A DNA stretch of 64,000 nucleotides from Streptomyces clavuligerus (GTDB lineage Bacteria; Actinomycetota; Actinomycetes; Streptomycetales; Streptomycetaceae): assembly GCF_005519465.1 (NCBI RefSeq), contig NZ_CP027858.1:3348001-3412000 (forward strand). The letters run 5' to 3'. Position numbers and translations under genes: made by a program. A model generated the notes under the pieces. The model was not told the DNA's origin and did not search any database. It saw nothing but the letters and a program-made list of their open reading frames with translations. This document shows, piece after piece, positions 1-64,000 of the stretch (positions are counted from its first letter, which is position 1; each line of letters opens with the position of its first letter).

Positions 1-1421
1 GCGACCACCAGGCTCCGCTGCTTGTCGGTGTCCTGGAGGGTCACCGCCAGCGTCTGGGCGAGGAAATCCTGCACGGCCAGGGTCGCCCTGCCGCTGTCGA
101 GCATGTCGCCCTGGAACGCCTTGGAGAGCCGGGAGTCGGCGACCACCGCGGTGGTGCCGCCCCCGATCGGCCGGGCCGCGCTGGCCGTGTAGTTCAGCTG
201 GTCCCGGAGGCTGTCCCCCCGGGTGATGATCTTGTCTGCTCCCGCAGAGGTGGCGACCTTCACGATCGAGGAGTCGATGGCCCCCTCCACCGGCCAGGCG
301 AAGTCGGTCGAGGGCTTGACGTGCAGCAGCGTCTCCACCGTGGACGCGGAGACCGAGGTGGCCTGCTGGAGCTGCTTGAGCGAACCGGAGACGTTCTTGC
401 CCCGGTGTGCCAGCGAGGCGAGGTCGGGATCGGCGTAGGGCAGCGCCACGACCTTGGCGCCCTTGACGGCCGCCTGGAGATCACTCATCCACGTCTTGGC
501 CAGCTCCTGGTTCCGGCCCGGGACGGTGCCCTCGCCGTCCTCCCGCTTGACCCGGTAGCCGTCGGCCATCGCGGCCACACCGGCCAGCAGATCCGGATCG
601 ATCACCCAGGTGACCGGAAGCTCCCGGCCGAGGGAGACCATCTGCCCCAGCCTGCCGTCCGGCGCGATCTCCCGCGCCAGCGACTCATCCTCGAAGACCG
701 GGGGCTGCTCGTTGCCGGAGCCGGTCTCCGAGGTCAGATGGGTGGACGAGATCAGCGGCCAGAGATAGGTGAGGCGGGTCTTCTTCTCCAGCGCCTCGGG
801 CTGCCAGGGGAGGAAGGTCCGCTCGATACCGAGGACCTGGCTGTAGGACTGCGAGCCGGGGCTGCCCGAGAGGGCCACCCCGAGCTGGTAGACGCCGTTG
901 TCCCCGAGGTTCAGCTCGTCGACCGGGACCCGGAGGGAGAAGTCCCGGCTCACCCCGGAGGCGAGGCGGGGCAGCTTGACGGTGAAGGAGTCATCGACGG
1001 GGGTGCCGTCGTAGTCGGGATGGAAGTCCTCCCGCTGCGCCGCCCTGTCGATCCCGGTCCTGCCATAGATCTGGGGCCCCACCCGCAGGGCGACCTCGGC
1101 ATCGGTGACGGGCTGCTTCCCCTTGTTGACCACGGTGCCGGTGACCGTGAGTGTCTCCCCCGCCACCGGAGCCATGGGCTGAAGTGTGGTGAGGGACACA
1201 TCCACGGTGCTCGCGTCCGACGGAGCCTGCGGTCCGGCGTGCGCGGGGGAGGCCGCCATCCCGCCCAGCAGCCCCGCCGTGAGGGGCACCCCGAGGAGCG
1301 CCGAGGCGGTACGGCGCAGCCACCGGCGGGCCGGAGAGGGGGAAGGAATCCCCTGGAAGACTGCCGCCTCGGCCACGCGCACGTCCGTCCCTCGTCGTCT
1401 GTTGCGGTTGGTCGCAGTCAC
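1..1421 (-). CDS. DUF6049 family secreted protein (3' end beyond window)
   Basis: An uninterrupted minus-strand frame runs off the left edge, so only about the first 473 residues are present. Reading from a GTG at 1421, the product starts with a basic stretch (VTATNRNRRRGTDVRV), followed by a hydrophobic segment ending in SPAHA, which looks like a signal peptide. Next comes a beta-rich domain (TVTGTVVNKGKQPVTDAEV) and then a sequence typical of the large actinobacterial DUF6049 proteins. In Streptomyces this gene lies between cca and the murJ/mviN-like flippase gene, and here it is divergent from cca, which supports the call. The function of the family is unknown; an envelope role is inferred from the signal peptide and neighbours. 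The start is uncertain because no good ribosome-binding site precedes it. Confidence 0.75.
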   Translation of the reverse strand, partial: MTATNRNRRRGTDVRVAEAAVFQGIPSPSPARRWLRRTASALLGVPLTAGLLGGMAASPAHAGPQAPSDASTVDVSLTTLQPMAPVAGETLTVTGTVVNKGKQPVTDAEVALRVGPQIYGRTGIDRAAQREDFHPDYDGTPVDDSFTVKLPRLASGVSRDFSLRVPVDELNLGDNGVYQLGVALSGSPGSQSYSQVLGIERTFLPWQPEALEKKTRLTYLWPLISSTHLTSETGSGNEQPPVFEDESLAREIAPDGRLGQMVSLGRELPVTWVIDPDLLAGVAAMADGYRVKREDGEGTVPGRNQELAKTWMSDLQAAVKGAKVVALPYADPDLASLAHRGKNVSGSLKQLQQATSVSASTVETLLHVKPSTDFAWPVEGAIDSSIVKVATSAGADKIITRGDSLRDQLNYTASAARPIGGGTTAVVADSRLSKAFQGDMLDSGRATLAVQDFLAQTLAVTLQDTDKQRSLVV

Positions 1422-1589
1422 CGGGTCCGGTCGCCGGACCCTGGTCGCGTCCACGCATGGTAACGAGGTGCGCCCCGCGGAGGTGCCGCGGACCGCTTCA
1501 CAAGATCGCAACGGCTGTCCGCTCCTGCGGCGCGGGCTTCCGCCGCGGAGGGAGGTCCGGACGGGCGGAGGGACGTACCCTGTTCTGTT

Positions 1590-3038
1590 GTGCCGAACGC
1601 CAATGACAACACCTCCACCCCCCTGAGCCAGGTGCAGCACCGCGCGGTCGCGGAACTACTGCGGGTAGCGCCGGTGGCCGACGATCTCGCCCGCCGTTTC
1701 CAGGAGGCGGGATTCCGCCTTGCCCTGGTCGGCGGCTCCGTGCGGGACGCCCTGCTCGGTCGGCTCGGCAACGATCTGGACTTCACCACCGATGCCCGCC
1801 CCGAGGACGTCCTGAGGATCATGCGCCCCTGGGCGGACTCGATCTGGGACGTGGGTATCGCCTTCGGCACGGTCGGCTCCCAGAAGGGCGGCTACCAGAT
1901 CGAGGTCACGACCTACCGCTCCGAGGCGTACGACAGGACCTCCCGCAAGCCCGAGGTGGCCTACGGCGACTCGATCGAGGACGACCTCGTCCGCCGTGAC
2001 TTCACTGTGAACGCGATGGCTGTCGCGCTGCCGGAGAAGGAGTTCATCGACCCCCACAACGGTCTGGAGGACCTCGCGGCCCAGGTGCTGCGGACCCCGG
2101 GCACCCCGGAGGAGTCCTTCTCCGACGACCCGCTGCGGATGATGCGGGCCGCCCGGTTCGCCGCCCAGCTGGACTTCGATGTGGCACCCGAGGTCGTCGA
2201 GGCCATGAAGGACATGGCCGGACGGATCGAGATCGTCTCCGCGGAGCGGGTGCGCGAAGAGCTGAACAAGCTGATCCTCTCCGCCCATCCGCGCAAGGGA
2301 CTCGCCCTGCTGGTGGACTCCGGTCTCGCCGCCCAGGTGTTGCCCGAACTGCCCGCGCTGCGGCTGGAGAGCGACGAGCACCACCGGCACAAGGATGTCT
2401 ACGAGCACTCCCTGACCGTGCTGGAGCAGGCCATCGCGCTGGAGGGGAACGGGCCCGACCTGGTGCTGCGCCTGGCCGCGCTGCTCCATGACATCGGCAA
2501 GCCGAGGACGCGCCGCTTCGAGAGCGACGGTCGGGTCTCCTTCCACCATCACGAGGTGGTGGGCGCCAAGATGACCAAGAAGAGGATGACCGCGCTCAAG
2601 TACTCCAACGAGCTGGTCAAGGACGTCTCACGGCTGGTGGAGCTGCATCTTCGCTTCCACGGTTACGGGAGTGGAGAGTGGACCGACTCGGCGGTGCGGC
2701 GTTATGTCCGCGACGGCGGCCCTTTGCTGGACCGGTTGCACAAGCTGACCCGCTCGGACTGCACCACCCGGAACAAGCGCAAGGCGGCGGCGCTCTCCCG
2801 GACCTATGACGGTCTGGAGGTGCGGATCGCCGAGCTGAAGGAGCAGGAGGAGCTGGACGCCATCCGGCCCGACCTCGACGGCAACCAGATCCAGAAGATC
2901 CTGGGGGTGGGCCCGGGGCCGGTGATCGGCAAGGCGTACGCCCATCTGCTGGAGCTGCGGCTGGAGAACGGCCCCATGGAGGAAGAGGCCGCCATCGCCG
3001 CGCTCAGGAGCTGGTGGGCCGCGCAGAACGAGCAGTGA
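1590..3038 (+). CDS. cca: CCA tRNA nucleotidyltransferase
   Basis: This cytoplasmic enzyme adds or repairs the 3'-CCA end of tRNAs using CTP and ATP. The 482-residue protein has the class II nucleotidyltransferase signature GGSVRD at residues 48-53 and the metal-binding DLD at 62-64. The RRDFTVNAMA motif is at about 135-144, and an HD domain with LLHDIGKP has H300 and D301. Length and domain order fit actinobacterial CCA enzymes with a C-terminal HD domain. The start is the GTG at 1590, a few bases after a -10-like TACCCT at 1576-1581, so the message may be leaderless. The gene stands alone, divergent from the DUF6049 gene, and ends just before a parS/terminator array. Confidence 0.95.
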   Translation: MPNANDNTSTPLSQVQHRAVAELLRVAPVADDLARRFQEAGFRLALVGGSVRDALLGRLGNDLDFTTDARPEDVLRIMRPWADSIWDVGIAFGTVGSQKGGYQIEVTTYRSEAYDRTSRKPEVAYGDSIEDDLVRRDFTVNAMAVALPEKEFIDPHNGLEDLAAQVLRTPGTPEESFSDDPLRMMRAARFAAQLDFDVAPEVVEAMKDMAGRIEIVSAERVREELNKLILSAHPRKGLALLVDSGLAAQVLPELPALRLESDEHHRHKDVYEHSLTVLEQAIALEGNGPDLVLRLAALLHDIGKPRTRRFESDGRVSFHHHEVVGAKMTKKRMTALKYSNELVKDVSRLVELHLRFHGYGSGEWTDSAVRRYVRDGGPLLDRLHKLTRSDCTTRNKRKAAALSRTYDGLEVRIAELKEQEELDAIRPDLDGNQIQKILGVGPGPVIGKAYAHLLELRLENGPMEEEAAIAALRSWWAAQNEQ

Positions 3039-3084
3039 CGCCGGCCCTTACCGGCTGGAGCGGCCGGAGAGCCTGAAGCATCCG

Positions 3085-3132
3085 CGAGGGGTCGGGGTCA
3101 TGTTTCACGTGAAACATGACCCCGACCCCTCG
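3085..3132. terminator. 48-bp perfect palindrome carrying a central parS
   Basis: The two 24-nt arms are exactly complementary. The centre is the 16-bp ParB site TGTTTCACGTGAAACA (3101-3116). It begins 47 bp after the cca stop codon. The outer GC-rich arm would fold into a strong hairpin in RNA, so it may end cca transcription as well as hold a parS. There is no U tract, which is usual for Streptomyces terminators. Confidence 0.6.
3101..3116. promoter_or_regulatory. parS: parS site 1 (ParB binding site)
   Basis: TGTTTCACGTGAAACA matches the bacterial parS consensus over all 16 bases. Streptomyces carries about twenty such sites near oriC; ParB spreads from them to organise the origin region during sporulation septation. 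It is the first of three in an 84-bp span. Confidence 0.93.
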
Positions 3133-3133
3133 G

Positions 3134-3149
3134 TGTTTCACGTGAAACA
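3134..3149. promoter_or_regulatory. parS: parS site 2
   Basis: A perfect 16-bp TGTTTCACGTGAAACA with 17 bp between it and the end of site 1. Unlike its two neighbours it has only a 2-bp extension of symmetry (gg/cc). Confidence 0.93.
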
Positions 3150-3184
3150 CCCTCGCGATGTTTCACGTGAAACATCGCGAGGGT
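3149..3184. terminator. parS: 36-bp perfect palindrome with parS site 3 at its centre
   Basis: The arms are exactly complementary around TGTTTCACGTGAAACA at 3159-3174. The last base is the final base of the MFS gene's stop codon on the minus strand, so the hairpin sits immediately after that gene. As with the cca-side palindrome, it could act as both a terminator and a ParB site. Confidence 0.7.
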
Positions 3185-4461
3185 CAGCGGACTCCGCCCG
3201 TCCGTCGCCAGTGGTTCAGGGTCAGGGCGATCCCCGCATAGATCAGCGCCACCAGAGCGACCAGCTCCACCGACCTGCCGTCGGAGGGGAGGAGTAGCGC
3301 CGCGATGGCGGCGGCGCCGACGAAGGCGACATTGAACAGGACGTCGTAGAGGGAGAAGACCCGCCCCCGGTAGGCGTCGTCCACCGAGGTCTGGACGACG
3401 GTGTCGGTGGTGATCTTCGACCCTTGCGTGATGAACCCCAGAACGAAGGCAGCGACCAGGGTCGGGGCCGGAGCAAAGGGCAGTCCCAGGGCCGGTACGA
3501 GTACGGCTGCCGCAGTGGCACAGAGCACCAACCAGCCGGGGCGTCCCAGACGGCCGACGGCCCAGGGGGTCAGAACGGCGGCGGCGAAGAAACCGGCACC
3601 GGAGACCGCGACGGCCAGACCCAGCAGGGCGAGCCCGTCCTCCTCGTTCTCGTACCAGGCGTAGCGGCAGAGCATCAGGACCATGACGGTCAAGGCTCCG
3701 TAGTTGAAGCGCATCAGCGTCATCGAGGCCAGTACCCGCGCCGCCACCGGGTGCTCCGCCAGATGTCGGACCCCGCCCGCCAGGCCGCGGGCGGTGGAGG
3801 CGATGGCGGCGCCCAGGCCCGGTTGCGAGCCGCCGAGGTCGGGCCCCAGCAGCTCACGGGCCATGCGCAGGGACGCCAGGGCCGAACAGAGATAGAGGGC
3901 GGCGCCGAGCAGCACCACGGCGGCGTCGGAGTGTCCGGCGTCGCCGGAGATCAGCCGCACCACGAAGGCGAGCCCGCCACCCGCGGTCGCGGCCAGGGTC
4001 CCGGCGGTCGGGGAGAGGGAGTTCGCGACGACGAGACGCTCCTCGTCGACGACCCGGGGCAGTGCCGCGGAGAGTCCGGCCAGGACGAAGCGATTGACCG
4101 CGGTCACCGTGAGGGCCGAGGCGTAGAAGAGCCAGTCGGGCACGGAGGCAAGGATCAGGACGGCGGTTCCGCCCGCGAGCGCGGCCCGTAGCAGGCCCCC
4201 ATAGAGAAGGACCTGTCGTCGCTGCCAGCGGTCGAGCAGAACACCGGCGAACGGGCCGACCAGGGAGTAGGGCAGCAGTAGTACGGCCATGGCGGAGGCG
4301 ATGGCCGCCGGTGAGGTCTGCTTCTCCGGGGAGAACACCACATAGGTGGCGAGGGCGACCTGGTAGACGCCATCGGCCGACTGGGAGAGCAGCCTCACCG
4401 TCAGCAGTCGGCGGAAGCCGGTCAGACGCAGCAGAGCGCGAAGATCACTGACGACGGGCAT
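3184..4461 (-). CDS. MFS transporter
   Basis: A predicted inner-membrane secondary transporter of about 425 residues with around 12 hydrophobic segments. The cytoplasmic loop after the second segment reads GVLLDRWQRRQVLL, the usual MFS loop 2-3 pattern (GxLxDRxxRR). A second such loop (AVGRLGRPGWLVL) follows in the C-terminal half. The substrate is unknown; drug or metabolite efflux is the usual guess for this type. I chose the ATG at 4461 (MPVVSDLRALLRL) over an upstream one at 4524, because the extra 21 residues are not hydrophobic and look like leader. The gene converges on cca with three parS sites between the stop codons. Confidence 0.85.
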   Translation of the reverse strand: MPVVSDLRALLRLTGFRRLLTVRLLSQSADGVYQVALATYVVFSPEKQTSPAAIASAMAVLLLPYSLVGPFAGVLLDRWQRRQVLLYGGLLRAALAGGTAVLILASVPDWLFYASALTVTAVNRFVLAGLSAALPRVVDEERLVVANSLSPTAGTLAATAGGGLAFVVRLISGDAGHSDAAVVLLGAALYLCSALASLRMARELLGPDLGGSQPGLGAAIASTARGLAGGVRHLAEHPVAARVLASMTLMRFNYGALTVMVLMLCRYAWYENEEDGLALLGLAVAVSGAGFFAAAVLTPWAVGRLGRPGWLVLCATAAAVLVPALGLPFAPAPTLVAAFVLGFITQGSKITTDTVVQTSVDDAYRGRVFSLYDVLFNVAFVGAAAIAALLLPSDGRSVELVALVALIYAGIALTLNHWRRTGGVR

Positions 4462-4483
4462 GCGGTCAAGCGTCACATACGCG

Positions 4484-4516
4484 GAGGGCCCCCAGGGCGA
4501 TGACCCGGGGACCCTC
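4484..4516. terminator. imperfect GC hairpin upstream of the MFS gene / after ino1
   Basis: A stem of gagggcccccaggg pairs with cccggggaccctc around a short loop, 124 bp after the ino1 stop codon in the direction of ino1 transcription. It may end the padR-ino1 transcript before the MFS gene. The imperfect stem keeps confidence modest. Confidence 0.45.
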
Positions 4517-4639
4517 TCTGGCACAGCAGCCGATGACCGGACTCAGATCTTGGCAGTTCCGGCCGTCCGGACCGGGGCGGCCGTCATCGCCGCACGCTCA
4601 TCGACGACCGAGGAGCGTACGGGAACCGGCCTCGGTGGC

Positions 4640-5722
4640 TCAGCGCTCGACGGTGCCCGCGATGAACTTCTCGACGTTCTCCCGCGCCTCGTCGTCGAAG
4701 TACTGAACCGGCGGGGACTTCATGAAGTAGGAGGACGCGGAGAGGATCGGACCGCCGATGCCCCGGTCCTTGGCGATCTTCGCGGCGCGCAGGGCGTCGA
4801 TGATGACACCGGCCGAGTTGGGGGAGTCCCAGACCTCCAGCTTGTACTCCAGGTTCAGCGGGACGTCGCCGAACGCACGGCCCTCCAGGCGGACGTACGC
4901 CCACTTGCGGTCGTCCAGCCAGGCCACGTAGTCGGAGGGACCGATGTGGACGTTCTTCTCGCCCAGCTCACGGTCGGGGATCTGCGAGGTGACGGCCTGC
5001 GTCTTGGAGATCTTCTTCGACTCCAGGCGCTCCCGCTCCAACATGTTCTTGAAGTCCATGTTGCCGCCGACGTTCAGCTGCATCGTGCGGTCCAGGATGA
5101 CTCCGCGGTCCTCGAACAGCTTCGCCATCACACGGTGCGTGATGGTGGCGCCGACCTGGGACTTGATGTCGTCGCCGACGATCGGGACACCGGCCTCCGT
5201 GAACTTGTCCGCCCACTCCTTGGTACCGGCGATGAACACCGGGAGGGCGTTCACGAAGCCGACCTTGGCGTCGATGGCGCACTGGGCGTAGAACTTCGCC
5301 GCGTCCTCGGAGCCCACGGGCAGGTAGCAGACCAGCACGTCGACCTGGCGGTCCTTGAGGATCTGGACCACGTCGACCGGGGCCTCGGGGGACTCCTCGA
5401 TGGTCTCGCGGTAGTACTTGCCGAGACCGTCGAGGGTGTGGCCGCGCTGCACGGTGACGCCGGTGTTCGGCACATCGCAGATCTTGATGGTGTTGTTCTC
5501 GCTGGCGCCGATGGCGTCCGAGAGGTCGAGGCCGACCTTCTTGGCGTCCACGTCGAAGGCGGCGACGAACTCGATGTCGCGGACGTGGTACTCGCCGAAC
5601 TGGACGTGCATCAGACCCGGCACCTTGCTGCTCGGGTCGGCGTCCTTGTAGTACTCGACGCCCTGGACCAGCGAGGCGGCGCAGTTGCCCACGCCGACGA
5701 TGGCTACGCGAACCGAACCCAT
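4640..5722 (-). CDS. ino1: inositol-3-phosphate synthase
   Basis: This NAD-dependent cytoplasmic enzyme converts glucose 6-phosphate to 1L-myo-inositol 1-phosphate. That product feeds mycothiol and phosphatidylinositol synthesis in actinobacteria. The 360-residue protein begins [18 protein letters not shown], whose GxGNCA loop is the NAD-binding signature. It continues with [32 protein letters not shown] and the [12 protein letters not shown] block typical of the actinobacterial/archaeal short form. Length fits that subgroup (eukaryotic forms are over 500). It lies 50 bp downstream of padR on the same strand, so the two probably form an operon under the PadR operator. Confidence 0.96.
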
Positions 5723-5772
5723 TCCGGTTGCTCCCTGTGTGATCTCGGATGAGACCCCGCGACCGCGAGGTC

Positions 5773-6492
5773 TCAGTTGACGGGTCCGTCGGACGTATCC
5801 GGCGGGGTGGCGGGCCCGGAGGAGGTTCCTCCGGGGGACGCGTCACCCCTGTCCCGGGGCAGGCCGCCCGACGGCCCGGTTCTGTCGTCCTGCTGAGCGG
5901 AGCCGTCGGAGGGGGACCGCCGTTGGTCCCGCCCCGCCCGCTCGCTCTCGATGAGCTCGTTCAGCCAGCGCACCTCGCGCTCCACCGACTCCATGCCGTG
6001 GCGCTGTAGCTCCAGCGTGTAGCCGTCCACGCGCTCCCGGGTGCGGGCCAGTGAGGCCCGCATCTTCTCCAGGCGCTCCTCCAGCCGGCTGCGGCGGCCC
6101 TCCAGGACCCGCATCCGCACCTCGCGCTCCGTCTGTCCGAAGAAGGCGAAGCGGGCGGCGAAGTGCTCGTCCTCCCAGCTGTCCGGCCCGGTGTGGGCGA
6201 GGAGCTCCTCGAAGCGCTCCTTGCCGTCCGGCGTCAACCGGTAGACGATCTTGGCGCGGCGCCCTGCGAGTGAAGCGGACAGGGCTTCCTCGGGAGCGCT
6301 GCCCGTCTCTTCGATCAGCCAGCCGTTGGCGACCAGCATCTTGAGGCAGGGGTAGAGCGTCCCGTAGCTGAACGCTCGAAAGATCCCCAGTGAGGTATTG
6401 AGCCGTTTCCGCAGCTCATACCCGTGCATCGGAGCCTCACGGAGCAGGCCGAGTACGGCGAACTCAAGGATGCCCGAGCGTCTGCTCACCAT
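5773..6492 (-). CDS. PadR family transcriptional regulator
   Basis: A DNA-binding repressor. Residues 1-95 form the PadR winged helix, seen in the run [20 protein letters not shown] and the later [17 protein letters not shown]. Residues of about 120-190 are charged and helical ([23 protein letters not shown]), the usual dimerisation helix. The last 50 residues are a polar Pro/Gly/Ser tail of no evident function. The 239-residue length suits the longer PadR subclass. A 31-bp near-perfect inverted repeat 33 bp upstream of the start is the likely operator, implying autoregulation and, through the operon, control of ino1. The ligand is unknown. Confidence 0.9.
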
Positions 6493-6524
6493 GGCGCTCC
6501 TTCACCGTTCCGGCTGCTTATGCC

Positions 6525-6555
6525 GTGCTGATGTATCGACTCGATACATCAGCAC
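6525..6555. promoter_or_regulatory. putative PadR operator
   Basis: Arms GTGCTGATGTATCGA and TCGATACATCAGCAC are exactly complementary around a single central base. PadR proteins typically bind repeats containing ATGTATCGA/TCGATACAT, and this one lies in the region separating padR from the divergent PBP gene. It is placed to repress padR-ino1. An effect on the PBP gene is less likely because that start lies about 295 bp away. Confidence 0.75.
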
Positions 6556-6849
6556 GATAGGCCGGTGGTTCTGCTGCGACAAGAGGGGTCATCGTGAACG
6601 GCGTCACATCGTCAATTGATACGGAGCAACTTGCCTGTTTTGGGGTGAACTTCGAGATCCGGAGTGATTTGAGCGTGCGTAGTCTGTGCGGATGCAGACC
6701 ACCGGGAACCGTGTGCCGCCCTCAGGCGTCATCACCGTGGATGCACAGCGGTTGAGTCCTCCGCGGGACTCGCCCGTATCCATTTCGGGGGTACCGGACC
6801 ACCACTGCCGCTTCCAGGCGTACGCGCCTGCCCGAGGAGTAGTTGTTCG

Positions 6850-9579
6850 ATGAGCGAGCACCGTCGCAAACCGCCGCAGCCCCAAGGTGGCGGGCGTGCG
6901 GCAGCCAGGCGTGCCCAGCAGTCCTCCGGCCGCCGGGCGGCCCCGCACCAGGAAGCCGAATCCGGCTCTCCCCCCGGGCCGTACGGTGAGCCGGAGCGAC
7001 CCTACGGCGGACGGGCCGAGGCCCGCCGCGCCGCGCGCCGCGGTGGCCGCAGACGGACACAGAACGGCGCGGGAGCCGGTCACGGCGGCCATGGCGGCCC
7101 GGGCGGCGGACGCCGCGGCGGTGGCCACGGAGGCCCTGACGACGGCCGTCCCGGCAAGAAGAGGCTGATCGACTACCCGCGCCGGGGCAAGTACGGGTGG
7201 CGCCGCTGGATGCCCTCCTGGAAGCTGGTGAGCGGCCTCTGCCTCGGCTTCATCGGCAGTCTGATGGCCGCGGCCACCCTCGCCTACGCATGGGTGGACG
7301 TGCCGGACCCCGACAAGATGGCCGAGGCCGAGAACAACGTCTACTACTGGGACGACGGCACCCAGATGGCGGCGACCGGCGGTGAGGTCAACCGGCAGAA
7401 CATCGACATCAGCCAGATCCCGAAGGTCATGCAGAACGCCGTCATCTCGGCGGAGAACAAGACCTTCTGGAAGGACTCGGGCATCGACCCGCGCGGTATC
7501 ACCCGCGCGATGGTGAACATGGCCAAGGGCCAGGACACCCAGGGCGGCTCGACCATCACCCAGCAGTATGTGAAGAACGCCCGGCTCAACGATCAGTCCC
7601 AGACCTTCAGCCGGAAGTTCAAGGAACTGTTCATCTCCATCAAGATCGACAGCACGGTCGACAAGAAGGACATCCTCACCGGGTACCTGAACACCTCGTA
7701 CTACGGCCGCAACGCCCACGGCATACAGGCCGCCTCCCGGACGTACTACGGCAAGGACGCCCAGGATCTGAACGTGAGCGAGTCCGCGGTGCTCGCCTCG
7801 CTGCTCAAGGGGGCGACGCTCTTCGACCCCGCGGGCGCCCCGGAGCTCAACCCCGCCGCGACCCCGGAGCGGAACCGGGAGCGCGCGGAGAAGCGCTGGC
7901 GCTGGATCCTCGACGAGATGGTCAAGGACAAGCACCTGTCCGCGACGGAGCGTGACAAGTTCATCGACAAGGGCTTCCCCATGCCCAAGCCGGTGAAGAA
8001 GAGCGCACAGCTCGGCGGTCAGGTCGGCTATCTGGTCGACCTCGCCAAGCAGAACTTCCTCGTCAACAACAACCAGGGCATCGACGAGAAGGACCTGGCG
8101 CAGGGCGGCTACGAGATCCACACGACCTTCAACAAGGCCAAGATCCGGATCCTCGAAAAGACCGTCGAGGACGTCTACGCGAAGAACATCGACCCCAAGA
8201 AGCGCCCGAAGACGGACACGCATGTCCAGTTCGGCGGCGCCTCGGTCGAGCCGGACACCGGCAAGATCGTGGCCATCTACGGTGGTGAGGACGCCACCAA
8301 GCACTTCGCCAACAACGCCAACGAGACCGGTGCCCAGGTCGGGTCGACCTTCAAGCCCTTTGTGCTCGCCGCCGCCCTGCGGGACGGAAAGCGCGACCCG
8401 AAGCTGGGCCCCGTCCAGACCGCGCAGCAGCGCACGATCGTCGACCCCGACAAGAGCATCTACCGGGCCGACGACCGACAGGTGATCAAGAGATACAACG
8501 GCGAGATCTGGCGCGACGAGGCGGGCAACGACTTCCGGCAGGTCAACGACGGCAATCTGTCCCACGGTGAGATCACCCTGCGGGACTCGATGATCGTCTC
8601 CGCGAACTCCTCGTATGTGCAGCTCGGCATGGATGTCGGCGTTCCCGAGGTGCGCAAGGCGGCCATCGACGCGGGTCTGCTGGACTCCTCGCTGGAGAAG
8701 GCCGAGGTCCCGTCGTTCTCCCTCGGTATCTCCAGCCCGAGCGCGATCCGGATGGCGTCCGCCTACGGCACCTTCGCCGCCAGCGGTACCCAGCGCGACC
8801 CGTACTCGGTGCAGAAGGTGAAGAAGCGCGGCGCGGTGATCTTTGAGCACAAGGACTCACCGAAGCAGGCGTTCTCCCCGCAGATCGCCGACAACGTCAC
8901 CGATGTGCTCCGGGACGTCGTCGAGGACAACGAGAAGGGCACCGGCACCAACGCCCAGATCTCGGGCCGTGACGTCGCCGGGAAGACCGGTACCACCGAC
9001 GGCAACAAGTCGGCGTGGTTCGTCGGCTACACCCCGCAGCTCTCGACCGCGATCGACATGTTCCGGCTGAACGACGACGAGAAGGTCGCCAACCGGGGCT
9101 TCGAGGTCATGTACGGCACCGGCGGCCAGATGAAGATCCATGGCGCCTCGTTCCCGTCGGAGATCTGGCAGGCGTACATGCAGGCGGTCCTGAAGGGAGA
9201 GCCCACGGAGCGGTTCCCGAAGCCGGTGCCCATGGGCGAGACCGTCTGGGGCGCCGGCGCGATCAGCCCGCCCCCGAGCCCCACGGCCTCCGCCTCCGAC
9301 GAGCCGGACAGCAGCCCGCCGCCGAAGGAGACCGAGGAGCCGACCTCCCCCTCCCCGACGGCGAGCACGTCCGAGAAGCCGCCGACCATCCCGAGCCCCA
9401 CGGCGTCCGCCACGTCCTCCTGCCCCGCCTGGGAGTGGGACTGCGGCAAGCCCAGCAGCCCCAGTCCCACCAACTCGGAGTCGAGCGACCCCGGCGGACC
9501 GGGTGACGGAGACACCGGGGACAACGACGGACAACCCGCCCCCGGCCCGAACGGGTTCTGGGGCGCCCCGAGGGAGTAG
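6850..9579 (+). CDS. class A penicillin-binding protein (bifunctional transglycosylase/transpeptidase)
   Basis: A membrane-anchored peptidoglycan polymerase and cross-linker of 909 residues. A basic, Gly/His-rich cytoplasmic tail covers residues 1-122 and is followed by one membrane helix at about 126-148. The GT51 transglycosylase domain contains SAENKTFWKD (E202) and GGSTITQQ (232-239). The transpeptidase domain carries STFK (S499-K502), SAN (584-586) and KTGT (712-715), so all catalytic motifs are intact. The last 120 residues are Pro/Ser/Thr-rich and contain the pair of cysteines CPAWEWDC. A GAGGAG at 6834-6839 precedes the ATG. It heads a wall-related block with the GT87, alanine-racemase-like and femX genes. 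Confidence 0.95.
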   Translation: MSEHRRKPPQPQGGGRAAARRAQQSSGRRAAPHQEAESGSPPGPYGEPERPYGGRAEARRAARRGGRRRTQNGAGAGHGGHGGPGGGRRGGGHGGPDDGRPGKKRLIDYPRRGKYGWRRWMPSWKLVSGLCLGFIGSLMAAATLAYAWVDVPDPDKMAEAENNVYYWDDGTQMAATGGEVNRQNIDISQIPKVMQNAVISAENKTFWKDSGIDPRGITRAMVNMAKGQDTQGGSTITQQYVKNARLNDQSQTFSRKFKELFISIKIDSTVDKKDILTGYLNTSYYGRNAHGIQAASRTYYGKDAQDLNVSESAVLASLLKGATLFDPAGAPELNPAATPERNRERAEKRWRWILDEMVKDKHLSATERDKFIDKGFPMPKPVKKSAQLGGQVGYLVDLAKQNFLVNNNQGIDEKDLAQGGYEIHTTFNKAKIRILEKTVEDVYAKNIDPKKRPKTDTHVQFGGASVEPDTGKIVAIYGGEDATKHFANNANETGAQVGSTFKPFVLAAALRDGKRDPKLGPVQTAQQRTIVDPDKSIYRADDRQVIKRYNGEIWRDEAGNDFRQVNDGNLSHGEITLRDSMIVSANSSYVQLGMDVGVPEVRKAAIDAGLLDSSLEKAEVPSFSLGISSPSAIRMASAYGTFAASGTQRDPYSVQKVKKRGAVIFEHKDSPKQAFSPQIADNVTDVLRDVVEDNEKGTGTNAQISGRDVAGKTGTTDGNKSAWFVGYTPQLSTAIDMFRLNDDEKVANRGFEVMYGTGGQMKIHGASFPSEIWQAYMQAVLKGEPTERFPKPVPMGETVWGAGAISPPPSPTASASDEPDSSPPPKETEEPTSPSPTASTSEKPPTIPSPTASATSSCPAWEWDCGKPSSPSPTNSESSDPGGPGDGDTGDNDGQPAPGPNGFWGAPRE

Positions 9580-9782
9580 CACCCGCAGCCCCTCCGACAC
9601 CCGCGCGGCCCTGTGGCCCCGTGTGCCGGAGCGGGGCCGGACCGGCCATGAGGGCCGTCGCACCCGGCGCACGCCATCCGTACCCCGTGTACGCAGGCGG
9701 CGCCCGGTGCGGCGGCCCTCGCCCGTATCCGCCCCCGCGGACAGCGCTCCCGCCCTTCCCTCCGTACGGCAGGATGAGCACC

Positions 9783-11453
9783 ATGCCCAGCGCAGAAGAG
9801 ACGAGCGTGTACGACGACCGGCCGGACGTCCGGCCCACCCGGCGGGACTCCGTCGCGGCGTCCGGCAGTGAACTCATCGGCGGTCCGGCAGGACGCTGGG
9901 CCCGGCGCTCACCCGGCGGCTCCGCCACCCCTGTACGGGTCGTCGCCCTGGTGGCCATCGGCATGTTCGCGCTGGGCATGGTGCAGAAACTGCCTTGTTA
10001 CAACTGGGCCTGGTTCCGGGGCGCGAACTCCCAGTACACCCACGCCTGCTACTCCGACATCCCGCACCTCTATGTGGGCCGGGGCTTCTCGGACGGTCTC
10101 CTTCCGTACTTCGACCGCCTCACCGGCGACATGGAGTATCTGGAGTATCCCGTTCTGACCGGGCTCTTCATGCAGATCGCCTCCTGGCTCGACCTGTCCG
10201 ACGGCACCCTCCAGGAACAGCAGCAGATGTACTGGATGGTCAACGCGGGCATGCTGATGATCTGCACCGCGGTCATCGCCGTCTGTGTGACCCGGACCCA
10301 TCGCCGCCGCCCCTGGGACGCGCTGCTGGTCGCCCTCGCCCCCGCCTTCGCCCTCACCGCCACGATCAACTGGGATCTGCTGGCCGTCGCGCTCACCGCC
10401 GCGGCGATGCTGATGTGGTCCCGCGGCCGGGCGGTGGCCTTCGGGGTGCTGATCGGCCTGGCGACCGCCGCCAAGCTCTATCCGGCGCTGCTGTTCGCCC
10501 CGCTGCTGCTGCTCTGCTGGCGGGCCGGGCGGTGGCGGGAGTTCCTCACGGCCTCCCTCGCCGCCGCCGGGACCTGGCTCGCGGTCAATCTGCCGGTGAT
10601 GATCGGGGCTCCCGAGGGGTGGAAGAAGTTCTACACCTTCAGCCAGGAGCGCCAGGTCGACTTCGGCTCCCTCTGGCTGGTCCTCCAGCAGCGCACCGAC
10701 TCCGCGCTCGACCCGGAGACGGCGAACAACTACGCGATGCTGCTCATGGTGCTGATCTTCGCGGGTATGGCCCTGCTCACCCTGTCTGCGCCCCGGCGCC
10801 CCCGCTTCGCGCAGCTCGCCTTTCTGATCGTCGCGGCCTTCATCCTCACCAACAAGGTCTACTCGCCGCAGTACGTCCTATGGCTGATCCCGCTCGCCGC
10901 GCTGGCCCGCCCGCGCTGGCGCGACTTCCTGATCTGGCAGGCGTGCGAGGTCCTGTACTTCCTGGGGATCTGGATGTACCTCGCGTTCACCACCGGCGGG
11001 AAGAACCAGGGGCTGCCCGCCGAGGGCTACCACCTGGCCGTCGTGGCGCATCTGGTGGGAACGCTGTATCTGTGCGCGGTCGTGGTGCGCGATATCCTGC
11101 GGCCCGACCGGGACGGAGTACGGCAGGACGGCGCCGACGATCCGTCGGGCGGGGTGCTCGACGGCGCCCCGGACCGGTTCACCCTGGCACGGAGGGCACC
11201 CGCCGGGGCCGGGCCGCTCGGAGGCCCGGCGGTGAGCTGGGGCGTCGAGCCCGCGGGCGCCTCCGGGCCGGGTCCGGTACGGCCCGCGGGGCCCGTGCCG
11301 TCCGGCGACCCGGTGCGGACGGGACCTGCCGCGGAACCGGACGGCGCGGCCGTGCGGCCGGACCGCAGCCCGGAGACGGACCCGGAGACCACCGAGACCG
11401 CAGGGAACACGAAGATCGCGGGAAAGCCCGGGACGCCCCGGGAGCCGTCGTAG
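9783..11453 (+). CDS. glycosyltransferase family 87 (DUF2029) membrane protein
   Basis: A polytopic membrane protein with about ten hydrophobic segments, resembling GT87 polyprenyl-phosphate-dependent mannosyltransferases of actinobacteria. The first helix (VRVVALVAIGMFALGMVQ) is followed by an extracytoplasmic loop with CYNWAWFRGANSQYTHACYSDIPHLY. That loop contains the acidic residue usually placed near the active site. Later blocks include ATINWDLLAVALTAAAML and LTNKVYSPQYVLWLIPLA. The last 120 residues are Pro/Gly/Ala-rich and unstructured. The ATG at 9783 has an AGGA at the right distance; an in-frame ATG at 9774 is also possible. It lies about 200 bp after the PBP gene, and the lipid or polymer it modifies is unknown. 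Confidence 0.82.
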   Translation: MPSAEETSVYDDRPDVRPTRRDSVAASGSELIGGPAGRWARRSPGGSATPVRVVALVAIGMFALGMVQKLPCYNWAWFRGANSQYTHACYSDIPHLYVGRGFSDGLLPYFDRLTGDMEYLEYPVLTGLFMQIASWLDLSDGTLQEQQQMYWMVNAGMLMICTAVIAVCVTRTHRRRPWDALLVALAPAFALTATINWDLLAVALTAAAMLMWSRGRAVAFGVLIGLATAAKLYPALLFAPLLLLCWRAGRWREFLTASLAAAGTWLAVNLPVMIGAPEGWKKFYTFSQERQVDFGSLWLVLQQRTDSALDPETANNYAMLLMVLIFAGMALLTLSAPRRPRFAQLAFLIVAAFILTNKVYSPQYVLWLIPLAALARPRWRDFLIWQACEVLYFLGIWMYLAFTTGGKNQGLPAEGYHLAVVAHLVGTLYLCAVVVRDILRPDRDGVRQDGADDPSGGVLDGAPDRFTLARRAPAGAGPLGGPAVSWGVEPAGASGPGPVRPAGPVPSGDPVRTGPAAEPDGAAVRPDRSPETDPETTETAGNTKIAGKPGTPREPS

Positions 11454-11509
11454 GGCTTTCCGGGGCCGGGTCCGCGGTCGGAGGAGGCCCTGGAGCCCCC
11501 TGACCTGCC

Positions 11510-12541
11510 CTAGTGGTCGACCAGCCGGTCGAACTGCGTCGTGGTGTGCCGCAGATGCGCCACCAGCTCGTCACCGACCCGGGGCTCCTGCGCGTCGGAC
11601 GGGATGAACAGGATCGACACCTGCATGTGCGGAGGCTCGGCGAACCACCGCTGCTTGCCCGCCCACACGAACGGCGAGAGATTGCGGTTGACGGTCGCCA
11701 GACCGGCCCGCGCCACGCCCTTGGCCCGCGGCATCACCCCGTGCAGCGCCTTCGGGGCTTCGAGGCCGACCCCGTGGGAGGTGCCCCCGGCGACGACGAC
11801 CAGCCAGCCGTCGGAGGCCGCCTTCTGCTGCCGGTAGCCGAAACGGTCGCCCTTCGCGACCCGGGTGACATCGAGGACCGCGCCGCGGTACTGGGTCGAG
11901 TCGTGGTCGCCGAGCCACAGCCGGGTGCCGATACGGGCCCGGAACCTGGTCTGCGGGAACTGCTGCTGGAGCCGGGCCAGCTCATCGGCGCGCAGATGGC
12001 TGACGAACATGGTGTGCAGCGGCAGCCGGGCGGCCCGCAGCCGGTCCATCCACGCGATGACCTCTTCGACCGCGTCCGAGCCGTCGGTGCGGTCCAGCGG
12101 CAGATGGAGGGCGAATCCCTCCAGCCGGACGTTGTCGATGGCCGCCGTGAGCTGCGGCAGCTCGTGCTCCAGCACACCGTGGCGCTTCATGGAGCTCATG
12201 CACTCGATGACGACCCGCGCTCCGACCAGGGCATGGACCCCGTCCACCGAGGAGACGGAACGGACGACCCGGTCGGGCAGCGGCACCGGCTCCTCGCCCC
12301 TGCGGAAGGGGGTGAGCACCAGGAGATCGCCGCCGAACCAGTCCTTGATCCGGGCCGCCTCATAGGTGGTGCCCACGGCCAGCATGTCCGTGCCGAAGCG
12401 GTTGACCTCCTCCGACAGCCGCTCATGGCCGAAGCCGTAGCCGTTCCCCTTGCAGACCGGCACCAGTCCGGGGAACTGGTCGATCACGGACTTCTGGTGG
12501 GCCCGCCAGCGTGCGGTGTCGACATACAGGGAGAGCGCCAT
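11510..12541 (-). CDS. alanine racemase-like PLP protein
   Basis: A 343-residue protein related to the N-terminal barrel domain of fold-type III PLP enzymes. VPVCKGNGYGFG near residue 30 places the PLP lysine in the K-x-N-x-Y-G-x-G context of alanine racemases. RLEGFALHLPLD and MFVSHLRADEL follow the family's strand order. Length is close to racemase size (about 370), but I do not see the classical C-terminal catalytic tyrosine block. Racemase activity is therefore not certain. It lies directly downstream of femX on the same strand, so a role in wall precursor or amino acid supply is likely. Confidence 0.75.
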   Translation of the reverse strand: MALSLYVDTARWRAHQKSVIDQFPGLVPVCKGNGYGFGHERLSEEVNRFGTDMLAVGTTYEAARIKDWFGGDLLVLTPFRRGEEPVPLPDRVVRSVSSVDGVHALVGARVVIECMSSMKRHGVLEHELPQLTAAIDNVRLEGFALHLPLDRTDGSDAVEEVIAWMDRLRAARLPLHTMFVSHLRADELARLQQQFPQTRFRARIGTRLWLGDHDSTQYRGAVLDVTRVAKGDRFGYRQQKAASDGWLVVVAGGTSHGVGLEAPKALHGVMPRAKGVARAGLATVNRNLSPFVWAGKQRWFAEPPHMQVSILFIPSDAQEPRVGDELVAHLRHTTTQFDRLVDH

Positions 12542-12687
12542 GGCCGGCCCGGAACCTTTCTGATGACTGCGGTGTATCGGGAGTCTGTGCGAAATGGACG
12601 GGATCTACGAGGTTACGGGGTGGGCGCGGGCGCCGTGAGGGCCCGTGTCCACCCGACGGCCGGCGGTCGCCGGACGTCGCCCCCGGG

Positions 12688-13806
12688 TCAGCGGCGGGAC
12701 ATATACATGTCGAGCGCCTTGTGCAGGAGCTTGTTGAGCGGGAAGTCCCACTCGCCGACGTACTCGACGGCCTCGCCGCCGGTGCCGACCTTGAACTGGA
12801 TCAGACCGAAGAGATGGTCGGTCTCGTCCAGGGAGTCGCTGATGCCCCTCAGGTCGTAGACGGTGGCGCCCATCGCGTAGGCGTCCCGCAGCATCCGCCA
12901 CTGCATCGCGTTCGAGGGCCGGACCTCGCGGCCGATGTTGTCGGAGGCCCCGTACGAGTACCAGACATGGCCGCCGACCACGAGCATCGTGGCCGCCGAG
13001 AGGTTCACCCCGTTGTGCCGGGCGAAGTAGAGCCGCATCCGGTTGGGGTCCTCGGTGTTGAGGACCGTCCACATGCGCTGGAAGTACGAGAGCGGACGGG
13101 GCCGGAAGCGGTCACGGACCGCGGTGATCTCGTAGAGGCGCTGCCACTCCTCAAGGTCGTAGTAGCCGCCCTGGACCACCTCGACACCGGCCTTCTCGGC
13201 CTTCTTGATGTTGCGTCGCCAGAGCTGGTTGAAGCCCTTGTGGACATCGTCCAGCGAACGGTTGGCCAGCGGCACCTGGTAGACGTACCGGGGCTGGACG
13301 TCGCCGAAGCCGGCGCCCCCGTCCTCACCCTGCTGCCAGCCCATCTTCCGCAGCCGGTCGGCCACCTCGAAGGCGCGCGGCTCGATATGGGTGGCCTGCA
13401 CGTCCCGCAGCCGCTTCACCTCCGGGTCCTGGATGCCGGACTTGATGGCGGGCGCGTCCCAGCGGCGGATGACCACCGGGGGCCCCATCTTCACGGAGAA
13501 GGCGCCCTGCTGCTTGAGGTGCGCGAGCATCGGCTGGAGCCAGTCCTCCAGGTTCGGCGCGTACCAGTTGATCACCGGTCCCTCGGGGAGGTAGGCGAGG
13601 TAGCGCTTGATCTTGGGAAGCTGGCGGTAGAGAACCAGAGCCGCGCCGACGAGCTGTCCGGTGCGGTCGAACCAGCCGAGGTTCTCCGAACGCCACTCCG
13701 TCTTCACATCGGCCCACGCCGGAACCTGGCAGTGACTGGCCGCTGGCAGGGACTGGATGTACGCCAGATGCTGCTCTCGGCTGATGGTCCTCAGGGTCAG
13801 GCTCAT
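12688..13806 (-). CDS. femX: FemX-type peptidoglycan interpeptide bridge aminoacyltransferase
   Basis: A FemABX-family enzyme that transfers an amino acid from aminoacyl-tRNA to the stem peptide of lipid II. In Streptomyces this homologue adds the single glycine on LL-diaminopimelate. The 372-residue protein has the twin GNAT-like fold and recognisable blocks QVPAWADVKTEW near residue 30 and FNQLWRRNIKKAEKAGVEV around residue 185. The C-terminal WYSYGASDN and DLRGISDSLDETDHLFGLIQFK are also present. The ATG at 13806 is preceded by GAGGAG. It sits upstream of the alanine-racemase-like gene, 146 bp apart, in a cell-wall neighbourhood. The call of family is firm; the substrate is from homology. 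Confidence 0.9.
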   Translation of the reverse strand: MSLTLRTISREQHLAYIQSLPAASHCQVPAWADVKTEWRSENLGWFDRTGQLVGAALVLYRQLPKIKRYLAYLPEGPVINWYAPNLEDWLQPMLAHLKQQGAFSVKMGPPVVIRRWDAPAIKSGIQDPEVKRLRDVQATHIEPRAFEVADRLRKMGWQQGEDGGAGFGDVQPRYVYQVPLANRSLDDVHKGFNQLWRRNIKKAEKAGVEVVQGGYYDLEEWQRLYEITAVRDRFRPRPLSYFQRMWTVLNTEDPNRMRLYFARHNGVNLSAATMLVVGGHVWYSYGASDNIGREVRPSNAMQWRMLRDAYAMGATVYDLRGISDSLDETDHLFGLIQFKVGTGGEAVEYVGEWDFPLNKLLHKALDMYMSRR

Positions 13807-13942
13807 GCGGGGCGCTCCTCGGCAGGTGTGTCCCCATGGGTCTGGGGCTCCAGCTCTCGCGCCGAAGCCTACTGGGCGGGTGGAACAGCCCGAATGGCCG
13901 CGTGGCCCTCCGACCACGCGGCCATCCAGGGGCAGTGCCGGA

Positions 13943-14254
13943 TCAGCCGCCGATGACGCCGCCGAAGAGCCCGCCGTGCGCCATGCCGAGGAAGAAGCCG
14001 ACGGCGGAGGCGCCCAGACCGATGACCAGGGCCGTGCGCTCACGTGTCGTCACCGAGATGAACTGGCCGTAGCCCCCGGTGAGGATTCCCAGCAGGCCCG
14101 CCCAGGAGCTGACCAGGTGCAGATGGTGGAAGAGCGAGGTGATGAGCGCGAGGGCGCCCAGGACGAGCGTCACCGCGGCCAGGGTGTCCTGGAGGGGGTG
14201 GGGCTTGCCGTCCGTGGCGAAGAGGGATGTCTGACGTCGCATGGCCTGTGCCAT
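13943..14254 (-). CDS. small membrane protein with three hydrophobic segments
   Basis: A 103-residue protein: a short polar N-terminus (MAQAMRRQTSLFATDGKPHP) and then three hydrophobic helices (TLAAVTLVLGALALITSLFHHL, SWAGLLGILTGGYGQFI and TALVIGLGASAVGFFLGMAHGGLFGG). AGGAGG lies 8 bases before the ATG at 14254, which fixes this start over a longer frame. It lies upstream of femX on the same strand and divergent from rpsF. Position matches a conserved hypothetical of streptomycetes. Function unknown. Confidence 0.8.
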   Translation of the reverse strand: MAQAMRRQTSLFATDGKPHPLQDTLAAVTLVLGALALITSLFHHLHLVSSWAGLLGILTGGYGQFISVTTRERTALVIGLGASAVGFFLGMAHGGLFGGVIGG

Positions 14255-14279
14255 GTGGCACCTCCTGGCGTTGCCGGAG

Positions 14280-14301
14280 CACGGCGCTCCGTAGCGCCGT
14301 G
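14280..14301. repeat. inverted repeat between membrane protein gene and rpsF
   Basis: CACGGCGCT and AGCGCCGTG are exact complements around ccgt. The repeat lies 26 bp upstream of the membrane-protein start and 66 bp before the putative rpsF -10 element. It may be an operator or an RNA hairpin in the leader; no family is recognised. Confidence 0.4.
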
Positions 14302-14342
14302 CGCACCCGATGTGTACAGATTGCTTCCGCCGGGCACTGGAT

Positions 14343-14372
14343 TTCAACCGCACGCGTCTCTGCGGGTACTCT
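14343..14372 (+). promoter_or_regulatory. putative promoter of rpsF-ssb-rpsR-rplI
   Basis: TTCAAC at 14343-14348 and TACTCT at 14367-14372 are separated by 18 bp, a reasonable match to HrdB-type promoters. It would give a leader of about 155 nt before rpsF. This is judged by eye only. Confidence 0.45.
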
Positions 14373-14535
14373 GTACGGTCTGCACCGGTGTCTGCCCAGG
14401 CCAGAGCCGGACGTCCGTCACTGTCGGTGAGGGGCGACCCCCAGCTGTTGCGCTCAGGCGCCCGGTGCTTACGCATTACGACCCTCCTGCCACGGAACGC
14501 CCGTGGCCGCTGAGTCCAAAGGAGGTGGGTTCCAC

Positions 14536-14826
14536 ATGCGTCACTACGAGGTGATGGTCATCCTCGACCCCGATCTGGAGGAGCGCGCTGTCGCCCCGCT
14601 GATCGAGAACTTCCTCTCCGTCGTCCGTGAGGGCAACGGAAAGGTGGAGAAGGTCGACACCTGGGGCCGTCGTCGTCTCGCCTACGAGATCAAGAAGAAG
14701 CCCGAGGGCATCTACTCGGTCATCGACCTGCAGGCCGAGCCCGCGGTCGTCAAGGAGCTCGACCGGCAGATGAACCTGAACGAGTCGGTCCTCCGGACCA
14801 AGGTCCTCCGTCCCGAGACCCACTGA
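14536..14826 (+). CDS. rpsF: 30S ribosomal protein S6
   Basis: A 96-residue protein starting [19 protein letters not shown], with the family block [20 protein letters not shown]. It binds S18 and 16S rRNA in the small-subunit platform. AAAGGAGGTGGG 12 bases upstream of the ATG at 14536 is a strong ribosome-binding site and rules out a longer frame from 14503. It is the first gene of the usual rpsF-ssb-rpsR-rplI operon. Confidence 0.97.
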
Positions 14827-14900
14827 GCTCTCCGCTCAGCAGTCATCGGGCTTGAGTAGCAGCAAGCAGCCAGAAGCAATCCCCGCCGAGAGGTTCACCC

Positions 14901-15494
14901 ATGGCAGGCGAGACCGTCATCACGGTCGTCGGCAATCTTGTCGACGACCCCGAGCTGCGCTTCACCCCGTCGGGTGCGGCGGTCGCGAAGTTCCGTATCG
15001 CGTCCACCCCCCGCACCTTCGACCGTCAGACCAATGAGTGGAAGGACGGCGAGAGCCTCTTCCTGACCTGCTCGGTCTGGCGTCAGGCGGCGGAGAACGT
15101 CGCCGAGTCCCTCCAGCGCGGCATGCGTGTCGTCGTGCAGGGTCGGCTGAAGCAGCGGTCGTACGAGGACCGCGAGGGCGTGAAGCGCACGGTCTACGAG
15201 CTGGACGTCGAAGAAGTCGGCCCCAGCCTCAAGAACGCCACGGCCAAGGTCACCAAGACCACCGGACGTGGTGGCCAGGGTGGCTACGGCGGCGGTGGCG
15301 GCGGCCAGCAGGGCGGCAACTGGGGCGGTGCCCCCAGTGGTGGCCAGCAGGGCGGCGGCGGTGCACCCGCCGACGACCCGTGGGCGACCGGTGCGCCGTC
15401 CGGCGGCCAGCAGGGCGGCGGAGGCAACTGGGGCGGAAGCTCCGGTGGCTCCGGTGGTTCCGGCGGCGGCTACTCGGACGAGCCCCCCTTCTAA
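14901..15494 (+). CDS. ssb: single-stranded DNA-binding protein
   Basis: SSB coats single-stranded DNA in replication and repair. Residues 1-110 are the OB fold ([42 protein letters not shown]). Residues 115-190 are a Gly/Gln/Ser linker made of repeated GGQQGG units. The acidic tip DEPPF is the partner-protein docking site found in almost all bacterial SSBs. At 197 residues it is the essential genomic form. It sits between rpsF and rpsR with 74-bp and 63-bp gaps. Confidence 0.97.
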
Positions 15495-15557
15495 GGACCC
15501 CTTCGGTCCTTCGGGGTGCTCGCACTCCCAACTTCTTGATCACACAGGAGATACATC

Positions 15558-15794
15558 ATGGCGAAGCCGCCTGTGCGCAAGCCGAAGAAGAAGGTCTGCG
15601 CATTCTGCAAGGACAAGACCGTGTACGTGGACTACAAGGACACGAACATGCTGCGGAAGTTCATTTCCGACCGTGGCAAGATCCGTGCCCGCCGCGTGAC
15701 CGGCAACTGCACTCAGCACCAGCGTGACGTCGCCACGGCCGTGAAGAACAGCCGTGAGATGGCGCTGCTGCCCTACACGTCCACCGCGCGATAA
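15558..15794 (+). CDS. rpsR: 30S ribosomal protein S18
   Basis: A 78-residue protein ([20 protein letters not shown]) with the conserved [20 protein letters not shown] and [29 protein letters not shown] blocks. CxxC at the N-terminus plus one later cysteine indicates a zinc-ribbon type rather than the Cys-less S18 paralogue found in some actinobacteria. AGGAG precedes the ATG. Confidence 0.97.
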
Positions 15795-15812
15795 GGGAAG
15801 GGTGACAGCATC

Positions 15813-16259
15813 ATGAAGATCATCCTCACCCAGGAAGTCACCGGTCTCGGTGCCGCTGGCGATGTCGTCGAGGTCAAGGACGGCTACGCCCGTAACTACC
15901 TTGTTCCGCGCGGGTTCGCGATCCGCTGGACCAAGGGCGGCGAGAAGGACGTGGCGCAGATCCGCCGCGCCCGCAAGATCCACGAGATCGCGACCATCGA
16001 GCAGGCCAACGAGGTCAAGGCCAAGATCGAGGGCGTGAAGGTCCGTCTGGCCGTTCGCTCCGGCGACGCCGGCCGTCTCTTCGGCTCCGTCACCCCGGCC
16101 GACGTCGCTTCGGCGATCAAGGCCGCCGGTGGCCCCGAGGTCGACAAGCGCCGCGTTGAGCTCGGTTCGCCGATCAAGAACCTGGGCTCGCACCAGGTGT
16201 CCGTGCGTCTGCACCCCGAGGTTGCCGCGACCTTCGGTATCGAGGTCGTCGCCGCCTGA
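15813..16259 (+). CDS. rplI: 50S ribosomal protein L9
   Basis: A 148-residue protein starting [36 protein letters not shown], which is the L9 signature. A connecting helix and a C-terminal domain ([15 protein letters not shown]) follow. It binds 23S rRNA at the base of the L1 stalk. GGAAGGGTGAC supplies the ribosome-binding site, 18 bp after rpsR. It is the last gene of the operon, followed by a clear terminator. Confidence 0.97.
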
Positions 16260-16291
16260 GGCAGCGTCTGAGCGCACGCGTGTGAACGCAC

Positions 16292-16325
16292 GGAAGGGCC
16301 GTACCCCGGGGGGTACGGCCCTTCC
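16292..16325 (+). terminator. terminator of the rpsF-rplI operon
   Basis: GGAAGGGCCGTACCC and GGGTACGGCCCTTCC are perfect 15-bp complements around a 4-base loop, 32 bp after the rplI stop codon. A short T-containing stretch follows. Confidence 0.85.
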
Positions 16326-16381
16326 CGTTGTTCCGAGACGTGCCTCTGCTCTGAGATGCGCCTTGCTCCGGAACGCCTCGA

Positions 16382-16397
16382 TGTTTCACGTGAAACG
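16382..16397. promoter_or_regulatory. parS: parS site 4
   Basis: TGTTTCACGTGAAACG, 15 of 16 consensus bases with the 14-bp core intact. It lies between the rplI terminator and the convergent MATE gene. Confidence 0.9.
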
Positions 16398-16400
16398 CTC

Positions 16401-16416
16401 GGTTTCACGTGAAACA
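16401..16416. promoter_or_regulatory. parS: parS site 5
   Basis: GGTTTCACGTGAAACA, with an intact GTTTCACGTGAAAC core, starts only three bases after site 4. It forms a closely spaced pair on the same face of the helix (19-bp centre spacing). Confidence 0.9.
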
Positions 16417-16442
16417 GTCTCTTTCGGGAGGAGCCGTGAGGC

Positions 16443-17780
16443 TCAGCGGGTGGCGCCCAGGACGATCCAGTGCCCCGAGCGGGCACGGAGCCACAGGGTG
16501 GCCAGCCGGACGGCCATCATCAGTGTCATCGCCCACCACAGCGCGGTCAGCCCGCCGCCGAGGGCGGGAATCAGCAGGGCGACCGGGGCGAAGACGGCCA
16601 GGGTGGCCAGCATGGCCCAGGCCAGATAGGGGCCGTCACCGGCTCCCATCAGGACACCGTCGAGGACGAAGACCACTCCGGCGATGGGCTGGCAGAGCGC
16701 GACGACCAGCAGGGCCGGCAGCAGGGCGTCCTGGACCAGGGGGTCGTCGGTGAACAGCGGGGTGAACAGCGGCTGGGAGATCACCAGCAGCATGCCCATG
16801 ACTCCTCCGAAGACGATGCCCCACTGCACCATCCGGCGGCAGACCTGCCGTGCTCCCTGGGCGTCCCCGGCTCCCAGGCAGCGGCCGATGATCGCCTGGC
16901 CCGCTATGGCGATCGCGTCCAGGGCGAAGGCCATCAGACTCCACAGCGAGAGAACGATCTGATGGGCGGCGATCTGGTCGTCCCCCATCCGGGCGGCGAC
17001 GGCGGTGGCGATCATCAGCACGGCCCGCAGCGACAGGGTGCGGACGAGCAGGGGGGCTCCGGCACGGGCGCTGGCCCGTATGCCCGCCGCATGGGGACGC
17101 AGGGAGGCACGGTGGCGCCGGGCCCCGCGGATGACCACGATCAGATAGGCGACGGCCATCCCCCACTGTGCGATCACGGTGCCCCAGGCGGAACCGGCGA
17201 TGCCGAGTCCGGCCCCGTACACCAGGCCCACATTGAGGACGGCGTTCGCGGCGAAACCGGCCCCGGCGACCACGAGCGGAGTGCGGGTGTCCTGGAGGCC
17301 GCGCAGTACGCCGGTGGCGGCCAGCACGATCAGCATGGCGGGGATGCCCAGGCTGGATATGCGGAGATAGGTGACGGCGTAGGGGGCGGCGGTGTCGGAG
17401 GCCCCGAGGATGTCCACCAGCGCGGGCGCGGCGGGCAGGGTCAGGGCCACCAGGGCGGCTCCGAGGAGGGTGGCCAGCCAGATGCCGTCCATGCCCTGGC
17501 GGATGGCGGCACCGAGATCGCCCGCGCCGACCCGCCGGGCGACGGCGGCCGTGGTGGCGTAGGCGAGGAAGACACAGACGCTCACGGCGGTCATCAGCAG
17601 GGCGGCCGCGATGGCGAACCCGGCGAGCTGGGCGGTGCCGAGGTGGCCGACGACGGCGCTGTCGACCATGACGAAGAGGGGTTCGGCGACCAGCGCTCCG
17701 AAGGCGGGGAGGGCGAGCGAGACGATCTCTCGGTCGTGCCGCCGCCGGAGCGCCTTCGGGGAGGTGGGGGCCTGGGTCAT
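16443..17780 (-). CDS. MATE family efflux transporter (DinF-like)
   Basis: A membrane antiporter of about 445 residues with two bundles of six helices, typical of MATE exporters. Recognisable blocks are EIVSLALPAFGALVAEPLFVMVDSAVVGHLGTAQLAGF near the N-terminus and GVLRGLQDTRTPL in the middle. AAHQIVLSLWSLMAFALDAIAIAGQAIIGRCLGAGD lies in the second half. These place it in the DinF subfamily. The substrate is unknown. The ATG at 17780 is preferred over a TTG at 17816 since the family begins with a short polar N-terminus. It converges on rplI across two parS sites. Confidence 0.9.
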   Translation of the reverse strand: MTQAPTSPKALRRRHDREIVSLALPAFGALVAEPLFVMVDSAVVGHLGTAQLAGFAIAAALLMTAVSVCVFLAYATTAAVARRVGAGDLGAAIRQGMDGIWLATLLGAALVALTLPAAPALVDILGASDTAAPYAVTYLRISSLGIPAMLIVLAATGVLRGLQDTRTPLVVAGAGFAANAVLNVGLVYGAGLGIAGSAWGTVIAQWGMAVAYLIVVIRGARRHRASLRPHAAGIRASARAGAPLLVRTLSLRAVLMIATAVAARMGDDQIAAHQIVLSLWSLMAFALDAIAIAGQAIIGRCLGAGDAQGARQVCRRMVQWGIVFGGVMGMLLVISQPLFTPLFTDDPLVQDALLPALLVVALCQPIAGVVFVLDGVLMGAGDGPYLAWAMLATLAVFAPVALLIPALGGGLTALWWAMTLMMAVRLATLWLRARSGHWIVLGATR

Positions 17781-17793
17781 GGGCTCAAGGTAA

Positions 17794-18056
17794 TCGTCCA
17801 CAGGTAATAGATGCAAACCGTGTGTGGCTATTACTTCTCATCGAAGCGCCGGTTCCGGGGCGTCTCGTTTGTCGCGATCTTGGCCCCCGGGGAAAAGTTT
17901 TTCTCCCCCACAGGCCGTGGATGGAAGACTCGCTGGTCAGAGGGGTCCTCCCGGGCGTGACATGATTTTGTCCACAGCACTGTCCCCCGCTCCATGCACA
18001 GGTTCCGGGGAGTTCTCCACAGCATCGGGGCGCTCATCCACATGGCCTGTGGATAA
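17794..18056. other. DnaA-box cluster between the MATE gene and dnaB
   Basis: Within a 425-bp intergenic region there are five 9-mers matching or nearly matching the Streptomyces DnaA box. They are TCGTCCACA at 17794, TTGTCCACA at 17968, TTCTCCACA at 18013, TCATCCACA at 18034 and, on the other strand, TTATCCACA at 18048. Two are perfect strong boxes. DnaA is known to bind such clusters outside oriC in S. coelicolor. Here they may titrate DnaA or tune dnaB transcription. Nothing else was recognised in the gap. Confidence 0.7.
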
Positions 18057-18205
18057 CCAGATTGGCTGACGGTGCCCGGGGCCCTACCGTGGACCCTCGC
18101 CCGACGCGCCGGAAGCGGAGTTGGGCCACTCGTTTTGTCAGTCCTGTGCCGTAGAAAGAGGGGGCACGGCGAGGTCCGCTGAGCGGACGGGAGGAGGTGG
18201 CCCGG

Positions 18206-19690
18206 GTGAGTGTCTCCGAGCCCTTGGACGACCCCTGGGCGGCCGAAGGCGGCCCCGGCGACCGTCTGCCCGTCTCCCGTCAGCGGCGCGGGGACCAGCG
18301 CTCCGGCCGGGACGACCAGCACGACCGGGGCAGGGACTCCGAGGGCTGGGACGGCGGCTCCCCCGGCTTCGAGCGGGTGCCGCCCCAGGACCTCGACGCC
18401 GAACAGTCGGTCCTCGGCGGCATGCTCCTCTCCAAGGACGCGATCGCCGATGTCGTGGAGGTCCTCAAGGGCCACGACTTCTACCGTCCGGCCCATGAGA
18501 CGGTCTACACCGCCATCCTCGACCTCTATGCCAAGGGCGAGCCCGCCGACCCCATCACCGTCGCCGCCGAGCTGGTCAAACGGGGGGAGATCACCCGCGT
18601 CGGCGGTGCCTCCTACCTCCACACCCTCGTCCAGTCGGTGCCGACGGCGGCCAACGCCTCGTACTACGCCGAGATCGTCCACGAGCGGGCGGTGCTCCGG
18701 CGTCTCGTGGAGGCCGGTACCAAGATCACGCAGATGGGCTATGCGGCCGACGGCGACGTGGACGAGATCGTCAACTCGGCCCAGGCGGAGATCTACGCGG
18801 TCACCGAGCAGCGCACCAGCGAGGACTATCTGCCGCTCGGCGACATCATGGAGGGCGCGCTCGACGAGATCGAGGCGATCGGCTCCCGCAGCGGTGAGAT
18901 GACCGGGGTACCCACCGGCTTCACCGACTTCGACTCGCTGACCAACGGCCTCCACCCCGGCCAGATGATCGTCATCGCCGCCCGTCCCGCGATGGGCAAG
19001 TCCACGCTCGCCCTGGACTTCGCCCGGGCCTGCTCGATCAAGAACAACCTGCCGAGCGTGATCTTCTCCCTGGAGATGGGGCGGAACGAGATCGCGATGC
19101 GGCTGCTGTCCGCCGAGGCCCGCGTCGCGCTGCACCACATGCGCTCCGGCACCATGACGGACGAGGACTGGACCCGGCTCGCCCGCCGGATGCCGGACGT
19201 GTCGCAGGCGCCGCTCTACATCGACGACTCCCCGAACCTCTCGATGATGGAGATCCGCGCGAAGTGCCGTCGGCTGAAGCAGCGCAACGATCTGAAACTG
19301 GTCGTGATCGACTACCTCCAGCTGATGCAGTCCGGCGGCTCCCGGCGCGCCGAGAGCCGGCAGCAGGAGGTCTCGGACATGTCCCGTAACCTCAAGCTGC
19401 TCGCCAAGGAGCTGGAGCTCCCGGTGATCGCGCTCTCCCAGCTGAACCGTGGCCCCGAGCAGCGCACCGACAAGAAGCCGATGGTCTCCGACCTGCGTGA
19501 GTCGGGCTCCATCGAGCAGGACGCCGACATGGTGATCCTGCTGCACCGCGAGGACGCCTACGAGAAGGAGTCCCCGCGCGCGGGCGAGGCCGACCTGATC
19601 GTGGCCAAGCACCGTAACGGCCCGACCGCCACCATCACGGTCGCGTTCCAGGGCCACTACTCGCGCTTCGTGGACATGGCCCAGACCTGA
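18206..19690 (+). CDS. dnaB: replicative DNA helicase
   Basis: The hexameric helicase that unwinds DNA ahead of the replisome. The 494-residue protein has a Gly/Asp-rich N-terminal extension (about 60 residues) common in actinobacteria. The DnaB N-domain follows (VPPQDLDAEQSVLGGMLLSKDAI), then the RecA-like ATPase. Walker A is ARPAMGKST (K265), Walker B is LVVIDYLQLM, and the ALSQLNRGPEQR and ESGSIEQDADMV motifs follow. No intein is present, although intein insertions are common in dnaB. GGAGGAGG at 18190-18197 fits the GTG at 18206 better than an in-frame GTG at 18197. A DnaA-box cluster lies just upstream. Confidence 0.97.
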   Translation: MSVSEPLDDPWAAEGGPGDRLPVSRQRRGDQRSGRDDQHDRGRDSEGWDGGSPGFERVPPQDLDAEQSVLGGMLLSKDAIADVVEVLKGHDFYRPAHETVYTAILDLYAKGEPADPITVAAELVKRGEITRVGGASYLHTLVQSVPTAANASYYAEIVHERAVLRRLVEAGTKITQMGYAADGDVDEIVNSAQAEIYAVTEQRTSEDYLPLGDIMEGALDEIEAIGSRSGEMTGVPTGFTDFDSLTNGLHPGQMIVIAARPAMGKSTLALDFARACSIKNNLPSVIFSLEMGRNEIAMRLLSAEARVALHHMRSGTMTDEDWTRLARRMPDVSQAPLYIDDSPNLSMMEIRAKCRRLKQRNDLKLVVIDYLQLMQSGGSRRAESRQQEVSDMSRNLKLLAKELELPVIALSQLNRGPEQRTDKKPMVSDLRESGSIEQDADMVILLHREDAYEKESPRAGEADLIVAKHRNGPTATITVAFQGHYSRFVDMAQT

Positions 19691-19747
19691 GCCGACCGCC
19701 CGGGTAATTCACTGGCCGAGGCGGAGCCCGGGCAGAAGGCTGTCACC

Positions 19748-20638
19748 GTGACACTTCATGAGAACGAGATCGGTGTGGATGAGGCGGTCGTCCGGTCGCT
19801 GCTGCGGGAGCAGCGACCGGAGTGGGCCGACCTCCCCGTCTCCCCGGCCGGCGCGGGCACGGACAACACCATGTACCGGCTCGGCAGCCATCTGCTCATA
19901 CGGCTGCCGCGCACGCCGGACAACGCGAAGGCCGTACAGAAGGAACAGACGTGGCTGCCGCGGCTGGCGCCGCATCTTCCCTGTCGCATCCCGGAGCCGG
20001 TGCACGCCGGTACCCCGAGTTCCGCCTTTCCGCTCGCCTGGTCGGTCTACCGCTGGATCGACGGTGACGAGGCCGGCCCGGGATCGGTCACCGATTGGCC
20101 CGCCTTCGGGGCCGACCTGGCGGCGACCGTGCAGAGGCTGCACTCCGTCCCTCTGATGGGAGCTGTGCGGCAGGGCGGGCTCAGCTGGTACCGCGGGGGT
20201 GGCCTGGGAGCGTGCGACCGGTGGATCAGCGAGTACTTCGACACCTGCGGGACGATCCCGGGTCTCGACCTCGACCTCGCGTACCTGCGGCACCTGTGGC
20301 GGAGTGCGCTCGCCCTGCCCGAGCCGTCCGGCCGGCAGGTATGGCTCCACGGCGACCTCAAACCCACCAACCTTCTGGTTCAGCAGGGGAAGCTGCACGC
20401 GGTCATCGACTTCGGGTGTCTCTCGGTCGGCTTTCCCGACGCCGAGCACGCGCCTGTGTGGGATCTGCCCCCCGGGGCCCGACAGGCGTACTGGGACGCC
20501 ATGAGCCTCGACGACGTGACGTGGTCGCGTGCCCGGGCGTGGGCCATCGCCGTCGGAGTCAGCGGGGTGGCGTACTACTGGGACACCTATCCCGCCTTCG
20601 TCGGCGCATGCCTGTCGCGCCTCCGCGCGATCACGTGA
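19748..20638 (+). CDS. aminoglycoside phosphotransferase-family kinase
   Basis: A 296-residue protein of the APH/choline-kinase fold. The N-lobe has GTDNTMYRLGSHLLIRLPR, a nucleotide-binding strand with the usual polar turn. The C-lobe has the catalytic loop WLHGDLKPTNLLV (H201, D203) and the metal-binding VIDFGC. These residues are intact, so it is probably an active kinase. APH-like genes are abundant in Streptomyces and most do not confer resistance; the substrate cannot be told. It follows dnaB by 57 bp with its own GTG start and AGAAGG. Confidence 0.85.
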   Translation: MTLHENEIGVDEAVVRSLLREQRPEWADLPVSPAGAGTDNTMYRLGSHLLIRLPRTPDNAKAVQKEQTWLPRLAPHLPCRIPEPVHAGTPSSAFPLAWSVYRWIDGDEAGPGSVTDWPAFGADLAATVQRLHSVPLMGAVRQGGLSWYRGGGLGACDRWISEYFDTCGTIPGLDLDLAYLRHLWRSALALPEPSGRQVWLHGDLKPTNLLVQQGKLHAVIDFGCLSVGFPDAEHAPVWDLPPGARQAYWDAMSLDDVTWSRARAWAIAVGVSGVAYYWDTYPAFVGACLSRLRAIT

Positions 20639-20719
20639 CAGCGGGATCGATGAGTACGGCCCCCGCAGCTCCGGGACCCGGCGGACGGTGCGGTGCGGGG
20701 ACTTCGATAGACCTGCTCC

Positions 20720-22108
20720 ATGACCTCATCAGTGACCACTCTGCTGCCCGCCACCGAGCGGGCCCTGCTGACCAGCGTCGCCACCGCCCAGTCCACGGGC
20801 CGCAGCCCCTCCCTGGTCGCCGGAGTCGCGCGCGACGGGCAGCTCGCGTGGACCGGGGGCTGTCCCGAGACGGACGGATTCCGGCCGGCGCAGACGCAGT
20901 ACCGCATGGGCTCGATCACCAAGACCTTCACCGCCGTCCTGGTGCTGCGCCTCCGTGACGAGGGGCTGCTCGACCTGGACGACCCGGTGGAGCGGCACCT
21001 GCCGGGCACGGGGCTGGGGCCGGTGACGATCGCCCAGCTCCTCGGGCACGGCGGCGGGCTGCGCGCCGAGTCGCCCGGACCCTGGTGGGAGCGGACCCCG
21101 GGCACGCTCCGGCCCGGACTCGCCGATGTGCTCGGCGAGGGCCCGATCCACCCCGCCGGACGGCGCTTCCACTACTCCAACCCCGGCTACACCGTGCTGG
21201 GTTCCCTGGTCGAGGCGGTCCGTGGTGTCCCCTGGGAGGAGGCGCTGCGCACCGGGATCCTTCAGCCCCTGGGGCTCACCCGCACCGGCCTCAGGCCCGA
21301 GGCGCCCGCCGCCGAGGGCTGGGCGGTGCACCCCTGGGCGGATGTGCTGCTCCCCGAACCCTGCGCGGACCTGGGGCTGATGACCCCGGCGGGAGGGCTC
21401 TGGTCCACGGTGACCGACCTCTGCCGGTTCGCCGTCTTCCTGGCCGAGGGGGACGACCGGGTGCTCGGGGCGTCCTCGGTGCGCGAGATGAGGACGCCGT
21501 CCACGCCCGCGGAGAACGGCGAGTGGGACAGCGCCTACGGTCTGGGGCTCCAGGTCGTCCGGGCCGACGGCCGCACCCTGGCCGGGCACAGCGGCTCACT
21601 GCCGGGCTTCCTCGCCGGACTCTGGTTCAGCGTGGAGGACCGGATCGCCGCGGTCGCGCTCGCCAATGCCACCTCGGGACCCGCCGTCCCGGCGGTCGCC
21701 GCCGACCTCGTACGGATCGTGGCGGAGGCCGAGCCGCCGCTGCCCGCCCCCTGGAAGCCGCTGGCCGGGGTTGATCCGGAGCTGCTGGCGCTGACCGGCC
21801 CCTGGTACTGGGGGACGTACACGTATGCGCTGCGGCTGCTTCCCGGCCGGGCGCTGGAGCTCCAGCCGCTGAAGGGTTCCGGCCGGGGCGCCCGTTTCAC
21901 CCCGGAACAGGACGGCACCTGGACGGGGCAGAACGGCTACCACGCGGGGGAGACGCTGCGGGTGGTGCGCCGGGAGGACGGTTCGGTCCGCCATCTCGAC
22001 GTGGGGTCCTTCGTCTTCACCCGGGAGCCCTACGAGCCCGGCGCCGGGGTCCCCGGCGGTGTGGACGCCGAGGGCTGGCGGGGCTTCCCCGACCCGTCCC
22101 AGGGGTGA
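20720..22108 (+). CDS. serine hydrolase (class C beta-lactamase / D-aminopeptidase fold)
   Basis: A 462-residue protein of the beta-lactamase-related serine hydrolase family. SITK (S65-K68) is the nucleophile motif, YSN (152-154) the second catalytic motif, and HSGSLPG stands in for KTG. No signal peptide is seen, so it may be cytoplasmic, unlike true beta-lactamases. The C-terminal 120 residues (from GPWYWGTYTYALRL) form an added beta-rich domain as in DUF3471-type esterases. It may be an esterase or peptidase; resistance should not be assumed. The start lies just after a TAGACC -10-like element, so the transcript may be leaderless. Confidence 0.83.
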   Translation: MTSSVTTLLPATERALLTSVATAQSTGRSPSLVAGVARDGQLAWTGGCPETDGFRPAQTQYRMGSITKTFTAVLVLRLRDEGLLDLDDPVERHLPGTGLGPVTIAQLLGHGGGLRAESPGPWWERTPGTLRPGLADVLGEGPIHPAGRRFHYSNPGYTVLGSLVEAVRGVPWEEALRTGILQPLGLTRTGLRPEAPAAEGWAVHPWADVLLPEPCADLGLMTPAGGLWSTVTDLCRFAVFLAEGDDRVLGASSVREMRTPSTPAENGEWDSAYGLGLQVVRADGRTLAGHSGSLPGFLAGLWFSVEDRIAAVALANATSGPAVPAVAADLVRIVAEAEPPLPAPWKPLAGVDPELLALTGPWYWGTYTYALRLLPGRALELQPLKGSGRGARFTPEQDGTWTGQNGYHAGETLRVVRREDGSVRHLDVGSFVFTREPYEPGAGVPGGVDAEGWRGFPDPSQG

Positions 22109-22118
22109 TGCCCGGGGT

Positions 22119-22589
22119 TCAGGAACCGGTCTCCGCCGGGGCGTGCAGCTCCTGGACCGTCCGGACCAGAGGAGCGAGGACGGGGTTCTCCGCCGCCTCG
22201 TCGAAGGCGTCCCGCAGAGCGGTGTCGTGCGTGGGACGGGACGCGTCGAGCAGGGTCAGCCCGTCCTCGGTCACATCGGTGTAGATGCCCCGGCGGTCGG
22301 TGTCGCAGAGATAGCGCCGCAGCAGACCGCGGTCCTCCAGCCGGGTCACCAGGCGGGTGGTGGCGCTCTGGCTGAGGACCACGGCCTCGGCGACCTCCTT
22401 CATCTGGAGATGGCCGCCGGGGCCGCTGTGCTGTCGGCTGAGGACGTCCAGCAGGGAGAACTCCCGCATGCTGAGTCCGTGCCGCTTCTCCAGGGCACGC
22501 CCCACCCGGGTCTCGATCTTTCCGTGCAGCAGGGAGAGGGCGCACCAGCCCTGGGCGAGCCCGGTGAGCGAGGGATCGGTCACGGCCAT
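22119..22589 (-). CDS. MarR family transcriptional regulator
   Basis: A 156-residue winged-helix protein. LSMREFSLLDVLSRQ opens the core. The recognition helix reads MKEVAEAVVLSQSATTRLVTRLEDRGLL, followed by the wing RYLCDTDRRGIYTDVTEDG with the conserved D-x-R-R. This is the regular MarR pattern. There is a single cysteine in the wing, which could be redox-sensitive in principle. It converges on the serine hydrolase with an 11-bp gap; no obvious divergent target gene follows, so autoregulation or a distant target is likely. Confidence 0.9.
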   Translation of the reverse strand: MAVTDPSLTGLAQGWCALSLLHGKIETRVGRALEKRHGLSMREFSLLDVLSRQHSGPGGHLQMKEVAEAVVLSQSATTRLVTRLEDRGLLRRYLCDTDRRGIYTDVTEDGLTLLDASRPTHDTALRDAFDEAAENPVLAPLVRTVQELHAPAETGS

Positions 22590-22682
22590 CTCTGTCCTCC
22601 TCCACGCCCCAGCGGCGTATCCCCAGGGTAGACGACATCCGCAAAAGTCCGCGTATGCAAATACCCGAGGGTGGCCGGCCGG

Positions 22683-23558
22683 TCAGCCCATGGCGATCGA
22701 CAGCGGGGCGAAGCGGCGGGTCCAGTCCCCCGGCAGATCGTCCTGGGCGTGGTTCATGACGGTGTTGAACGTCACCGACTCCAGCCCGTGTGCCTTCAGC
22801 CAGTCGAGAAATTCCGTGTGACGCACATCGACATCGGTCCTCAGCGGCCGGTCCGTGGCCGCCGCCACCGAGCTGACCAGGGCCTTCGCCGTCTCGGTGG
22901 TCTCGGCGACCAGCGGGCCCACGACATGGGTCTCCCTATTGGGCCAGGCCGCCGCGTACCCGGTCAGCAGACCGCCCTGCTCCGCCACCCGGATCTGGTC
23001 GGCGAAGGCCGGGAGCCGCGTGATCAGATGGGTGCGGTCCACCCCGAAGACCTCGTTGTCCAGCCGGATGATCGCCGGAAGGTCCTCCGCGGTGGCCGGG
23101 CGGGTGGTCACCGCCCCGCCCTTCCCGCTGTCCCTGCCGTCCGCCCCGTTCGCGCGGAAGTGCCCGCAGACCATCTCCGCCCGCCCGGTGGCGGAGAAGC
23201 CGAGCTGCTCGTAGAGCGGTCGGCCGAGCGGGGTCGCATGGAGGGTGACCGGGGTGTCCCCGGCCTCGGCCAGCACATGCCGCATCAGACGACGGCCGAT
23301 GCCCTGCCGCGCGTACTGCTCGGCGACGAGCACCATCCCCACGGCCGCGAGCCGGGGGCCGTACGAGGTCACCACGCAGGCCGCCGCCAGCCCCTTGTCC
23401 ACGGGGTCGTCGATGCCGTAACCGGTTCCGGCCGCGAGCAACAGCCCCCACCGGTGTTCCTCCCGTTGCCACCCTCGGTTCTCCGCGAGATCGACGCAGG
23501 ACGGGAGATCGTCCACGGTGAGACGGCGAATGGGCAGCTCGGGGAGTGGTGTCGGCAT
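22683..23558 (-). CDS. GNAT family N-acetyltransferase (two GNAT domains)
   Basis: A protein of about 291 residues with an N-terminal GNAT domain. VGMVLVAEQYARQGIGRRLM carries the acetyl-CoA pyrophosphate loop (Q/R-x-x-G-x-G/A), and the family's closing helix is RPLYEQLGFSATGRAEM. A second, degenerate GNAT-like domain starts near TTRPATAEDLPAIIRLD and has no clear CoA loop. The substrate is unknown. The ATG at 23558 is chosen; a GTG at 23588 would add ten residues. It lies in the same direction as marR, 93 bp upstream of it. Confidence 0.85.
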   Translation of the reverse strand: MPTPLPELPIRRLTVDDLPSCVDLAENRGWQREEHRWGLLLAAGTGYGIDDPVDKGLAAACVVTSYGPRLAAVGMVLVAEQYARQGIGRRLMRHVLAEAGDTPVTLHATPLGRPLYEQLGFSATGRAEMVCGHFRANGADGRDSGKGGAVTTRPATAEDLPAIIRLDNEVFGVDRTHLITRLPAFADQIRVAEQGGLLTGYAAAWPNRETHVVGPLVAETTETAKALVSSVAAATDRPLRTDVDVRHTEFLDWLKAHGLESVTFNTVMNHAQDDLPGDWTRRFAPLSIAMG

Positions 23559-23704
23559 AGGGATCAGGCTGGCTGACACGGTGATCACTCGTCCAGTGCT
23601 TTCCCGGAAGCGTTCACTGCTTTCCCGAAAGGCTCAGAAGGGCCCAGAGAGCCAGAAGGGCCCGGCAGGGCGGGAATGCCTCCGGCCGAGGAAGCAACTG
23701 ACGA

Positions 23705-23720
23705 TGTTTCACGTGAAACA
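23705..23720. promoter_or_regulatory. parS: parS site 6
   Basis: A perfect TGTTTCACGTGAAACA in the 235-bp gap between the GNAT and Nudix genes. It is a single site, not part of a longer palindrome. Confidence 0.92.
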
Positions 23721-23793
23721 CGGCCCGGATACGGGCCGCACGGCGAGGCGTCTGCCGGGCGCGGGAACCCGGCAGAACCCATCGTGAGCGGGG

Positions 23794-24273
23794 CTACCCC
23801 AGGTCGGGGGCGTGCATGGCGCGTACGCCCTCGATATTGCCGTCCAGGTAGTGGCGCAGCGACAGCGGGACGAGATGGACGGCGGCGATTCCCATACGGC
23901 TGAAGGGGACCCGGACGATCTCGTACTCCCCCCGGGGGGTCTCCACCTCGGGGCCATGGCGGCGGGCGGGGTCCATGGACTCCAGTCGGCAGACGAAGAA
24001 GTGCTGGACCTTCACCCCGGTGATCCCGCCGCCCGCGATGTGCTCCACAGTGTCGACGAAGCAGGGCACCACATCGGTGACCTTGGCCCCCAGCTCCTCG
24101 TCCAGCTCGCGGTGGAGCGCCGCGACCACGGTGGCGTCACCCGGCTCGACTCCGCCACCCGGTGTCAGCCAGTAGGGATCGACTCCGGGCTTGGTGCGCT
24201 TGATCAGAATCAGATCGTCGCCATCGAGCAGGATGGCGCGAGCGGTGCGTTTGACCACGGGACGTTCGGTCAT
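23794..24273 (-). CDS. Nudix hydrolase
   Basis: A 159-residue hydrolase for nucleoside-diphosphate-linked compounds. The Nudix box is GGGVEPGDATVVAALHRELDEELG. The REUxEExG part is intact, but the glutamate usually found after G-x5 is replaced (an A/D occupies that place), a mild deviation. The N-terminus RAILLDGDDLILIKR and the FVCRLE strand match the fold. The substrate is unknown. It is transcribed toward the parS-containing gap, with no evident operon partner. Confidence 0.87.
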   Translation of the reverse strand: MTERPVVKRTARAILLDGDDLILIKRTKPGVDPYWLTPGGGVEPGDATVVAALHRELDEELGAKVTDVVPCFVDTVEHIAGGGITGVKVQHFFVCRLESMDPARRHGPEVETPRGEYEIVRVPFSRMGIAAVHLVPLSLRHYLDGNIEGVRAMHAPDLG

Positions 24274-24325
24274 GTCTGGAAAATGGCCCGTTCGGTCCGC
24301 TCTGAAACGCTTCCGGGCCGCACGG

Positions 24326-25216
24326 TCACCAGTCGACGGCGGCGCGCATCAGCCATTCATGGGCCCGCGCGATGGGCGGCAGGGTGAGCGTTCCCGTGCG
24401 GACCACGAGAAAGTAGGTACGCAGCGGAGGCATCGGGGGATCGAGCAGGGCGATGAGCCGTCCGCGTTCCAGGGCCTCCGCGCAGAGATAGCGCGGCAGG
24501 ACGGCGAGACCCGCGCCGGAGGCGGCGGTCTCCAGAACGGCTCGCAGATCGGGAGCGATGACGGCACCGGCGGCGGCCGGGCGGGACTCGAAGACCGTGG
24601 CCCAGTAGCGCGAGATCAGGGGCAGCGACTCATGGACATCGACCACGGGGAGCTGTTCCAGCAGAACGTCCCCGCCCCGCAGGACGTCGGGCCCGAGCCG
24701 GGCCGCCCAGCGGGGCGCGGCCACCAGGACATGTTCCTCGTCGCAGAGCGGGGCGGAGGTCAGCAGTCCGCCGCGCGGCTGGGCGGTGGTGATCGCGAGG
24801 TCGTGATGGCCTGCGGCCAGGCCGTCGAGGATCTCCTCGGCGGTGCCGAAGGAGACCCGCAGGGCCAGTCCCTGGGAGATCAGCGGGGAGAGGGCGGGCA
24901 GGGCGCGCAGCGCCGTGAACTCGGGCGGACCCGCCAGATGCAGGGTCCGGGTGCCTGCCTCCTCGTCCAGTCCCGCCCCGGCGATCTCGACAAGGGCGTC
25001 CAGATGGGGTGCGGCCCGGTGGGCCAGCTCGTCGCCGATGGTGGTGGGGGTCACGCCCCGGGCCTGCCGGAGGAAGAGCGGTCTGCCGAGCTGTCGTTCC
25101 AGCGTCCGTATCTGTCCGGTCACCGCGGGCTGGGAGAGTCCGAGGAGGGCGGCGGCCCGGGTGAAGGAACCGGCCCGGTGCACGGTGACGAATGTGCGTA
25201 ACAGGGCCAAATCCAT
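24326..25216 (-). CDS. LysR family transcriptional regulator
   Basis: A 296-residue regulator. Residues 1-60 are the winged helix (MDLALLRTFVTVHRAGSFTRAAALLGLSQPAVTGQIRTLE), followed by the periplasmic-binding-like effector domain. GGGAGGGG at a good distance supports the ATG at 25216 rather than one at 25261. It lies 52 bp upstream of the Nudix gene on the same strand and downstream of the Cys/Met PLP enzyme gene. A 17-bp inverted repeat at 25298-25314 upstream is a candidate autoregulatory site. The inducer is not evident. Confidence 0.9.
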   Translation of the reverse strand: MDLALLRTFVTVHRAGSFTRAAALLGLSQPAVTGQIRTLERQLGRPLFLRQARGVTPTTIGDELAHRAAPHLDALVEIAGAGLDEEAGTRTLHLAGPPEFTALRALPALSPLISQGLALRVSFGTAEEILDGLAAGHHDLAITTAQPRGGLLTSAPLCDEEHVLVAAPRWAARLGPDVLRGGDVLLEQLPVVDVHESLPLISRYWATVFESRPAAAGAVIAPDLRAVLETAASGAGLAVLPRYLCAEALERGRLIALLDPPMPPLRTYFLVVRTGTLTLPPIARAHEWLMRAAVDW

Positions 25217-25297
25217 ACCGATCCCCTCCCGGCCGACTATATCCACGGACCGGACAACCATAAATAAGTCGATAGGCCGCTGTCGCTACGGTGATTG

Positions 25298-25314
25298 GAC
25301 TCTGACGCAGAGTC
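25298..25314. promoter_or_regulatory. putative operator upstream of the lysR gene
   Basis: GACTCTG and CAGAGTC are perfect 7-bp arms around ACG, about 80 bp upstream of the LysR start. LysR regulators usually bind interrupted dyads in this position. The assignment is by position only. Confidence 0.45.
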
Positions 25315-25356
25315 AACTAGCCTTGTTCGCGCGGTTCTTCTGGGGGGATGAACCGG

Positions 25357-25393
25357 GGCGGTCCGAGCCATGAGGGGGGAGGCTCGGGCCGCC
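25357..25393 (-). terminator. terminator after the Cys/Met PLP enzyme gene
   Basis: GGCGGTCCGAGCC and GGCTCGGGCCGCC pair with one G:U around an 11-base loop. The hairpin lies 38 bp after the PLP enzyme's stop codon on the minus strand. Confidence 0.6.
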
Positions 25394-25431
25394 CGTCGGC
25401 GCGCCCCGGCGGCAGGGCCTCGGGCCCGGCC

Positions 25432-26568
25432 CTATCCGGCCGCCGCCTCGTCCAGCGCCCGCAGCACATCCGCCACCAGGTCCTCCGGGTCCTCCACCCC
25501 CGCCGAGAACCGGACGAAACCCTCGGGCACCGCGTCCCCGCCCCACCGTCCACGGCGCTCGGCGGACGAGCGCACGCCGCCGAAGCTGGTCGCGTCGTCC
25601 ACGAGCCGCAGCGTCTCCAGAAAGCGTTCCGCGTGGGCGCGGTCGGGGAGGACGAACGAGACCACACTGCCGTATCGGCGCATCTGCCGGGAGGCGAGCG
25701 AATGCGACGGATCGGTCGGCAGCCCCGGATGACGCAGCCCCGAGACCTCGCTCCGGTCGCCCAGCGCCCGCGCCAGCGCCAGGGCGTTCGCGCACTGCCG
25801 GTCGATCCGTAGCTGGACGGTGGCGAGTGAACGGTGCGCGAGCCAGCTCTCCATGGGGCCGGGGATCGCCCCGGCGACCTTGCGCCAGTCCCGTACCTCC
25901 GCCGCCCGCGCGGCGTCCCGGCAGGTCACATGGCCGAGCAGCAGATCGCCGTGACCGGTGGTCCCCTTGGTGTCACTGGCCACCGAGAAATCGGCGCCCA
26001 GGGCCAGAGGCCGCTGACCCAGCGGGGTGGCGAGGGTGTTGTCGACGGCGACCAGCGCACCCGCCGTGTGGGCGGCGTCCGCCAGTCGCCGGATGTCGCA
26101 GACGTCGAGCCCGGGATTGGACGGCGACTCGATCCACAGCAGCCGGGCCCCGTCCAGCACGGACAGTTGGGCGTCCCCGCCCGTCGGCGCGGTCCGGACC
26201 TCGACACCGAAGGCGCGCAGCCGTTCGGCGATCAGCGGCAGCGCCTGATAGCCGTCGACCGGCAGGACGACCGTGTCGCCCGCTCTCAACTGGGAGAAGA
26301 CCACCGCGGAGATCGCGGCCATGCCCGAGGCGAAACAGACGGTCTCCACCTGCTCGCCCGGGGCCTCCAGCTCCCCGATCGCCCGTTCCAGCCGGGTCCA
26401 GGTCGGGTTGGAGTCCCGGCCGTAGGTGTAGGGGCCGGTCGGCTCGCCCGGCAGATGGAAGTGCGCGGCGAAGACCGGACCGGGCAGCGGTGGCTCGTAC
26501 GGCACCGGCTCGGGCAGTCCCGCCCGTACCGCTCGTGTTCCGTCGCCCAGAGGTGTGGTGCTGTTCAT
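25432..26568 (-). CDS. Cys/Met metabolism PLP-dependent enzyme (cystathionine gamma-lyase/synthase type)
   Basis: A 378-residue fold-type I PLP enzyme. YTYGRDSNPTWTRLERAI (48-65) is the family's substrate and phosphate motif. SGMAAISAV near 81-89 binds the cofactor phosphate. DNTLATPLGQRPLALGADFSVASDTKG holds the PLP lysine at K201. The missing extended C-terminus and short length are within range. Lyase versus synthase cannot be separated from sequence by eye. It has no obvious sulfur-metabolism neighbours; a LysR gene lies downstream and a holin-like gene upstream, both on the same strand. Confidence 0.88.
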   Translation of the reverse strand: MNSTTPLGDGTRAVRAGLPEPVPYEPPLPGPVFAAHFHLPGEPTGPYTYGRDSNPTWTRLERAIGELEAPGEQVETVCFASGMAAISAVVFSQLRAGDTVVLPVDGYQALPLIAERLRAFGVEVRTAPTGGDAQLSVLDGARLLWIESPSNPGLDVCDIRRLADAAHTAGALVAVDNTLATPLGQRPLALGADFSVASDTKGTTGHGDLLLGHVTCRDAARAAEVRDWRKVAGAIPGPMESWLAHRSLATVQLRIDRQCANALALARALGDRSEVSGLRHPGLPTDPSHSLASRQMRRYGSVVSFVLPDRAHAERFLETLRLVDDATSFGGVRSSAERRGRWGGDAVPEGFVRFSAGVEDPEDLVADVLRALDEAAAG

Positions 26569-26665
26569 CCGGTTCTCTCGCGTTCTGTGCTGTGCGTTGT
26601 GTGGCGCGGTGTGTGCTGGGGGACGTGCGGCTCGGCGCTGCCGCCCATCCGGGCGGCGCTCCGGG

Positions 26666-27040
26666 TCAGTCCCGGTCGGGTATCGCCAGGTGCAGCGCCC
26701 AGGCGACCACCGAAATGATCATTCCGCCGAGCAGGGCGGGCCAGAAGCCGTCGACGTGGAAGCCCAGCTCGAACGAGTCGGCCAGCCAGGAGGTCACCAT
26801 CAGCATCAGCGCGTTGACGACCAGCGCGATCAGCCCCAGGGTGACGATGAACAGGGGCAGGGCCAGCAGCTTCACGACCGGCTTGACGACGGTGTTGACC
26901 ACGCCGAAGAGCAGTAGGACGGCGAGCAGCGTCAGGGTCTTCTCGCCGGCGTTCGCCCCGGTGAGGGTGATTCCGCCGACCAGCCAGACGGCCACCGCCA
27001 AGGCTGCCCCGTTGGCGATCGTCTTGACGAGGAAATTCAT
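26666..27040 (-). CDS. phage holin family / PF04020-type membrane protein
   Basis: A protein of about 124 residues with four hydrophobic segments, starting MNFLVKTIANGAALAVAVWLVGGI. The conserved NTVVKPVVKLLALPLFIVTLGLIALVVNALMLMVTSWL is the hallmark of the YvlD/holin-like four-helix family. Function unknown; despite the name it is a housekeeping membrane protein in most bacteria. An ATG at 27043 directly precedes the chosen ATG. It is divergent from the cupin gene, 54 bp apart. Confidence 0.85.
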   Translation of the reverse strand: MNFLVKTIANGAALAVAVWLVGGITLTGANAGEKTLTLLAVLLLFGVVNTVVKPVVKLLALPLFIVTLGLIALVVNALMLMVTSWLADSFELGFHVDGFWPALLGGMIISVVAWALHLAIPDRD

Positions 27041-27094
27041 CATGTGTCTGATCGTGGCAGACGTGATGGGGACGAAGGCAGGGGTAGAAAAGGG

Positions 27095-27412
27095 ATGAAA
27101 GCGTTCAGACTGGACGAACTGGAAGCCGAGCGGGCCGCGAACGACGGCGCCTATCTGCGGTTTCTGCGGGAGCGGAACATGTCCGTCGGTCTGTATGCGC
27201 TCAACGCGGGGGAGCTGGACCCTCAGTTGCCGCACGACCAGGACGAGGTCTATCTCGTGGTCAGCGGACGGGCCTCGCTCACGGTCGGCATGGAGACCAC
27301 CCAGGTGGGGCGGGGGAGCGTGGTCCATGTGCCCGCCGGGGTGCCGCACAAGTTCCACCACATCACCGAGGATCTGCGGGTGATGGTGGTCTTCTCGCCG
27401 CCGGAGGACTGA
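27095..27412 (+). CDS. cupin domain protein
   Basis: A 105-residue single-domain cupin. Motif 1 reads LNAGELDPQLPHDQDEVYLVVSGRASL (P-H-x-H replaced by P-H-D-Q, keeping D-E). Motif 2 reads VHVPAGVPHKFHHI with two histidines. The metal site may therefore be altered. The ATG at 27095 has an AAAAGGG ribosome site, which favours it over a frame from 27044. Substrate and partner unknown; it could be a small dioxygenase-like or sugar-binding protein. Confidence 0.83.
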   Translation: MKAFRLDELEAERAANDGAYLRFLRERNMSVGLYALNAGELDPQLPHDQDEVYLVVSGRASLTVGMETTQVGRGSVVHVPAGVPHKFHHITEDLRVMVVFSPPED

Positions 27413-27624
27413 CTGAGCGGGGCGGCGCAGCGGCCGACGTTGACCCGCCCGGGGGAACCCGTCCCGCGCTCGGCGAACCGCCCGGCGCGGGGCCGTTACA
27501 GTGGCAGGCCGTTGCCTGGACCCGGTCCCGCCTTCTCGGGAGGCCCCGGGCGGCCGGGCGCGGGTACGCGGGGGAGGCCCCCGCGGGCGGGCCGTCGGCT
27601 CGTCACCATGCCCAGGGGTGACCT

Positions 27625-27915
27625 TTGGCCACAGACGGCACAGACGCCACCGATGCGAGTGCCACGGCCCCGACGCTGATCGGTTCGGTGCAGCGTGCCC
27701 TGCGCCTGCTGGAGGCCACGGCCACGCACCCGGACGGAGCCCCCGCCAAGCAACTCGCCCGAGAAGCCGGCATTCCGCTGCCGACCGCGTACCACCTGCT
27801 GCGCACTCTGGCCCACGAGGGCTATCTGCGCCGGGAGAACGGTGTCTTCGTGATCGGCGGCGCGGTCGGCCGACTGGCCATGGGCGGGAACGTCACCCCC
27901 AGCGCCCGAAAATGA
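27625..27915 (+). pseudogene. ssgR: truncated ssgR-like IclR regulator (DNA-binding domain only)
   Basis: A 96-residue product from a TTG with AGGGGTG upstream. GSVQRALRLLEATATHPDGAPAKQLAREAGIPLPTAYHLLRTLAHEGYLRRENGVFVIGG is a complete IclR winged helix. Sequence stops at MGGNVTPSARK, so the effector/dimerisation domain of about 150 residues is absent. Only 208 bp separate it from ssgA, too little for the missing part, and other frames there show no remnant. In S. coelicolor the full-length SsgR (about 240 residues) sits just upstream of ssgA and activates it. Here the gene has either been cut down by deletion or kept as a minimal DNA-binding protein. Confidence 0.75.
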
Positions 27916-28123
27916 CCGAATGACCGCCACTGGTCTAGTCAGGCGCCATCCAAGGTCCCCAGTCGGTCACGGAACGCCAGGATTTTTCTCTATCAGCATC
28001 TGAAAAATCACTCCTTGTAGTCCCCCGGTTGCGTACAGCACGATGTCGGCAGAGGGTCAGGGGACCGTTCCTGGCTGATTTCGACAGACTTTTCAGCAGT
28101 ATTCATCCACCGCGGGGTACATG

Positions 28124-28564
28124 ATGCGCGAGTCGGTCCAGGCCGAGGTCCTGATGAACTTCCTTGTCTCCGAGGAGTTGTCGTTCCGGATTCCGGTGGA
28201 ACTGCGTTATGAGACAGATGATCCCTATGCCGTGCGCATGACCTTCCATCTGCCCGGGGACGCACCGGTGACCTGGGCGTTCAGCCGCGATCTCCTGGTG
28301 GGGGGAGTGACGGGTCCCACCGGCGACGGCGATGTCCACATCGCGCCGACCGGCCCCGGCCGCCGCGCCGACCTCGGGATTCGGCTCCAGGTGGGGCAGG
28401 AGCGCGCGTACTTCGTGGTCGGCGCGCCCCCGGTGGTGGCATTCCTCGACCGCACCGACCGACTGGTGCCACTGGGGCAGGAGCGGGCGTACGGGAACTG
28501 CGCGGGCGACCTCGACTCCGCGCTGTGCGGCATCCTCGCCGAGGCCGAGGAGAACGCGGGCTGA
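28124..28564 (+). CDS. ssgA: SsgA sporulation septation protein
   Basis: A 146-residue SsgA-like protein (actinobacterial morphogenetic family). MNFLVSEELSFRIPVELRYETDDPYAVRMTFHLPGDAPVTWAFSRDLL is nearly the S. coelicolor SsgA sequence. VVAFLDRTDRLVPLGQE is the conserved second block. SsgA helps localise SsgB and FtsZ at sporulation septa. The protein begins ATG ATG; I start at the second, giving MRESVQAEV as in relatives. Upstream lies the truncated ssgR; downstream a short repeat array and then the convergent YibE/F gene. Confidence 0.95.
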   Translation: MRESVQAEVLMNFLVSEELSFRIPVELRYETDDPYAVRMTFHLPGDAPVTWAFSRDLLVGGVTGPTGDGDVHIAPTGPGRRADLGIRLQVGQERAYFVVGAPPVVAFLDRTDRLVPLGQERAYGNCAGDLDSALCGILAEAEENAG

Positions 28565-28640
28565 GGCGAGGACACGGGCTGAGGAGAACGCGGGCTGATC
28601 CGGGACGCGGGCCGGGGAGAGACGCGGGCTGAGGAGAGGC
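28551..28640. repeat. imperfect short repeats after ssgA
   Basis: Units like GACGCGGGCTGAGGAG recur about five times with variation, starting in the last ssgA codons and running to the YibE/F stop codon. They look like a local duplication of the ssgA 3' end. No function is evident. Confidence 0.55.
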
Positions 28641-28641
28641 G

Positions 28642-30207
28642 CTACCGCTTGCGGCGGCGGCCCTTGCCGCCGAAACCGGGGAGCCTGCCTCCGCCGCGCC
28701 CGGGATGCTGCCCGGGGACCTCCGGCGTCCGGGGCGGCCCCGGGACGACCTGTCCGGCACCTGCACCGAAGGCACCGGCACCGACACCTGCACCGACGAC
28801 ACCGGTATCGGCAGCGGCTGCGCCACGGGGACCCGTACCGGCGGCGGGAGCGGAAGCGGCACCACCACCGGACGAGGGACGGTCGGCGGACACCACCAGC
28901 GCGGCGAGCGCGGTGGTCACCGGCACCGACGCGACCAGCCCGATCGACCCGATCAGCGTGCGCACGATCTCCGTGGCCACGACCTCGCTCCCCGCCACCG
29001 ATCCGACGCTGCTCTGCGCGATCGAGAACAGCAGCAGCAGCGGGAGGGCGGCACCGGCGTACGCCAGGACCAGGGTGTTGACCACTGAGGCGATATGGTC
29101 CCGGCCGATCCGGATGCCCGCGCGGTACAGCGCGCGCGGCCCCATGCGCGGGTCCGCCTGATGCAGCTCCCAGACGGCCGAGGTCTGCGTCACCGTCACA
29201 TCGTCGAGCACACCGAGCGAGCCGATGATCACCCCGGCGAGCAGCAGACCGCTCATGTCGATGCCGGGATAGAGCCCATGGATCAGCCCGGTGTTGTCGT
29301 CGGTGTTGCCGGTGAGGGCCGCCCAGCCGATGAAGACCGAGCCCAGCAGGCCGATCAGCATGAGGGAGACCAGGGTCCCGAGCACCGCGACCGAGGTCCG
29401 CGCGGTCAGACCATGACAGAGATAGAGCGCGATCAGCATGATCGCGCTCGCGCCGATCACCGCGACCAGCAGCGGGTTGGAGCCCTCCAGGATCGCGGGC
29501 AGGATGAAGAGGGTCAGCACGGCGAAGGAGGCGGCGAGGGCGATCAGCGCCATCACCCCGCGCATCCGTCCCACCAGGACCACCGCCAGTGCGAAGATCC
29601 CGGCGAGCAGGGCCATCGGGACCGTGCGCCGGATGTCGATCACCGAGTACTGGAGTTCCCGGGGCGCGTCCGGCGCATACGCCACCACCACCTCCTGACC
29701 CTTCTTCAGCTGGCGCGGCGCATCGGGCTGGACCACCTCGCCGAAGATCCGTCCCTTGTTCTCCCCGCTGGTGACCTCGATCCGGGCCGCGGCGCAGCTC
29801 CCCTGCTGGGAGGTGACCGCCTCACGGCCCTGCGGGGTGCTGGTGTCACCGGTGGGCGGCACCCGTCCGGCGTTCACCTTCGCGCAGTCGATCCGTTCGA
29901 CGGAGACGACCACCGCGCTCTCGGTCTGCCGGTCGAAGCCCACGCCGGTGCGCTCATGGGCGGGGGCCGAACCCGGCCAGAGGGCGAACAGGCCCACGGC
30001 GACCGCCGCGGCGAAGGGGATCAGCACGGCGGCGATCACCCGGCGCAGCTGCCGGGAGACGGGGGCGGCGGGGCCATGGCTGTGCGTGTGCCCATGCGTG
30101 TGCCCGTGTGCGTGGCCTTGTCCGTGTGCGTGGCCAGGGCTGTGGACGTGGCCGTGCCCAGGGCCGGGCGCGTGCTCCTGCTGAGGGTCCTGCGGCGAAG
30201 AGGTCAC
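28642..30207 (-). CDS. YibE/F family membrane protein with His-rich N-terminus
   Basis: A 521-residue polytopic protein. Residues 1-50 are extremely rich in His, Gly and Pro (repeated GHAHG/HTHGH units). One helix follows at about 58-78, then a soluble region with two cysteines (IDCAKV, SCAAARIEV). The YibE/F core is a series of eight helices containing GLYPGIDMSGLLLAGVIIGSLGVLDDVTVTQTSAVWEL. The last 80 residues are Gly/Ala-rich with a basic end. The His cluster suggests metal binding in the cytoplasm, but that is inference. It converges on ssgA and diverges from the thiC riboswitch. Confidence 0.85.
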   Translation of the reverse strand: MTSSPQDPQQEHAPGPGHGHVHSPGHAHGQGHAHGHTHGHTHSHGPAAPVSRQLRRVIAAVLIPFAAAVAVGLFALWPGSAPAHERTGVGFDRQTESAVVVSVERIDCAKVNAGRVPPTGDTSTPQGREAVTSQQGSCAAARIEVTSGENKGRIFGEVVQPDAPRQLKKGQEVVVAYAPDAPRELQYSVIDIRRTVPMALLAGIFALAVVLVGRMRGVMALIALAASFAVLTLFILPAILEGSNPLLVAVIGASAIMLIALYLCHGLTARTSVAVLGTLVSLMLIGLLGSVFIGWAALTGNTDDNTGLIHGLYPGIDMSGLLLAGVIIGSLGVLDDVTVTQTSAVWELHQADPRMGPRALYRAGIRIGRDHIASVVNTLVLAYAGAALPLLLLFSIAQSSVGSVAGSEVVATEIVRTLIGSIGLVASVPVTTALAALVVSADRPSSGGGAASAPAAGTGPRGAAAADTGVVGAGVGAGAFGAGAGQVVPGPPRTPEVPGQHPGRGGGRLPGFGGKGRRRKR

Positions 30208-30286
30208 CGACCGATCATCGCAAGAACGAGGGACTCCCTCTGTTCAGCACGCCAGCGGGGACGCTAGCGTGGGGGCACCTTTGCAC

Positions 30287-32208
<1,922 letters not shown>

Positions 32209-32255
32209 CGGCTCCGGGCCGGACACGGACGGGGGACGGACGGGAGTACGGACGG

Positions 32256-32283
32256 GTACGGGTGGACGGTGATCCACCCGTAC
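32256..32283. terminator. bidirectional hairpin between thiC and the membrane protein gene
   Basis: GTACGGGTGGA and TCCACCCGTAC are perfect 11-bp arms around CGGTGA. It lies 47 bp after thiC and 53 bp from the convergent gene's stop codon, so it could serve both. Confidence 0.75.
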
Positions 32284-32336
32284 GGCCGTGCCGCCGCGCC
32301 CCCGTACCGTTCGGCGTGGGGGGCGGCTCCGTACGT

Positions 32337-33344
32337 TCAGGAGGTACGGGTCTCCGGACCGCCGAAGTCCGGACTGGTGAAATCGGGGCTGCTGAAGGCG
32401 GGACGCTGCCCCTCCGTGGCGCCCTCGCCGGGACCGGACCAGTCCGGTCCGCTGTAGCCGACTCTGGGCAGACGGTTCCGGGAGCGCGGCGGGAGCGGTG
32501 CGGCCGGATCGGCGCCGGGGTCGGCCAGCGTCTCCCGCAGGAACGGCAGGATGCCCCGTTCCAGCAGGGCATGCCGCCAGGCGTCCTTGGCGCGGGCCAG
32601 CTCGTCCGGGAGTTCGTCGTTCCGCTCCTCGGCCGGGACCTGTGTGGACGTGTTGCGCAGGGCGGTGGTCAGCAGACCGGCCGCGGCGATGAGGAGCGCC
32701 GCCGCGGTGAGTGCCGCGAAGAACCAGCCCGTGGTGATCAGCGTGGACGCGAAGGGCGGCGGCGGGTCGAGCAGCTTCAGCAGATGGCCGACGAGCAGAA
32801 GGGCGAGCGCGGCGGTGGCGGCGAGCACCGGGGCCAGCACGGTGATCATGGCGGTGAGCCCGGCGCGTCCTGGTTTTCCCGCGTTCGCCCGGCTGCTGCT
32901 CGCCGTCCTGGTTCCGTTGCCGTGAAAGCCGCCGGGGACGCCAGGGCCGCTGGAGCTGCTTGAGCCGCCGGTGGTTCCGGTGGTTCCGGTTCCGTCCGGG
33001 GCGGGCTCGGCCGTGGCGGTCGGTCCCGGCCGTCCCATACGGCCCGGTGGCCCCGATGGTCCTGGTGACCCCCGGGAGGCGGCCGTCCCATCGGGGGGCG
33101 GGGACCCCGGCGGGGCGTGTGCCTCCGCACGGATCTCCGTGTAGTGCGCGTACTCGGCCGCCGCGGCATCGGTGATCACGGCGATCGCGTTCAGCGCCAT
33201 CGTCCGGAGCTGTGTCGCGTTGAGCCGTTCTCCCAGGGCGGCCAGATCCGGTCTGTCGCTCGCGGTGCGCAGTGCCTCTTCCAGGACCCGTTCGAATTCG
33301 GCCCGGTCCTCGGCCGGTAGCTGTGGAGCGCTTCCCATGTGCAT
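32337..33344 (-). CDS. hypothetical membrane protein with two helices
   Basis: A protein of about 335 residues, not assigned to a family. Residues 1-70 are acidic and helical (AEDRAEFERVLEEALRTASDRPDLAALGERLNATQLRTMALNAIAVI). The next 90 residues are Pro/Gly/Ser/Thr-rich. Two hydrophobic helices follow (ITVLAPVLAATAALALLLVGHLL and FFAALTAAALLIAAAGLLTTAL). A charged helical region and a polar tail with repeated SPDF close the protein. The ATG at 33344 or 33338 fits a GGGG ribosome site. It converges on thiC and lies downstream of the phosphoesterase gene on the same strand. Confidence 0.75.
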   Translation of the reverse strand: MHMGSAPQLPAEDRAEFERVLEEALRTASDRPDLAALGERLNATQLRTMALNAIAVITDAAAAEYAHYTEIRAEAHAPPGSPPPDGTAASRGSPGPSGPPGRMGRPGPTATAEPAPDGTGTTGTTGGSSSSSGPGVPGGFHGNGTRTASSSRANAGKPGRAGLTAMITVLAPVLAATAALALLLVGHLLKLLDPPPPFASTLITTGWFFAALTAAALLIAAAGLLTTALRNTSTQVPAEERNDELPDELARAKDAWRHALLERGILPFLRETLADPGADPAAPLPPRSRNRLPRVGYSGPDWSGPGEGATEGQRPAFSSPDFTSPDFGGPETRTS

Positions 33345-33497
33345 CCCCCGATGCTCCGTCCGGCCGGATCGCCGCGAAACCACCCGGGGCAAGGGGGCCG
33401 AAACGGAGGAGAGAGCCTGCTACGGACCATTCGATGGTAAGGCGTCAACAGCGGGTGATGGCAGGGGTTTTCGGTAAAAACGCGCAGGGCGCGAAGT

Positions 33498-34937
33498 TCA
33501 GTTGGGCAGCGGAAGCTGAGCCACAAGCAGTTTTCCGGCCATGGTCACGCCGCCGTCCATGGCGATCGCCAGCCCGTCGGCGTAGACATGCGGACCCTCG
33601 ACCACCGGGCGCTCCCCGGCCTCCCCGTCCTCGGTGCCGACCTCCCCCGTCAGATAGGGGATCGGGCTGTGGCCGTGGACGACACGTTCGCCGCCGTAGG
33701 TGGCCAGCAGCTCGCGCACGGCCAGCGGACCGGCGTCGTCGCGGAAGGCGAAGCGCTTGGTGAACTTGCGGAAGAGGTCCCAGCACTCGTCGGCGTCGTT
33801 GCGGGTGAGGATCGAGTGGACGGTGTCGTTGACGTCCTCGATGGTGTCCCCGTATTCGAGGTACGCGGTGGTGTCGGAGTGCAGCAGCAGATGCCGGTCC
33901 TCCTCCACGATCGCGTCCAGCCGGGACATCCACTGGATATGGACGTCCTGAAGCCGGTCCATGTCGTACTTCTGGCCGCCGTTGAGCAGCCACGCCGCCT
34001 GGAACGTGGCCGTTCCCGCACCGGAGTTGACCGGGGTGTCACCGAACCGCCGGGCGCCGAGCAGCAGCAGCTCGTGGTTGCCCATCAGGGCCTTGCAGTA
34101 GCCGCCCGCGGCGGCGGCCTCGGCGGACAGACGCATCACCAGGTCGATGACGCCGATCCCGTCGGGACCCCGGTCGGTGAAGTCGCCGAGGAACCACAGC
34201 CGGGTGTTGCCCGCGGCCCAGTGGCCGTCCAGGTCGATGAGGCCGTGCGCGGTGAGGGCGGAGACCAGCTCGTCCAGATAGCCGTGGACATCGCCGACGA
34301 CATAGAGCGGGCCGAGTCCCTCGGCGGTCTCGGACGTCTCGGGGGCGAGCCGGGTCCTGAGGTCTCCGGGGCCGGCGAGGCCGATCACCGGAAGATCGCG
34401 TTCGGTGGGGGTGTAGCCCTCGGGCAGCTCATGCTCGGGCACGGCGTTGCCGGGGTGGACGGAGTGCGCCGGGGGCGAGAAGTGCGTGCCCGGCGCGGGG
34501 TGCGGCTCATGCGCGTCGGGGAGGTGCGAGGGCGCGGGCGCGTGCGGGGGAACGGGCTCCGCCGGGGCGTGGTGGTGCGGATACGGCGCCGGGGGGTACC
34601 CGTCGGCGGACGGATGCGGGTGCGGTTCGTACTGCTCTGTCCGGTGCGTCCCCGGGTAGGTCCGCGCGGGCGCCTCCGGGTGGGCGGTGTGGCCCGGGGC
34701 GGTCCCGTGGTCATCGGGGTGCTGATGACCCGCGGTGGGGAGCGGCTCCATGAAGTGCGGCTCCGCGGGGGCCGCCCCGGCGGCGGGCGGGCCGGAGTGC
34801 CCGTGGTGCGCCGTCTCCTCGGGGGTCTGCTGCGGGGCGGTCTCCGACTGGACGGGCACCTGGGCGTAGGGGGGGACACGGAAGTCACGCCCTGTCGCCG
34901 TCCGCACCACGGGTCCCTGACCGGCCCCCTGAGTCAT
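33498..34937 (-). CDS. metallophosphoesterase (calcineurin-like / PP1-type phosphatase)
   Basis: A 479-residue protein. The first 190 residues are Pro/His/Glu-rich and unstructured. The catalytic domain has GDVHG, GDFTDRG, GNHE, a later LLLHSDTTAY and GERVVHGHSPIPYLTG, which are the metal-binding and catalytic motifs of PPP-family phosphatases. All metal ligands are visible. The substrate could be a phosphoprotein or Ap4A-like nucleotide. GGAGGGG supports the ATG at 34937. The very long disordered His/Pro-rich N-terminus is unusual for the family. It is followed downstream by the membrane protein gene. Confidence 0.87.
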   Translation of the reverse strand: MTQGAGQGPVVRTATGRDFRVPPYAQVPVQSETAPQQTPEETAHHGHSGPPAAGAAPAEPHFMEPLPTAGHQHPDDHGTAPGHTAHPEAPARTYPGTHRTEQYEPHPHPSADGYPPAPYPHHHAPAEPVPPHAPAPSHLPDAHEPHPAPGTHFSPPAHSVHPGNAVPEHELPEGYTPTERDLPVIGLAGPGDLRTRLAPETSETAEGLGPLYVVGDVHGYLDELVSALTAHGLIDLDGHWAAGNTRLWFLGDFTDRGPDGIGVIDLVMRLSAEAAAAGGYCKALMGNHELLLLGARRFGDTPVNSGAGTATFQAAWLLNGGQKYDMDRLQDVHIQWMSRLDAIVEEDRHLLLHSDTTAYLEYGDTIEDVNDTVHSILTRNDADECWDLFRKFTKRFAFRDDAGPLAVRELLATYGGERVVHGHSPIPYLTGEVGTEDGEAGERPVVEGPHVYADGLAIAMDGGVTMAGKLLVAQLPLPN

Positions 34938-35111
34938 TGACCCCTCCACCACCGTCGCGCCGCCGTTCACCTCTCGGCCCAGCCTGGTCGGGGTGGTCCG
35001 CGGTGTTGTGCGCCCATCATAGGAACGAGGTCCGCGCTCTGTGACGCACCAGGGGTGGTGAATCGACGCGTACCCCTGATGCGTCGGCTGTTTCGTCCTG
35101 ATTGAGGAGGT

Positions 35112-36224
35112 CTAGTCCGGTGCCGGTGACCGCGGAGCGCTCACCGTCGTCCTCGGGGAACGGCGCTGGGACGAGGTCCGGACGATCAGCTCGGTCGGTA
35201 TCACCTGCTCGACCGGCCGCCCCTCGTCGATGCCCTCGATCGCGTCGATGAGGAGCTGGACGACCGCCGTCCCGATCCGGCGCGGCTTGAGGGAGAGCGT
35301 GGTGATGGGCGGTTCGGTGGTGGCGTACACGGTCGACTCACTACAGCAGACGAGCAGCAGATCGTCGGGGACCCGCAGGCCGTAGCGCCGGGCGGCGGCG
35401 AGCAGATCGGTGCCGTTGGGGTCGAAGAGGCCGTAGACGGCGTCGGGCCGGTCCGGGCGGGCCAGCAGACGATCGGCCGCGACGGCCCCGGCACAGGGGT
35501 CGTGGGCCGGGTAGGACTCGTACACCGGGTCCTGGCCGACCCGCTCGCACCAGCGGAGATACGCCGTGGTGGAGAGTCGGGTATAGGTGTCGGTGGTGGT
35601 TCCGGTGAGGAGCCCGATCCGGCGGGCCCCCGCGTCGGCGAGATGGTCCAGCAGATCGAGGACGGCGGCCTCGTGGTCGTTGTCGACCCAGGCGGTCACC
35701 GGGAGGGTGCCCGCCGGGCGGCCGTCCGAGACCACCGGCAGACCCTGGCGCACCAGCTCGGTGACGACGGGGTCGTGGTCGGAGGGGTCGATGACGATGG
35801 TGCCGTCGAGGGCGACATTGGACCAGACGTCGTGGCGCGAGGTGGCGGGGAGGATCACCAGCGCGTAGCCACGGGCGAGCGCGGCGGAGGTCGCGGCCCG
35901 CGCCATCTCGGCGAAGTAGGCGAATTCCGTGAAGGTGAAAGGTTCATCCCCGTACGTGGTCACGGTCAGGCCGATGAGCCCTGATTTACCGGTACGGAGT
36001 GTGCGGGCCGCCGCGGACGGGCGGTAGCCCAGCCGGTCGGCGACCTCGCGGACATGCCGGCGTGTGGCGTCCGGGAGCCGGCCCTTCCCGTTGAGCGCGT
36101 CGGAGACAGTCGTGATGGAGACACCGGCTGCGGCGGCGACGTCTCGGATGCCCGCCCGACCTTGCCGGCTGCTCCGGCGGGATGTGTCCGTCCGGCTCAC
36201 CTGGTGCTTCCCTGCTGCTGTCAT
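35112..36224 (-). CDS. LacI family transcriptional regulator
   Basis: A 370-residue repressor. The HTH AGIRDVAAAAGVSITTVSDALNGKGRLPDATRRHVREVADRLGYRPS (about residues 24-70) is textbook LacI. A hinge and a periplasmic-binding-protein-like domain follow (LIGLTVTTYGDEPFTF, AVYGLFDPNGTDLLAAARRYGLRVPDDLLLV, TTLSLKPRRIG). The ligand is unknown; no sugar transport genes are nearby, so it probably acts elsewhere or on its own promoter. It corresponds by position to the conserved LacI gene next to the hisC-like gene in S. coelicolor. Confidence 0.9.
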   Translation of the reverse strand: MTAAGKHQVSRTDTSRRSSRQGRAGIRDVAAAAGVSITTVSDALNGKGRLPDATRRHVREVADRLGYRPSAAARTLRTGKSGLIGLTVTTYGDEPFTFTEFAYFAEMARAATSAALARGYALVILPATSRHDVWSNVALDGTIVIDPSDHDPVVTELVRQGLPVVSDGRPAGTLPVTAWVDNDHEAAVLDLLDHLADAGARRIGLLTGTTTDTYTRLSTTAYLRWCERVGQDPVYESYPAHDPCAGAVAADRLLARPDRPDAVYGLFDPNGTDLLAAARRYGLRVPDDLLLVCCSESTVYATTEPPITTLSLKPRRIGTAVVQLLIDAIEGIDEGRPVEQVIPTELIVRTSSQRRSPRTTVSAPRSPAPD

Positions 36225-36279
36225 GGCGAGCCGATAGTAGGGCTCGCACGGGGGGTTGGCCCGGTCGCATATTCACTCG

Positions 36280-36309
36280 TTGACAGGCACGTTTCTGCAT
36301 GATCATAAC
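36280..36309 (+). promoter_or_regulatory. putative promoter far upstream of the aminotransferase
   Basis: A perfect TTGACA (36280-36285) and CATAAC (36304-36309) with an 18-bp spacer lie in an AT-rich pocket of a 549-bp intergenic region. It would produce a leader of about 460 nt before the aminotransferase. A hairpin GGTCGCC/GGCGACC lies in that leader at 36498-36519. Nothing else is recognised in the gap. Confidence 0.4.
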
Positions 36310-36728
36310 GCATTAACTGCCTTGGAAAATAAAGGAGTTGACCGCTACATCTATAGCGAGTGGGGAGTCCTCCGGCATGGAGTTACCGGAAACGGGAGGT
36401 CTCGGAGAGGTCTCAACTCACCTCTACGGGGGATGCGCGCCACGGAGTGAGCCACCGGCGTGCGCCAGGGTGACGAGCGCCCCCGGTCTGTCCGGCGGGT
36501 CGCCGGGTACCTGGCGACCGCTCCCCCGGCGCCCTTCCCCGGGACCGTCGCGCGGCGGGCGCGCGGCGCCGGGCGTTCCGTGCGAAGCCCGCGCGAAAGC
36601 CCATACGCAGCGCCGGGAAATCCTCTTAAAGTGATCAGCATTGGCGCGGGAACGGGGCTCCGGAGGCCGGAATCCGCTGTTCGGTGTGCTGATGCGCCCC
36701 ACCGCCACGCCAGGGTGGAGCGGTGGTC

Positions 36729-36744
36729 GACCAGTCAACTGGTC
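36729..36744. promoter_or_regulatory. putative operator of the aminotransferase gene
   Basis: GACCAGT and ACTGGTC are perfect 7-bp arms around CA. A further direct copy CTGGTC follows at 36747. The site lies 30 bp before the start codon and partly over a -10-like TACGGT (36753-36758). The repeats resemble GntR-type operators; the regulator is unknown. Confidence 0.5.
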
Positions 36745-36773
36745 ATCTGGTCTACGGTCGAGGAGGACCCGCG

Positions 36774-37853
36774 GTGAGCGAGACAAGCCCCAGGCTGCGC
36801 GCCGAGCTGGACGGCATCCCCACCTACAGGCCCGGCAGGCCCGCGGCGGCGGGCGGTCCGGTCGCGTACAAGCTTTCGTCCAACGAGAATCCGTATCCGC
36901 CGCTGCCGGGGGTGATGGAGTCCGCGCTCGGCGCCGCGCGGGACTTCAACCGGTACCCCGATATGGGCTGCACCGGTCTGATGAACGAGCTGGCGGACCG
37001 TTTCGGCGTACCGGTGGAGCACCTGGCCACCGGGACGGGGTCGGTGGGCGTCGCCCAGCAGCTCGTCCAGGCCACCTCGGGCCCGGGCGACGAGGTCGTC
37101 TACGCCTGGCGCTCCTTCGAGGCGTACCCGATCATCGTCCAGGTCAGCGGGGCCCGCTCGGTGCAGGTGCCGCTGACCGGGGGCGAGGCGCACGACCTCG
37201 ACGCCATGGCGGACGCGATCACCGACCGGACCCGTCTGATCTTCGTCTGCAACCCCAACAACCCCACCGGCACCGTGGTGCGCCGGGCCGAGCTGGAGCG
37301 CTTCCTCGACCGGGTGCCGTCGGACGTCCTGGTGGTGCTGGACGAGGCGTACCGGGAGTTCATCCGTGACCCCGAGGTCCCGGACGGCATCGAGATCTAC
37401 CGGGAGCGCCCCAATGTGGCGGTGCTGCGGACCTTCTCCAAGGCGTACGGCCTCGCGGGGCTGCGGGTCGGCTTCGCGGTCGCCCGGGAACCGGTGGCCG
37501 CCGCGCTGCGCAAGACCGCGGTGCCCTTCGGTGTGAGCCAGCTCGCGCAGGACGCGGCGGTGGCCTCGCTGCGGGCCGAGGACGAGCTGCTCGGCCGGGT
37601 CGGCTCCCTGGTCTGCGAGCGGACCCGGGTGTACGAGGCCCTGGTCGCCCAGGGGTGGACGGTGCCCGTGACCCAGGCGAACTTCGTCTGGCTGCGGCTC
37701 GGCGAGCGGTCGGCCGCCTTCGCCGCGGTCTGTGAGGCGGCGGGGGTGACGGTGCGGCCCTTCCCCGGGGAGGGGGTGCGGATCACCATCGGCGAGGAGG
37801 AGGCCAACGACCTCCTGCTGCGGGCCGCCGCGGAGTTCCGCAAGGAGCTGTGA
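36774..37853 (+). CDS. histidinol-phosphate/aromatic aminotransferase
   Basis: A fold-type I aminotransferase of 359 residues. [19 protein letters not shown] near the N-terminus, [10 protein letters not shown] and VLDEAYREF bind PLP and substrate. [16 protein letters not shown] carries the PLP lysine K223. Such proteins in Streptomyces act on histidinol phosphate or on aromatic 2-oxo acids; a second, true hisC is normally in the his operon, so an aromatic (pat-like) role is likely. GAGGAGG at 36760-36766 fits the GTG at 36774. A palindromic operator overlaps its promoter region. Confidence 0.9.
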
Positions 37854-37979
37854 CCGCCGGGCGCTGACCCGCCGGGCGCTGTGCGCTGACTGCTGTGCGC
37901 TGATCGCCGTGCCGCTCGCCCGCCGATGCGGTGCGGCGGTGCGGCGGCACGGTGGCGCTCTCCGCTTTGCTGGTATATG

Positions 37980-38014
37980 TCCCCTTCTGTACGGAGAGGG
38001 CGGGGAGAAGGGGA
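37980..38014 (+). terminator. possible terminator between the aminotransferase and cydA
   Basis: TCCCCTTCT and AGAAGGGGA are perfect 9-bp arms with a 17-base G-rich loop, 127 bp after the aminotransferase stop. The long loop makes the call weak. The rest of this 308-bp gap holds the Rex operator. Confidence 0.35.
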
Positions 38015-38062
38015 CCCCCGGTCGTCATCGTGAATCAGCCATGGGACATAATTGCTTGTGAA

Positions 38063-38078
38063 TGTGAACGCGTTCACA
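38063..38078. promoter_or_regulatory. Rex operator (ROP) of cydA
   Basis: TGTGAACGCGTTCACA is a perfect palindrome equal to the S. coelicolor Rex site (TGTGAA-n4-TTCACA). An extra TTGTGAA half-site abuts it at 38056-38062. Rex is the NADH/NAD-sensing repressor known to control cydABCD in S. coelicolor. A -10-like CATAAT at 38047-38052 places the operator at or just after the start of transcription, a good position for repression. Confidence 0.9.
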
Positions 38079-38161
38079 AGCGTGTCCCTGTTCGTCCCGT
38101 GATCGCTGGGATTATTCAGGCAAACTGCCGCTCGACCTCGTCGATGTAAGGAGATGACGAC

Positions 38162-39667
38162 GTGGACTTGGCTCTGGCGCCGGAGACCTTGGCGCGATGG
38201 CAGTTCGGCATCACGACCGTCTACCACTTCCTCTTCGTGCCGCTGACGATCTCGCTCGCGGCACTCACCGCCGGTCTTCAGACCGCCTGGGTCAGAACGG
38301 GGAAGGAGAAGTACCTCAAGGCGACCAAGTTCTGGGGAAAGCTCTTCCTGATCAATATCGCCATGGGTGTCGTCACCGGCATCGTGCAGGAGTTCCAGTT
38401 CGGGATGAACTGGTCGGACTACTCCCGCTTCGTCGGCGACATCTTCGGCGCCCCGCTCGCCTTCGAGGCGCTGATCGCGTTCTTCTTCGAGTCCACCTTC
38501 ATCGGCCTGTGGATCTTCGGCTGGGACAAGCTGCCGAAGAAGATCCATCTGGCCTGTATCTGGATGGTGTCGATCGGCACCATCTGCTCCGCGTACTTCA
38601 TCCTGGCGGCCAACTCCTGGATGCAGCACCCCGTCGGCTACCGCATCAACGAGGAGCGCGGACGGGCCGAGCTGACCGACTTCTGGAAGGTGCTGTCGCA
38701 GGACACCGCCGTCACCCAGTTCTTCCACACCATCACCGCCGCCTTCCTCGTCGGAGGCGCGTTCATGGTCGGTATCGCCGCGTACCACCTCGCCCGCAAG
38801 AAGCACATCCCGGTGATGCGCACCTCGCTCCGGCTCGGTCTGGTCACGGTGATCGTCGCCGGTCTGCTCACCGCCGTCAGCGGCGATCTGCTCGGCAAGG
38901 TCATGTTCCGGCAGCAGCCGATGAAGATGGCCGCCGCCGAGGCCCTGTGGGACGGCGAGGCGCCCGCCCCGTTCTCCCTCTTCGCCTATGGCGACGTCGA
39001 GAAGGGGCACAACACGGTCGCCCTGGAGATCCCCGGGATACTGTCCTTCCTCGCCAACGGCGACTTCGACTCGTATGTCCCCGGCATCAACGACGTCAAC
39101 AAGTCCGAGCAGGAGAAGTACGGGCCCGGCGACTACCGGCCCAACATCCCCGTCGCCTACTGGGGCTTCCGCTGGATGATCGGCTTCGGTATGGCCTCCC
39201 TGGCCATCGGGGCGTTCGGCCTCTGGCTCACCCGCAAGAAGTTCCTGCTGCCCCGGGCGCTGCGGACCGGGGAGGACGAGGTGCCGCATCTGGTCCTCTT
39301 CCGCAAGCCCCTGGGCGCCCGCTTCAGCCGCTGGTACTGGGTCGTCGCCCTCTGGACCATGACCTTCCCGCTGATCGCCACCTCCTGGGGCTGGATCTTC
39401 ACCGAGATGGGGCGGCAGCCCTGGGTCGTGTACGGGGTGCTGCGCACCAAGGACGCCGTCTCCCCCGGGGTCTCCCAGGGCGAGGTGCTGACCTCGATGA
39501 TCATCTTCACCGCGCTCTACGCGATCCTCGCCGTGATCGAGTTCAAGCTGATGGTCAAGTACGCCAAGGCGGGCCCGCCCGAACTGACCGAGGCCGACCT
39601 CAATCCGCCCACCAAGATCGGCGGCGACGACCGGGACGCCGACCGCCCGATGGCCTTCTCCTACTGA
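38162..39667 (+). CDS. cydA: cytochrome bd ubiquinol/menaquinol oxidase subunit I
   Basis: The haem-carrying subunit of the high-affinity quinol oxidase used at low oxygen, in the membrane. The 501-residue protein has LARWQFGITTVYHFLFVPLTI (first haem ligand H22), the GREF-free Q-loop start MKMAAAEALWDGEAP, the NSWMQHPVGY segment and GWIFTEMGRQPWVVYGVLRT near the C-terminus. The Q-loop is of the short type common in Gram-positives. The GTG at 38162 has AAGGAG upstream. It leads a cydA-cydB-cydDC operon under a Rex operator. Confidence 0.97.
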   Translation: MDLALAPETLARWQFGITTVYHFLFVPLTISLAALTAGLQTAWVRTGKEKYLKATKFWGKLFLINIAMGVVTGIVQEFQFGMNWSDYSRFVGDIFGAPLAFEALIAFFFESTFIGLWIFGWDKLPKKIHLACIWMVSIGTICSAYFILAANSWMQHPVGYRINEERGRAELTDFWKVLSQDTAVTQFFHTITAAFLVGGAFMVGIAAYHLARKKHIPVMRTSLRLGLVTVIVAGLLTAVSGDLLGKVMFRQQPMKMAAAEALWDGEAPAPFSLFAYGDVEKGHNTVALEIPGILSFLANGDFDSYVPGINDVNKSEQEKYGPGDYRPNIPVAYWGFRWMIGFGMASLAIGAFGLWLTRKKFLLPRALRTGEDEVPHLVLFRKPLGARFSRWYWVVALWTMTFPLIATSWGWIFTEMGRQPWVVYGVLRTKDAVSPGVSQGEVLTSMIIFTALYAILAVIEFKLMVKYAKAGPPELTEADLNPPTKIGGDDRDADRPMAFSY

Positions 39668-39691
39668 GGCCCCGAGGAGCTGAGCTGAGGC

Positions 39692-40693
39692 ATGGAACTC
39701 CACGACGTCTGGTTCGTCCTGATCGCGGTCCTGTGGACCGGGTACTTCTTCCTCGAAGGCTTCGACTTCGGGGTCGGCGTCCTGACCAAACTGCTCGCCC
39801 GTGACCGCAAGGAACGACGGGTACTGATCAACACCATCGGCCCGGTCTGGGACGGCAACGAGGTGTGGCTGCTCTCCGCGGGCGGTGCCACCTTCGCCGC
39901 CTTCCCCGACTGGTACGCCACGCTCTTCTCCGGTTTCTATCTGCCGCTGCTGCTGATCCTGATCTGTCTGATCGTGCGCGGTGTGTCCTTCGAGTACCGC
40001 CACAAGCGGCCCGAGGAGAACTGGCAGCGGAACTGGGAGAACGCGATCTTCTGGACCTCGCTGATCCCCGCGTTCCTCTGGGGTGTCGCCTTCGGCAACA
40101 TCGTCCGCGGGGTGAAGATCGATGCCCAGAAGGAGTACGTGGGCAATGTCCTCGATCTGCTCAACGCCTACTCGATCCTCGGCGGTCTGGTCACCCTGAC
40201 CCTCTTCACCTTCCACGGCACGGTCTTCGTCGCCTTGAAGACGGTGGGCGACATCCGGGTCCGGGCCCGTGCCCTGGCCCTCAGGGTGGGGCTGCTCACC
40301 GCGGTGCTCGCGCTGGGCTTCCTCACCTGGACGCAGGCGACCCGCGGCGACAGCGCCAGCCTGGTCGCGATGATCGTCGCGGTGGTGTCGCTGGTGGCGG
40401 CGATCGCGGCCGTCCGGGTGGGGCGTGAGGGCTGGTCCTTCGCCTTCTCCGGGGTCACGATCGTGGCCGCGGTGGCCATGCTCTTCCTGACGCTCTTCCC
40501 GAACGTCATGCCGTCCTCGCTCGACGACGCCTGGAGCCTCACGGTCACCAACGCCTCGTCGACCCCGTACACCCTCAAGATCATGACCTGGTGTGCCGGG
40601 ATCGCCACCCCGGTCGTCCTGCTCTACCAGGGCTGGACGTACTGGGTGTTCCGCAAGCGGATCGGCACCCAGCACATCGCCGACGCCCACTGA
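39692..40693 (+). CDS. cydB: cytochrome bd oxidase subunit II
   Basis: The structural partner of CydA. This 333-residue membrane protein starts MELHDVWFVLIAVLWTGYFFLEGFDFGVGVL, the CydB signature (GFDFG). PVWDGNEVWLLSAGGATFAAFPDWYAT and FRKRIGTQHI follow. Length is normal. It starts 24 bp after cydA and is followed after 14 bp by cydDC, so translation of the three is probably coupled. Confidence 0.97.
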   Translation: MELHDVWFVLIAVLWTGYFFLEGFDFGVGVLTKLLARDRKERRVLINTIGPVWDGNEVWLLSAGGATFAAFPDWYATLFSGFYLPLLLILICLIVRGVSFEYRHKRPEENWQRNWENAIFWTSLIPAFLWGVAFGNIVRGVKIDAQKEYVGNVLDLLNAYSILGGLVTLTLFTFHGTVFVALKTVGDIRVRARALALRVGLLTAVLALGFLTWTQATRGDSASLVAMIVAVVSLVAAIAAVRVGREGWSFAFSGVTIVAAVAMLFLTLFPNVMPSSLDDAWSLTVTNASSTPYTLKIMTWCAGIATPVVLLYQGWTYWVFRKRIGTQHIADAH

Positions 40694-40699
40694 GGGGTG

Positions 40700-40715
40700 T
40701 GTTTCACGTGAAACC
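40700..40715. promoter_or_regulatory. parS: parS site 7 overlapping the start of cydDC
   Basis: TGTTTCACGTGAAACC, 15 of 16 consensus bases with the 14-bp core intact. It lies across the two possible GTG starts of cydDC, so the site itself encodes the residues F-H-V-K of the longer form. It is the only parS here inside an operon. Confidence 0.9.
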
Positions 40716-43700
40716 GATCGACCCGCGTCTGCTCCGGCACGCCCGCTCCACCCGAGGCTTCCTGCTCGCGGTGGTGCTCCTCGGACTGGTCGGGGCGGCG
40801 CTGGTCGTCGCCCAGGCGATGCTGATCGCCGAGGCGGTGGTCGGCTCCTTCGAGAAGGGACTCTCCGCCGCCGACCTCATGACCCCGCTGGCCCTGCTGG
40901 CGCTGGTCGCGGTGGGCCGGGCGGCGGTCTCCTGGCTCACCGAGCTGGCCGCGCACCGGGCCAGCGCGGCGGTCAAGTCCGAACTGCGCGAGAAGCTGTT
41001 GGCCCACACGGCCGCGCTCGGCCCCGGATATCTCACCGGACAGCGCACCGGCTCCCTGGTCGCCCTGGCCACCCGGGGCATCGACGCCCTGGACGACTAC
41101 TTCTCCCGCTATCTGCCACAACTCGGCCTCGCGGTGGTCGTCCCGGTGGCGGTGCTCGCCCGGATCGTCACCGAGGACTGGGTATCCGCCGCCATCATCG
41201 TCGGCACCCTGCCGCTGATCCCCGTCTTCATGGTGCTCATCGGCTGGGCCACCCAGAACCGGATGGACCGGCAGTGGCGGCTGCTCTCCCGGCTGTCGGG
41301 CCACTTCCTGGACGTCGTCGCCGGACTGCCCACCCTCAAGGTCTTCGGCCGGGCCAGGGCACAGGCGGAGTCGATCCGGACCATCACCTCCGAGTACCGG
41401 CGCGCGACCCTGCGCACCCTGCGGATCGCCTTCATCTCCTCGTTCGCCCTGGAGCTGCTGTCCACGCTCTCCGTCGCCCTGGTGGCCGTCACCATCGGTA
41501 TGCGGCTCGTCCACGGCGACATGGACCTCTACACCGGCCTCGTCATCCTGATCCTCGCCCCCGAGGCGTATCTGCCGCTCCGGATGGTCGGGACGCAGTA
41601 CCACGCGGCGGCCGAGGGACTGGCCGCCGCCGAGGAGATCTTCACCGTCCTGGAGACGGAGCCCCGTGAACAGGGCGGCGCACCGGTCCCCGACCGGGCC
41701 GGGCTGGAGCTGGACGGGGTCACCGTCCGCCACCCCGGACGCGCCGAACCCTCCCTCGACCGGACCTCGCTGACCGTCGCACCGGGGGAGACCGTCGCCC
41801 TGGTCGGCCCCAGCGGCATCGGCAAATCCACCCTCCTCGACACGGTGCTCGGCTTCACCGCACCGGACGGGGGACGGGTGCTGATCGGCGGCACCGACCT
41901 CACGGACCTGGACCTCGCCCGCTGGCACGAGCGGATCGCCTGGGTGCCCCAGCGGCCCTGCCTGTTCGCGGGCACGATCGCCGACAATGTCCGGCTCGCC
42001 CGGCCCGACGCCGACGACCACGCTGTGCGGGCGGCGCTGCGGGACGCCGGTGCGGAGGACTTCGTCACCGCGCTTCCGCAGGGGGCCGACACCCCGCTCG
42101 GCGAGGACGGCGCGGGGCTCTCCGCCGGACAGCGCCAGCGGCTCGCCCTGGCCCGGGCCTTCCTCGCCGACCGGCCGGTGCTGCTGCTCGACGAGCCGAC
42201 CGCGGCCCTCGACGGCGAGACCGAGGCACAGCTCGTCGAGGCTGTGGGGAGGCTGACGGCGGGCCGGACCGTCCTGCTCGTGGTCCACCGGCCGGCGCTG
42301 CTCGCGGTCGCCGACCGGGTGGTGACCCTGACCCGCCGCCCGTCCGCCGACGGGAGCGCGTCCGGTGCGCCCGACGCCGACCGGCCGGACGACCGGCACG
42401 AGGACCGGCCCGCGCGGGCCGACGACCCCTGGGCGCCGGAGCTGTGGGACCTCGCGAAGACCCCGCCCGGGGAAGGTGCGGAGACCCCGTTCGGGGACCG
42501 CGCGGAGACCCCGGAGGCGGCCGGTGCCCCGGCACCGGGCGGCAGCGACGGCCGCCGGGACGCGGTCGCCGTCCCCGCGCTCACCCGGGTCCGGGACGCC
42601 GCCGGGACCCAGCGGGGCCGGTACGCCCTGGCCCTGCTGCTCGGCAGCCTGGCCCTGGGCTCCGCCGTGGGCCTCATGGCCGTCTCCGGCTATCTCATCT
42701 CCCGCGCCTCCGAGCAGCCGCCGGTCCTCTATCTGATGATGGCGGTGACGGCCACCCGCGCCTTCGGTATCGGCCGCGCCGTCTTCCGCTACGCCGAACG
42801 CCTCGTCTCCCATGACGCGGTGCTGCGGACCCTCGGTGAACTCCGGGTCGCGGTCTACTCCCGGCTGGAGCGGATCTCCCCCGCCGGACTGCGCCGGAGC
42901 AGGCGGGGCGATCTGCTCTCCCGGCTGGTCACCGACGTGGACGCACTCCAGGACTACTGGCTCCGCTGGCTGCTGCCCGCGGGCGCGGCCCTGCTCGTGA
43001 GCGCCGCGTCCGTCGGCTTCACCGCCTGGCTGCTGCCCGAGGCCGGGGCGCTGCTCGCCGCCGGACTGCTGTGCGCGGGCGTGGGTGTGCCGCTGATCAG
43101 CGGCGCCGTCGCCCGCCGGGCCGAACCCCGGCTCGCCCCGGCCCGCGGTGAACTCGCCGCCCGGCTGGTCGACCTGCTGCGCGGAACGGCCGAACTCACC
43201 GTGGCCGGAGCCATGCCGGCCCGTCGCGACGGCGTGCGCGAGGCCGACCGGCGGCTGACCCGGATCGCCGCGCGCACCGCCGCCGCCACCGCCCTCGGCA
43301 GCGGACTGACCTCGCTCGCCTGCGGACTGACCGTCGTTCTCACGACCCTCGCCGGTATCCGGGCGGTGAGCGACGGACGGCTCGACGGGGTCGCCCTCGC
43401 GGTCGTCGTCCTCACCCCGCTCGCCGCGTTCGAGGCGGTCAACGCCCTGCCGCTCGCGGTGCAGTACCGGCAGCGGGTCCGGCGCAGTGCCGAGCGGGTG
43501 TACGAGGTGCTGGACGCGCCCGTACCGGTGGCGGAGCCCGAACACCCGGCGGCGGCCCCCGCGTCCGTCTTCCCCGTCGAGGTACGGGGGCTGCGGGCCC
43601 GGCACGCCGGAGCCGCGCGGGACGCCGTCGACGGGATCGACCTGACTCTGACGGAGGGCAGCCGGATCGCCGTCGTCGGCGCCTCGGGCTCCGGCAAGAC

Positions 43701-44424
43701 CACCCTCGCCCAGGTGCTGCTGCGGTTCCTGGACGCCCGGGAGGGCTCGTACACGCTCGGCGGGGTGCCCGCCGCGGCGCTCGACGGGGACGAGGTCCGC
43801 GCCCGGGTGGGGCTGTGCGCCCAGGACGCCCATCTCTTCGACAGCTCCGTACGCGAGAACCTGCGGATCGCCCGGCCGGACGCGACCGGGGAGGAACTGC
43901 GGCGGGCGCTCGCCGGTGCCCGGCTGCTGGAGTGGGTCGACGCGCTGCCGGAGGGGATGGACACCCTCGTCGGCGAGCACGGGGCCCGGCTCTCCGGCGG
44001 CCAGCGGCAGCGGCTGGCGCTCGCGCGGGCGCTGCTCGCCGACTTCCCCGTGCTGGTGCTCGACGAGCCCGCCGAACATCTCGACCTGGAGACCGCCGAC
44101 GCGCTGACCGCCGATCTGCTGGCGGCGGGCGAGAGCCGGACCGCCCGGGGCGGGGCCACCGTGCTGATCACGCATCGGCTGCGCGGCCTCGACACGGTGG
44201 ACGAGATCGTCGTCCTGGAGGACGGCCGGGTGGCGCAGCGCGGCCCGTACGCCCTGCTGAGCACCGTGGACGGGCCGCTGCGGCGGATGCTGGAGCGGGA
44301 ACGGACGGCGGACCGGCTGGGCCGGGAGGCGGTCGTGGGGGAGCGCCCGGGGGCGCCGGACGCGGTCGCACCGTCCGCGGAGAAGGCGGCGGAGGCCGTC
44401 GCGGCTCCGGTGGCAGCGGGGTGA
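40708..44424 (+). CDS. cydDC: fused thiol-exporter ABC transporter CydDC
   Basis: A 1238-residue single chain in which CydD and CydC, separate in E. coli, are joined. This exporter moves cysteine/glutathione outward and is needed to assemble cytochrome bd. Each half has six membrane helices and an ATPase. First half: GPSGIGKST (K373), LSAGQRQRLALARAFL, VLLLDEPTAALD. A linker of about 90 Pro/Glu/Ala-rich residues follows. Second half: GASGSGKTT (K997), LSGGQRQRLALARALL, VLVLDEPAEHLD. The GTG at 40708 has GAGGGG at a usable distance; the GTG at 40699 is too close to it. A parS site overlaps the start. Confidence 0.94.
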   Translation: MKPIDPRLLRHARSTRGFLLAVVLLGLVGAALVVAQAMLIAEAVVGSFEKGLSAADLMTPLALLALVAVGRAAVSWLTELAAHRASAAVKSELREKLLAHTAALGPGYLTGQRTGSLVALATRGIDALDDYFSRYLPQLGLAVVVPVAVLARIVTEDWVSAAIIVGTLPLIPVFMVLIGWATQNRMDRQWRLLSRLSGHFLDVVAGLPTLKVFGRARAQAESIRTITSEYRRATLRTLRIAFISSFALELLSTLSVALVAVTIGMRLVHGDMDLYTGLVILILAPEAYLPLRMVGTQYHAAAEGLAAAEEIFTVLETEPREQGGAPVPDRAGLELDGVTVRHPGRAEPSLDRTSLTVAPGETVALVGPSGIGKSTLLDTVLGFTAPDGGRVLIGGTDLTDLDLARWHERIAWVPQRPCLFAGTIADNVRLARPDADDHAVRAALRDAGAEDFVTALPQGADTPLGEDGAGLSAGQRQRLALARAFLADRPVLLLDEPTAALDGETEAQLVEAVGRLTAGRTVLLVVHRPALLAVADRVVTLTRRPSADGSASGAPDADRPDDRHEDRPARADDPWAPELWDLAKTPPGEGAETPFGDRAETPEAAGAPAPGGSDGRRDAVAVPALTRVRDAAGTQRGRYALALLLGSLALGSAVGLMAVSGYLISRASEQPPVLYLMMAVTATRAFGIGRAVFRYAERLVSHDAVLRTLGELRVAVYSRLERISPAGLRRSRRGDLLSRLVTDVDALQDYWLRWLLPAGAALLVSAASVGFTAWLLPEAGALLAAGLLCAGVGVPLISGAVARRAEPRLAPARGELAARLVDLLRGTAELTVAGAMPARRDGVREADRRLTRIAARTAAATALGSGLTSLACGLTVVLTTLAGIRAVSDGRLDGVALAVVVLTPLAAFEAVNALPLAVQYRQRVRRSAERVYEVLDAPVPVAEPEHPAAAPASVFPVEVRGLRARHAGAARDAVDGIDLTLTEGSRIAVVGASGSGKTTLAQVLLRFLDAREGSYTLGGVPAAALDGDEVRARVGLCAQDAHLFDSSVRENLRIARPDATGEELRRALAGARLLEWVDALPEGMDTLVGEHGARLSGGQRQRLALARALLADFPVLVLDEPAEHLDLETADALTADLLAAGESRTARGGATVLITHRLRGLDTVDEIVVLEDGRVAQRGPYALLSTVDGPLRRMLERERTADRLGREAVVGERPGAPDAVAPSAEKAAEAVAAPVAAG

Positions 44425-44551
44425 CCGCGTCCCGGCCGCGGGGCCGCCGAGGGGGGATCGCGTGCCGGTCGTGGCGCGGCCGAGCGGTGATCACGTGGGG
44501 GAATGCCGGTCTGACTTTCCTCCGTAAATGGGAATTACTAGGCTCAAGGTC

Positions 44552-46303
44552 ATGACCGTGCCCGCACCCCAGGACGCTCAGGAGCCGCAGGACGACGGGC
44601 CGAAGGGCCCGGGGGACCCGCTCGACGCCGGGACCGCGGCGACCCGCGGCCTCCAGGGGCTGTCCTCCGAACCGGCCGCCCGGGTGCCCCGGCTCCTGGA
44701 GGCCATGCGTTCCGTCGGAACCGGCCTGGAGCTGCACTCCACCCTGGACCGGATCTGCGAGACCGCCGCCGGTCTCGCCGACGCCCGCTACGCCGCCATC
44801 GGCGTGGTGGACGAGGAGGGACAGGGCCTGTCCGACTTCGTCACCCATGGCGTCGGCGAGGACACCGCCGAGCGGATCGGCCACCGCCCCAGCGGCCGTC
44901 GGGGGCTGCTCGGCGCGCTGATCCACGACCCCGCGCCGGTCCGGCTGGCCGATCTGGCCACCGATCCGCGGTTCGCCGGTTTCCCGCCCGGCCATCCGCC
45001 CATGCGGAGCTTCCTCGGAGTGCCCATCCGGGTCCAGGGCGAGATCTTCGGCAATCTCTATCTCGCGGAGAAGCGGGGCGGCGGGGAGTTCGACGACGAC
45101 GACCTCCGCACGGTGCGCGCCCTCGCCACCGAGGCCGGGATCGCCATCGGGAACGCCCGTCTCTACGAGGCCGCCCGGCGGCGCGAACGCTGGATCGACG
45201 GCTCCGTCGCCGTCACCACGGCCCTGCTGTCGGGCGGCGACGCCGAGGACAGCATCAGCGTCGTCGCCGAACAGGCCCGCCGACTCGCCGACGCCGCCGC
45301 CGGGATCGTGATGCTGCCCGCCGCCGCCGACGGCGGACTGGAGGTCGTCGCGGTGGCCGCCCCCGAACCGGTCGTCCCGCTGGGGCTCGTCGTCGGCCCC
45401 GAGAGCCCCGTGGTGACGCGGCTGCTGAGCGGGGAGGCGGTGTTCCTGACCGACGCGGCCGGCGATCCGAGGATCACCACCCGTGAGGCCGCCGCGTACG
45501 GACCGTGCATGCTGCTGCCGCTGCACAGCGGCGGCCGGGTGCTGGGCGCCCTCGCCATCCCGAGGGCGCGCGGAGCCCGGCCCTTCACCGCCGCCGAGCG
45601 CACCCTGGCCACCCAGTTCGCCGACCAGGCGGCGCTCGCGCTGGTGATGGCGGAGGCGCAGCGGGACCGGGAGCGGCTCGCGGTGTACGAGGACCGCGAC
45701 CGCATCGCCCGCGATCTGCACGACCTGGTGATCCAGCGGCTGTTCGCCACGGGGATGATGCTGGAGGGCGCCCAGCGGAAGTCGGTGGTCCCCGCGCTCC
45801 AGGACGGTGTCGGCAAGGCCGTCGACGAACTGGATGTGACCATCCAGGAGATCCGTACGGCGATCTTCGCGTTGCAGCAGGGCCCGGCCGAGGCCCCGGC
45901 CGGGCTGCGGACCCGGGTCCTCCGTGAGATCAACATGGCGGCCGTGCCGCTCGGTTTCACCCCCGGCCACCGCTTCCTCGGGCCGGTGGACGCCGCCGTC
46001 ACCGAACTGACGGGCAAGAACCTGATCGCGGCGCTGCGCGAGGCGCTGTCCAACGCCTTCCGCCACGCCCGTGCCTCCCGGATCGAGGTCGTCGTGGACG
46101 CGGGGGCGCGTCTTCCCGACGGTGTCGCCGGGGTCCGGCTGACGGTCGCCGACGACGGGGTCGGCCTTCCGGCCGGAGGGCGCCGCAGCGGGCTGCGGAA
46201 CCTCGCCCGGCGGGCCGAGTCCCTCGGCGGGTCGAGTGTCTGCGGCCCGGGGATCGGGCCGGGCGGCCGGGGTACCACGGTGCGCTGGGAGGCCCCGCTG
46301 TAG
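44552..46303 (+). CDS. two-GAF sensor histidine kinase (DevS/NarL-class partner)
   Basis: A cytoplasmic kinase of about 583 residues. There are two GAF domains (about residues 55-190 and 205-365). A HisKA_3 dimerisation helix with DRIARDLHDLVIQRLFATGM (H390 phosphorylated) follows, then a HATPase domain with ALREALSNAFRHARASRIEV and VADDGVGLP. No membrane helices. This architecture is that of DevS/DosS-type redox or oxygen sensors, which suits its place after cydDC. No response regulator is adjacent in this window, so it is an orphan here. The ATG at 44552 follows CAAGGTC; an upstream in-frame ATG at 44528 is also possible. Confidence 0.9.
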   Translation: MTVPAPQDAQEPQDDGPKGPGDPLDAGTAATRGLQGLSSEPAARVPRLLEAMRSVGTGLELHSTLDRICETAAGLADARYAAIGVVDEEGQGLSDFVTHGVGEDTAERIGHRPSGRRGLLGALIHDPAPVRLADLATDPRFAGFPPGHPPMRSFLGVPIRVQGEIFGNLYLAEKRGGGEFDDDDLRTVRALATEAGIAIGNARLYEAARRRERWIDGSVAVTTALLSGGDAEDSISVVAEQARRLADAAAGIVMLPAAADGGLEVVAVAAPEPVVPLGLVVGPESPVVTRLLSGEAVFLTDAAGDPRITTREAAAYGPCMLLPLHSGGRVLGALAIPRARGARPFTAAERTLATQFADQAALALVMAEAQRDRERLAVYEDRDRIARDLHDLVIQRLFATGMMLEGAQRKSVVPALQDGVGKAVDELDVTIQEIRTAIFALQQGPAEAPAGLRTRVLREINMAAVPLGFTPGHRFLGPVDAAVTELTGKNLIAALREALSNAFRHARASRIEVVVDAGARLPDGVAGVRLTVADDGVGLPAGGRRSGLRNLARRAESLGGSSVCGPGIGPGGRGTTVRWEAPL

Positions 46304-46366
46304 AGGATCGCGGATCGCGGACCGGTGGACGCGGTCCGGCGTACCGGCGGTCCGCTGCGCGGGGTG

Positions 46367-47236
46367 TCAGACGCCCGGGCGGGGGAGGTCGCGGAGGATG
46401 CGTTCGATGACGACCGCGACTCCGTCCTCGTTGTTGGCGACGGTCCGGCCGGAGGCGGCGGCGAGCACGTCGGGATGGGCGTTGCCCATGGCGTACGAGC
46501 TGCCCGCCCAGGTCAGCATCTCCACATCGTTGGGCATGTCCCCGAAGGCGACCACCTCGGCGGCGGATATGCCGCGCTCGGCGCAGCACAGGGCCAGGGT
46601 GCTGGCCTTGCTCACCCCGGGGGCGCTGATCTCCAGCAGGGCGGAGGGGCTGGAGCGGGTGAAGGTCGCCAGCTCCCCGGCGGCGGCACGGGCGAGGGCG
46701 AGGAAGTCGTCGGGGGCCATCTCCCCGTGGTGGGCGAGCAGCTTGATCACCGGGGCCTGCCCGTACGGCGCGTCCGTGTCCCCGAGCAGCTTCTCGGCGA
46801 CGGCGACGATCATTCCGGGGTCGTGGGCCTGGATCCGGGGGTAGCCGGCCTCGTGGTGGAAGCCCGCGGTCGTCTCGACGCCGAAGGAGACCCCGGGGGC
46901 CGCCTCGCGCAGAGCGGCGATGACGGCGAGGCCCGTCGCGCGCTCCAGGGGGTGGACCGTCAGCAGCTCCCCACCGGCCCGGAGGTCGACCACGGCGGCG
47001 CCGTTGGCACAGATCGCGAGCCCGTGGCGGTGGACGTGCTCGCTGACGACATGCATCCAGCGGGCGGGGCGGCCGGTGACGAAGAAGACCTCTATCCCGG
47101 CCTTCTCGGCGGCGGCGAGGGCCGCGACCGTGCGCTCGGAGACCGATTTGTCGTCGCGCAGCAGGGTGCCGTCCAGATCGGTGGCGATCAGCCGGGGGAC
47201 GGCGGCCACGGGCTGGGGGTCGGTAGCTGGGGTCAC
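46367..47236 (-). CDS. Cof-type HAD family hydrolase
   Basis: A phosphatase of about 290 residues. [13 protein letters not shown] holds the nucleophile Asp and the +2 Asp, VFFVTGRP the second motif, VSKASTLALC the lysine motif and [13 protein letters not shown] the fourth. The large type IIB cap lies between motifs 2 and 3. Sugar phosphates are the usual substrates. The GTG at 47236 has GGGAGA upstream; an earlier GTG at 47254 is also in frame. It converges on the kinase gene and is paralogous to the HAD gene at 55.8 kb (see there). Confidence 0.9.
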   Translation of the reverse strand: MTPATDPQPVAAVPRLIATDLDGTLLRDDKSVSERTVAALAAAEKAGIEVFFVTGRPARWMHVVSEHVHRHGLAICANGAAVVDLRAGGELLTVHPLERATGLAVIAALREAAPGVSFGVETTAGFHHEAGYPRIQAHDPGMIVAVAEKLLGDTDAPYGQAPVIKLLAHHGEMAPDDFLALARAAAGELATFTRSSPSALLEISAPGVSKASTLALCCAERGISAAEVVAFGDMPNDVEMLTWAGSSYAMGNAHPDVLAAASGRTVANNEDGVAVVIERILRDLPRPGV

Positions 47237-47760
47237 CGGTCCATTCTCCCGCACGGGTCGGGCGCGGGTACGGGCGGGAGCGGGCCCGGGGATCGGGAGC
47301 TTCGGGCGTCCGGGAGCAGGGCGGTGCGCGGAGCGGTGTCCCGCCCCGGGTGGGGACGGCGGCTGTCACCGGGTGGAGCCGTCCGGTGACCCGGAGGGCT
47401 CCGCCCGGGGGCTTCCGGTGGCCGGACGCGGCGGCACGGGCGGGGGACGGGCGGCGGGTCGGCGGGAAACGGGCCCGGGTGCGCGGGCGGGGGAACGGGC
47501 GGCGGGACGGGCCCGTGCGCGGGCGGGGCGGCCGGGCCCCGGCGACGGGGAAGGGATTGGCAAAAACCTCGTTCACCAGGTTTGATCCACAGCCAATGCG
47601 AGTTATCCACAGGCTATTTGGCCTTTCTGTGGACAACGAGCCGAAGGGTTCGGAGGTGTTGGGCAACACCTCCGAACCCTCCGGAAGATGCGGAACCCGG
47701 CCCAAGGCCGCTGCCCTCACCGCCCGTTCGACCGCTTCCGCCGCGTCCCGTCCGCCCGGA
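47237..47760. other. 524-bp intergenic region with a DnaA-box cluster
   Basis: Between the HAD and hydrolase-SDR genes. The first 330 bp are G-rich with no gene recognised. At 47584-47637 three DnaA boxes occur in 54 bp: TGATCCACA (47584), TTATCCACA (47604) and, on the other strand, TTGTCCACA (47629). The last two are perfect. A terminator hairpin follows at 47645-47680. Confidence 0.65.
47645..47680 (-). terminator. terminator downstream of the hydrolase-SDR gene
   Basis: AGGGTTCGGAGGTGTT and AACACCTCCGAACCCT are perfect 16-bp complements around a GGGC loop. The hairpin lies 81 bp after the hydrolase-SDR stop codon on the minus strand. Confidence 0.8.
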
Positions 47761-49713
47761 TCAGCGGGGCGGGGTCAGCCGGGCCAGGGCGCGGATCGCC
47801 TTCGGGGAGATCCGGGACAGCGCCAGCAGCCCGTGCGCCTCCGGCGTCACCGGGACCACCGCCCGGTTCTCCAGCACGGCCCGCAGCACCGCGTCGGCCA
47901 CCTTCTCCGGCGGGAAGCCGCGCATCTGGTAGCGCCGGGTGACCTGGTCCCGGAGCCGTTGCTCCTCGGCCGCGTCCACCCCGGTGAACCGGGTGGTGGC
48001 CGTGATGTTCGTCCGGACGATCCCGGGGCACACCGCCGTGACGCCGATGCCCCGGCCCGCCAGCTCGGCCCGCAGACACTGGCTGAGCATGAGGACGGCC
48101 GCCTTCGACGTGCTGTAGGCGGGCAGAATCCGCGAGGGCTGGTACCCGGCGGCCGAGGCGATGGTGACGATATGGCCGCCCTGTCCGCGGTCGGCCATCT
48201 GCCGGGCGAAGAGCCGGCACCCGTGGACGACCCCCCAGAGGTTGACGTCGATGACCCGCCGCCAGTCCTCGGCACCGGTGTCCAGGAAGGACCCGGCGAC
48301 GGCTATGCCCGCGTTGTTGACGAGGACGTCCACCACGCCGTACTCGCGGGCGACCCGCTCCGCGAGCTTCTCCATCGCCTCCGCGTCGGCCACGTCCACG
48401 GCCTCCGCCCAGGCCGCGGGCGCCCCCGCCCGCCGGGCCGCCCCGGCAGCGGCGGCGGCGCCCTCCGCGTCCCGGTCCACGAGGACGACCCGTGCGCCCG
48501 CCGCGGCGAACGCGAGGGCCGTCGCCCGCCCGATCCCGCTCGCCGCCCCCGTCACCAGGACGAGCTGCCCGCCGAACCGCTCCGCGCAGCGGTCACGGCC
48601 CGCCGCCCGGGCCGCCACCGCCTTCCGGGAACCCGCTTCCTCGGCCACCGGACCCCGGGCGGTTCCCCGCACCGGACGCGCGCCCCGGCGCAGGGTCCGC
48701 AGCACGCCCCGAAGTCCCCCCGCCGTCCCCGCCGTCCCCGCCGTCCCCGCCGCGGCGGTCGCGGCGGCACCGGCCCCGGGCACCCCCGCCGTGTCCGCCG
48801 CCCCGGCGGCACCGGCCGCCTCCTGCTCCAGGACGAAATCGGCGATCCAGGACGAGAGCTGATCGGGCCTGCTGCGCGGGCACCAGTGCCGGGCCCGCAG
48901 CGTGCGGCGGGTCAGCCGCGGCGCCCAGCGCTCCAGGTCGTCGTGGATGTGCCCGGAGAGAAAGGGATCGCCGGTCGGAGTGATCACCTGGACGGGGACC
49001 CCGGTCACGGCGTCGGTACGCGGACGCCGCGCCCGGGCCCGGATGTTGTCGCGGTAGAGCCAGAGCCCGTGCAGGGCGTCCCGCCGCAGCGAACCCGCCG
49101 GACGGTCACCGTCGGGCACCTTCTCCACCCGCTCCAGCCGCGCGACCCAGCGGCTGCCCACCGGCCCCCGCACCAGCAGCTCGGGCAGGACCGGGGTGTG
49201 GAAGAACCCCACGTACCACGACCGCACCCCCTGTTCCACGACCTGGGAGAGCCCCCGGGGCGTGGGCCGGGACAGCCGCGCCCTGAACCAGTGCGCGGCG
49301 TGGTCCAGGGACGGGCCGCACAGCGAGGTGAACGAGGCGATCCGCGCCGCGGCGCGCTCCACCGTCACGAACTCCCACGACTGCACCGAACCCCAGTCGT
49401 GGCCCACCAGGTGGACCGGACGGCCGGGGCTCACCGCGTCGGCGACGGCGAGGAAGTCGTCCGTCAGCTTCTCCAGCGTGAAACCCCCGCGCAGCGGCCG
49501 GGGAGCCGTCGACCGGCCATGGCCGCGCACGTCGTACGCCACCACATGGAAACGGTCGGCCAGTCGCTCGGCGACCGGCGACCACACCGCCTTGCTGTCG
49601 GGATAGCCGTGCACCAGCACGATCGTGGGCCGGTCGGGGTCTCCCCGCTCGGCGACGCTGAGTTCGATTCCGCCCGTACGGACCCGGCGTTCCCGTATGT
49701 CCTGCCCACTCAC
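47761..49713 (-). CDS. alpha/beta hydrolase - short-chain dehydrogenase fusion protein
   Basis: A 650-residue two-domain protein. Residues of about 10-290 are an alpha/beta hydrolase: IVLVHGYPDSKAVW, VAYDVRGHGRST and LVGHDWGSVQSW, the last with Asp as nucleophile in the GHDWG form of epoxide hydrolases. A linker of about 100 Ala/Gly-rich residues follows. The C-terminal half is an SDR: TGAASGIGRATALAF for NAD(P), VLVNNAGIA and the catalytic YSTSK. A GTG at 49713 with AAGGGGG is the best start. Such fusions are known in actinobacteria, but the substrate is not. No operon partner is seen. Confidence 0.9.
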   Translation of the reverse strand: MSGQDIRERRVRTGGIELSVAERGDPDRPTIVLVHGYPDSKAVWSPVAERLADRFHVVAYDVRGHGRSTAPRPLRGGFTLEKLTDDFLAVADAVSPGRPVHLVGHDWGSVQSWEFVTVERAAARIASFTSLCGPSLDHAAHWFRARLSRPTPRGLSQVVEQGVRSWYVGFFHTPVLPELLVRGPVGSRWVARLERVEKVPDGDRPAGSLRRDALHGLWLYRDNIRARARRPRTDAVTGVPVQVITPTGDPFLSGHIHDDLERWAPRLTRRTLRARHWCPRSRPDQLSSWIADFVLEQEAAGAAGAADTAGVPGAGAAATAAAGTAGTAGTAGGLRGVLRTLRRGARPVRGTARGPVAEEAGSRKAVAARAAGRDRCAERFGGQLVLVTGAASGIGRATALAFAAAGARVVLVDRDAEGAAAAAGAARRAGAPAAWAEAVDVADAEAMEKLAERVAREYGVVDVLVNNAGIAVAGSFLDTGAEDWRRVIDVNLWGVVHGCRLFARQMADRGQGGHIVTIASAAGYQPSRILPAYSTSKAAVLMLSQCLRAELAGRGIGVTAVCPGIVRTNITATTRFTGVDAAEEQRLRDQVTRRYQMRGFPPEKVADAVLRAVLENRAVVPVTPEAHGLLALSRISPKAIRALARLTPPR

Positions 49714-49850
49714 GTCCGCGGGACCCCCTTCCGTACCGCACGCGGTACGCAGCCCAAGGTGACACTGACGCAAGGGACCATGCCCAGTGACCGCGCCAAT
49801 ACCCGCCGGTATCGCCTTCGGGGCCGGAATCGCCCGTTCTCCCTTACGTC

Positions 49851-49930
49851 TCCCCGCCCCGTCCCCTACTGCTCCCGTCCCCTCTCCCTGCCCCATCCCC
49901 TACTCCTCCGCCCCCTCCCGTACCTCCTCC
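49851..49930. repeat. polypyrimidine tract upstream of the hydrolase-SDR gene
   Basis: About 80 bp are almost pure C and T on the plus strand, with recurrent CCCCTACT/CCCGTCCCC words. They lie in the 377-bp gap before the ABC operon. The rest of the gap shows no gene. It would give a G-rich leader on the minus strand. Confidence 0.45.
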
Positions 49931-50090
49931 GGTGCATGTGCCCTGCCCCGTCCATGGTTCTTCGGTCGTCCTGTGGGGGCCGCGCTGTCCTCTTTGGTAG
50001 CCACCCTCTCGGGGTCGGGTCCGCCCAGAGTCGGAGAACGATCCAACCGCAGGGCTGACGCCCCGGCACGGGCCCCGCCACTACGGTCGA

Positions 50091-51077
50091 GTGGTGACTG
50101 TGATCGTGACCGAACGCCTGAGTATGCGGTTCCCCCGAGTGACCGCGCTCGACCGGCTCTCCTTGGACATCGGACCGGGTGTGACCGGGCTCGTGGGTTC
50201 CAACGGGGCCGGCAAATCGACCCTGATCAAGATCCTGCTGGGGCTCACACCCGCCACGGAGGGCCGGGCCTCGGTGCTCGGGCTCGACGTCGCGACCCGA
50301 GGCGGCGAGATCCGTGAACGTGTCGGCTACATGCCCGAGCACGACTGTCTGCCACCCGACGTCTCCGCCACCGAGTTCGTCGTGCACATGGCCCGCATGT
50401 CGGGCCTGCCGCCGACGGCCGCCCGCGAACGCACCGCGGACACCCTGCGCCACGTCGGTCTGTACGAGGAGCGCTACCGCCCCATCGGCGGCTACTCGAC
50501 CGGTATGAAGCAGCGGGTGAAGCTGGCCCAGGCCCTCGTCCACGACCCCCGGCTGGTCTTCCTCGACGAGCCCACCAACGGCCTCGACCCGGTCGGCCGG
50601 GACGAGATGCTCGGCCTGATCCGCCGCATCCACACCGACTTCGGCATCTCCGTCCTCGTCACCTCCCACCTCCTGGGCGAACTCGAACGCACCTGCGACC
50701 ACGTCGTCGTCATCGACGGCGGCTCCCTGCTGCGCTCCAGCTCCACCAGCGAGTTCACCCGCACCACCACGACCCTCGCGGTCGAGGTGACCGACAGCGA
50801 CGAGCACCCCGACGGCACCGCCGCCCTCCGGGAGCGGCTGACCGCCGCCGGGGCCGTCTTCCAGCGGGCGACCGAGGAAGGACTGCCCGGGGCCGGGCAC
50901 ATCCTCCTCGTCGAGGCCGCGGGAGAGGAGACCTACGACCTGGTGCGCGACACCGTCGCCGAGCTTGGCCTCGGACTCGTCCGCATGGAACAGCGGCGTC
51001 ACCACATAGCCGAGGTGTTCCGCCCGGAGGCGGCGGAGCACGGCGCCGAGCAGCCGACGGAGGGACAGCCCCGATGA
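50091..51077 (+). CDS. ABC transporter ATP-binding protein
   Basis: A 328-residue ATPase of an ABC-2-type exporter. Walker A is GSNGAGKST (K42), signature YSTGMKQRVKLAQAL, Walker B LVFLDEPTNGLD, then VTSHLLGELERTCDHVV. The last 80 residues are a C-terminal domain typical of Nos/CcmA-like ATPases. A -10-like TACGGT (50082-50087) ends just before the first GTG, so the message may be leaderless. It overlaps the following permease gene by 4 bp, showing an operon. Confidence 0.92.
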   Translation: MVTVIVTERLSMRFPRVTALDRLSLDIGPGVTGLVGSNGAGKSTLIKILLGLTPATEGRASVLGLDVATRGGEIRERVGYMPEHDCLPPDVSATEFVVHMARMSGLPPTAARERTADTLRHVGLYEERYRPIGGYSTGMKQRVKLAQALVHDPRLVFLDEPTNGLDPVGRDEMLGLIRRIHTDFGISVLVTSHLLGELERTCDHVVVIDGGSLLRSSSTSEFTRTTTTLAVEVTDSDEHPDGTAALRERLTAAGAVFQRATEEGLPGAGHILLVEAAGEETYDLVRDTVAELGLGLVRMEQRRHHIAEVFRPEAAEHGAEQPTEGQPR

Positions 51078-51973
51078 GCACCCAGACCCCCGGGCCGGTC
51101 CCCGAGGCCACCCGGATCCACAACATCGGATACCGCGACTACGAGGGCCGCAGGCTCGGCCGCTCCTACGCGCGCCGCTCGCTCTTCGCCCAGTCGCTGC
51201 GCGGCGCCTACGGCCTCGGCCGCTCGGCCAAGTCCAAGGTCATGCCCATGACCCTCGCCGCGATCATGGTGCTGCCCGCCGCGATCGTCGTCGCGGTCGC
51301 CGTCGCCACCGAAGCCAAGGCCCTGCCCATCGAATACACCGGCTACGCGATGGCGCTCCAGCCGGTGATCTGGCTCTACCTGGCCTCCCAGGCACCCCAG
51401 TCCGTCTCCCGCGACCTGCGGTTCCGCACCGTGCCGCTGTACTTCTCCCGCCCCATCGAACGGGTCGACTACGTCGCCGCGAAGTACGGGGCGATGGTCT
51501 CGGCGCTGCTCATCTTCACCACCGTGCCCCTGATCGTCCTCTACCTCGGAGCACTGCTCGCCAAAATGGACTTCGCCGACCAGACCGCGGGATTCGGCCA
51601 GGGCCTGGTCGGAGTCGTGCTGCTCTCGCTGCTGTTCGGAGGCATCGGCCTGGTACTGGCCGCCCTCACCCCGCGCCGCGGCTTCGGCGTGGCCGCGATC
51701 ATCGCCACCCTCGTCACCACCTCGATGGCCGTCAGCGTGGTGCAACTGATAGCCGACTCCTCCGGCTCGACCGCCGCCATCCAGTGGCTCGGCCTGTTCT
51801 CGCCGTCCAGCCTGATCTCCGGATTCCAGGATGTGTTCCTGGGCGCCTCGTCGGACATCCGCGGAGCGGAGCCGAGCACCGCCGTCGGACTGCTCTATCT
51901 GCTGGTCATCCTCGGGCTCAGCGCCGGCTCCTACGCCGCCCTGATGCGCCGCTACGCCAAGGCCGGGCTGTGA
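51074..51973 (+). CDS. ABC transporter permease
   Basis: A 299-residue membrane protein with about six helices. IHNIGYRDYEGRRLGRSYARRSLFAQSLRGAYGLGRSAKSK is a conserved cytoplasmic N-terminus of this actinobacterial family. FRTVPLYFSRPIERVDYVAAKYGAMVSALLIFT and the GGIGLVLAALTPRRGFGVAA helix mark it as an ABC-2 permease. It pairs with the ATPase it overlaps. The exported substrate is unknown. Confidence 0.88.
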   Translation: MSTQTPGPVPEATRIHNIGYRDYEGRRLGRSYARRSLFAQSLRGAYGLGRSAKSKVMPMTLAAIMVLPAAIVVAVAVATEAKALPIEYTGYAMALQPVIWLYLASQAPQSVSRDLRFRTVPLYFSRPIERVDYVAAKYGAMVSALLIFTTVPLIVLYLGALLAKMDFADQTAGFGQGLVGVVLLSLLFGGIGLVLAALTPRRGFGVAAIIATLVTTSMAVSVVQLIADSSGSTAAIQWLGLFSPSSLISGFQDVFLGASSDIRGAEPSTAVGLLYLLVILGLSAGSYAALMRRYAKAGL

Positions 51974-52064
51974 GCGCCGCCGCGGACCACCCGCGCCCCC
52001 CGCTCCGCACCCCGCCGACCGCCACCACCCCTCCCAGCAGCCTTTCACGGAACGGGCAGCGCCC

Positions 52065-52976
52065 ATGAGCACTCTCTCGATCGACCACACCTCACGGTGG
52101 TTCGGCAATGTCGTGGCCGTCAACGACGTCACCATGACCATCGGCCCCGGGGTCACCGGACTCCTCGGACCCAACGGCGCGGGCAAGTCCACCCTCATCA
52201 ATATGATGGGCGGCTTCCTCGCCCCCTCGACCGGCAGCGTCACCCTCGACGGCCAGCAGATCTGGCGCAACGAGTCCGTGTACCGCGAGATCGGCGTGGT
52301 GCCCGAGCGGGAGGCGATGTACGACTTCCTCACCGGCCGCGAGTTCGTCGTCGCCAACGCGGAACTGCACGGACTCGGCGCCAAGGAGGCCCAGACGGCA
52401 CTGGCCACGGTCGAGATGGAGTACGCGCAGGATCGCAAGATCTCGACCTACAGCAAGGGCATGCGCCAGCGGGTGAAGATGGCGTCCGCCCTGGTGCACA
52501 GCCCCTCGGTGCTCCTGCTCGACGAGCCCTTCAACGGGATGGACCCCCGCCAGCGGATGCAGCTCATGGAACTGCTGCGGCGGATGGGAGCCGAGGGCCG
52601 CACGGTGCTCTTCTCCTCGCACATCCTGGAGGAGGTCGAACAGCTCGCCTCGCACATCGAGGTCATCGTGGCCGGACGGCACGCCGCGTCCGGCGACTTC
52701 CGCAGGATTCGCCGGCTGATGAAGGACCGCCCGCACCGCTACCAGGTGCGCTCCAGCGACGACCGCGCCCTGGCCGCCGCCCTGATCTCCGACCCCTCCA
52801 CGGCCGGGATCGAGGTGGACCTCGCCGAGGGCGGGCTGCGGATTCAGGCCGTCGACTTCGGCCGCTTCACCCAGCTCCTGCCGCAGGTCGCCCGGGCGAA
52901 CGGAATCCGGCTGCTCACGGTCTCGCCCTCGGACGAGTCCCTGGAATCCGTCTTCTCCTACCTCGTAACGGCCTGA
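52065..52976 (+). CDS. ABC transporter ATP-binding protein
   Basis: A 303-residue ATPase. Walker A is GPNGAGKST, signature YSKGMRQRVKMASAL, Walker B VLLLDEPFNGMDPRQ, then LFSSHILEEVEQLASHI. A C-terminal domain of about 80 residues follows. It is similar in layout to the ATPase 2 kb upstream, so the four-gene operon looks like a duplicated ATPase-permease pair. It is preceded by a 91-bp gap from the first permease gene. Confidence 0.92.
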   Translation: MSTLSIDHTSRWFGNVVAVNDVTMTIGPGVTGLLGPNGAGKSTLINMMGGFLAPSTGSVTLDGQQIWRNESVYREIGVVPEREAMYDFLTGREFVVANAELHGLGAKEAQTALATVEMEYAQDRKISTYSKGMRQRVKMASALVHSPSVLLLDEPFNGMDPRQRMQLMELLRRMGAEGRTVLFSSHILEEVEQLASHIEVIVAGRHAASGDFRRIRRLMKDRPHRYQVRSSDDRALAAALISDPSTAGIEVDLAEGGLRIQAVDFGRFTQLLPQVARANGIRLLTVSPSDESLESVFSYLVTA

Positions 52977-52993
52977 AAGGAGCGGTGACGTTC

Positions 52994-53713
52994 ATGTATG
53001 ACCCCACCGTCGCCCGGCTCACCTACCGGGCCGTGCTCGGCCGCCGCCGGGCGGCCATCCTCTTCGTCCTGCCCGCGCTGCTGCTGGTGATCGCCACCGC
53101 GGTCCGTTTCTTCCACGGCGCGGACGACCAGGTCGCCGATCAGATCCTCGGGCAGTTCGCCCTCGCCACCATGGTGCCGCTGATCGGTGTGATCGCCGGG
53201 ACCGGGGCGATCGGCCCCGAGATCGACGACGGCTCGATCGTCTATCTGCTCGCCAAGCCGGTGAAGCGGCCGACGATCATCCTGACCAAGCTGACGGTCG
53301 CGATAGCCGTCACGATGGTGTTCTCGGCCGTTCCCACGCTGATCGCCGGATACATCCTCAACGGCAACGGCCAGCAGATAGCCATCGCCTACACCGTGGC
53401 CGCGCTGGTCGCCTCGATCGCGTACAGCGCCCTTTTCCTGCTGATCGGAACGGTCAGCCGCAACGCCGTTGTCATCGGCCTCATCTACGCCCTGATCTGG
53501 GAGTCCCTCTTCGGGAGCCTGGTCCCGGGGGCCCGCACGCTGAGTGTGTTGCAGTGGGCGCTCGCCGTGGCCGAACGGATCGGTACCGAAGGAGTGATCA
53601 GCTCCGAGGTGGGGCTGCCGGTCGCGGTCGTCCTGCTCGCCGGGCTCACGGTGGCCGCCACCTGGTACGCGGGGCAGCGGCTGCGGGTGCTCAAGCTGGC
53701 GGGGGATGAGTGA
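52994..53713 (+). CDS. ABC transporter permease
   Basis: A 239-residue protein with six helices: LFVLPALLLVIATAVRFF, ATMVPLIGVIAGTGAIGPEIDDGSIVYLLAKPVKR (a typical ABC-2 coupling region), then IAVTMVFSAVPTLIAGYI, SIAYSALFLLIGTVSRNAVVIGLIYALIWESL and a last helix near VVLLAGLTVAATWYA. The ATG at 52994 has AAAGGAG upstream; a GTG at 52985 is also in frame. It starts 17 bp after the ATPase and completes the second pair. After it the sequence holds only GT/GC-rich repeats before the small-protein island. Confidence 0.88.
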   Translation: MYDPTVARLTYRAVLGRRRAAILFVLPALLLVIATAVRFFHGADDQVADQILGQFALATMVPLIGVIAGTGAIGPEIDDGSIVYLLAKPVKRPTIILTKLTVAIAVTMVFSAVPTLIAGYILNGNGQQIAIAYTVAALVASIAYSALFLLIGTVSRNAVVIGLIYALIWESLFGSLVPGARTLSVLQWALAVAERIGTEGVISSEVGLPVAVVLLAGLTVAATWYAGQRLRVLKLAGDE

Positions 53714-53928
53714 CCTGACCTGACCTGATCGTGTCGCCGGTGCCGGTGCCGGTGACGGTGCCCGGTGCCCGGTGCGCCCGGGGAAAACGGGTGGCGGGGC
53801 ACCGGGCGGCGGAGGCACAGTGGTGGAGCCGGATGTGCACCACTACCGGCAGATATCAACCCCTGTGAGGGGGCGGTCGCTTCGAGCGCGCGTGAGCGCG
53901 GACCGTCCCCTCATGGGAGGCCCCGCGG

Positions 53929-54057
53929 TTAGGCGGGCAGATGAAGTGCTTCCAGTTCTCGCGCGATCCCCGAGGCGATGATTCCCAGGGTGATGGCCCA
54001 CAGCGAGAAGATCACCAGAGCGCTCGCTATGGGGTGCTTGGGCTTTCGGGATCGCAC
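53929..54057 (-). CDS. 42-residue single-helix membrane protein
   Basis: A very small protein, VRSRKPKHPIASALVIFSLWAITLG, followed by a short charged end (ARELEALHLPA). One hydrophobic helix (ALVIFSLWAITLGIIASGI) with a basic N-terminus predicts an inner-membrane protein. AAAGGA lies six bases before the GTG. It overlaps the 3' end of the 55-residue gene upstream by 31 bp in another frame, so the two are probably translated together. No family is recognised. Expression needs proof. Confidence 0.55.
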   Translation of the reverse strand: MRSRKPKHPIASALVIFSLWAITLGIIASGIARELEALHLPA

Positions 54058-54194
54058 GGAAATCCTTTCGAATCCGGTGAGGGCGCGTCCTGGGGCGGCG
54101 GGCTCGGCTTGAGCGGGCAGTCTTTCTTGGGGCATTCGCAGGGGCCGAAGTCGAAGGGGTTGAACTCCAGGTCAAAGCGATAGGGCTGACTCAT
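54027..54194 (-). CDS. 55-residue cysteine-containing small protein
   Basis: A 55-residue protein with an aromatic, acidic N-terminus (MSQPYRFDLEFNPFDF) and cysteines at 19, 21, 26 and 47 in a C-x-C-x4-C pattern. A Pro/Ser-rich end follows. No signal peptide. GGAGG lies six bases before the ATG at 54194, good support for a real start. The cysteine set could bind a metal. It is divergent from the XRE regulator, with the membrane protein gene overlapping its end. No homologue family is recognised. Confidence 0.6.
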   Translation of the reverse strand: MSQPYRFDLEFNPFDFGPCECPKKDCPLKPSPPPQDAPSPDSKGFPCDPESPSTP

Positions 54195-54368
54195 CGCCAA
54201 CCTCCGGTGAGGGTATTGATCATGGGGGTGTTGCCTGTCCGGGGGGCCGTTGCCGCCACCGCTGGATGCGATGGGCGGCCGGAGTTTCGGGCGCCTGGGA
54301 GAAAGCCCTCGGACGGGCGGTTTCGATGCGTCACCAGGTGAGCACAACTATGGCTGAGGTCACACCAG

Positions 54369-54386
54369 TTGAGGGTGATTCCTCAA
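54369..54386. promoter_or_regulatory. putative operator in the XRE upstream region
   Basis: TTGAGG and CCTCAA are exact 6-bp arms around GTGATT. It lies between the divergent small-protein and XRE genes, 55 bp before the XRE start, so it could control either. The sequence here is less GC-rich than its surroundings. Confidence 0.4.
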
Positions 54387-54440
54387 TATTCGCTCCCGTG
54401 TTCGAGAGCGTCTGGAACCCCAAACCAGGAGGTCAAAGCC

Positions 54441-55259
54441 ATGCAAGACGACGATCTCTCGTATTCTTTGAGTCCGCTTGAGACATTCGGGATTGACGTC
54501 AGAAGCATGCGGACGGGCCGCAAGATCACCTTGGACGCCCTGGGGAAGGCCGTCGGATATTCGGCGGCCTATGTCTCCAAGGTCGAGCGGGCGCTGCTTG
54601 TTCCCAGTGAGCGGTTCGCGGTGGGGTGCGATCGGGCGTTCGGAACGGGAACGATGCTCGCCCGGCAGCGCGTTCGCGCGGTGGAGGGGGACGATCCCAC
54701 GTGGTTCGAGCCGTACACCGAGCAGGAACGCAAGGCCGTTCGGATTCTCAACTACTCGACGTTATTTGTGCCGGGGCTGTTCCAGACGCCGGAGTACGCC
54801 CGTGCGGTGTATCGGGCGAGTGTGCCACGGCTCACGGCGGCCGCCATCGAAGCCCGATTGGTTGCCCGAATGCGCCGCCATGAAGTGCTGGAACGGGAGA
54901 ACCCTCCCGAGCTGTGGGTGGTCCTCTACGAGGCGTGCCTGCGTACGTGCGTGGGCTCCCGGGAGGTGATGGCCGCCCAGCTCGACCGTCTGCTCCAGGA
55001 GGCGGAGGCGCCGAACGTCACCCTTCAGCTCGTCCCCTCCGATGTGGTCCCGGCGTCCAGCGCTGCCTTTACGTTGCTGGTCTTCGACGGCTCACATACC
55101 GTGCTGCATGTCGAAGGGCCGCAGGGAGGCCGCCCGTTGGAGACGCCGAGGATAGTGAAGAGGGCATTGGCGATCTTTGATCGTCTGCGGGCGGAGGCCC
55201 TGGGGCATGATGCATCTGTCGCCCGCATTCGAGAGATTCACAAGGAGTACGCGCCATGA
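54441..55259 (+). CDS. XRE-family regulator with DUF5753 domain
   Basis: A 272-residue protein. Residues of about 17-70 are a helix-turn-helix (MRTGRKITLDALGKAVGYSAAYVSKVERALLVPSERF). The rest is the DUF5753 ligand-type domain starting WFEPYTEQERKAVRILNYSTLFVPGLFQTPEYARAVY. Such regulators are abundant in Streptomyces and usually stand next to DUF397 genes. AGGAGG at 54427-54432 fixes the ATG at 54441. Codon 108 is the rare TTA (54762-54764), so its translation should depend on the bldA tRNA. Its stop overlaps the DUF397 start by 4 bp (ATGA). Confidence 0.93.
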   Translation: MQDDDLSYSLSPLETFGIDVRSMRTGRKITLDALGKAVGYSAAYVSKVERALLVPSERFAVGCDRAFGTGTMLARQRVRAVEGDDPTWFEPYTEQERKAVRILNYSTLFVPGLFQTPEYARAVYRASVPRLTAAAIEARLVARMRRHEVLERENPPELWVVLYEACLRTCVGSREVMAAQLDRLLQEAEAPNVTLQLVPSDVVPASSAAFTLLVFDGSHTVLHVEGPQGGRPLETPRIVKRALAIFDRLRAEALGHDASVARIREIHKEYAP

Positions 55260-55471
55260 CTTCCGAGTTCGACGCGAAGACCGCTGAGTGGGTCAAGAGC
55301 AGCCACAGTGGCCCCGAGGGTGGCGAATGCGTGGAGTGGGCGCCGTCGTACGCGTCCGCGCACGGTGTCGTCCCCGTCCGTGACAGCAAGCAGAGCGACG
55401 GTCCTGTCCTGATGGTGTCCGCCGCCGCCTTCACCGGGCTGGTGACCATAGCCCGGGGAGTTGAGCAGTAG
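55256..55471 (+). CDS. DUF397 protein (copy 1)
   Basis: A 71-residue protein of the DUF397 family: WVKSSHSGPEGGECVEWAP, VVPVRDSKQSDGPVLMVSAAAFTGLV. These small proteins are partners of the XRE/DUF5753 regulators. In studied pairs the two interact and affect development and antibiotics. Its start overlaps the regulator's stop, so they are coupled. See copy 2 for the duplication. Confidence 0.92.
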   Translation: MTSEFDAKTAEWVKSSHSGPEGGECVEWAPSYASAHGVVPVRDSKQSDGPVLMVSAAAFTGLVTIARGVEQ

Positions 55472-55488
55472 CGAGTAAGGAGTGCGCC

Positions 55489-55707
55489 ATGGCCTCTGAG
55501 TTCGACCCGAGGATCGCTGTATGGGTCAAGAGCACCCACAGCGGACCCGATGGGGGTGAGTGCGTGGAGTGGGCGCCGTCGTACGCGTCCGTACACGGTG
55601 TCGTCCCCGTCCGTGACAGCAAGCGGAGTGATGGGCCCGTTCTCATGGTGTCCGCCGCCGCGTTCACCGGGCTGGTGACCATAGCCCGGGGGCCGATCTG
55701 TAGGTGA
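55489..55707 (+). CDS. DUF397 protein (copy 2)
   Basis: A 72-residue paralogue about 87% identical to copy 1 over 68 residues, starting 17 bp after it, with AAGGAG before its ATG. The two differ mainly near the N-terminus (DAKTAEW versus DPRIAVW) and at the last residues. This is a recent tandem duplication in the same operon. It is followed by a strong terminator. Confidence 0.92.
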   Translation: MASEFDPRIAVWVKSTHSGPDGGECVEWAPSYASVHGVVPVRDSKRSDGPVLMVSAAAFTGLVTIARGPICR

Positions 55708-55714
55708 GCGCGAT

Positions 55715-55755
55715 AAGCCCCGTTCCCTCCGGATGTCCTCGGGGGAACGGGGCTT
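55715..55755. terminator. terminator after the DUF397 genes
   Basis: AAGCCCCGTTCCC and GGGAACGGGGCTT are perfect 13-bp arms around a 15-base loop. It lies between two convergent genes, 7 bp after the second DUF397 gene and 24 bp from the HAD stop codon, and may serve both. Confidence 0.8.
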
Positions 55756-55778
55756 CCGCTCGGTCGCGGCGGCGGAGG

Positions 55779-56591
55779 TCAGACCTGGAGCAGGCGCTCC
55801 AGGGTCACGGCGATGCCGTCCTCGTCGTTCGACGCGGTGATCTCGGAGGCCACGGCCTTCAGGTCGTCATGCGCGTTGGCCATCGCCACACCGTGCGCGG
55901 CCCAGCCGAACATCGGTATGTCGTTGGGCATGTCACCGAACGCGATGGTGTCCGCCGCGCGCAGCCCCAGCCGACGGGAGGCCAGCGAGAGACCGGTGGC
56001 CTTGTTGAGCCCCAGCGGGAGGATCTCCACGATCCCCTCGCCCGCCATGACCACATCCACCAGAGCGCCCACGGTCTCCCGCGCGGCTTCGGCCAGAGCG
56101 TCGTCGCCGAGGGTGGGGTGCTGGATGTAGATCTTGTTCAGGGGGGCCGCCCACAGCTCGGAGCGGTCCGCGAGAGCGATCACCGGCAGGGGTCCCTCAT
56201 GGACCGCGTAACCGGGGCTGACGAGCACCTCGCCATCGAGACCGTCCCGGCTCGCCGCCAGCGCCAGCGGACCGACCTCGGCCTCCAGCTTGGACAGCGC
56301 GAGCCCGGCGAGCTGCCGGTCCAGCGTCAGCGAGGTCAGCAGCCGGTGCTCACCGGCGTGGTAGAGCTGCGCCCCCTGGCCGCAGACGGCCAGCCCCTCG
56401 TAGCCGAGGTCGTCGAGTATGTGCCGGGTCCAGGGCACGGACCGGCCGGTGACGACGATGTGCGCCGCGCCCGCCGCCGTGGCGGCGGCCAGCGCCTCAC
56501 GGGTGCGCCGCGAGACCGTCTGGTCCTCGCGCAGCAGCGTGCCGTCGAGGTCCGTCGCGATCAGCGTGTACGGAAAGAGGGCCGGGCTCAC
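55779..56591 (-). CDS. Cof-type HAD family hydrolase
   Basis: A 270-residue HAD phosphatase. [19 protein letters not shown] carries the nucleophile, HIVVTGRS motif 2, [10 protein letters not shown] motif 3 and [19 protein letters not shown] motif 4. Its GTG overlaps the serS stop (GTGA), so it is translationally coupled to serS. It is a paralogue of the HAD protein encoded at 46.4-47.2 kb; both share the GDMPND and NEDG/NDEDG blocks. Probable substrate: a sugar or nucleotide phosphate. Confidence 0.9.
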
Positions 56592-57865
56592 TTGGCGACC
56601 GGCTCCAGCAGCTCCCGGCCGCCGAGGTAGGGGCGGAGCACCGGGGGCACCCGGACCGACCCGTCGGCGAGCTGGTGGTTCTCCAGGAGCGCCACGATGG
56701 TGCGCGGGACCGCGCACAGCGTGCCGTTGAGCGTCGCCAGCGGCTGGACCTTCTTGCCCTCCCGCATCCGCACCGACAGCCGGCGGGCCTGGAAGCTGTC
56801 GCAGTTCGACGCGGAGGTCAGCTCGCGGTACTTGCCCTGGGTGGGAATCCACGCCTCGCAGTCGTACTTGCGCGAGGCGGAGGCACCGAGGTCACCGGTG
56901 GCCACGTCGATCACCTGGAACGGCAGCTCCAGGCTGGTCAGCCACTGCTTCTCCCACTCCAGCAGCCGCTTGTGCTCGGCCTCGGCGTCCTCCGGCATCA
57001 CATAGGAGAACATCTCGACCTTGTCGAACTGGTGCACACGGAAGATGCCCCGGGTGTCCTTGCCGTACGTACCGGCCTCGCGGCGGTAGCAGGGCGAGAA
57101 ACCGGCGTACCGCAGCGGAAGCTGGTCCGCGTCGATGATCTCGTCCATGTGGTACGCGGCGAGCGGCACCTCGGAGGTGCCGACCAGGTAGTAGTCGTCC
57201 TTCTCCAGGTGGTAGACGTTCTCGGCGGCCTGGCCGAGGAAGCCGGTGCCCTCCATGGCGCGGGGGCGGACCAGCGTCGGGGTCAGCATCGGGGTGAAAC
57301 CGGCCTCGGTCGCCTGGGCGATCGCCGCGTTCACCAGCGCCAGCTCCAGCAGGGCGCCGACACCGGTGAGGTAGTAGAAGCGCGAGCCCGAGACCTTGGC
57401 GCCGCGCTCGACGTCGATGGCGCGGAGGGCCTCGCCCAGCTCCAGATGGTCCTTGGGCTCGAAACCCTCGGCGGCGAAGTCGCGGATCGTGCCATGGGTC
57501 TCCAGGACGACGAAGTCGTCCTCGCCGCCGACCGGGACGTCCTCGTGGACGATGTTCCCGAGGCGCAGCAGCAGCCGCTTGGCCTCCTCGTCGGCCTCGT
57601 TCTGCGTGGCTTCGGCGGCCTTGACCTCGCTCTTCAGCTGCTCCGCCCGCTTCAGCAGCTCCGCCCGCTCCTCGGGCGACGCCTTGGGGACGAGCTTGCC
57701 GAGCTGCTTCTGCTCGGAGCGCAGCTCGTCGAAGCGGACGCCGGACGACCTGCGCCGCTCATCGGCGGAGAGCAGGGCGTCGACAAGCTCGACGTCCTCT
57801 CCACGGGCGCGCTGGGAGGCGCGAACACGGTCGGGGTCCTCACGGAGCAGGCGAAGGTCAATCAC
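56588..57865 (-). CDS. serS: seryl-tRNA synthetase
   Basis: A 425-residue class II synthetase that charges tRNA-Ser. Residues 1-110 are the coiled-coil tRNA arm ([34 protein letters not shown]). The catalytic core has motif 2 [28 protein letters not shown] and motif 3 with [32 protein letters not shown] is the serine-specificity region. The GTG start gives [18 protein letters not shown] as in relatives. A HAD gene is coupled downstream. Its long upstream gap holds a DnaA-box cluster. Confidence 0.97.
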
Positions 57866-58688
57866 CCCACCAGGCTACCCGGGTGCGCTCCCGGCCCGGC
57901 CACTCCTTTACCGCCACCTACGGCTTTTTGTCTAAATTGCTCGTTTTGCCGGATTGGGTGAGCGAGATTCTGAATGCAGTGATGTGTGATGGTGCCGTCA
58001 AGCCGGAGTGTCCGCATTCGCCGGTACGGGGCAGGGGTGAGGCTGAAATTTGACCCATGTCCGGTGTGTCGTGCGGCACTTGGCCGGACCTTGTCCACAG
58101 GATTGCGGGATTCCAGAAAGTTATCCACAGGCTGTGCGGAAGTCTTGTGGATCGTGGAGCATAGCCATAACGCGATCGGCGAAGGAGCGGAGTCATCTCC
58201 TCTTAAACCTTCTCGATGCGGTCATTCGGGTGGGAAATGCTCGCTCCAAAGAGTTGATCAATGAAATCGGGGTGACGGGGAGACGGCGTGCGAGGGAGGT
58301 GAATCTCTGGCGGAGGGCGGGAAGCGGAGGGTGGCCGTCAGGTCGCATGCCGTCGCCGAACGCGGTGATGTCGACTTGTCCCCAGGCTCCCGGGAAAGCC
58401 TGTGGATAACTCTGTGGACAGAGAAAGTCAGCAGGTAGGACAGTTCCGGTCATCGGATCGGACACCTGCGAGCGGTCCAGAGCGACGAGGATGACGCGGA
58501 AGCGGCCCCCGGTCATCGCCTGGAACCGGAAGAGCCGGAAGGGCCGGAAGAGCAGGGGCAGCCGGGACGGGGAGGCGCGGAGGGACGGGGGCGCCCGGCG
58601 AGGGGGTGGGGACGGGGGAGCGGGGAGGGCGGGGTGGGGGGGAGGGGAGCCCCCCGGGGACCGACCCCCAGGCGCGTGAAGGGAAGCC
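57866..58688. other. 823-bp intergenic region with a DnaA-box cluster
   Basis: Between serS and pheA. It carries TTGTCCACA (58091), TTATCCACA (58121), a weaker CGATCCACA on the other strand (58146), TTATCCACA on the other strand (58401) and CTGTCCACA on the other strand (58413). Three of these are perfect strong DnaA boxes. No gene was recognised: short frames here lack ribosome sites and codon bias. The last 170 bp are strongly G-rich (see separate entry). The AT content of the box region is higher than its surroundings. Confidence 0.7.
58601..58660. repeat. G-run tract with G-quadruplex potential
   Basis: On the plus strand the 60 bp hold at least seven runs of three or more G separated by short spacers (for example GGGGGTGGGGACGGGGGAG). 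This satisfies the usual G3N1-7 pattern. It lies just past the pheA stop codon. Confidence 0.5.
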
Positions 58689-59624
58689 TCAGCCCCGCCC
58701 GTCCTGGCAGCGCCCCAGCCAGTCCGACGCCTCCGTGAAGTCCGCGTCCGATGTTCCCGCCCGGGGCTTCGACACCTTGTCCGGTGTCACCCCGGCCCGC
58801 GGGTAGGAGCCGAGGAACCGCACCTTCGGGGCGGTGCGCTTCAGCCCCATCAGTGCCTCGGCCACCCGCCGCTCGGTGATGTGGCCCTCGGCGTCCACGG
58901 CGAAGCAGTAGTTCCCGATTCCCTCTCCCGTGGGCCGGGACTGGATCAGCATCAGGTTGACGCCGCGTACCGCGAACTCCTGGAGGAGTTCGAGCAGCGC
59001 GCCGGGCCGGTCGGTGCCCAGCCAGATGACCACCGAGGTCCGGTCGGCGCCGGTGGGTGCCGCGGGCCGGGCCGGGCGGCCCACCAGGACGAATCGGGTC
59101 TCCGCGTTCTGCGCGTCGTGGATGTCGGTGACCAGGGCTTCGAGCCCGTAGGTCGCGGCGGCGAACTCGCCCGCGAAGGCGGCGTCGTACTTGCCTTCCT
59201 TGACGAGCCGCGCCCCGTCGGCGTTGGAGGCGGCGGACTCCCACAGCGCGTCGGGCAGGTTGGCCCGGAGCCAGTTGCGGACCTGGGGCTGGGCGACCGG
59301 GTGCCCGGTCACCGTCCGTACGTCGGACAGCCGGGTACCGGGCCGTACCAGCAGGGCGAACGCGATCGGCAGCAGCACCTCGCGGTAGATCATCAGCGGT
59401 GTGCCGGAGGCCAGCTCGTCGAGGGTGGCGGTGACGCCGCCTTCCACCGAGTTCTCGATGGGGACGAGGGCCGCCGCGGCGTCCCCGTTGCGGACGGCGT
59501 CGAGGGCGGCGGGCACGGACACCATCGGGACGAGTTCCCGGGTGGCGGCTTCCGGGAGCGTGCGGAGGGCGGCTTCGGTGAAGGTGCCCTCGGGACCCAG
59601 ATACGTGTAGCGCGTGGCTGACAT
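58689..59624 (-). CDS. pheA: prephenate dehydratase
   Basis: Converts prephenate to phenylpyruvate in phenylalanine synthesis. The 311-residue protein has TYLGPEGTFTEAALRTLP at its start and the VPIENSVEGGVTATLDEL substrate loop. VAQPQVRNWL and AALAAATYGLEAL-type segments lie in the middle. A C-terminal ACT domain (GALLELLQEFAVRGVNLMLIQSRPTGEGIGNYCFAVDAEGHI) senses phenylalanine. It is the monofunctional (no chorismate mutase) form usual for actinobacteria. It stands between the DnaA-box gap and the DyP gene. Confidence 0.95.
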   Translation of the reverse strand: MSATRYTYLGPEGTFTEAALRTLPEAATRELVPMVSVPAALDAVRNGDAAAALVPIENSVEGGVTATLDELASGTPLMIYREVLLPIAFALLVRPGTRLSDVRTVTGHPVAQPQVRNWLRANLPDALWESAASNADGARLVKEGKYDAAFAGEFAAATYGLEALVTDIHDAQNAETRFVLVGRPARPAAPTGADRTSVVIWLGTDRPGALLELLQEFAVRGVNLMLIQSRPTGEGIGNYCFAVDAEGHITERRVAEALMGLKRTAPKVRFLGSYPRAGVTPDKVSKPRAGTSDADFTEASDWLGRCQDGRG

Positions 59625-59857
59625 ACGGTCACCCTAATGCGAGCCGGAGCGGGCTCCGTCCCACCGGGGCGGCCACCGGCACCCGGGCCGGGCCCCGGCT
59701 GTCCGGGGATGCCCGGCCCGCCGTCCGCGCACCGCCCGGCCCATCGTGGGACGGCGCCCGCCCCGCTGAGGGACGGCGCCCGACCCACCGCAGGACCGTG
59801 CCCGACCGCCCCGAGCCCCGGCCGCCCCGAGCCGCGACCGCCCCGGGCCCTGAGCCG

Positions 59858-61372
59858 TCAGGACTCCAGCAGCCGCTGCCCCACGTACTCGCCCTCCCGC
59901 GCCCCGCCCGGTACCGCGAACAGTCCGCTCGCCTCATGGCGGATGAACGGTGAGAGCGCGTCGCCCCGGTCGAGTTTCCGCTGCACCGGGACGAAGCCCC
60001 GCAGCGGGTCCGCCTGCCAGCAGACGAAGAGCAGCCCGGCGTCCGGTGTGCCGTCGGGCCCGATCCCGTCGTGATACGAGAAGGGCCGCCGCAGCATCGC
60101 GGCCCCGCCGTTCTGCTCCGGCGCGGAGATCCGTGCGTGGGCGTTGGCCGGGATGGCCGGCTGTCCGTCCGGGCGCAGCTCGTCGAGGGCGAGCGGGGTG
60201 GTCTCCGTCCCTCCGGTGAGGGGCGCGCCGTCCGCCTTGCGGCGTCCGATGATCTCCTCCTGCCGGGTCAGGGCGAGTCGCTCCCAGTCGTCGAGCAGCA
60301 TGCGGATGCGGCGGACGACGGCGTACGAGCCTCCCGCGAGCCAGTCGTCCGCGCCGCCCGCGCTGTTCGTGCCGCCCCGAGGGGTTCCCGCGCCCGCCGG
60401 GGGGACGAAGATCCGGCGGTCGAAGTCGGGGTCCGAGGGCTGGGGGTTGTTGGTGCCGTCGACCTGGCCCATGAGGTTGCGGGCGGTCATCGGGCGGGCG
60501 GTCGCGCCGGGGGAACGATTGAATCCGTTCATCTGCCAGCGCACGCGTGCCGCGTCCGCCGCGGCCCGCTGGATCTCCCGCAGCGCGTGGAAGGCGACGA
60601 GGCCGTCGTCGGCGCCGATCTGTATCCACAGGTCGCCGTTGGAGCGCCGGGGGTCCAGCCGGTCGGCGGAGAAGGGCGGCAGCGGGTCGAGTCCCGCGGG
60701 CCGCCGGTCGGCCAGGCCGGTGCGGTCGAAGAAGGTGCGTCCGAAGCCGAAGGTGAGCGTCAGCGAGGAGGGCCCGGCGTCCAGGGCGATCCCGGTGTCG
60801 TCGGTTCCGGCGGGCTGCCCGTCCATCAGCCCGGCGGCCAGCGCGGACCAGCGGCGCATCAGGGCGGCGGCTTCCTTGCGGCCTGCGCCGGGGGCGAGGT
60901 CGAAGGCGACCAGATGGCCGCGCGACTGCGCCGGGGTGGTGATTCCGGGCTGGTGCTCGCCGTGGAAGGCGACGGTGGTGGAGCCGACCGAGGCCAGCTC
61001 GGCGGGGGTGTCGTCGAGGGCGGCGGCCCGGACGGCCGCGCCGCCCACCGCCCCCAGGGCCAGCCCTCCGGCGCCGACCGCGCCCGCCGTGCCGAGGAGT
61101 CGTCGTCTCGATACACCGGTGCTCTCCGGAACGGTGCTCTCCGTAACGGGGGTTTCCGGAACGGTGCTTTCCGGCGCGGCCTTCTCCGCCGGGTGTCCGC
61201 CGGACTCCATGGGCTTGGCGCTTCTCACAGGCTTCTCGGTCCGCCGGGTGCGTCGGGTGCGTCGGGTCTGTTCGTTCTGCTGCGTCTGCTGCGTCTGCTG
61301 CGTCTGCTGCGTCTGCGGGGTCCGCCGGGTCTGTTCGCTCGATGCGCCGGACGTGTCGTGCACGGGTTTCAC
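59858..61372 (-). CDS. Tat-exported DyP-type haem peroxidase
   Basis: A haem peroxidase of the EfeB/DtpA group, about 504 residues. A polar Thr/Gln/Arg-rich leader precedes the twin-arginine signal SRRRLLGTAGAVGAGGLALGAVGG (about residues 88-111). The distal-side GxxDG is MGQVDGTNNPQ. DDWLAGGSYAVVRRIRML and the PFSYHDG region (haem ligand zone) follow. In S. lividans the related DtpA aids maturation of the copper enzyme GlxA, next to CopC/CopD-like and Cu-chaperone genes, as here. The leader is encoded by 9-bp repeats; a later start near residue 55 is possible. Confidence 0.88.
   Translation of the reverse strand: MKPVHDTSGASSEQTRRTPQTQQTQQTQQTQQNEQTRRTRRTRRTEKPVRSAKPMESGGHPAEKAAPESTVPETPVTESTVPESTGVSRRRLLGTAGAVGAGGLALGAVGGAAVRAAALDDTPAELASVGSTTVAFHGEHQPGITTPAQSRGHLVAFDLAPGAGRKEAAALMRRWSALAAGLMDGQPAGTDDTGIALDAGPSSLTLTFGFGRTFFDRTGLADRRPAGLDPLPPFSADRLDPRRSNGDLWIQIGADDGLVAFHALREIQRAAADAARVRWQMNGFNRSPGATARPMTARNLMGQVDGTNNPQPSDPDFDRRIFVPPAGAGTPRGGTNSAGGADDWLAGGSYAVVRRIRMLLDDWERLALTRQEEIIGRRKADGAPLTGGTETTPLALDELRPDGQPAIPANAHARISAPEQNGGAAMLRRPFSYHDGIGPDGTPDAGLLFVCWQADPLRGFVPVQRKLDRGDALSPFIRHEASGLFAVPGGAREGEYVGQRLLES
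61244..61316. repeat. 9-bp tandem repeats in the DyP leader
   Basis: GTCTGCTGC recurs about four times (61276-61316) and GGGTGCGTC about three times (61244-61270). They encode TQQ and RRT repeats ahead of the Tat signal. Such arrays can change copy number by slippage. Confidence 0.75.
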
Positions 61373-61379
61373 GGGAGCA

Positions 61380-63485
61380 TCAGCCGATCTTCAGAGTGTC
61401 GGCGACGGTCGTCTGGTCGATGTCGGAGGTCCGCACGGTCACCTGGACCTTCCAGTCGCCGGGCAAGGGGATCTGCACCGAAGCCGTGCTCCAGTGCCCG
61501 GGCGCCAGCCGTTCGGGTGCCACCGGCAGCGGGCCGACCTGCTGGGCCTGGAGCGTGAACGAGATTTTCAGCTCGGGCACGTCCAGGGGCCTGCCGTCCT
61601 TGCCGTCGACCCACACATGCAGGGCGTTGCCGCCGGGGCGGGCCGGGTCGAGGGTGAGGCGCACGGTGCCGCTGCCGTCGGTGCCGCCGGTGTCGAACGG
61701 CAGCTTCAGCTCCACCGGGCCGCGGGGCGCGGCCGGGGCCGCGGCCGAGGAGCCGCCCGGGCCGCCGTTCTGTTCCGTCGCCTCGGCCGTGCGGCCCGGT
61801 TCGGTGGTGGTCAGAACGGTGGTCACGGCGAGCAGCACCACCGCGACGCCGGTCTCGGCGAGCACGGAACGGCGCAGTCCGGCGCGGTCGGGGTCGGCGT
61901 CGCGCTCCTTCTTGCGGCGGGCGGTCGCCATGACGGCCCGCTGCCGGGCGAGCTGGGCGGCGCGTACGGGATCGGGTGCGCCGCCGCCGCCGCTGGCGCT
62001 GCCGTCGTCGTCGCCGGTGCCCCTGCCCATGTCTTCGGTCCCAGTGGTCCCAGCGGTACCGGCAGCCTCAGCGGCCCCGGAGCCGCCCGTCTCCGCCCCC
62101 TCCGGCCCGCGTTCGGCACCGGCCAGCCGCGCCGTCCATGTCCGTGAGTACCGGGCGACCCCGAGCATCACGGCCACCAGCGCCACCTTGACCAGCAGCC
62201 AGCGCCCGTACTCCGTACCGGTCAGCGCGGACCACGACCCGAGCTGCCGCCAGGACTGGTAGAGCCCGGTGACCGCGAGGACGACCACGCTCGCGAAGGC
62301 GACCCGGGAGAACCGCCGCGCCGCGTCCGCCCCGAACGACGGCACCCGGTGGAGCGCCGTCAGCAGGGCCGCGAGCCCGCCGAGCCAGCAGGCGACGGCC
62401 AGCAGATGCAGCACGTCCAGCGGCATCGCGAGCCCCGTCTGGATGCCCGTCGAGGCGTGTTCCGAGAGTGCCCAGGTGGCGGCGATCCCGGCGGCGACCA
62501 CCGTGCCGCCGACCGCGAGCCCGAAGGTGAGGTCCTTCTCCCGGCCGCCGTCCCGCGCGCCGCCGTCACCGCCGTCCCGCGCACCACCGTTACCAGTGGC
62601 ACCACCGTCACCCGCGTCATCCGCGCTGTCCGCGCCGGAGCCGCCCGCCGCCACCGCCCGCGTCTCCCTCGCGTAGGTGCCGAACAGCACCGCGATGAAC
62701 AGCGCCGCCGCGCCGAGCAGCAGCAGCCGGGAGACGAGCGCCGCGCCCGTCTTCGTCTCCAGGACGGGCTGGAGCCCGCCGAGGTCGAAGACGTCGGCGA
62801 GCGTCCCGGAGGTGGTGTACGGGCCGCGCAGCAGCAGCATGGCGAGGGTGGACGCGGTGAGGGCGACCCACGACCGGGCGACGAGCCGTTGCAGCGGCCT
62901 CGCCCCCGCGCCGGGCCGCCAGCACAGCTGGATGAACGCGACCGCGCCGACCAGCAGCGCGAACGAGCCGTACGCCGTGTACCGCGCGAGGTCGTAGAGG
63001 ACGCCGACGGCGCCGCCGCCCGCCTCCTGGTCGGGGAGGGCGACCTGGGTCGCGGAGGGCGCGCCGATGGAGAAGGTGAACGCGCCCGAGATGGGGTGGC
63101 TGTCGGCGGACACGCCCTGCCAGGCCACGGTGTAGGTGCCGTCGGGCAGCTCCGGCCGCAGTTCGGTGCCGTACCGGACCGTCCCGCCTTCGGAGAGGTC
63201 GCGCACGGTGCCGGTGTCGGCGCGTTTCCCGCTGGGTTCGAGGACCCGGATGGAGTCCTTCCCCAGGGCGATCTGCTCGGAGAAGGTGAGGGACACCTCC
63301 CGGGGGGCGGTCGCGACCACCGCCCCGTCCTGGGGATCGCTCCCGGTCAGGGCGGCGTGTGCCGACGCGGGTGGCGCGGCGGCGAGCAGCGCGCCGATGA
63401 CCGTGCCGAGCAGCACGGCCAGGGCGAGCAGCGCGCGTACCGGGCCTGGTGCCGGGACGGGGCGCGGGGCGGTGGTGGCGGTCAT
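61380..63485 (-). CDS. CopC/CopD-type copper resistance protein with C-terminal YtkA-like domain
   Basis: A protein of about 701 residues. A signal peptide ends at ASAHAALTGSDPQDG, which exposes the first His of a CopC domain. The second Cu region is WQGVSADSHPISGAFTFSIG. Eight membrane helices of the CopD type follow, with ALSEHASTGIQTGLAMPLDVLHLLAVACWLGGLAALLTALHRV carrying histidines. A long Gly/Ser/Ala linker and a soluble C-terminal beta domain (LHVWVDGKDGRPLDVPELKISF) resemble YtkA. The ATG at 63485 gives MTATTAPRPVPAPG. It lies between the DyP and PCu(A)C genes, so it is probably a copper importer or carrier. The stop is 7 bp before the DyP start. Confidence 0.9.
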   Translation of the reverse strand: MTATTAPRPVPAPGPVRALLALAVLLGTVIGALLAAAPPASAHAALTGSDPQDGAVVATAPREVSLTFSEQIALGKDSIRVLEPSGKRADTGTVRDLSEGGTVRYGTELRPELPDGTYTVAWQGVSADSHPISGAFTFSIGAPSATQVALPDQEAGGGAVGVLYDLARYTAYGSFALLVGAVAFIQLCWRPGAGARPLQRLVARSWVALTASTLAMLLLRGPYTTSGTLADVFDLGGLQPVLETKTGAALVSRLLLLGAAALFIAVLFGTYARETRAVAAGGSGADSADDAGDGGATGNGGARDGGDGGARDGGREKDLTFGLAVGGTVVAAGIAATWALSEHASTGIQTGLAMPLDVLHLLAVACWLGGLAALLTALHRVPSFGADAARRFSRVAFASVVVLAVTGLYQSWRQLGSWSALTGTEYGRWLLVKVALVAVMLGVARYSRTWTARLAGAERGPEGAETGGSGAAEAAGTAGTTGTEDMGRGTGDDDGSASGGGGAPDPVRAAQLARQRAVMATARRKKERDADPDRAGLRRSVLAETGVAVVLLAVTTVLTTTEPGRTAEATEQNGGPGGSSAAAPAAPRGPVELKLPFDTGGTDGSGTVRLTLDPARPGGNALHVWVDGKDGRPLDVPELKISFTLQAQQVGPLPVAPERLAPGHWSTASVQIPLPGDWKVQVTVRTSDIDQTTVADTLKIG

Positions 63486-63507
63486 GATGCGGTGGTCCGT
63501 CCCCTCG

Positions 63508-64000
63508 TCACCGGTGGTTCTTCGGGTTGTGCGACGGTTCCTCGACCGGGAGGTCGACCGTGATCGGGTCGGATTTCTCGAAGCGCAGCTCCACCGTGAC
63601 GGTGTCGCCCTGTTCGGGGCGGTGCTTGAGGCCCATGAACATGATGTGGCTGCCGCCGCGTTCGAGGTCCAGCGCGCCACGGGCGGGGACGTCGAACTCC
63701 GCGACCTTCCGCATCCGCTGGTCCTTCGACTCGTGGATCGACACATCGTCGGAGAGCGCGCTGGTGACACCGGTCAGCTTGTCGGCGGTGCCGCCTTCGT
63801 TGCGTACGGTGAGGAATCCGGCGGCCACGTCGTTGACGGGCTGGGGCATGAAGGCGCCGTCGACGGTGAGCCGGGGCGGGCCGTCGTCCGGGCCGGAGCC
63901 GTCGCCGCCGGTGGAGCAGCCGGTGAGCGCCAGTGCCGCGGCGAGGGCGAGTGCCGCTCCGAGGCGGGCGCGCGGGTCCCGGCGTCGGCGGTCGGCGCGC
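63508..64000 (-). CDS. PCu(A)C-type copper chaperone lipoprotein (5' end beyond window)
   Basis: The frame runs off the right edge; the N-terminus is missing. The visible part begins inside a signal peptide (RLGAALALAAALALTGC) whose LTGC is a lipobox, so the protein is anchored by lipid outside the membrane. The mature domain has AGFLTVRNEGGTADKLTGV, then IHESKDQRMRKV and GGSHIMFMGLKHR, whose H and M residues are the Cu(I) ligands of PCu(A)C proteins. It lies 22 bp upstream of the CopC/CopD gene on the same strand and likely hands copper to it. Confidence 0.87.
   Translation of the reverse strand, partial: RADRRRRDPRARLGAALALAAALALTGCSTGGDGSGPDDGPPRLTVDGAFMPQPVNDVAAGFLTVRNEGGTADKLTGVTSALSDDVSIHESKDQRMRKVAEFDVPARGALDLERGGSHIMFMGLKHRPEQGDTVTVELRFEKSDPITVDLPVEEPSHNPKNHR

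Follow-up and report, generated by a model that had tools for sequence, protein, structure and literature searches.

The locus described here raises the question of why two very small, overlapping genes should be divergent from an XRE regulator gene and two DUF397 genes, and whether the two sides form one functional unit. By the window we mean the whole stretch of 64,000 nucleotides that was analysed, which corresponds to positions 3348001-3412000 of contig 1 of Streptomyces clavuligerus, whose 8.54-Mb genome consists of two contigs. The preliminary description of this DNA had listed a 55-aa Cys protein gene and a 42-aa one-helix membrane (TM) protein gene that overlap each other and diverge from an XRE/DUF5753 gene with two DUF397 genes, and all of them are present according to the ORFs and the Pfam matches (Table 1). 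The C-x-C-x4-C set (C19-x-C21-x4-C26) and the strong ribosome site (GGAGG, six bases from the ATG) were found as described, and the statement that neither small protein belongs to a known family held for Pfam, NCBIfam, PADLOC and PHROGs.

Table 1. Features of the XRE/DUF397 locus and its divergent small genes (positions within the window).
Feature	Position	Strand	Remark
55-aa Cys protein gene	54027..54194	-	ATG 54194, stop ending 54027; ORF
C-x-C-x4-C codons (C19, C21, C26) of the Cys gene	54117..54140	-	
GGAGG ribosome-binding site of the Cys gene	54201..54205	-	six bases upstream of ATG
42-aa single-helix membrane (TM) protein gene	53929..54057	-	GTG start 54057
GAAAGG, likely ribosome-binding site of the TM gene, within the Cys gene	54064..54069	-	
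Candidate XRE operator TTGTGnTCAnCTGGTnACGCAnCGAAACC, between the divergent genes	54319..54347	-	genome pattern search
XRE regulator, HTH_31 + DUF5753 (WhiJ-type), 272 aa	54441..55259	+	Pfam
DUF397 protein 1 (BldB-like), overlapping the XRE stop	55256..55471	+	Pfam
DUF397 protein 2	55489..55707	+	Pfam

The GTG of the TM gene sits 31 nt ahead of the end of the Cys stop codon, so the two frames overlap by 31 nt. The window XRE matched HTH_31 with 35.4 bits and DUF5753 with 173.3 bits and both DUF397 genes matched PF04149 (66.9 and 63.7 bits), i.e. the locus has the XRE helix-turn-helix with DUF5753 and the adjacent DUF397 genes by which a WhiJ/BldB-type locus is recognised. An AbaA-like ATPase, which is a frequent but not universal neighbour in such loci, was not found among the eight ORFs scanned with Pfam at 51-58 kb. 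These ORFs include genes for an ABC transporter, a HAD hydrolase and a seryl-tRNA synthetase, and three minus-strand ORFs adjoining the cassette, as we call the Cys-TM pair, had no Pfam match. The AlphaFold model of the XRE reached a pLDDT of 86.4 and its DUF5753 domain matched phospholipase-D-fold chains. For the Cys protein AlphaFold gave no confident structure (pLDDT 64.2) and no secondary structure, and a PDB sequence search with alignment A1, which comprises 17 of the 21 listed Cys copies, returned no result.

The Cys protein belongs to a large family within its own genome. A profile search with A1 at E ≤ 1e-3 detected at least 21 copies, the window's included, and with the 55-aa protein as query there were at least 16 matches at E ≤ 1.3e-5, counting itself. 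N12, P18, C19, C21, P22 and C26 are invariant in 17/17 copies of A1, and the core of the window's protein reads N-P-F-D-F-G-P-C-x-C-P-x-x-D-C-x-L-K. We distinguished two classes: class A is window-like (core NPxDFGPCxCPxxDCxLK) and class B carries an extra C-terminal stretch (DSPxLxxLRxRxxxDxxRRxxFGxxGR-like). GGAGG or GGAGA precedes many of the other copies as well. From the C-x-C-x4-C set we infer that the Cys protein is probably metal- or thiol-active.

A profile search likewise detected at least 17 copies of the window-type TM gene, including the window's. Thirteen of them come after a class-A Cys gene and four have no intact Cys gene (1738310, 4995283, 1233123 and 2705429). Under a hydropathy rule a TM-like small ORF came after 18 of the 21 Cys genes compared to 12.2% at randomly chosen positions within these loci, and most of the small one-helix ORFs overlap or adjoin the preceding Cys gene. 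No TM was called by this rule at L014, which has a less hydrophobic candidate, at L118, where the frame is degenerate, and at L019. The last of these looks like a deletion that fused the Cys frame to the TM tail; it is one of the decayed copies, as are L026 and the second copy in L018. Counting intact and decayed copies, there are at least 24 cassette loci in the genome, the window's included. In 12 aligned TM copies Ala32 is invariant, the residue two before it is G or A, and the C-terminal tail is conserved except in L009. The class-B partners at L022, L025 and L027 stop right after the helix.

In their pattern of variation both ORFs behave as coding sequence. The pairwise differences at the three codon positions were 0.14/0.13/0.36 for the Cys core and 0.27/0.12/0.43 for the TM gene, with the peak at position 3 in both cases. 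The pN/pS ratio was 0.27 for the Cys core (19 codons, 13 of the 21 listed copies), a value that is biased low by cutting out the core with the motif pattern, and 0.44 for the last 30 codons of the TM gene (11 of the 17 listed copies; excluded were L009 with its shifted C-terminus, L010 and the four TM genes that lack an intact Cys partner).

A consistent property of the cassettes is their neighbourhood. A regulator or regulator-like gene lies beside the cassette at 24/24 listed loci, at L117 by a below-cut-off helix-turn-helix match. We found an HTH_31 match within 1.6 kb at 22 of the 24 loci, where 1.06 would be expected, and within 700 bp at 15 of them (0.53 expected). These counts draw on at least 110 matches at E ≤ 0.01, taken from the best 150 of 479 candidates and including some below the cut-off, and with only these candidates scored the random expectation may be somewhat low. 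The binomial p value for the linkage is 4e-28, which overstates the independence of the loci as the copies are related. The two loci without an HTH_31 match within 1.6 kb face regulators of the NsdA family.

The partners span DUF5753 (WhiJ-like), NsdA-family and other XRE-type regulators. A DUF5753 regulator is divergent from 10 of the 21 Cys genes and from the TM locus L026, which retains a Cys remnant; L018 has other ORFs in the roughly 1.4 kb that separate its cassette and XRE. At the remaining 13 loci the regulator-like gene is divergent in 8 cases and upstream on the same strand in 5. Ten of these 13 were scanned and 8 showed an XRE-type helix-turn-helix in Pfam, L017 only below the cut-off. 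The regulators at L009, L015 and L017 belong to the TPR-like NsdA family (NCBIfam NF053720; 413, 430 and 280 bits, cut-off 75), and those at L009 and L015 had no XRE-type helix-turn-helix match in Pfam. Among the others, L116 was over the HTH_31 cut-off of 27 in the genome search (44.6 bits), L118 was marginal (27.1 bits there and 22.2 in a second scan) and L117 stayed below it in both scans (23.9 and 21.3 bits). As the regulators fall into several classes, co-duplication alone fails to explain the linkage.

Within the DUF5753 XREs we observed two groups and three singletons (L013, L025 and L027; the identity matrix covers all but L119). Group I comprises L010, L011, L018 and L021, which are 45-58% identical, and group II comprises the window, L016 and L026 with 56-69%; between groups the identity is 26-39%. 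Both groups occur with both Cys subtypes, which suggests that cassette and regulator have probably recombined.

An all-against-all blastn comparison of 18 oriented copies delimits the cassette as a unit. Within a Cys subtype the pairwise alignments typically begin 12-36 bases ahead of the Cys start and end between +231 and +285, close to the TM stop, and pairs across subtypes give shorter aligned pieces. Longer matches were found between L016 and L018 (-73 to +541) and between L011 and L021 (back to -424), L011 and L012 have a further block in common (about +287 to +698), and L013 matches the decayed upstream copy in L018 over 413 bp. Duplication of whole segments as the sole cause was rejected, because the similarity ends near the TM stop in many pairs and because the adjacent XREs differ so strongly between groups. 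Several cassette copies also have a distinct repeat of about 300 bp in their vicinity.

The stretch around L025 on the second contig is 100% identical to S. clavuligerus plasmids in 15/15 matching records. In the pSCL4 copy the Cys gene is annotated as hypothetical and the TM gene is absent from the PLSDB gene table, which is incomplete; the small genes of the cassette may thus be an annotation gap. A transcript study of S. clavuligerus (PMC8269248) names seven transcripts from intergenic regions that could encode small proteins. A tblastn search of plasmids and phages with the 55-aa protein found none despite the pSCL4 copies, so this search either misses proteins of this small size or does not cover the kin of the own genome. 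Against viral contigs the Cys and TM alignments gave 15 and 73 pattern matches, respectively, and no relatives.

The intergenic regions of the two XRE groups each contain a conserved block of their own. For group II this is the 29-bp block TTGTGnTCAnCTGGTnACGCAnCGAAACC, which in the window is located upstream of both genes, 124 bp from the start of the Cys gene and 93 bp from that of the XRE gene, and stands out against weaker flanks in the group II alignment. Allowing up to 3 mismatches there are 3 sites in the 8.54-Mb genome, all of them exact, and none for the reversed-pattern control. Each site adjoins a group II XRE together with a cassette or its remnant. The block was read from the window and L016, so the third site at L026 is independent of the derivation. 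For group I we derived the inverted repeat GTAGCGATTYCGCTACCGA. Its four best genome sites (0, 0, 1 and 2 mismatches) are all upstream of group I XREs on the cassette side, including the L018 site that was not used in the derivation. At three mismatches there are two more matches, one of which overlaps the L021 site and the other of which lies elsewhere. With six matches at up to 3 mismatches compared to four for the reversed control, the case for GTAGCGATTYCGCTACCGA rests on the location of the best sites and not on their number. The blocks could also be similarity left from duplication, and the repeat consensus of WhiJ9, CGXXCTCAAC, is not clearly the same as the block found here. The preliminary description had proposed that the XRE/DUF397 unit may control, or be controlled by, the small pair. 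The link as such is fairly supported at the level of sequence: each of the two XRE subgroups has its own block, the best block matches genome-wide are all at XRE/cassette loci, and a regulator accompanies every listed cassette. The direction of control is part of the argument below.

A further suggestion had been to search for the two small genes beside XRE-DUF397 pairs in other genomes. Within S. clavuligerus this was borne out; elsewhere we found relatives of the Cys gene but not of this TM gene. The TM family occurs in 0/391 other genomes of the genus among the matches listed (own only, 1/392) and, with the same restriction, in 1/101 genomes of the family, again the own one. The class-A Cys alignment matched 2/395 relatives, namely the own genome and one weak match. 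The class-B alignment matched 85/392 same-genus genomes at E ≤ 0.1, including many weak matches that are probably due to chance, and at least 20 other genomes at E ≤ 1e-3. At 11 of 20 such loci (one per genome) an XRE-like ORF is divergent from the Cys-type gene, at L081 only with E 8e-4; the other 9 have none within 1.5 kb. The Cys motif is missing from four of the 11 (L079, L083, L086 and L092), which match the C-terminal stretch only; several others have the variant motif PCxCG...CPD. In S. uncialis (L054) the Cys gene is divergent from an XRE gene that is followed by three DUF397 genes, and this locus is a likely relative. It was found with alignment A2, which gave three loci in a profile search of genome contigs; the A2 matches in Crocinitomix and Owenweeksia covered only 14 residues and were taken as chance.

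Other species often have a different kind of second gene, for instance a DUF7848 protein at L095, and a TM-like ORF came after 8 of the 18 other-genome relatives entered. In the wider stretch of L105 we recognised a DUF397 gene and, by eye, an NsdA-like ORF, and nothing in those of L106, L107 and L108. The same-genus genomes are a sample and each is represented by its best-scoring candidates only (e.g. 15, 16, 18 or 32), so copies may be missed. Judging from these matches, a small Cys-type gene divergent from an XRE-DUF397 pair is a theme wider than the species. The TM partner and the expansion appear to be specific to this lineage, as far as searches with such short proteins can tell.

What could the cassette do? 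The closest precedent is formed by the WhiJ-BldB(DUF397)-AbaA/IosA loci, which also combine an XRE/DUF5753 regulator with one or more DUF397 partners (available sections of PMC10294661 and PMC4255298). According to the part of PMC10294661 available to us, the S. venezuelae regulator WhiJ9 binds to direct repeats between the divergent genes, and activation of iosA upon loss of BldB requires it. As in the window, a third gene lies on the other side of the common intergenic region there, and its control from this region was demonstrated for WhiJ9-iosA. On this precedent we propose that the window XRE, tuned by the DUF397 proteins, controls the divergent cassette. The third component itself differs, being a Cys protein with a membrane helix instead of an AbaA-like ATPase or IosA, a 15 kDa protein predicted to be cytoplasmic (PMC10294661 and PMC4255298, in part). 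Another difference from the WhiJ loci is that the same cassette also occurs beside NsdA-family and other XRE regulators; NF053720 proteins face the cassettes at L009, L015 and L017, and the window regulator differs from them in its HTH_31 and DUF5753 domains. Scr1/Scr2 (SCO4441/SCO4442) are of the XRE and DUF397 families too and were studied as an antibiotic activator rather than for control over two divergent small genes, with no Cys/TM cassette mentioned in the portion of PMC6262351 at hand. The Cys and TM genes are not named in the open-licence literature searched.

On our best reading the cassette would join WhiJ/BldB-type loci as a new third component. We consider it somewhat more probable than its opposite that a translationally coupled Cys-TM cassette is the common output of XRE-type regulators, which would set the level of a membrane-held Cys protein. 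The two small genes would constitute one translationally coupled cassette, present intact or decayed in 24 places. The WhiJ-type XRE would bind the block at 54319-54347 and set the transcription of the cassette and probably also its own, and the DUF397 partners would modulate the XRE as proposed for WhiJ/BldB-type loci. The 42-aa helix encoded in the overlapping frame would then anchor the Cys protein to the membrane, presumably in a physical complex. Regulators with different sensor domains would thus each activate a cassette copy of their own, all yielding the same membrane-bound product, which may in turn act as a brake on development or metabolism. More tentatively, and with a little less than even confidence, we suggest that one cassette was copied to about 24 places and plugged into at least three sensor classes (DUF5753, NsdA-family TPR and other XRE) as their common output. 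Against the output reading, 5 of the 24 cassettes follow their regulator on the same strand, an arrangement in which no shared divergent operator could work. The distance of about 1.4 kb at L018, the low-confidence model of the Cys protein and the failure to find the TM gene in any other sampled species also speak against it.

The cassette might instead be the input. The TM and Cys proteins would then act together as a sensor in the membrane by which the adjacent XRE is held or released, in the manner of a membrane-bound anti-regulator. The overlap of the two genes favours a complex, the partner regulators differ in their sensor domains with most of them sharing the helix-turn-helix, and a membrane link is missing from whiJ-type clusters, whose three protein types are all predicted to be cytoplasmic according to the available part of a review (PMC4255298). 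However, binding to a specific partner predicts that the Cys core should vary with the regulators, and it barely varies across DUF5753 XREs that are 26-39% identical between groups; we regard this reading as unlikely. The idea of a pheromone is more remote still. Here the 42-aa product would be exported and cleaved behind the invariant Ala (G/A-x-A); the tail of about ten residues ([ED]LxxLxLPA-like, conserved except in L009) would signal to the adjacent regulator. The TPR-like nature of some partner regulators, those of the NsdA family, would fit such a signal. Receptors in RRNPP-type signalling combine a helix-turn-helix with a TPR domain, and in the window XRE the helix-turn-helix is joined to DUF5753. 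The tail is much alike across the regulator classes and so would confer no specificity, the class-B partners end right after the helix, and the hydrophobic stretch is long enough for an anchor. We consider this very improbable.

The preliminary description had also thought of a toxin-like module, for which we obtained no positive evidence. A selfish toxin-antitoxin cassette, with the hydrophobic peptide as membrane toxin, the Cys protein as antidote and the XREs captured as repressors, would be in line with the many and partly decayed copies (the second copy in L018, L026 and L019), with the small hydrophobic TM product and with the proposal that XRE-DUF397 pairs are type II systems (PMC7159879 and PMC10364602, in the sections available). 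A toxin should need its antidote, but 4 of the 17 TM genes, counted by presence in the genome, lack an intact Cys gene, the small proteins have no PADLOC match, and S. coelicolor overexpressed the DUF397 protein Scr2 without deleterious effect as far as the accessible part of PMC6262351 goes. A toxin role for the small pair is thus weakly supported and we hold it to be improbable. We give similarly little credence to the Cys peptide being a precursor or accessory of a ribosomal peptide (RiPP) pathway. Some graspetide groups co-occur with DUF397/DUF5753 and resemble our locus in having small peptide genes by an XRE-DUF397 unit (PMC13097080, seen in excerpt). The gene after the TM gene at L021 resembles an ATP-grasp peptide maturase methyltransferase (TIGR04188, 297 bits, cut-off 380), as does one at L112 in another genome (290.8 bits), and L106 has a radical SAM/SPASM gene downstream on the same strand. 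In contrast to the graspetide clusters, no peptide-modifying family was detected by Pfam in the eight ORFs by the window cassette. The Cys core is conserved and not variable, and the sole match to a RiPP family was NF041705 in 1/16 members (E 0.001, 19.1 bits, cut-off 36).

If the cassette is indeed the output of its regulators, the consequences concern a widespread type of locus. Most Streptomyces have numerous WhiJ/BldB-type loci, which matter for development and for the production of antibiotics, and S. clavuligerus is an industrial organism that produces clavulanic acid. To our knowledge the direct targets of these loci and their ties to the cell surface are mostly not known. A small target that is repeated beside each regulator, together with a candidate operator, makes the question of the WhiJ/BldB targets testable. 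A membrane partner would be new for whiJ-like clusters, and the cassette would be the first membrane component described for WhiJ/BldB-type loci in the literature searched. It would also mean that many inputs converge on one duplicated effector.

Genes similar to those of RiPP systems were encountered near one cassette and near relatives of the Cys gene in other genomes. At the cassette locus L021 the gene next after the membrane gene is similar to the graspetide-system methyltransferase TIGR04188 (297 bits, below the cut-off of 380), and a gene of this type also sits downstream of the Cys relative at L112. At two loci from other Streptomyces a radical SAM gene lies downstream of the Cys relative, identified by Pfam at L106, where a short peptide ORF immediately precedes it, and judged by eye at L110. 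We also observed a DUF7848 protein gene directly upstream of the Cys gene at L017 (34.2 bits); in another genome (L095) such a gene comes after the Cys relative.

Positions of features near cassettes and Cys-gene relatives (within each locus stretch unless stated)
Feature	Locus	Position
Cys gene, plasmid pSCL4	L103	NZ_CP016560.1 185612-185818
TIGR04188-like gene	L021	3334-4503
Short peptide ORF	L106	5925-6116
Radical SAM gene	L106	6121-7176
Radical SAM gene	L110	3866-4522
DUF7848 gene	L017	3151-3336
Third small gene	L013	
Third small gene	L018	2833-3024
Third small gene	L026	3339-3530
Repeat	L009	+268..+571 from Cys start; also inverted
Repeat	at or near L012, L016, L017, L018, L019, L021	

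The pSCL4 record annotates its Cys gene as a hypothetical protein, and the membrane gene following it is absent from the PLSDB gene table, which is itself incomplete. Proteins roughly 105 aa long that form one family, recognised by eye with the pattern WxFTLHLQxPLT...FPGVLVRSVELD, recur near the cassettes L015, L018, L019, L021, L026, L116 and L117; the L019 member had no match in Pfam or NCBIfam. Some membrane genes are followed by a third small gene (MIRIYDCVVPERVIVVARVAFTVFAN...), whose L018 copy had no match in Pfam. A roughly 300-bp DNA repeat, interspersed and distinct from the cassette, also lies close to several membrane genes.
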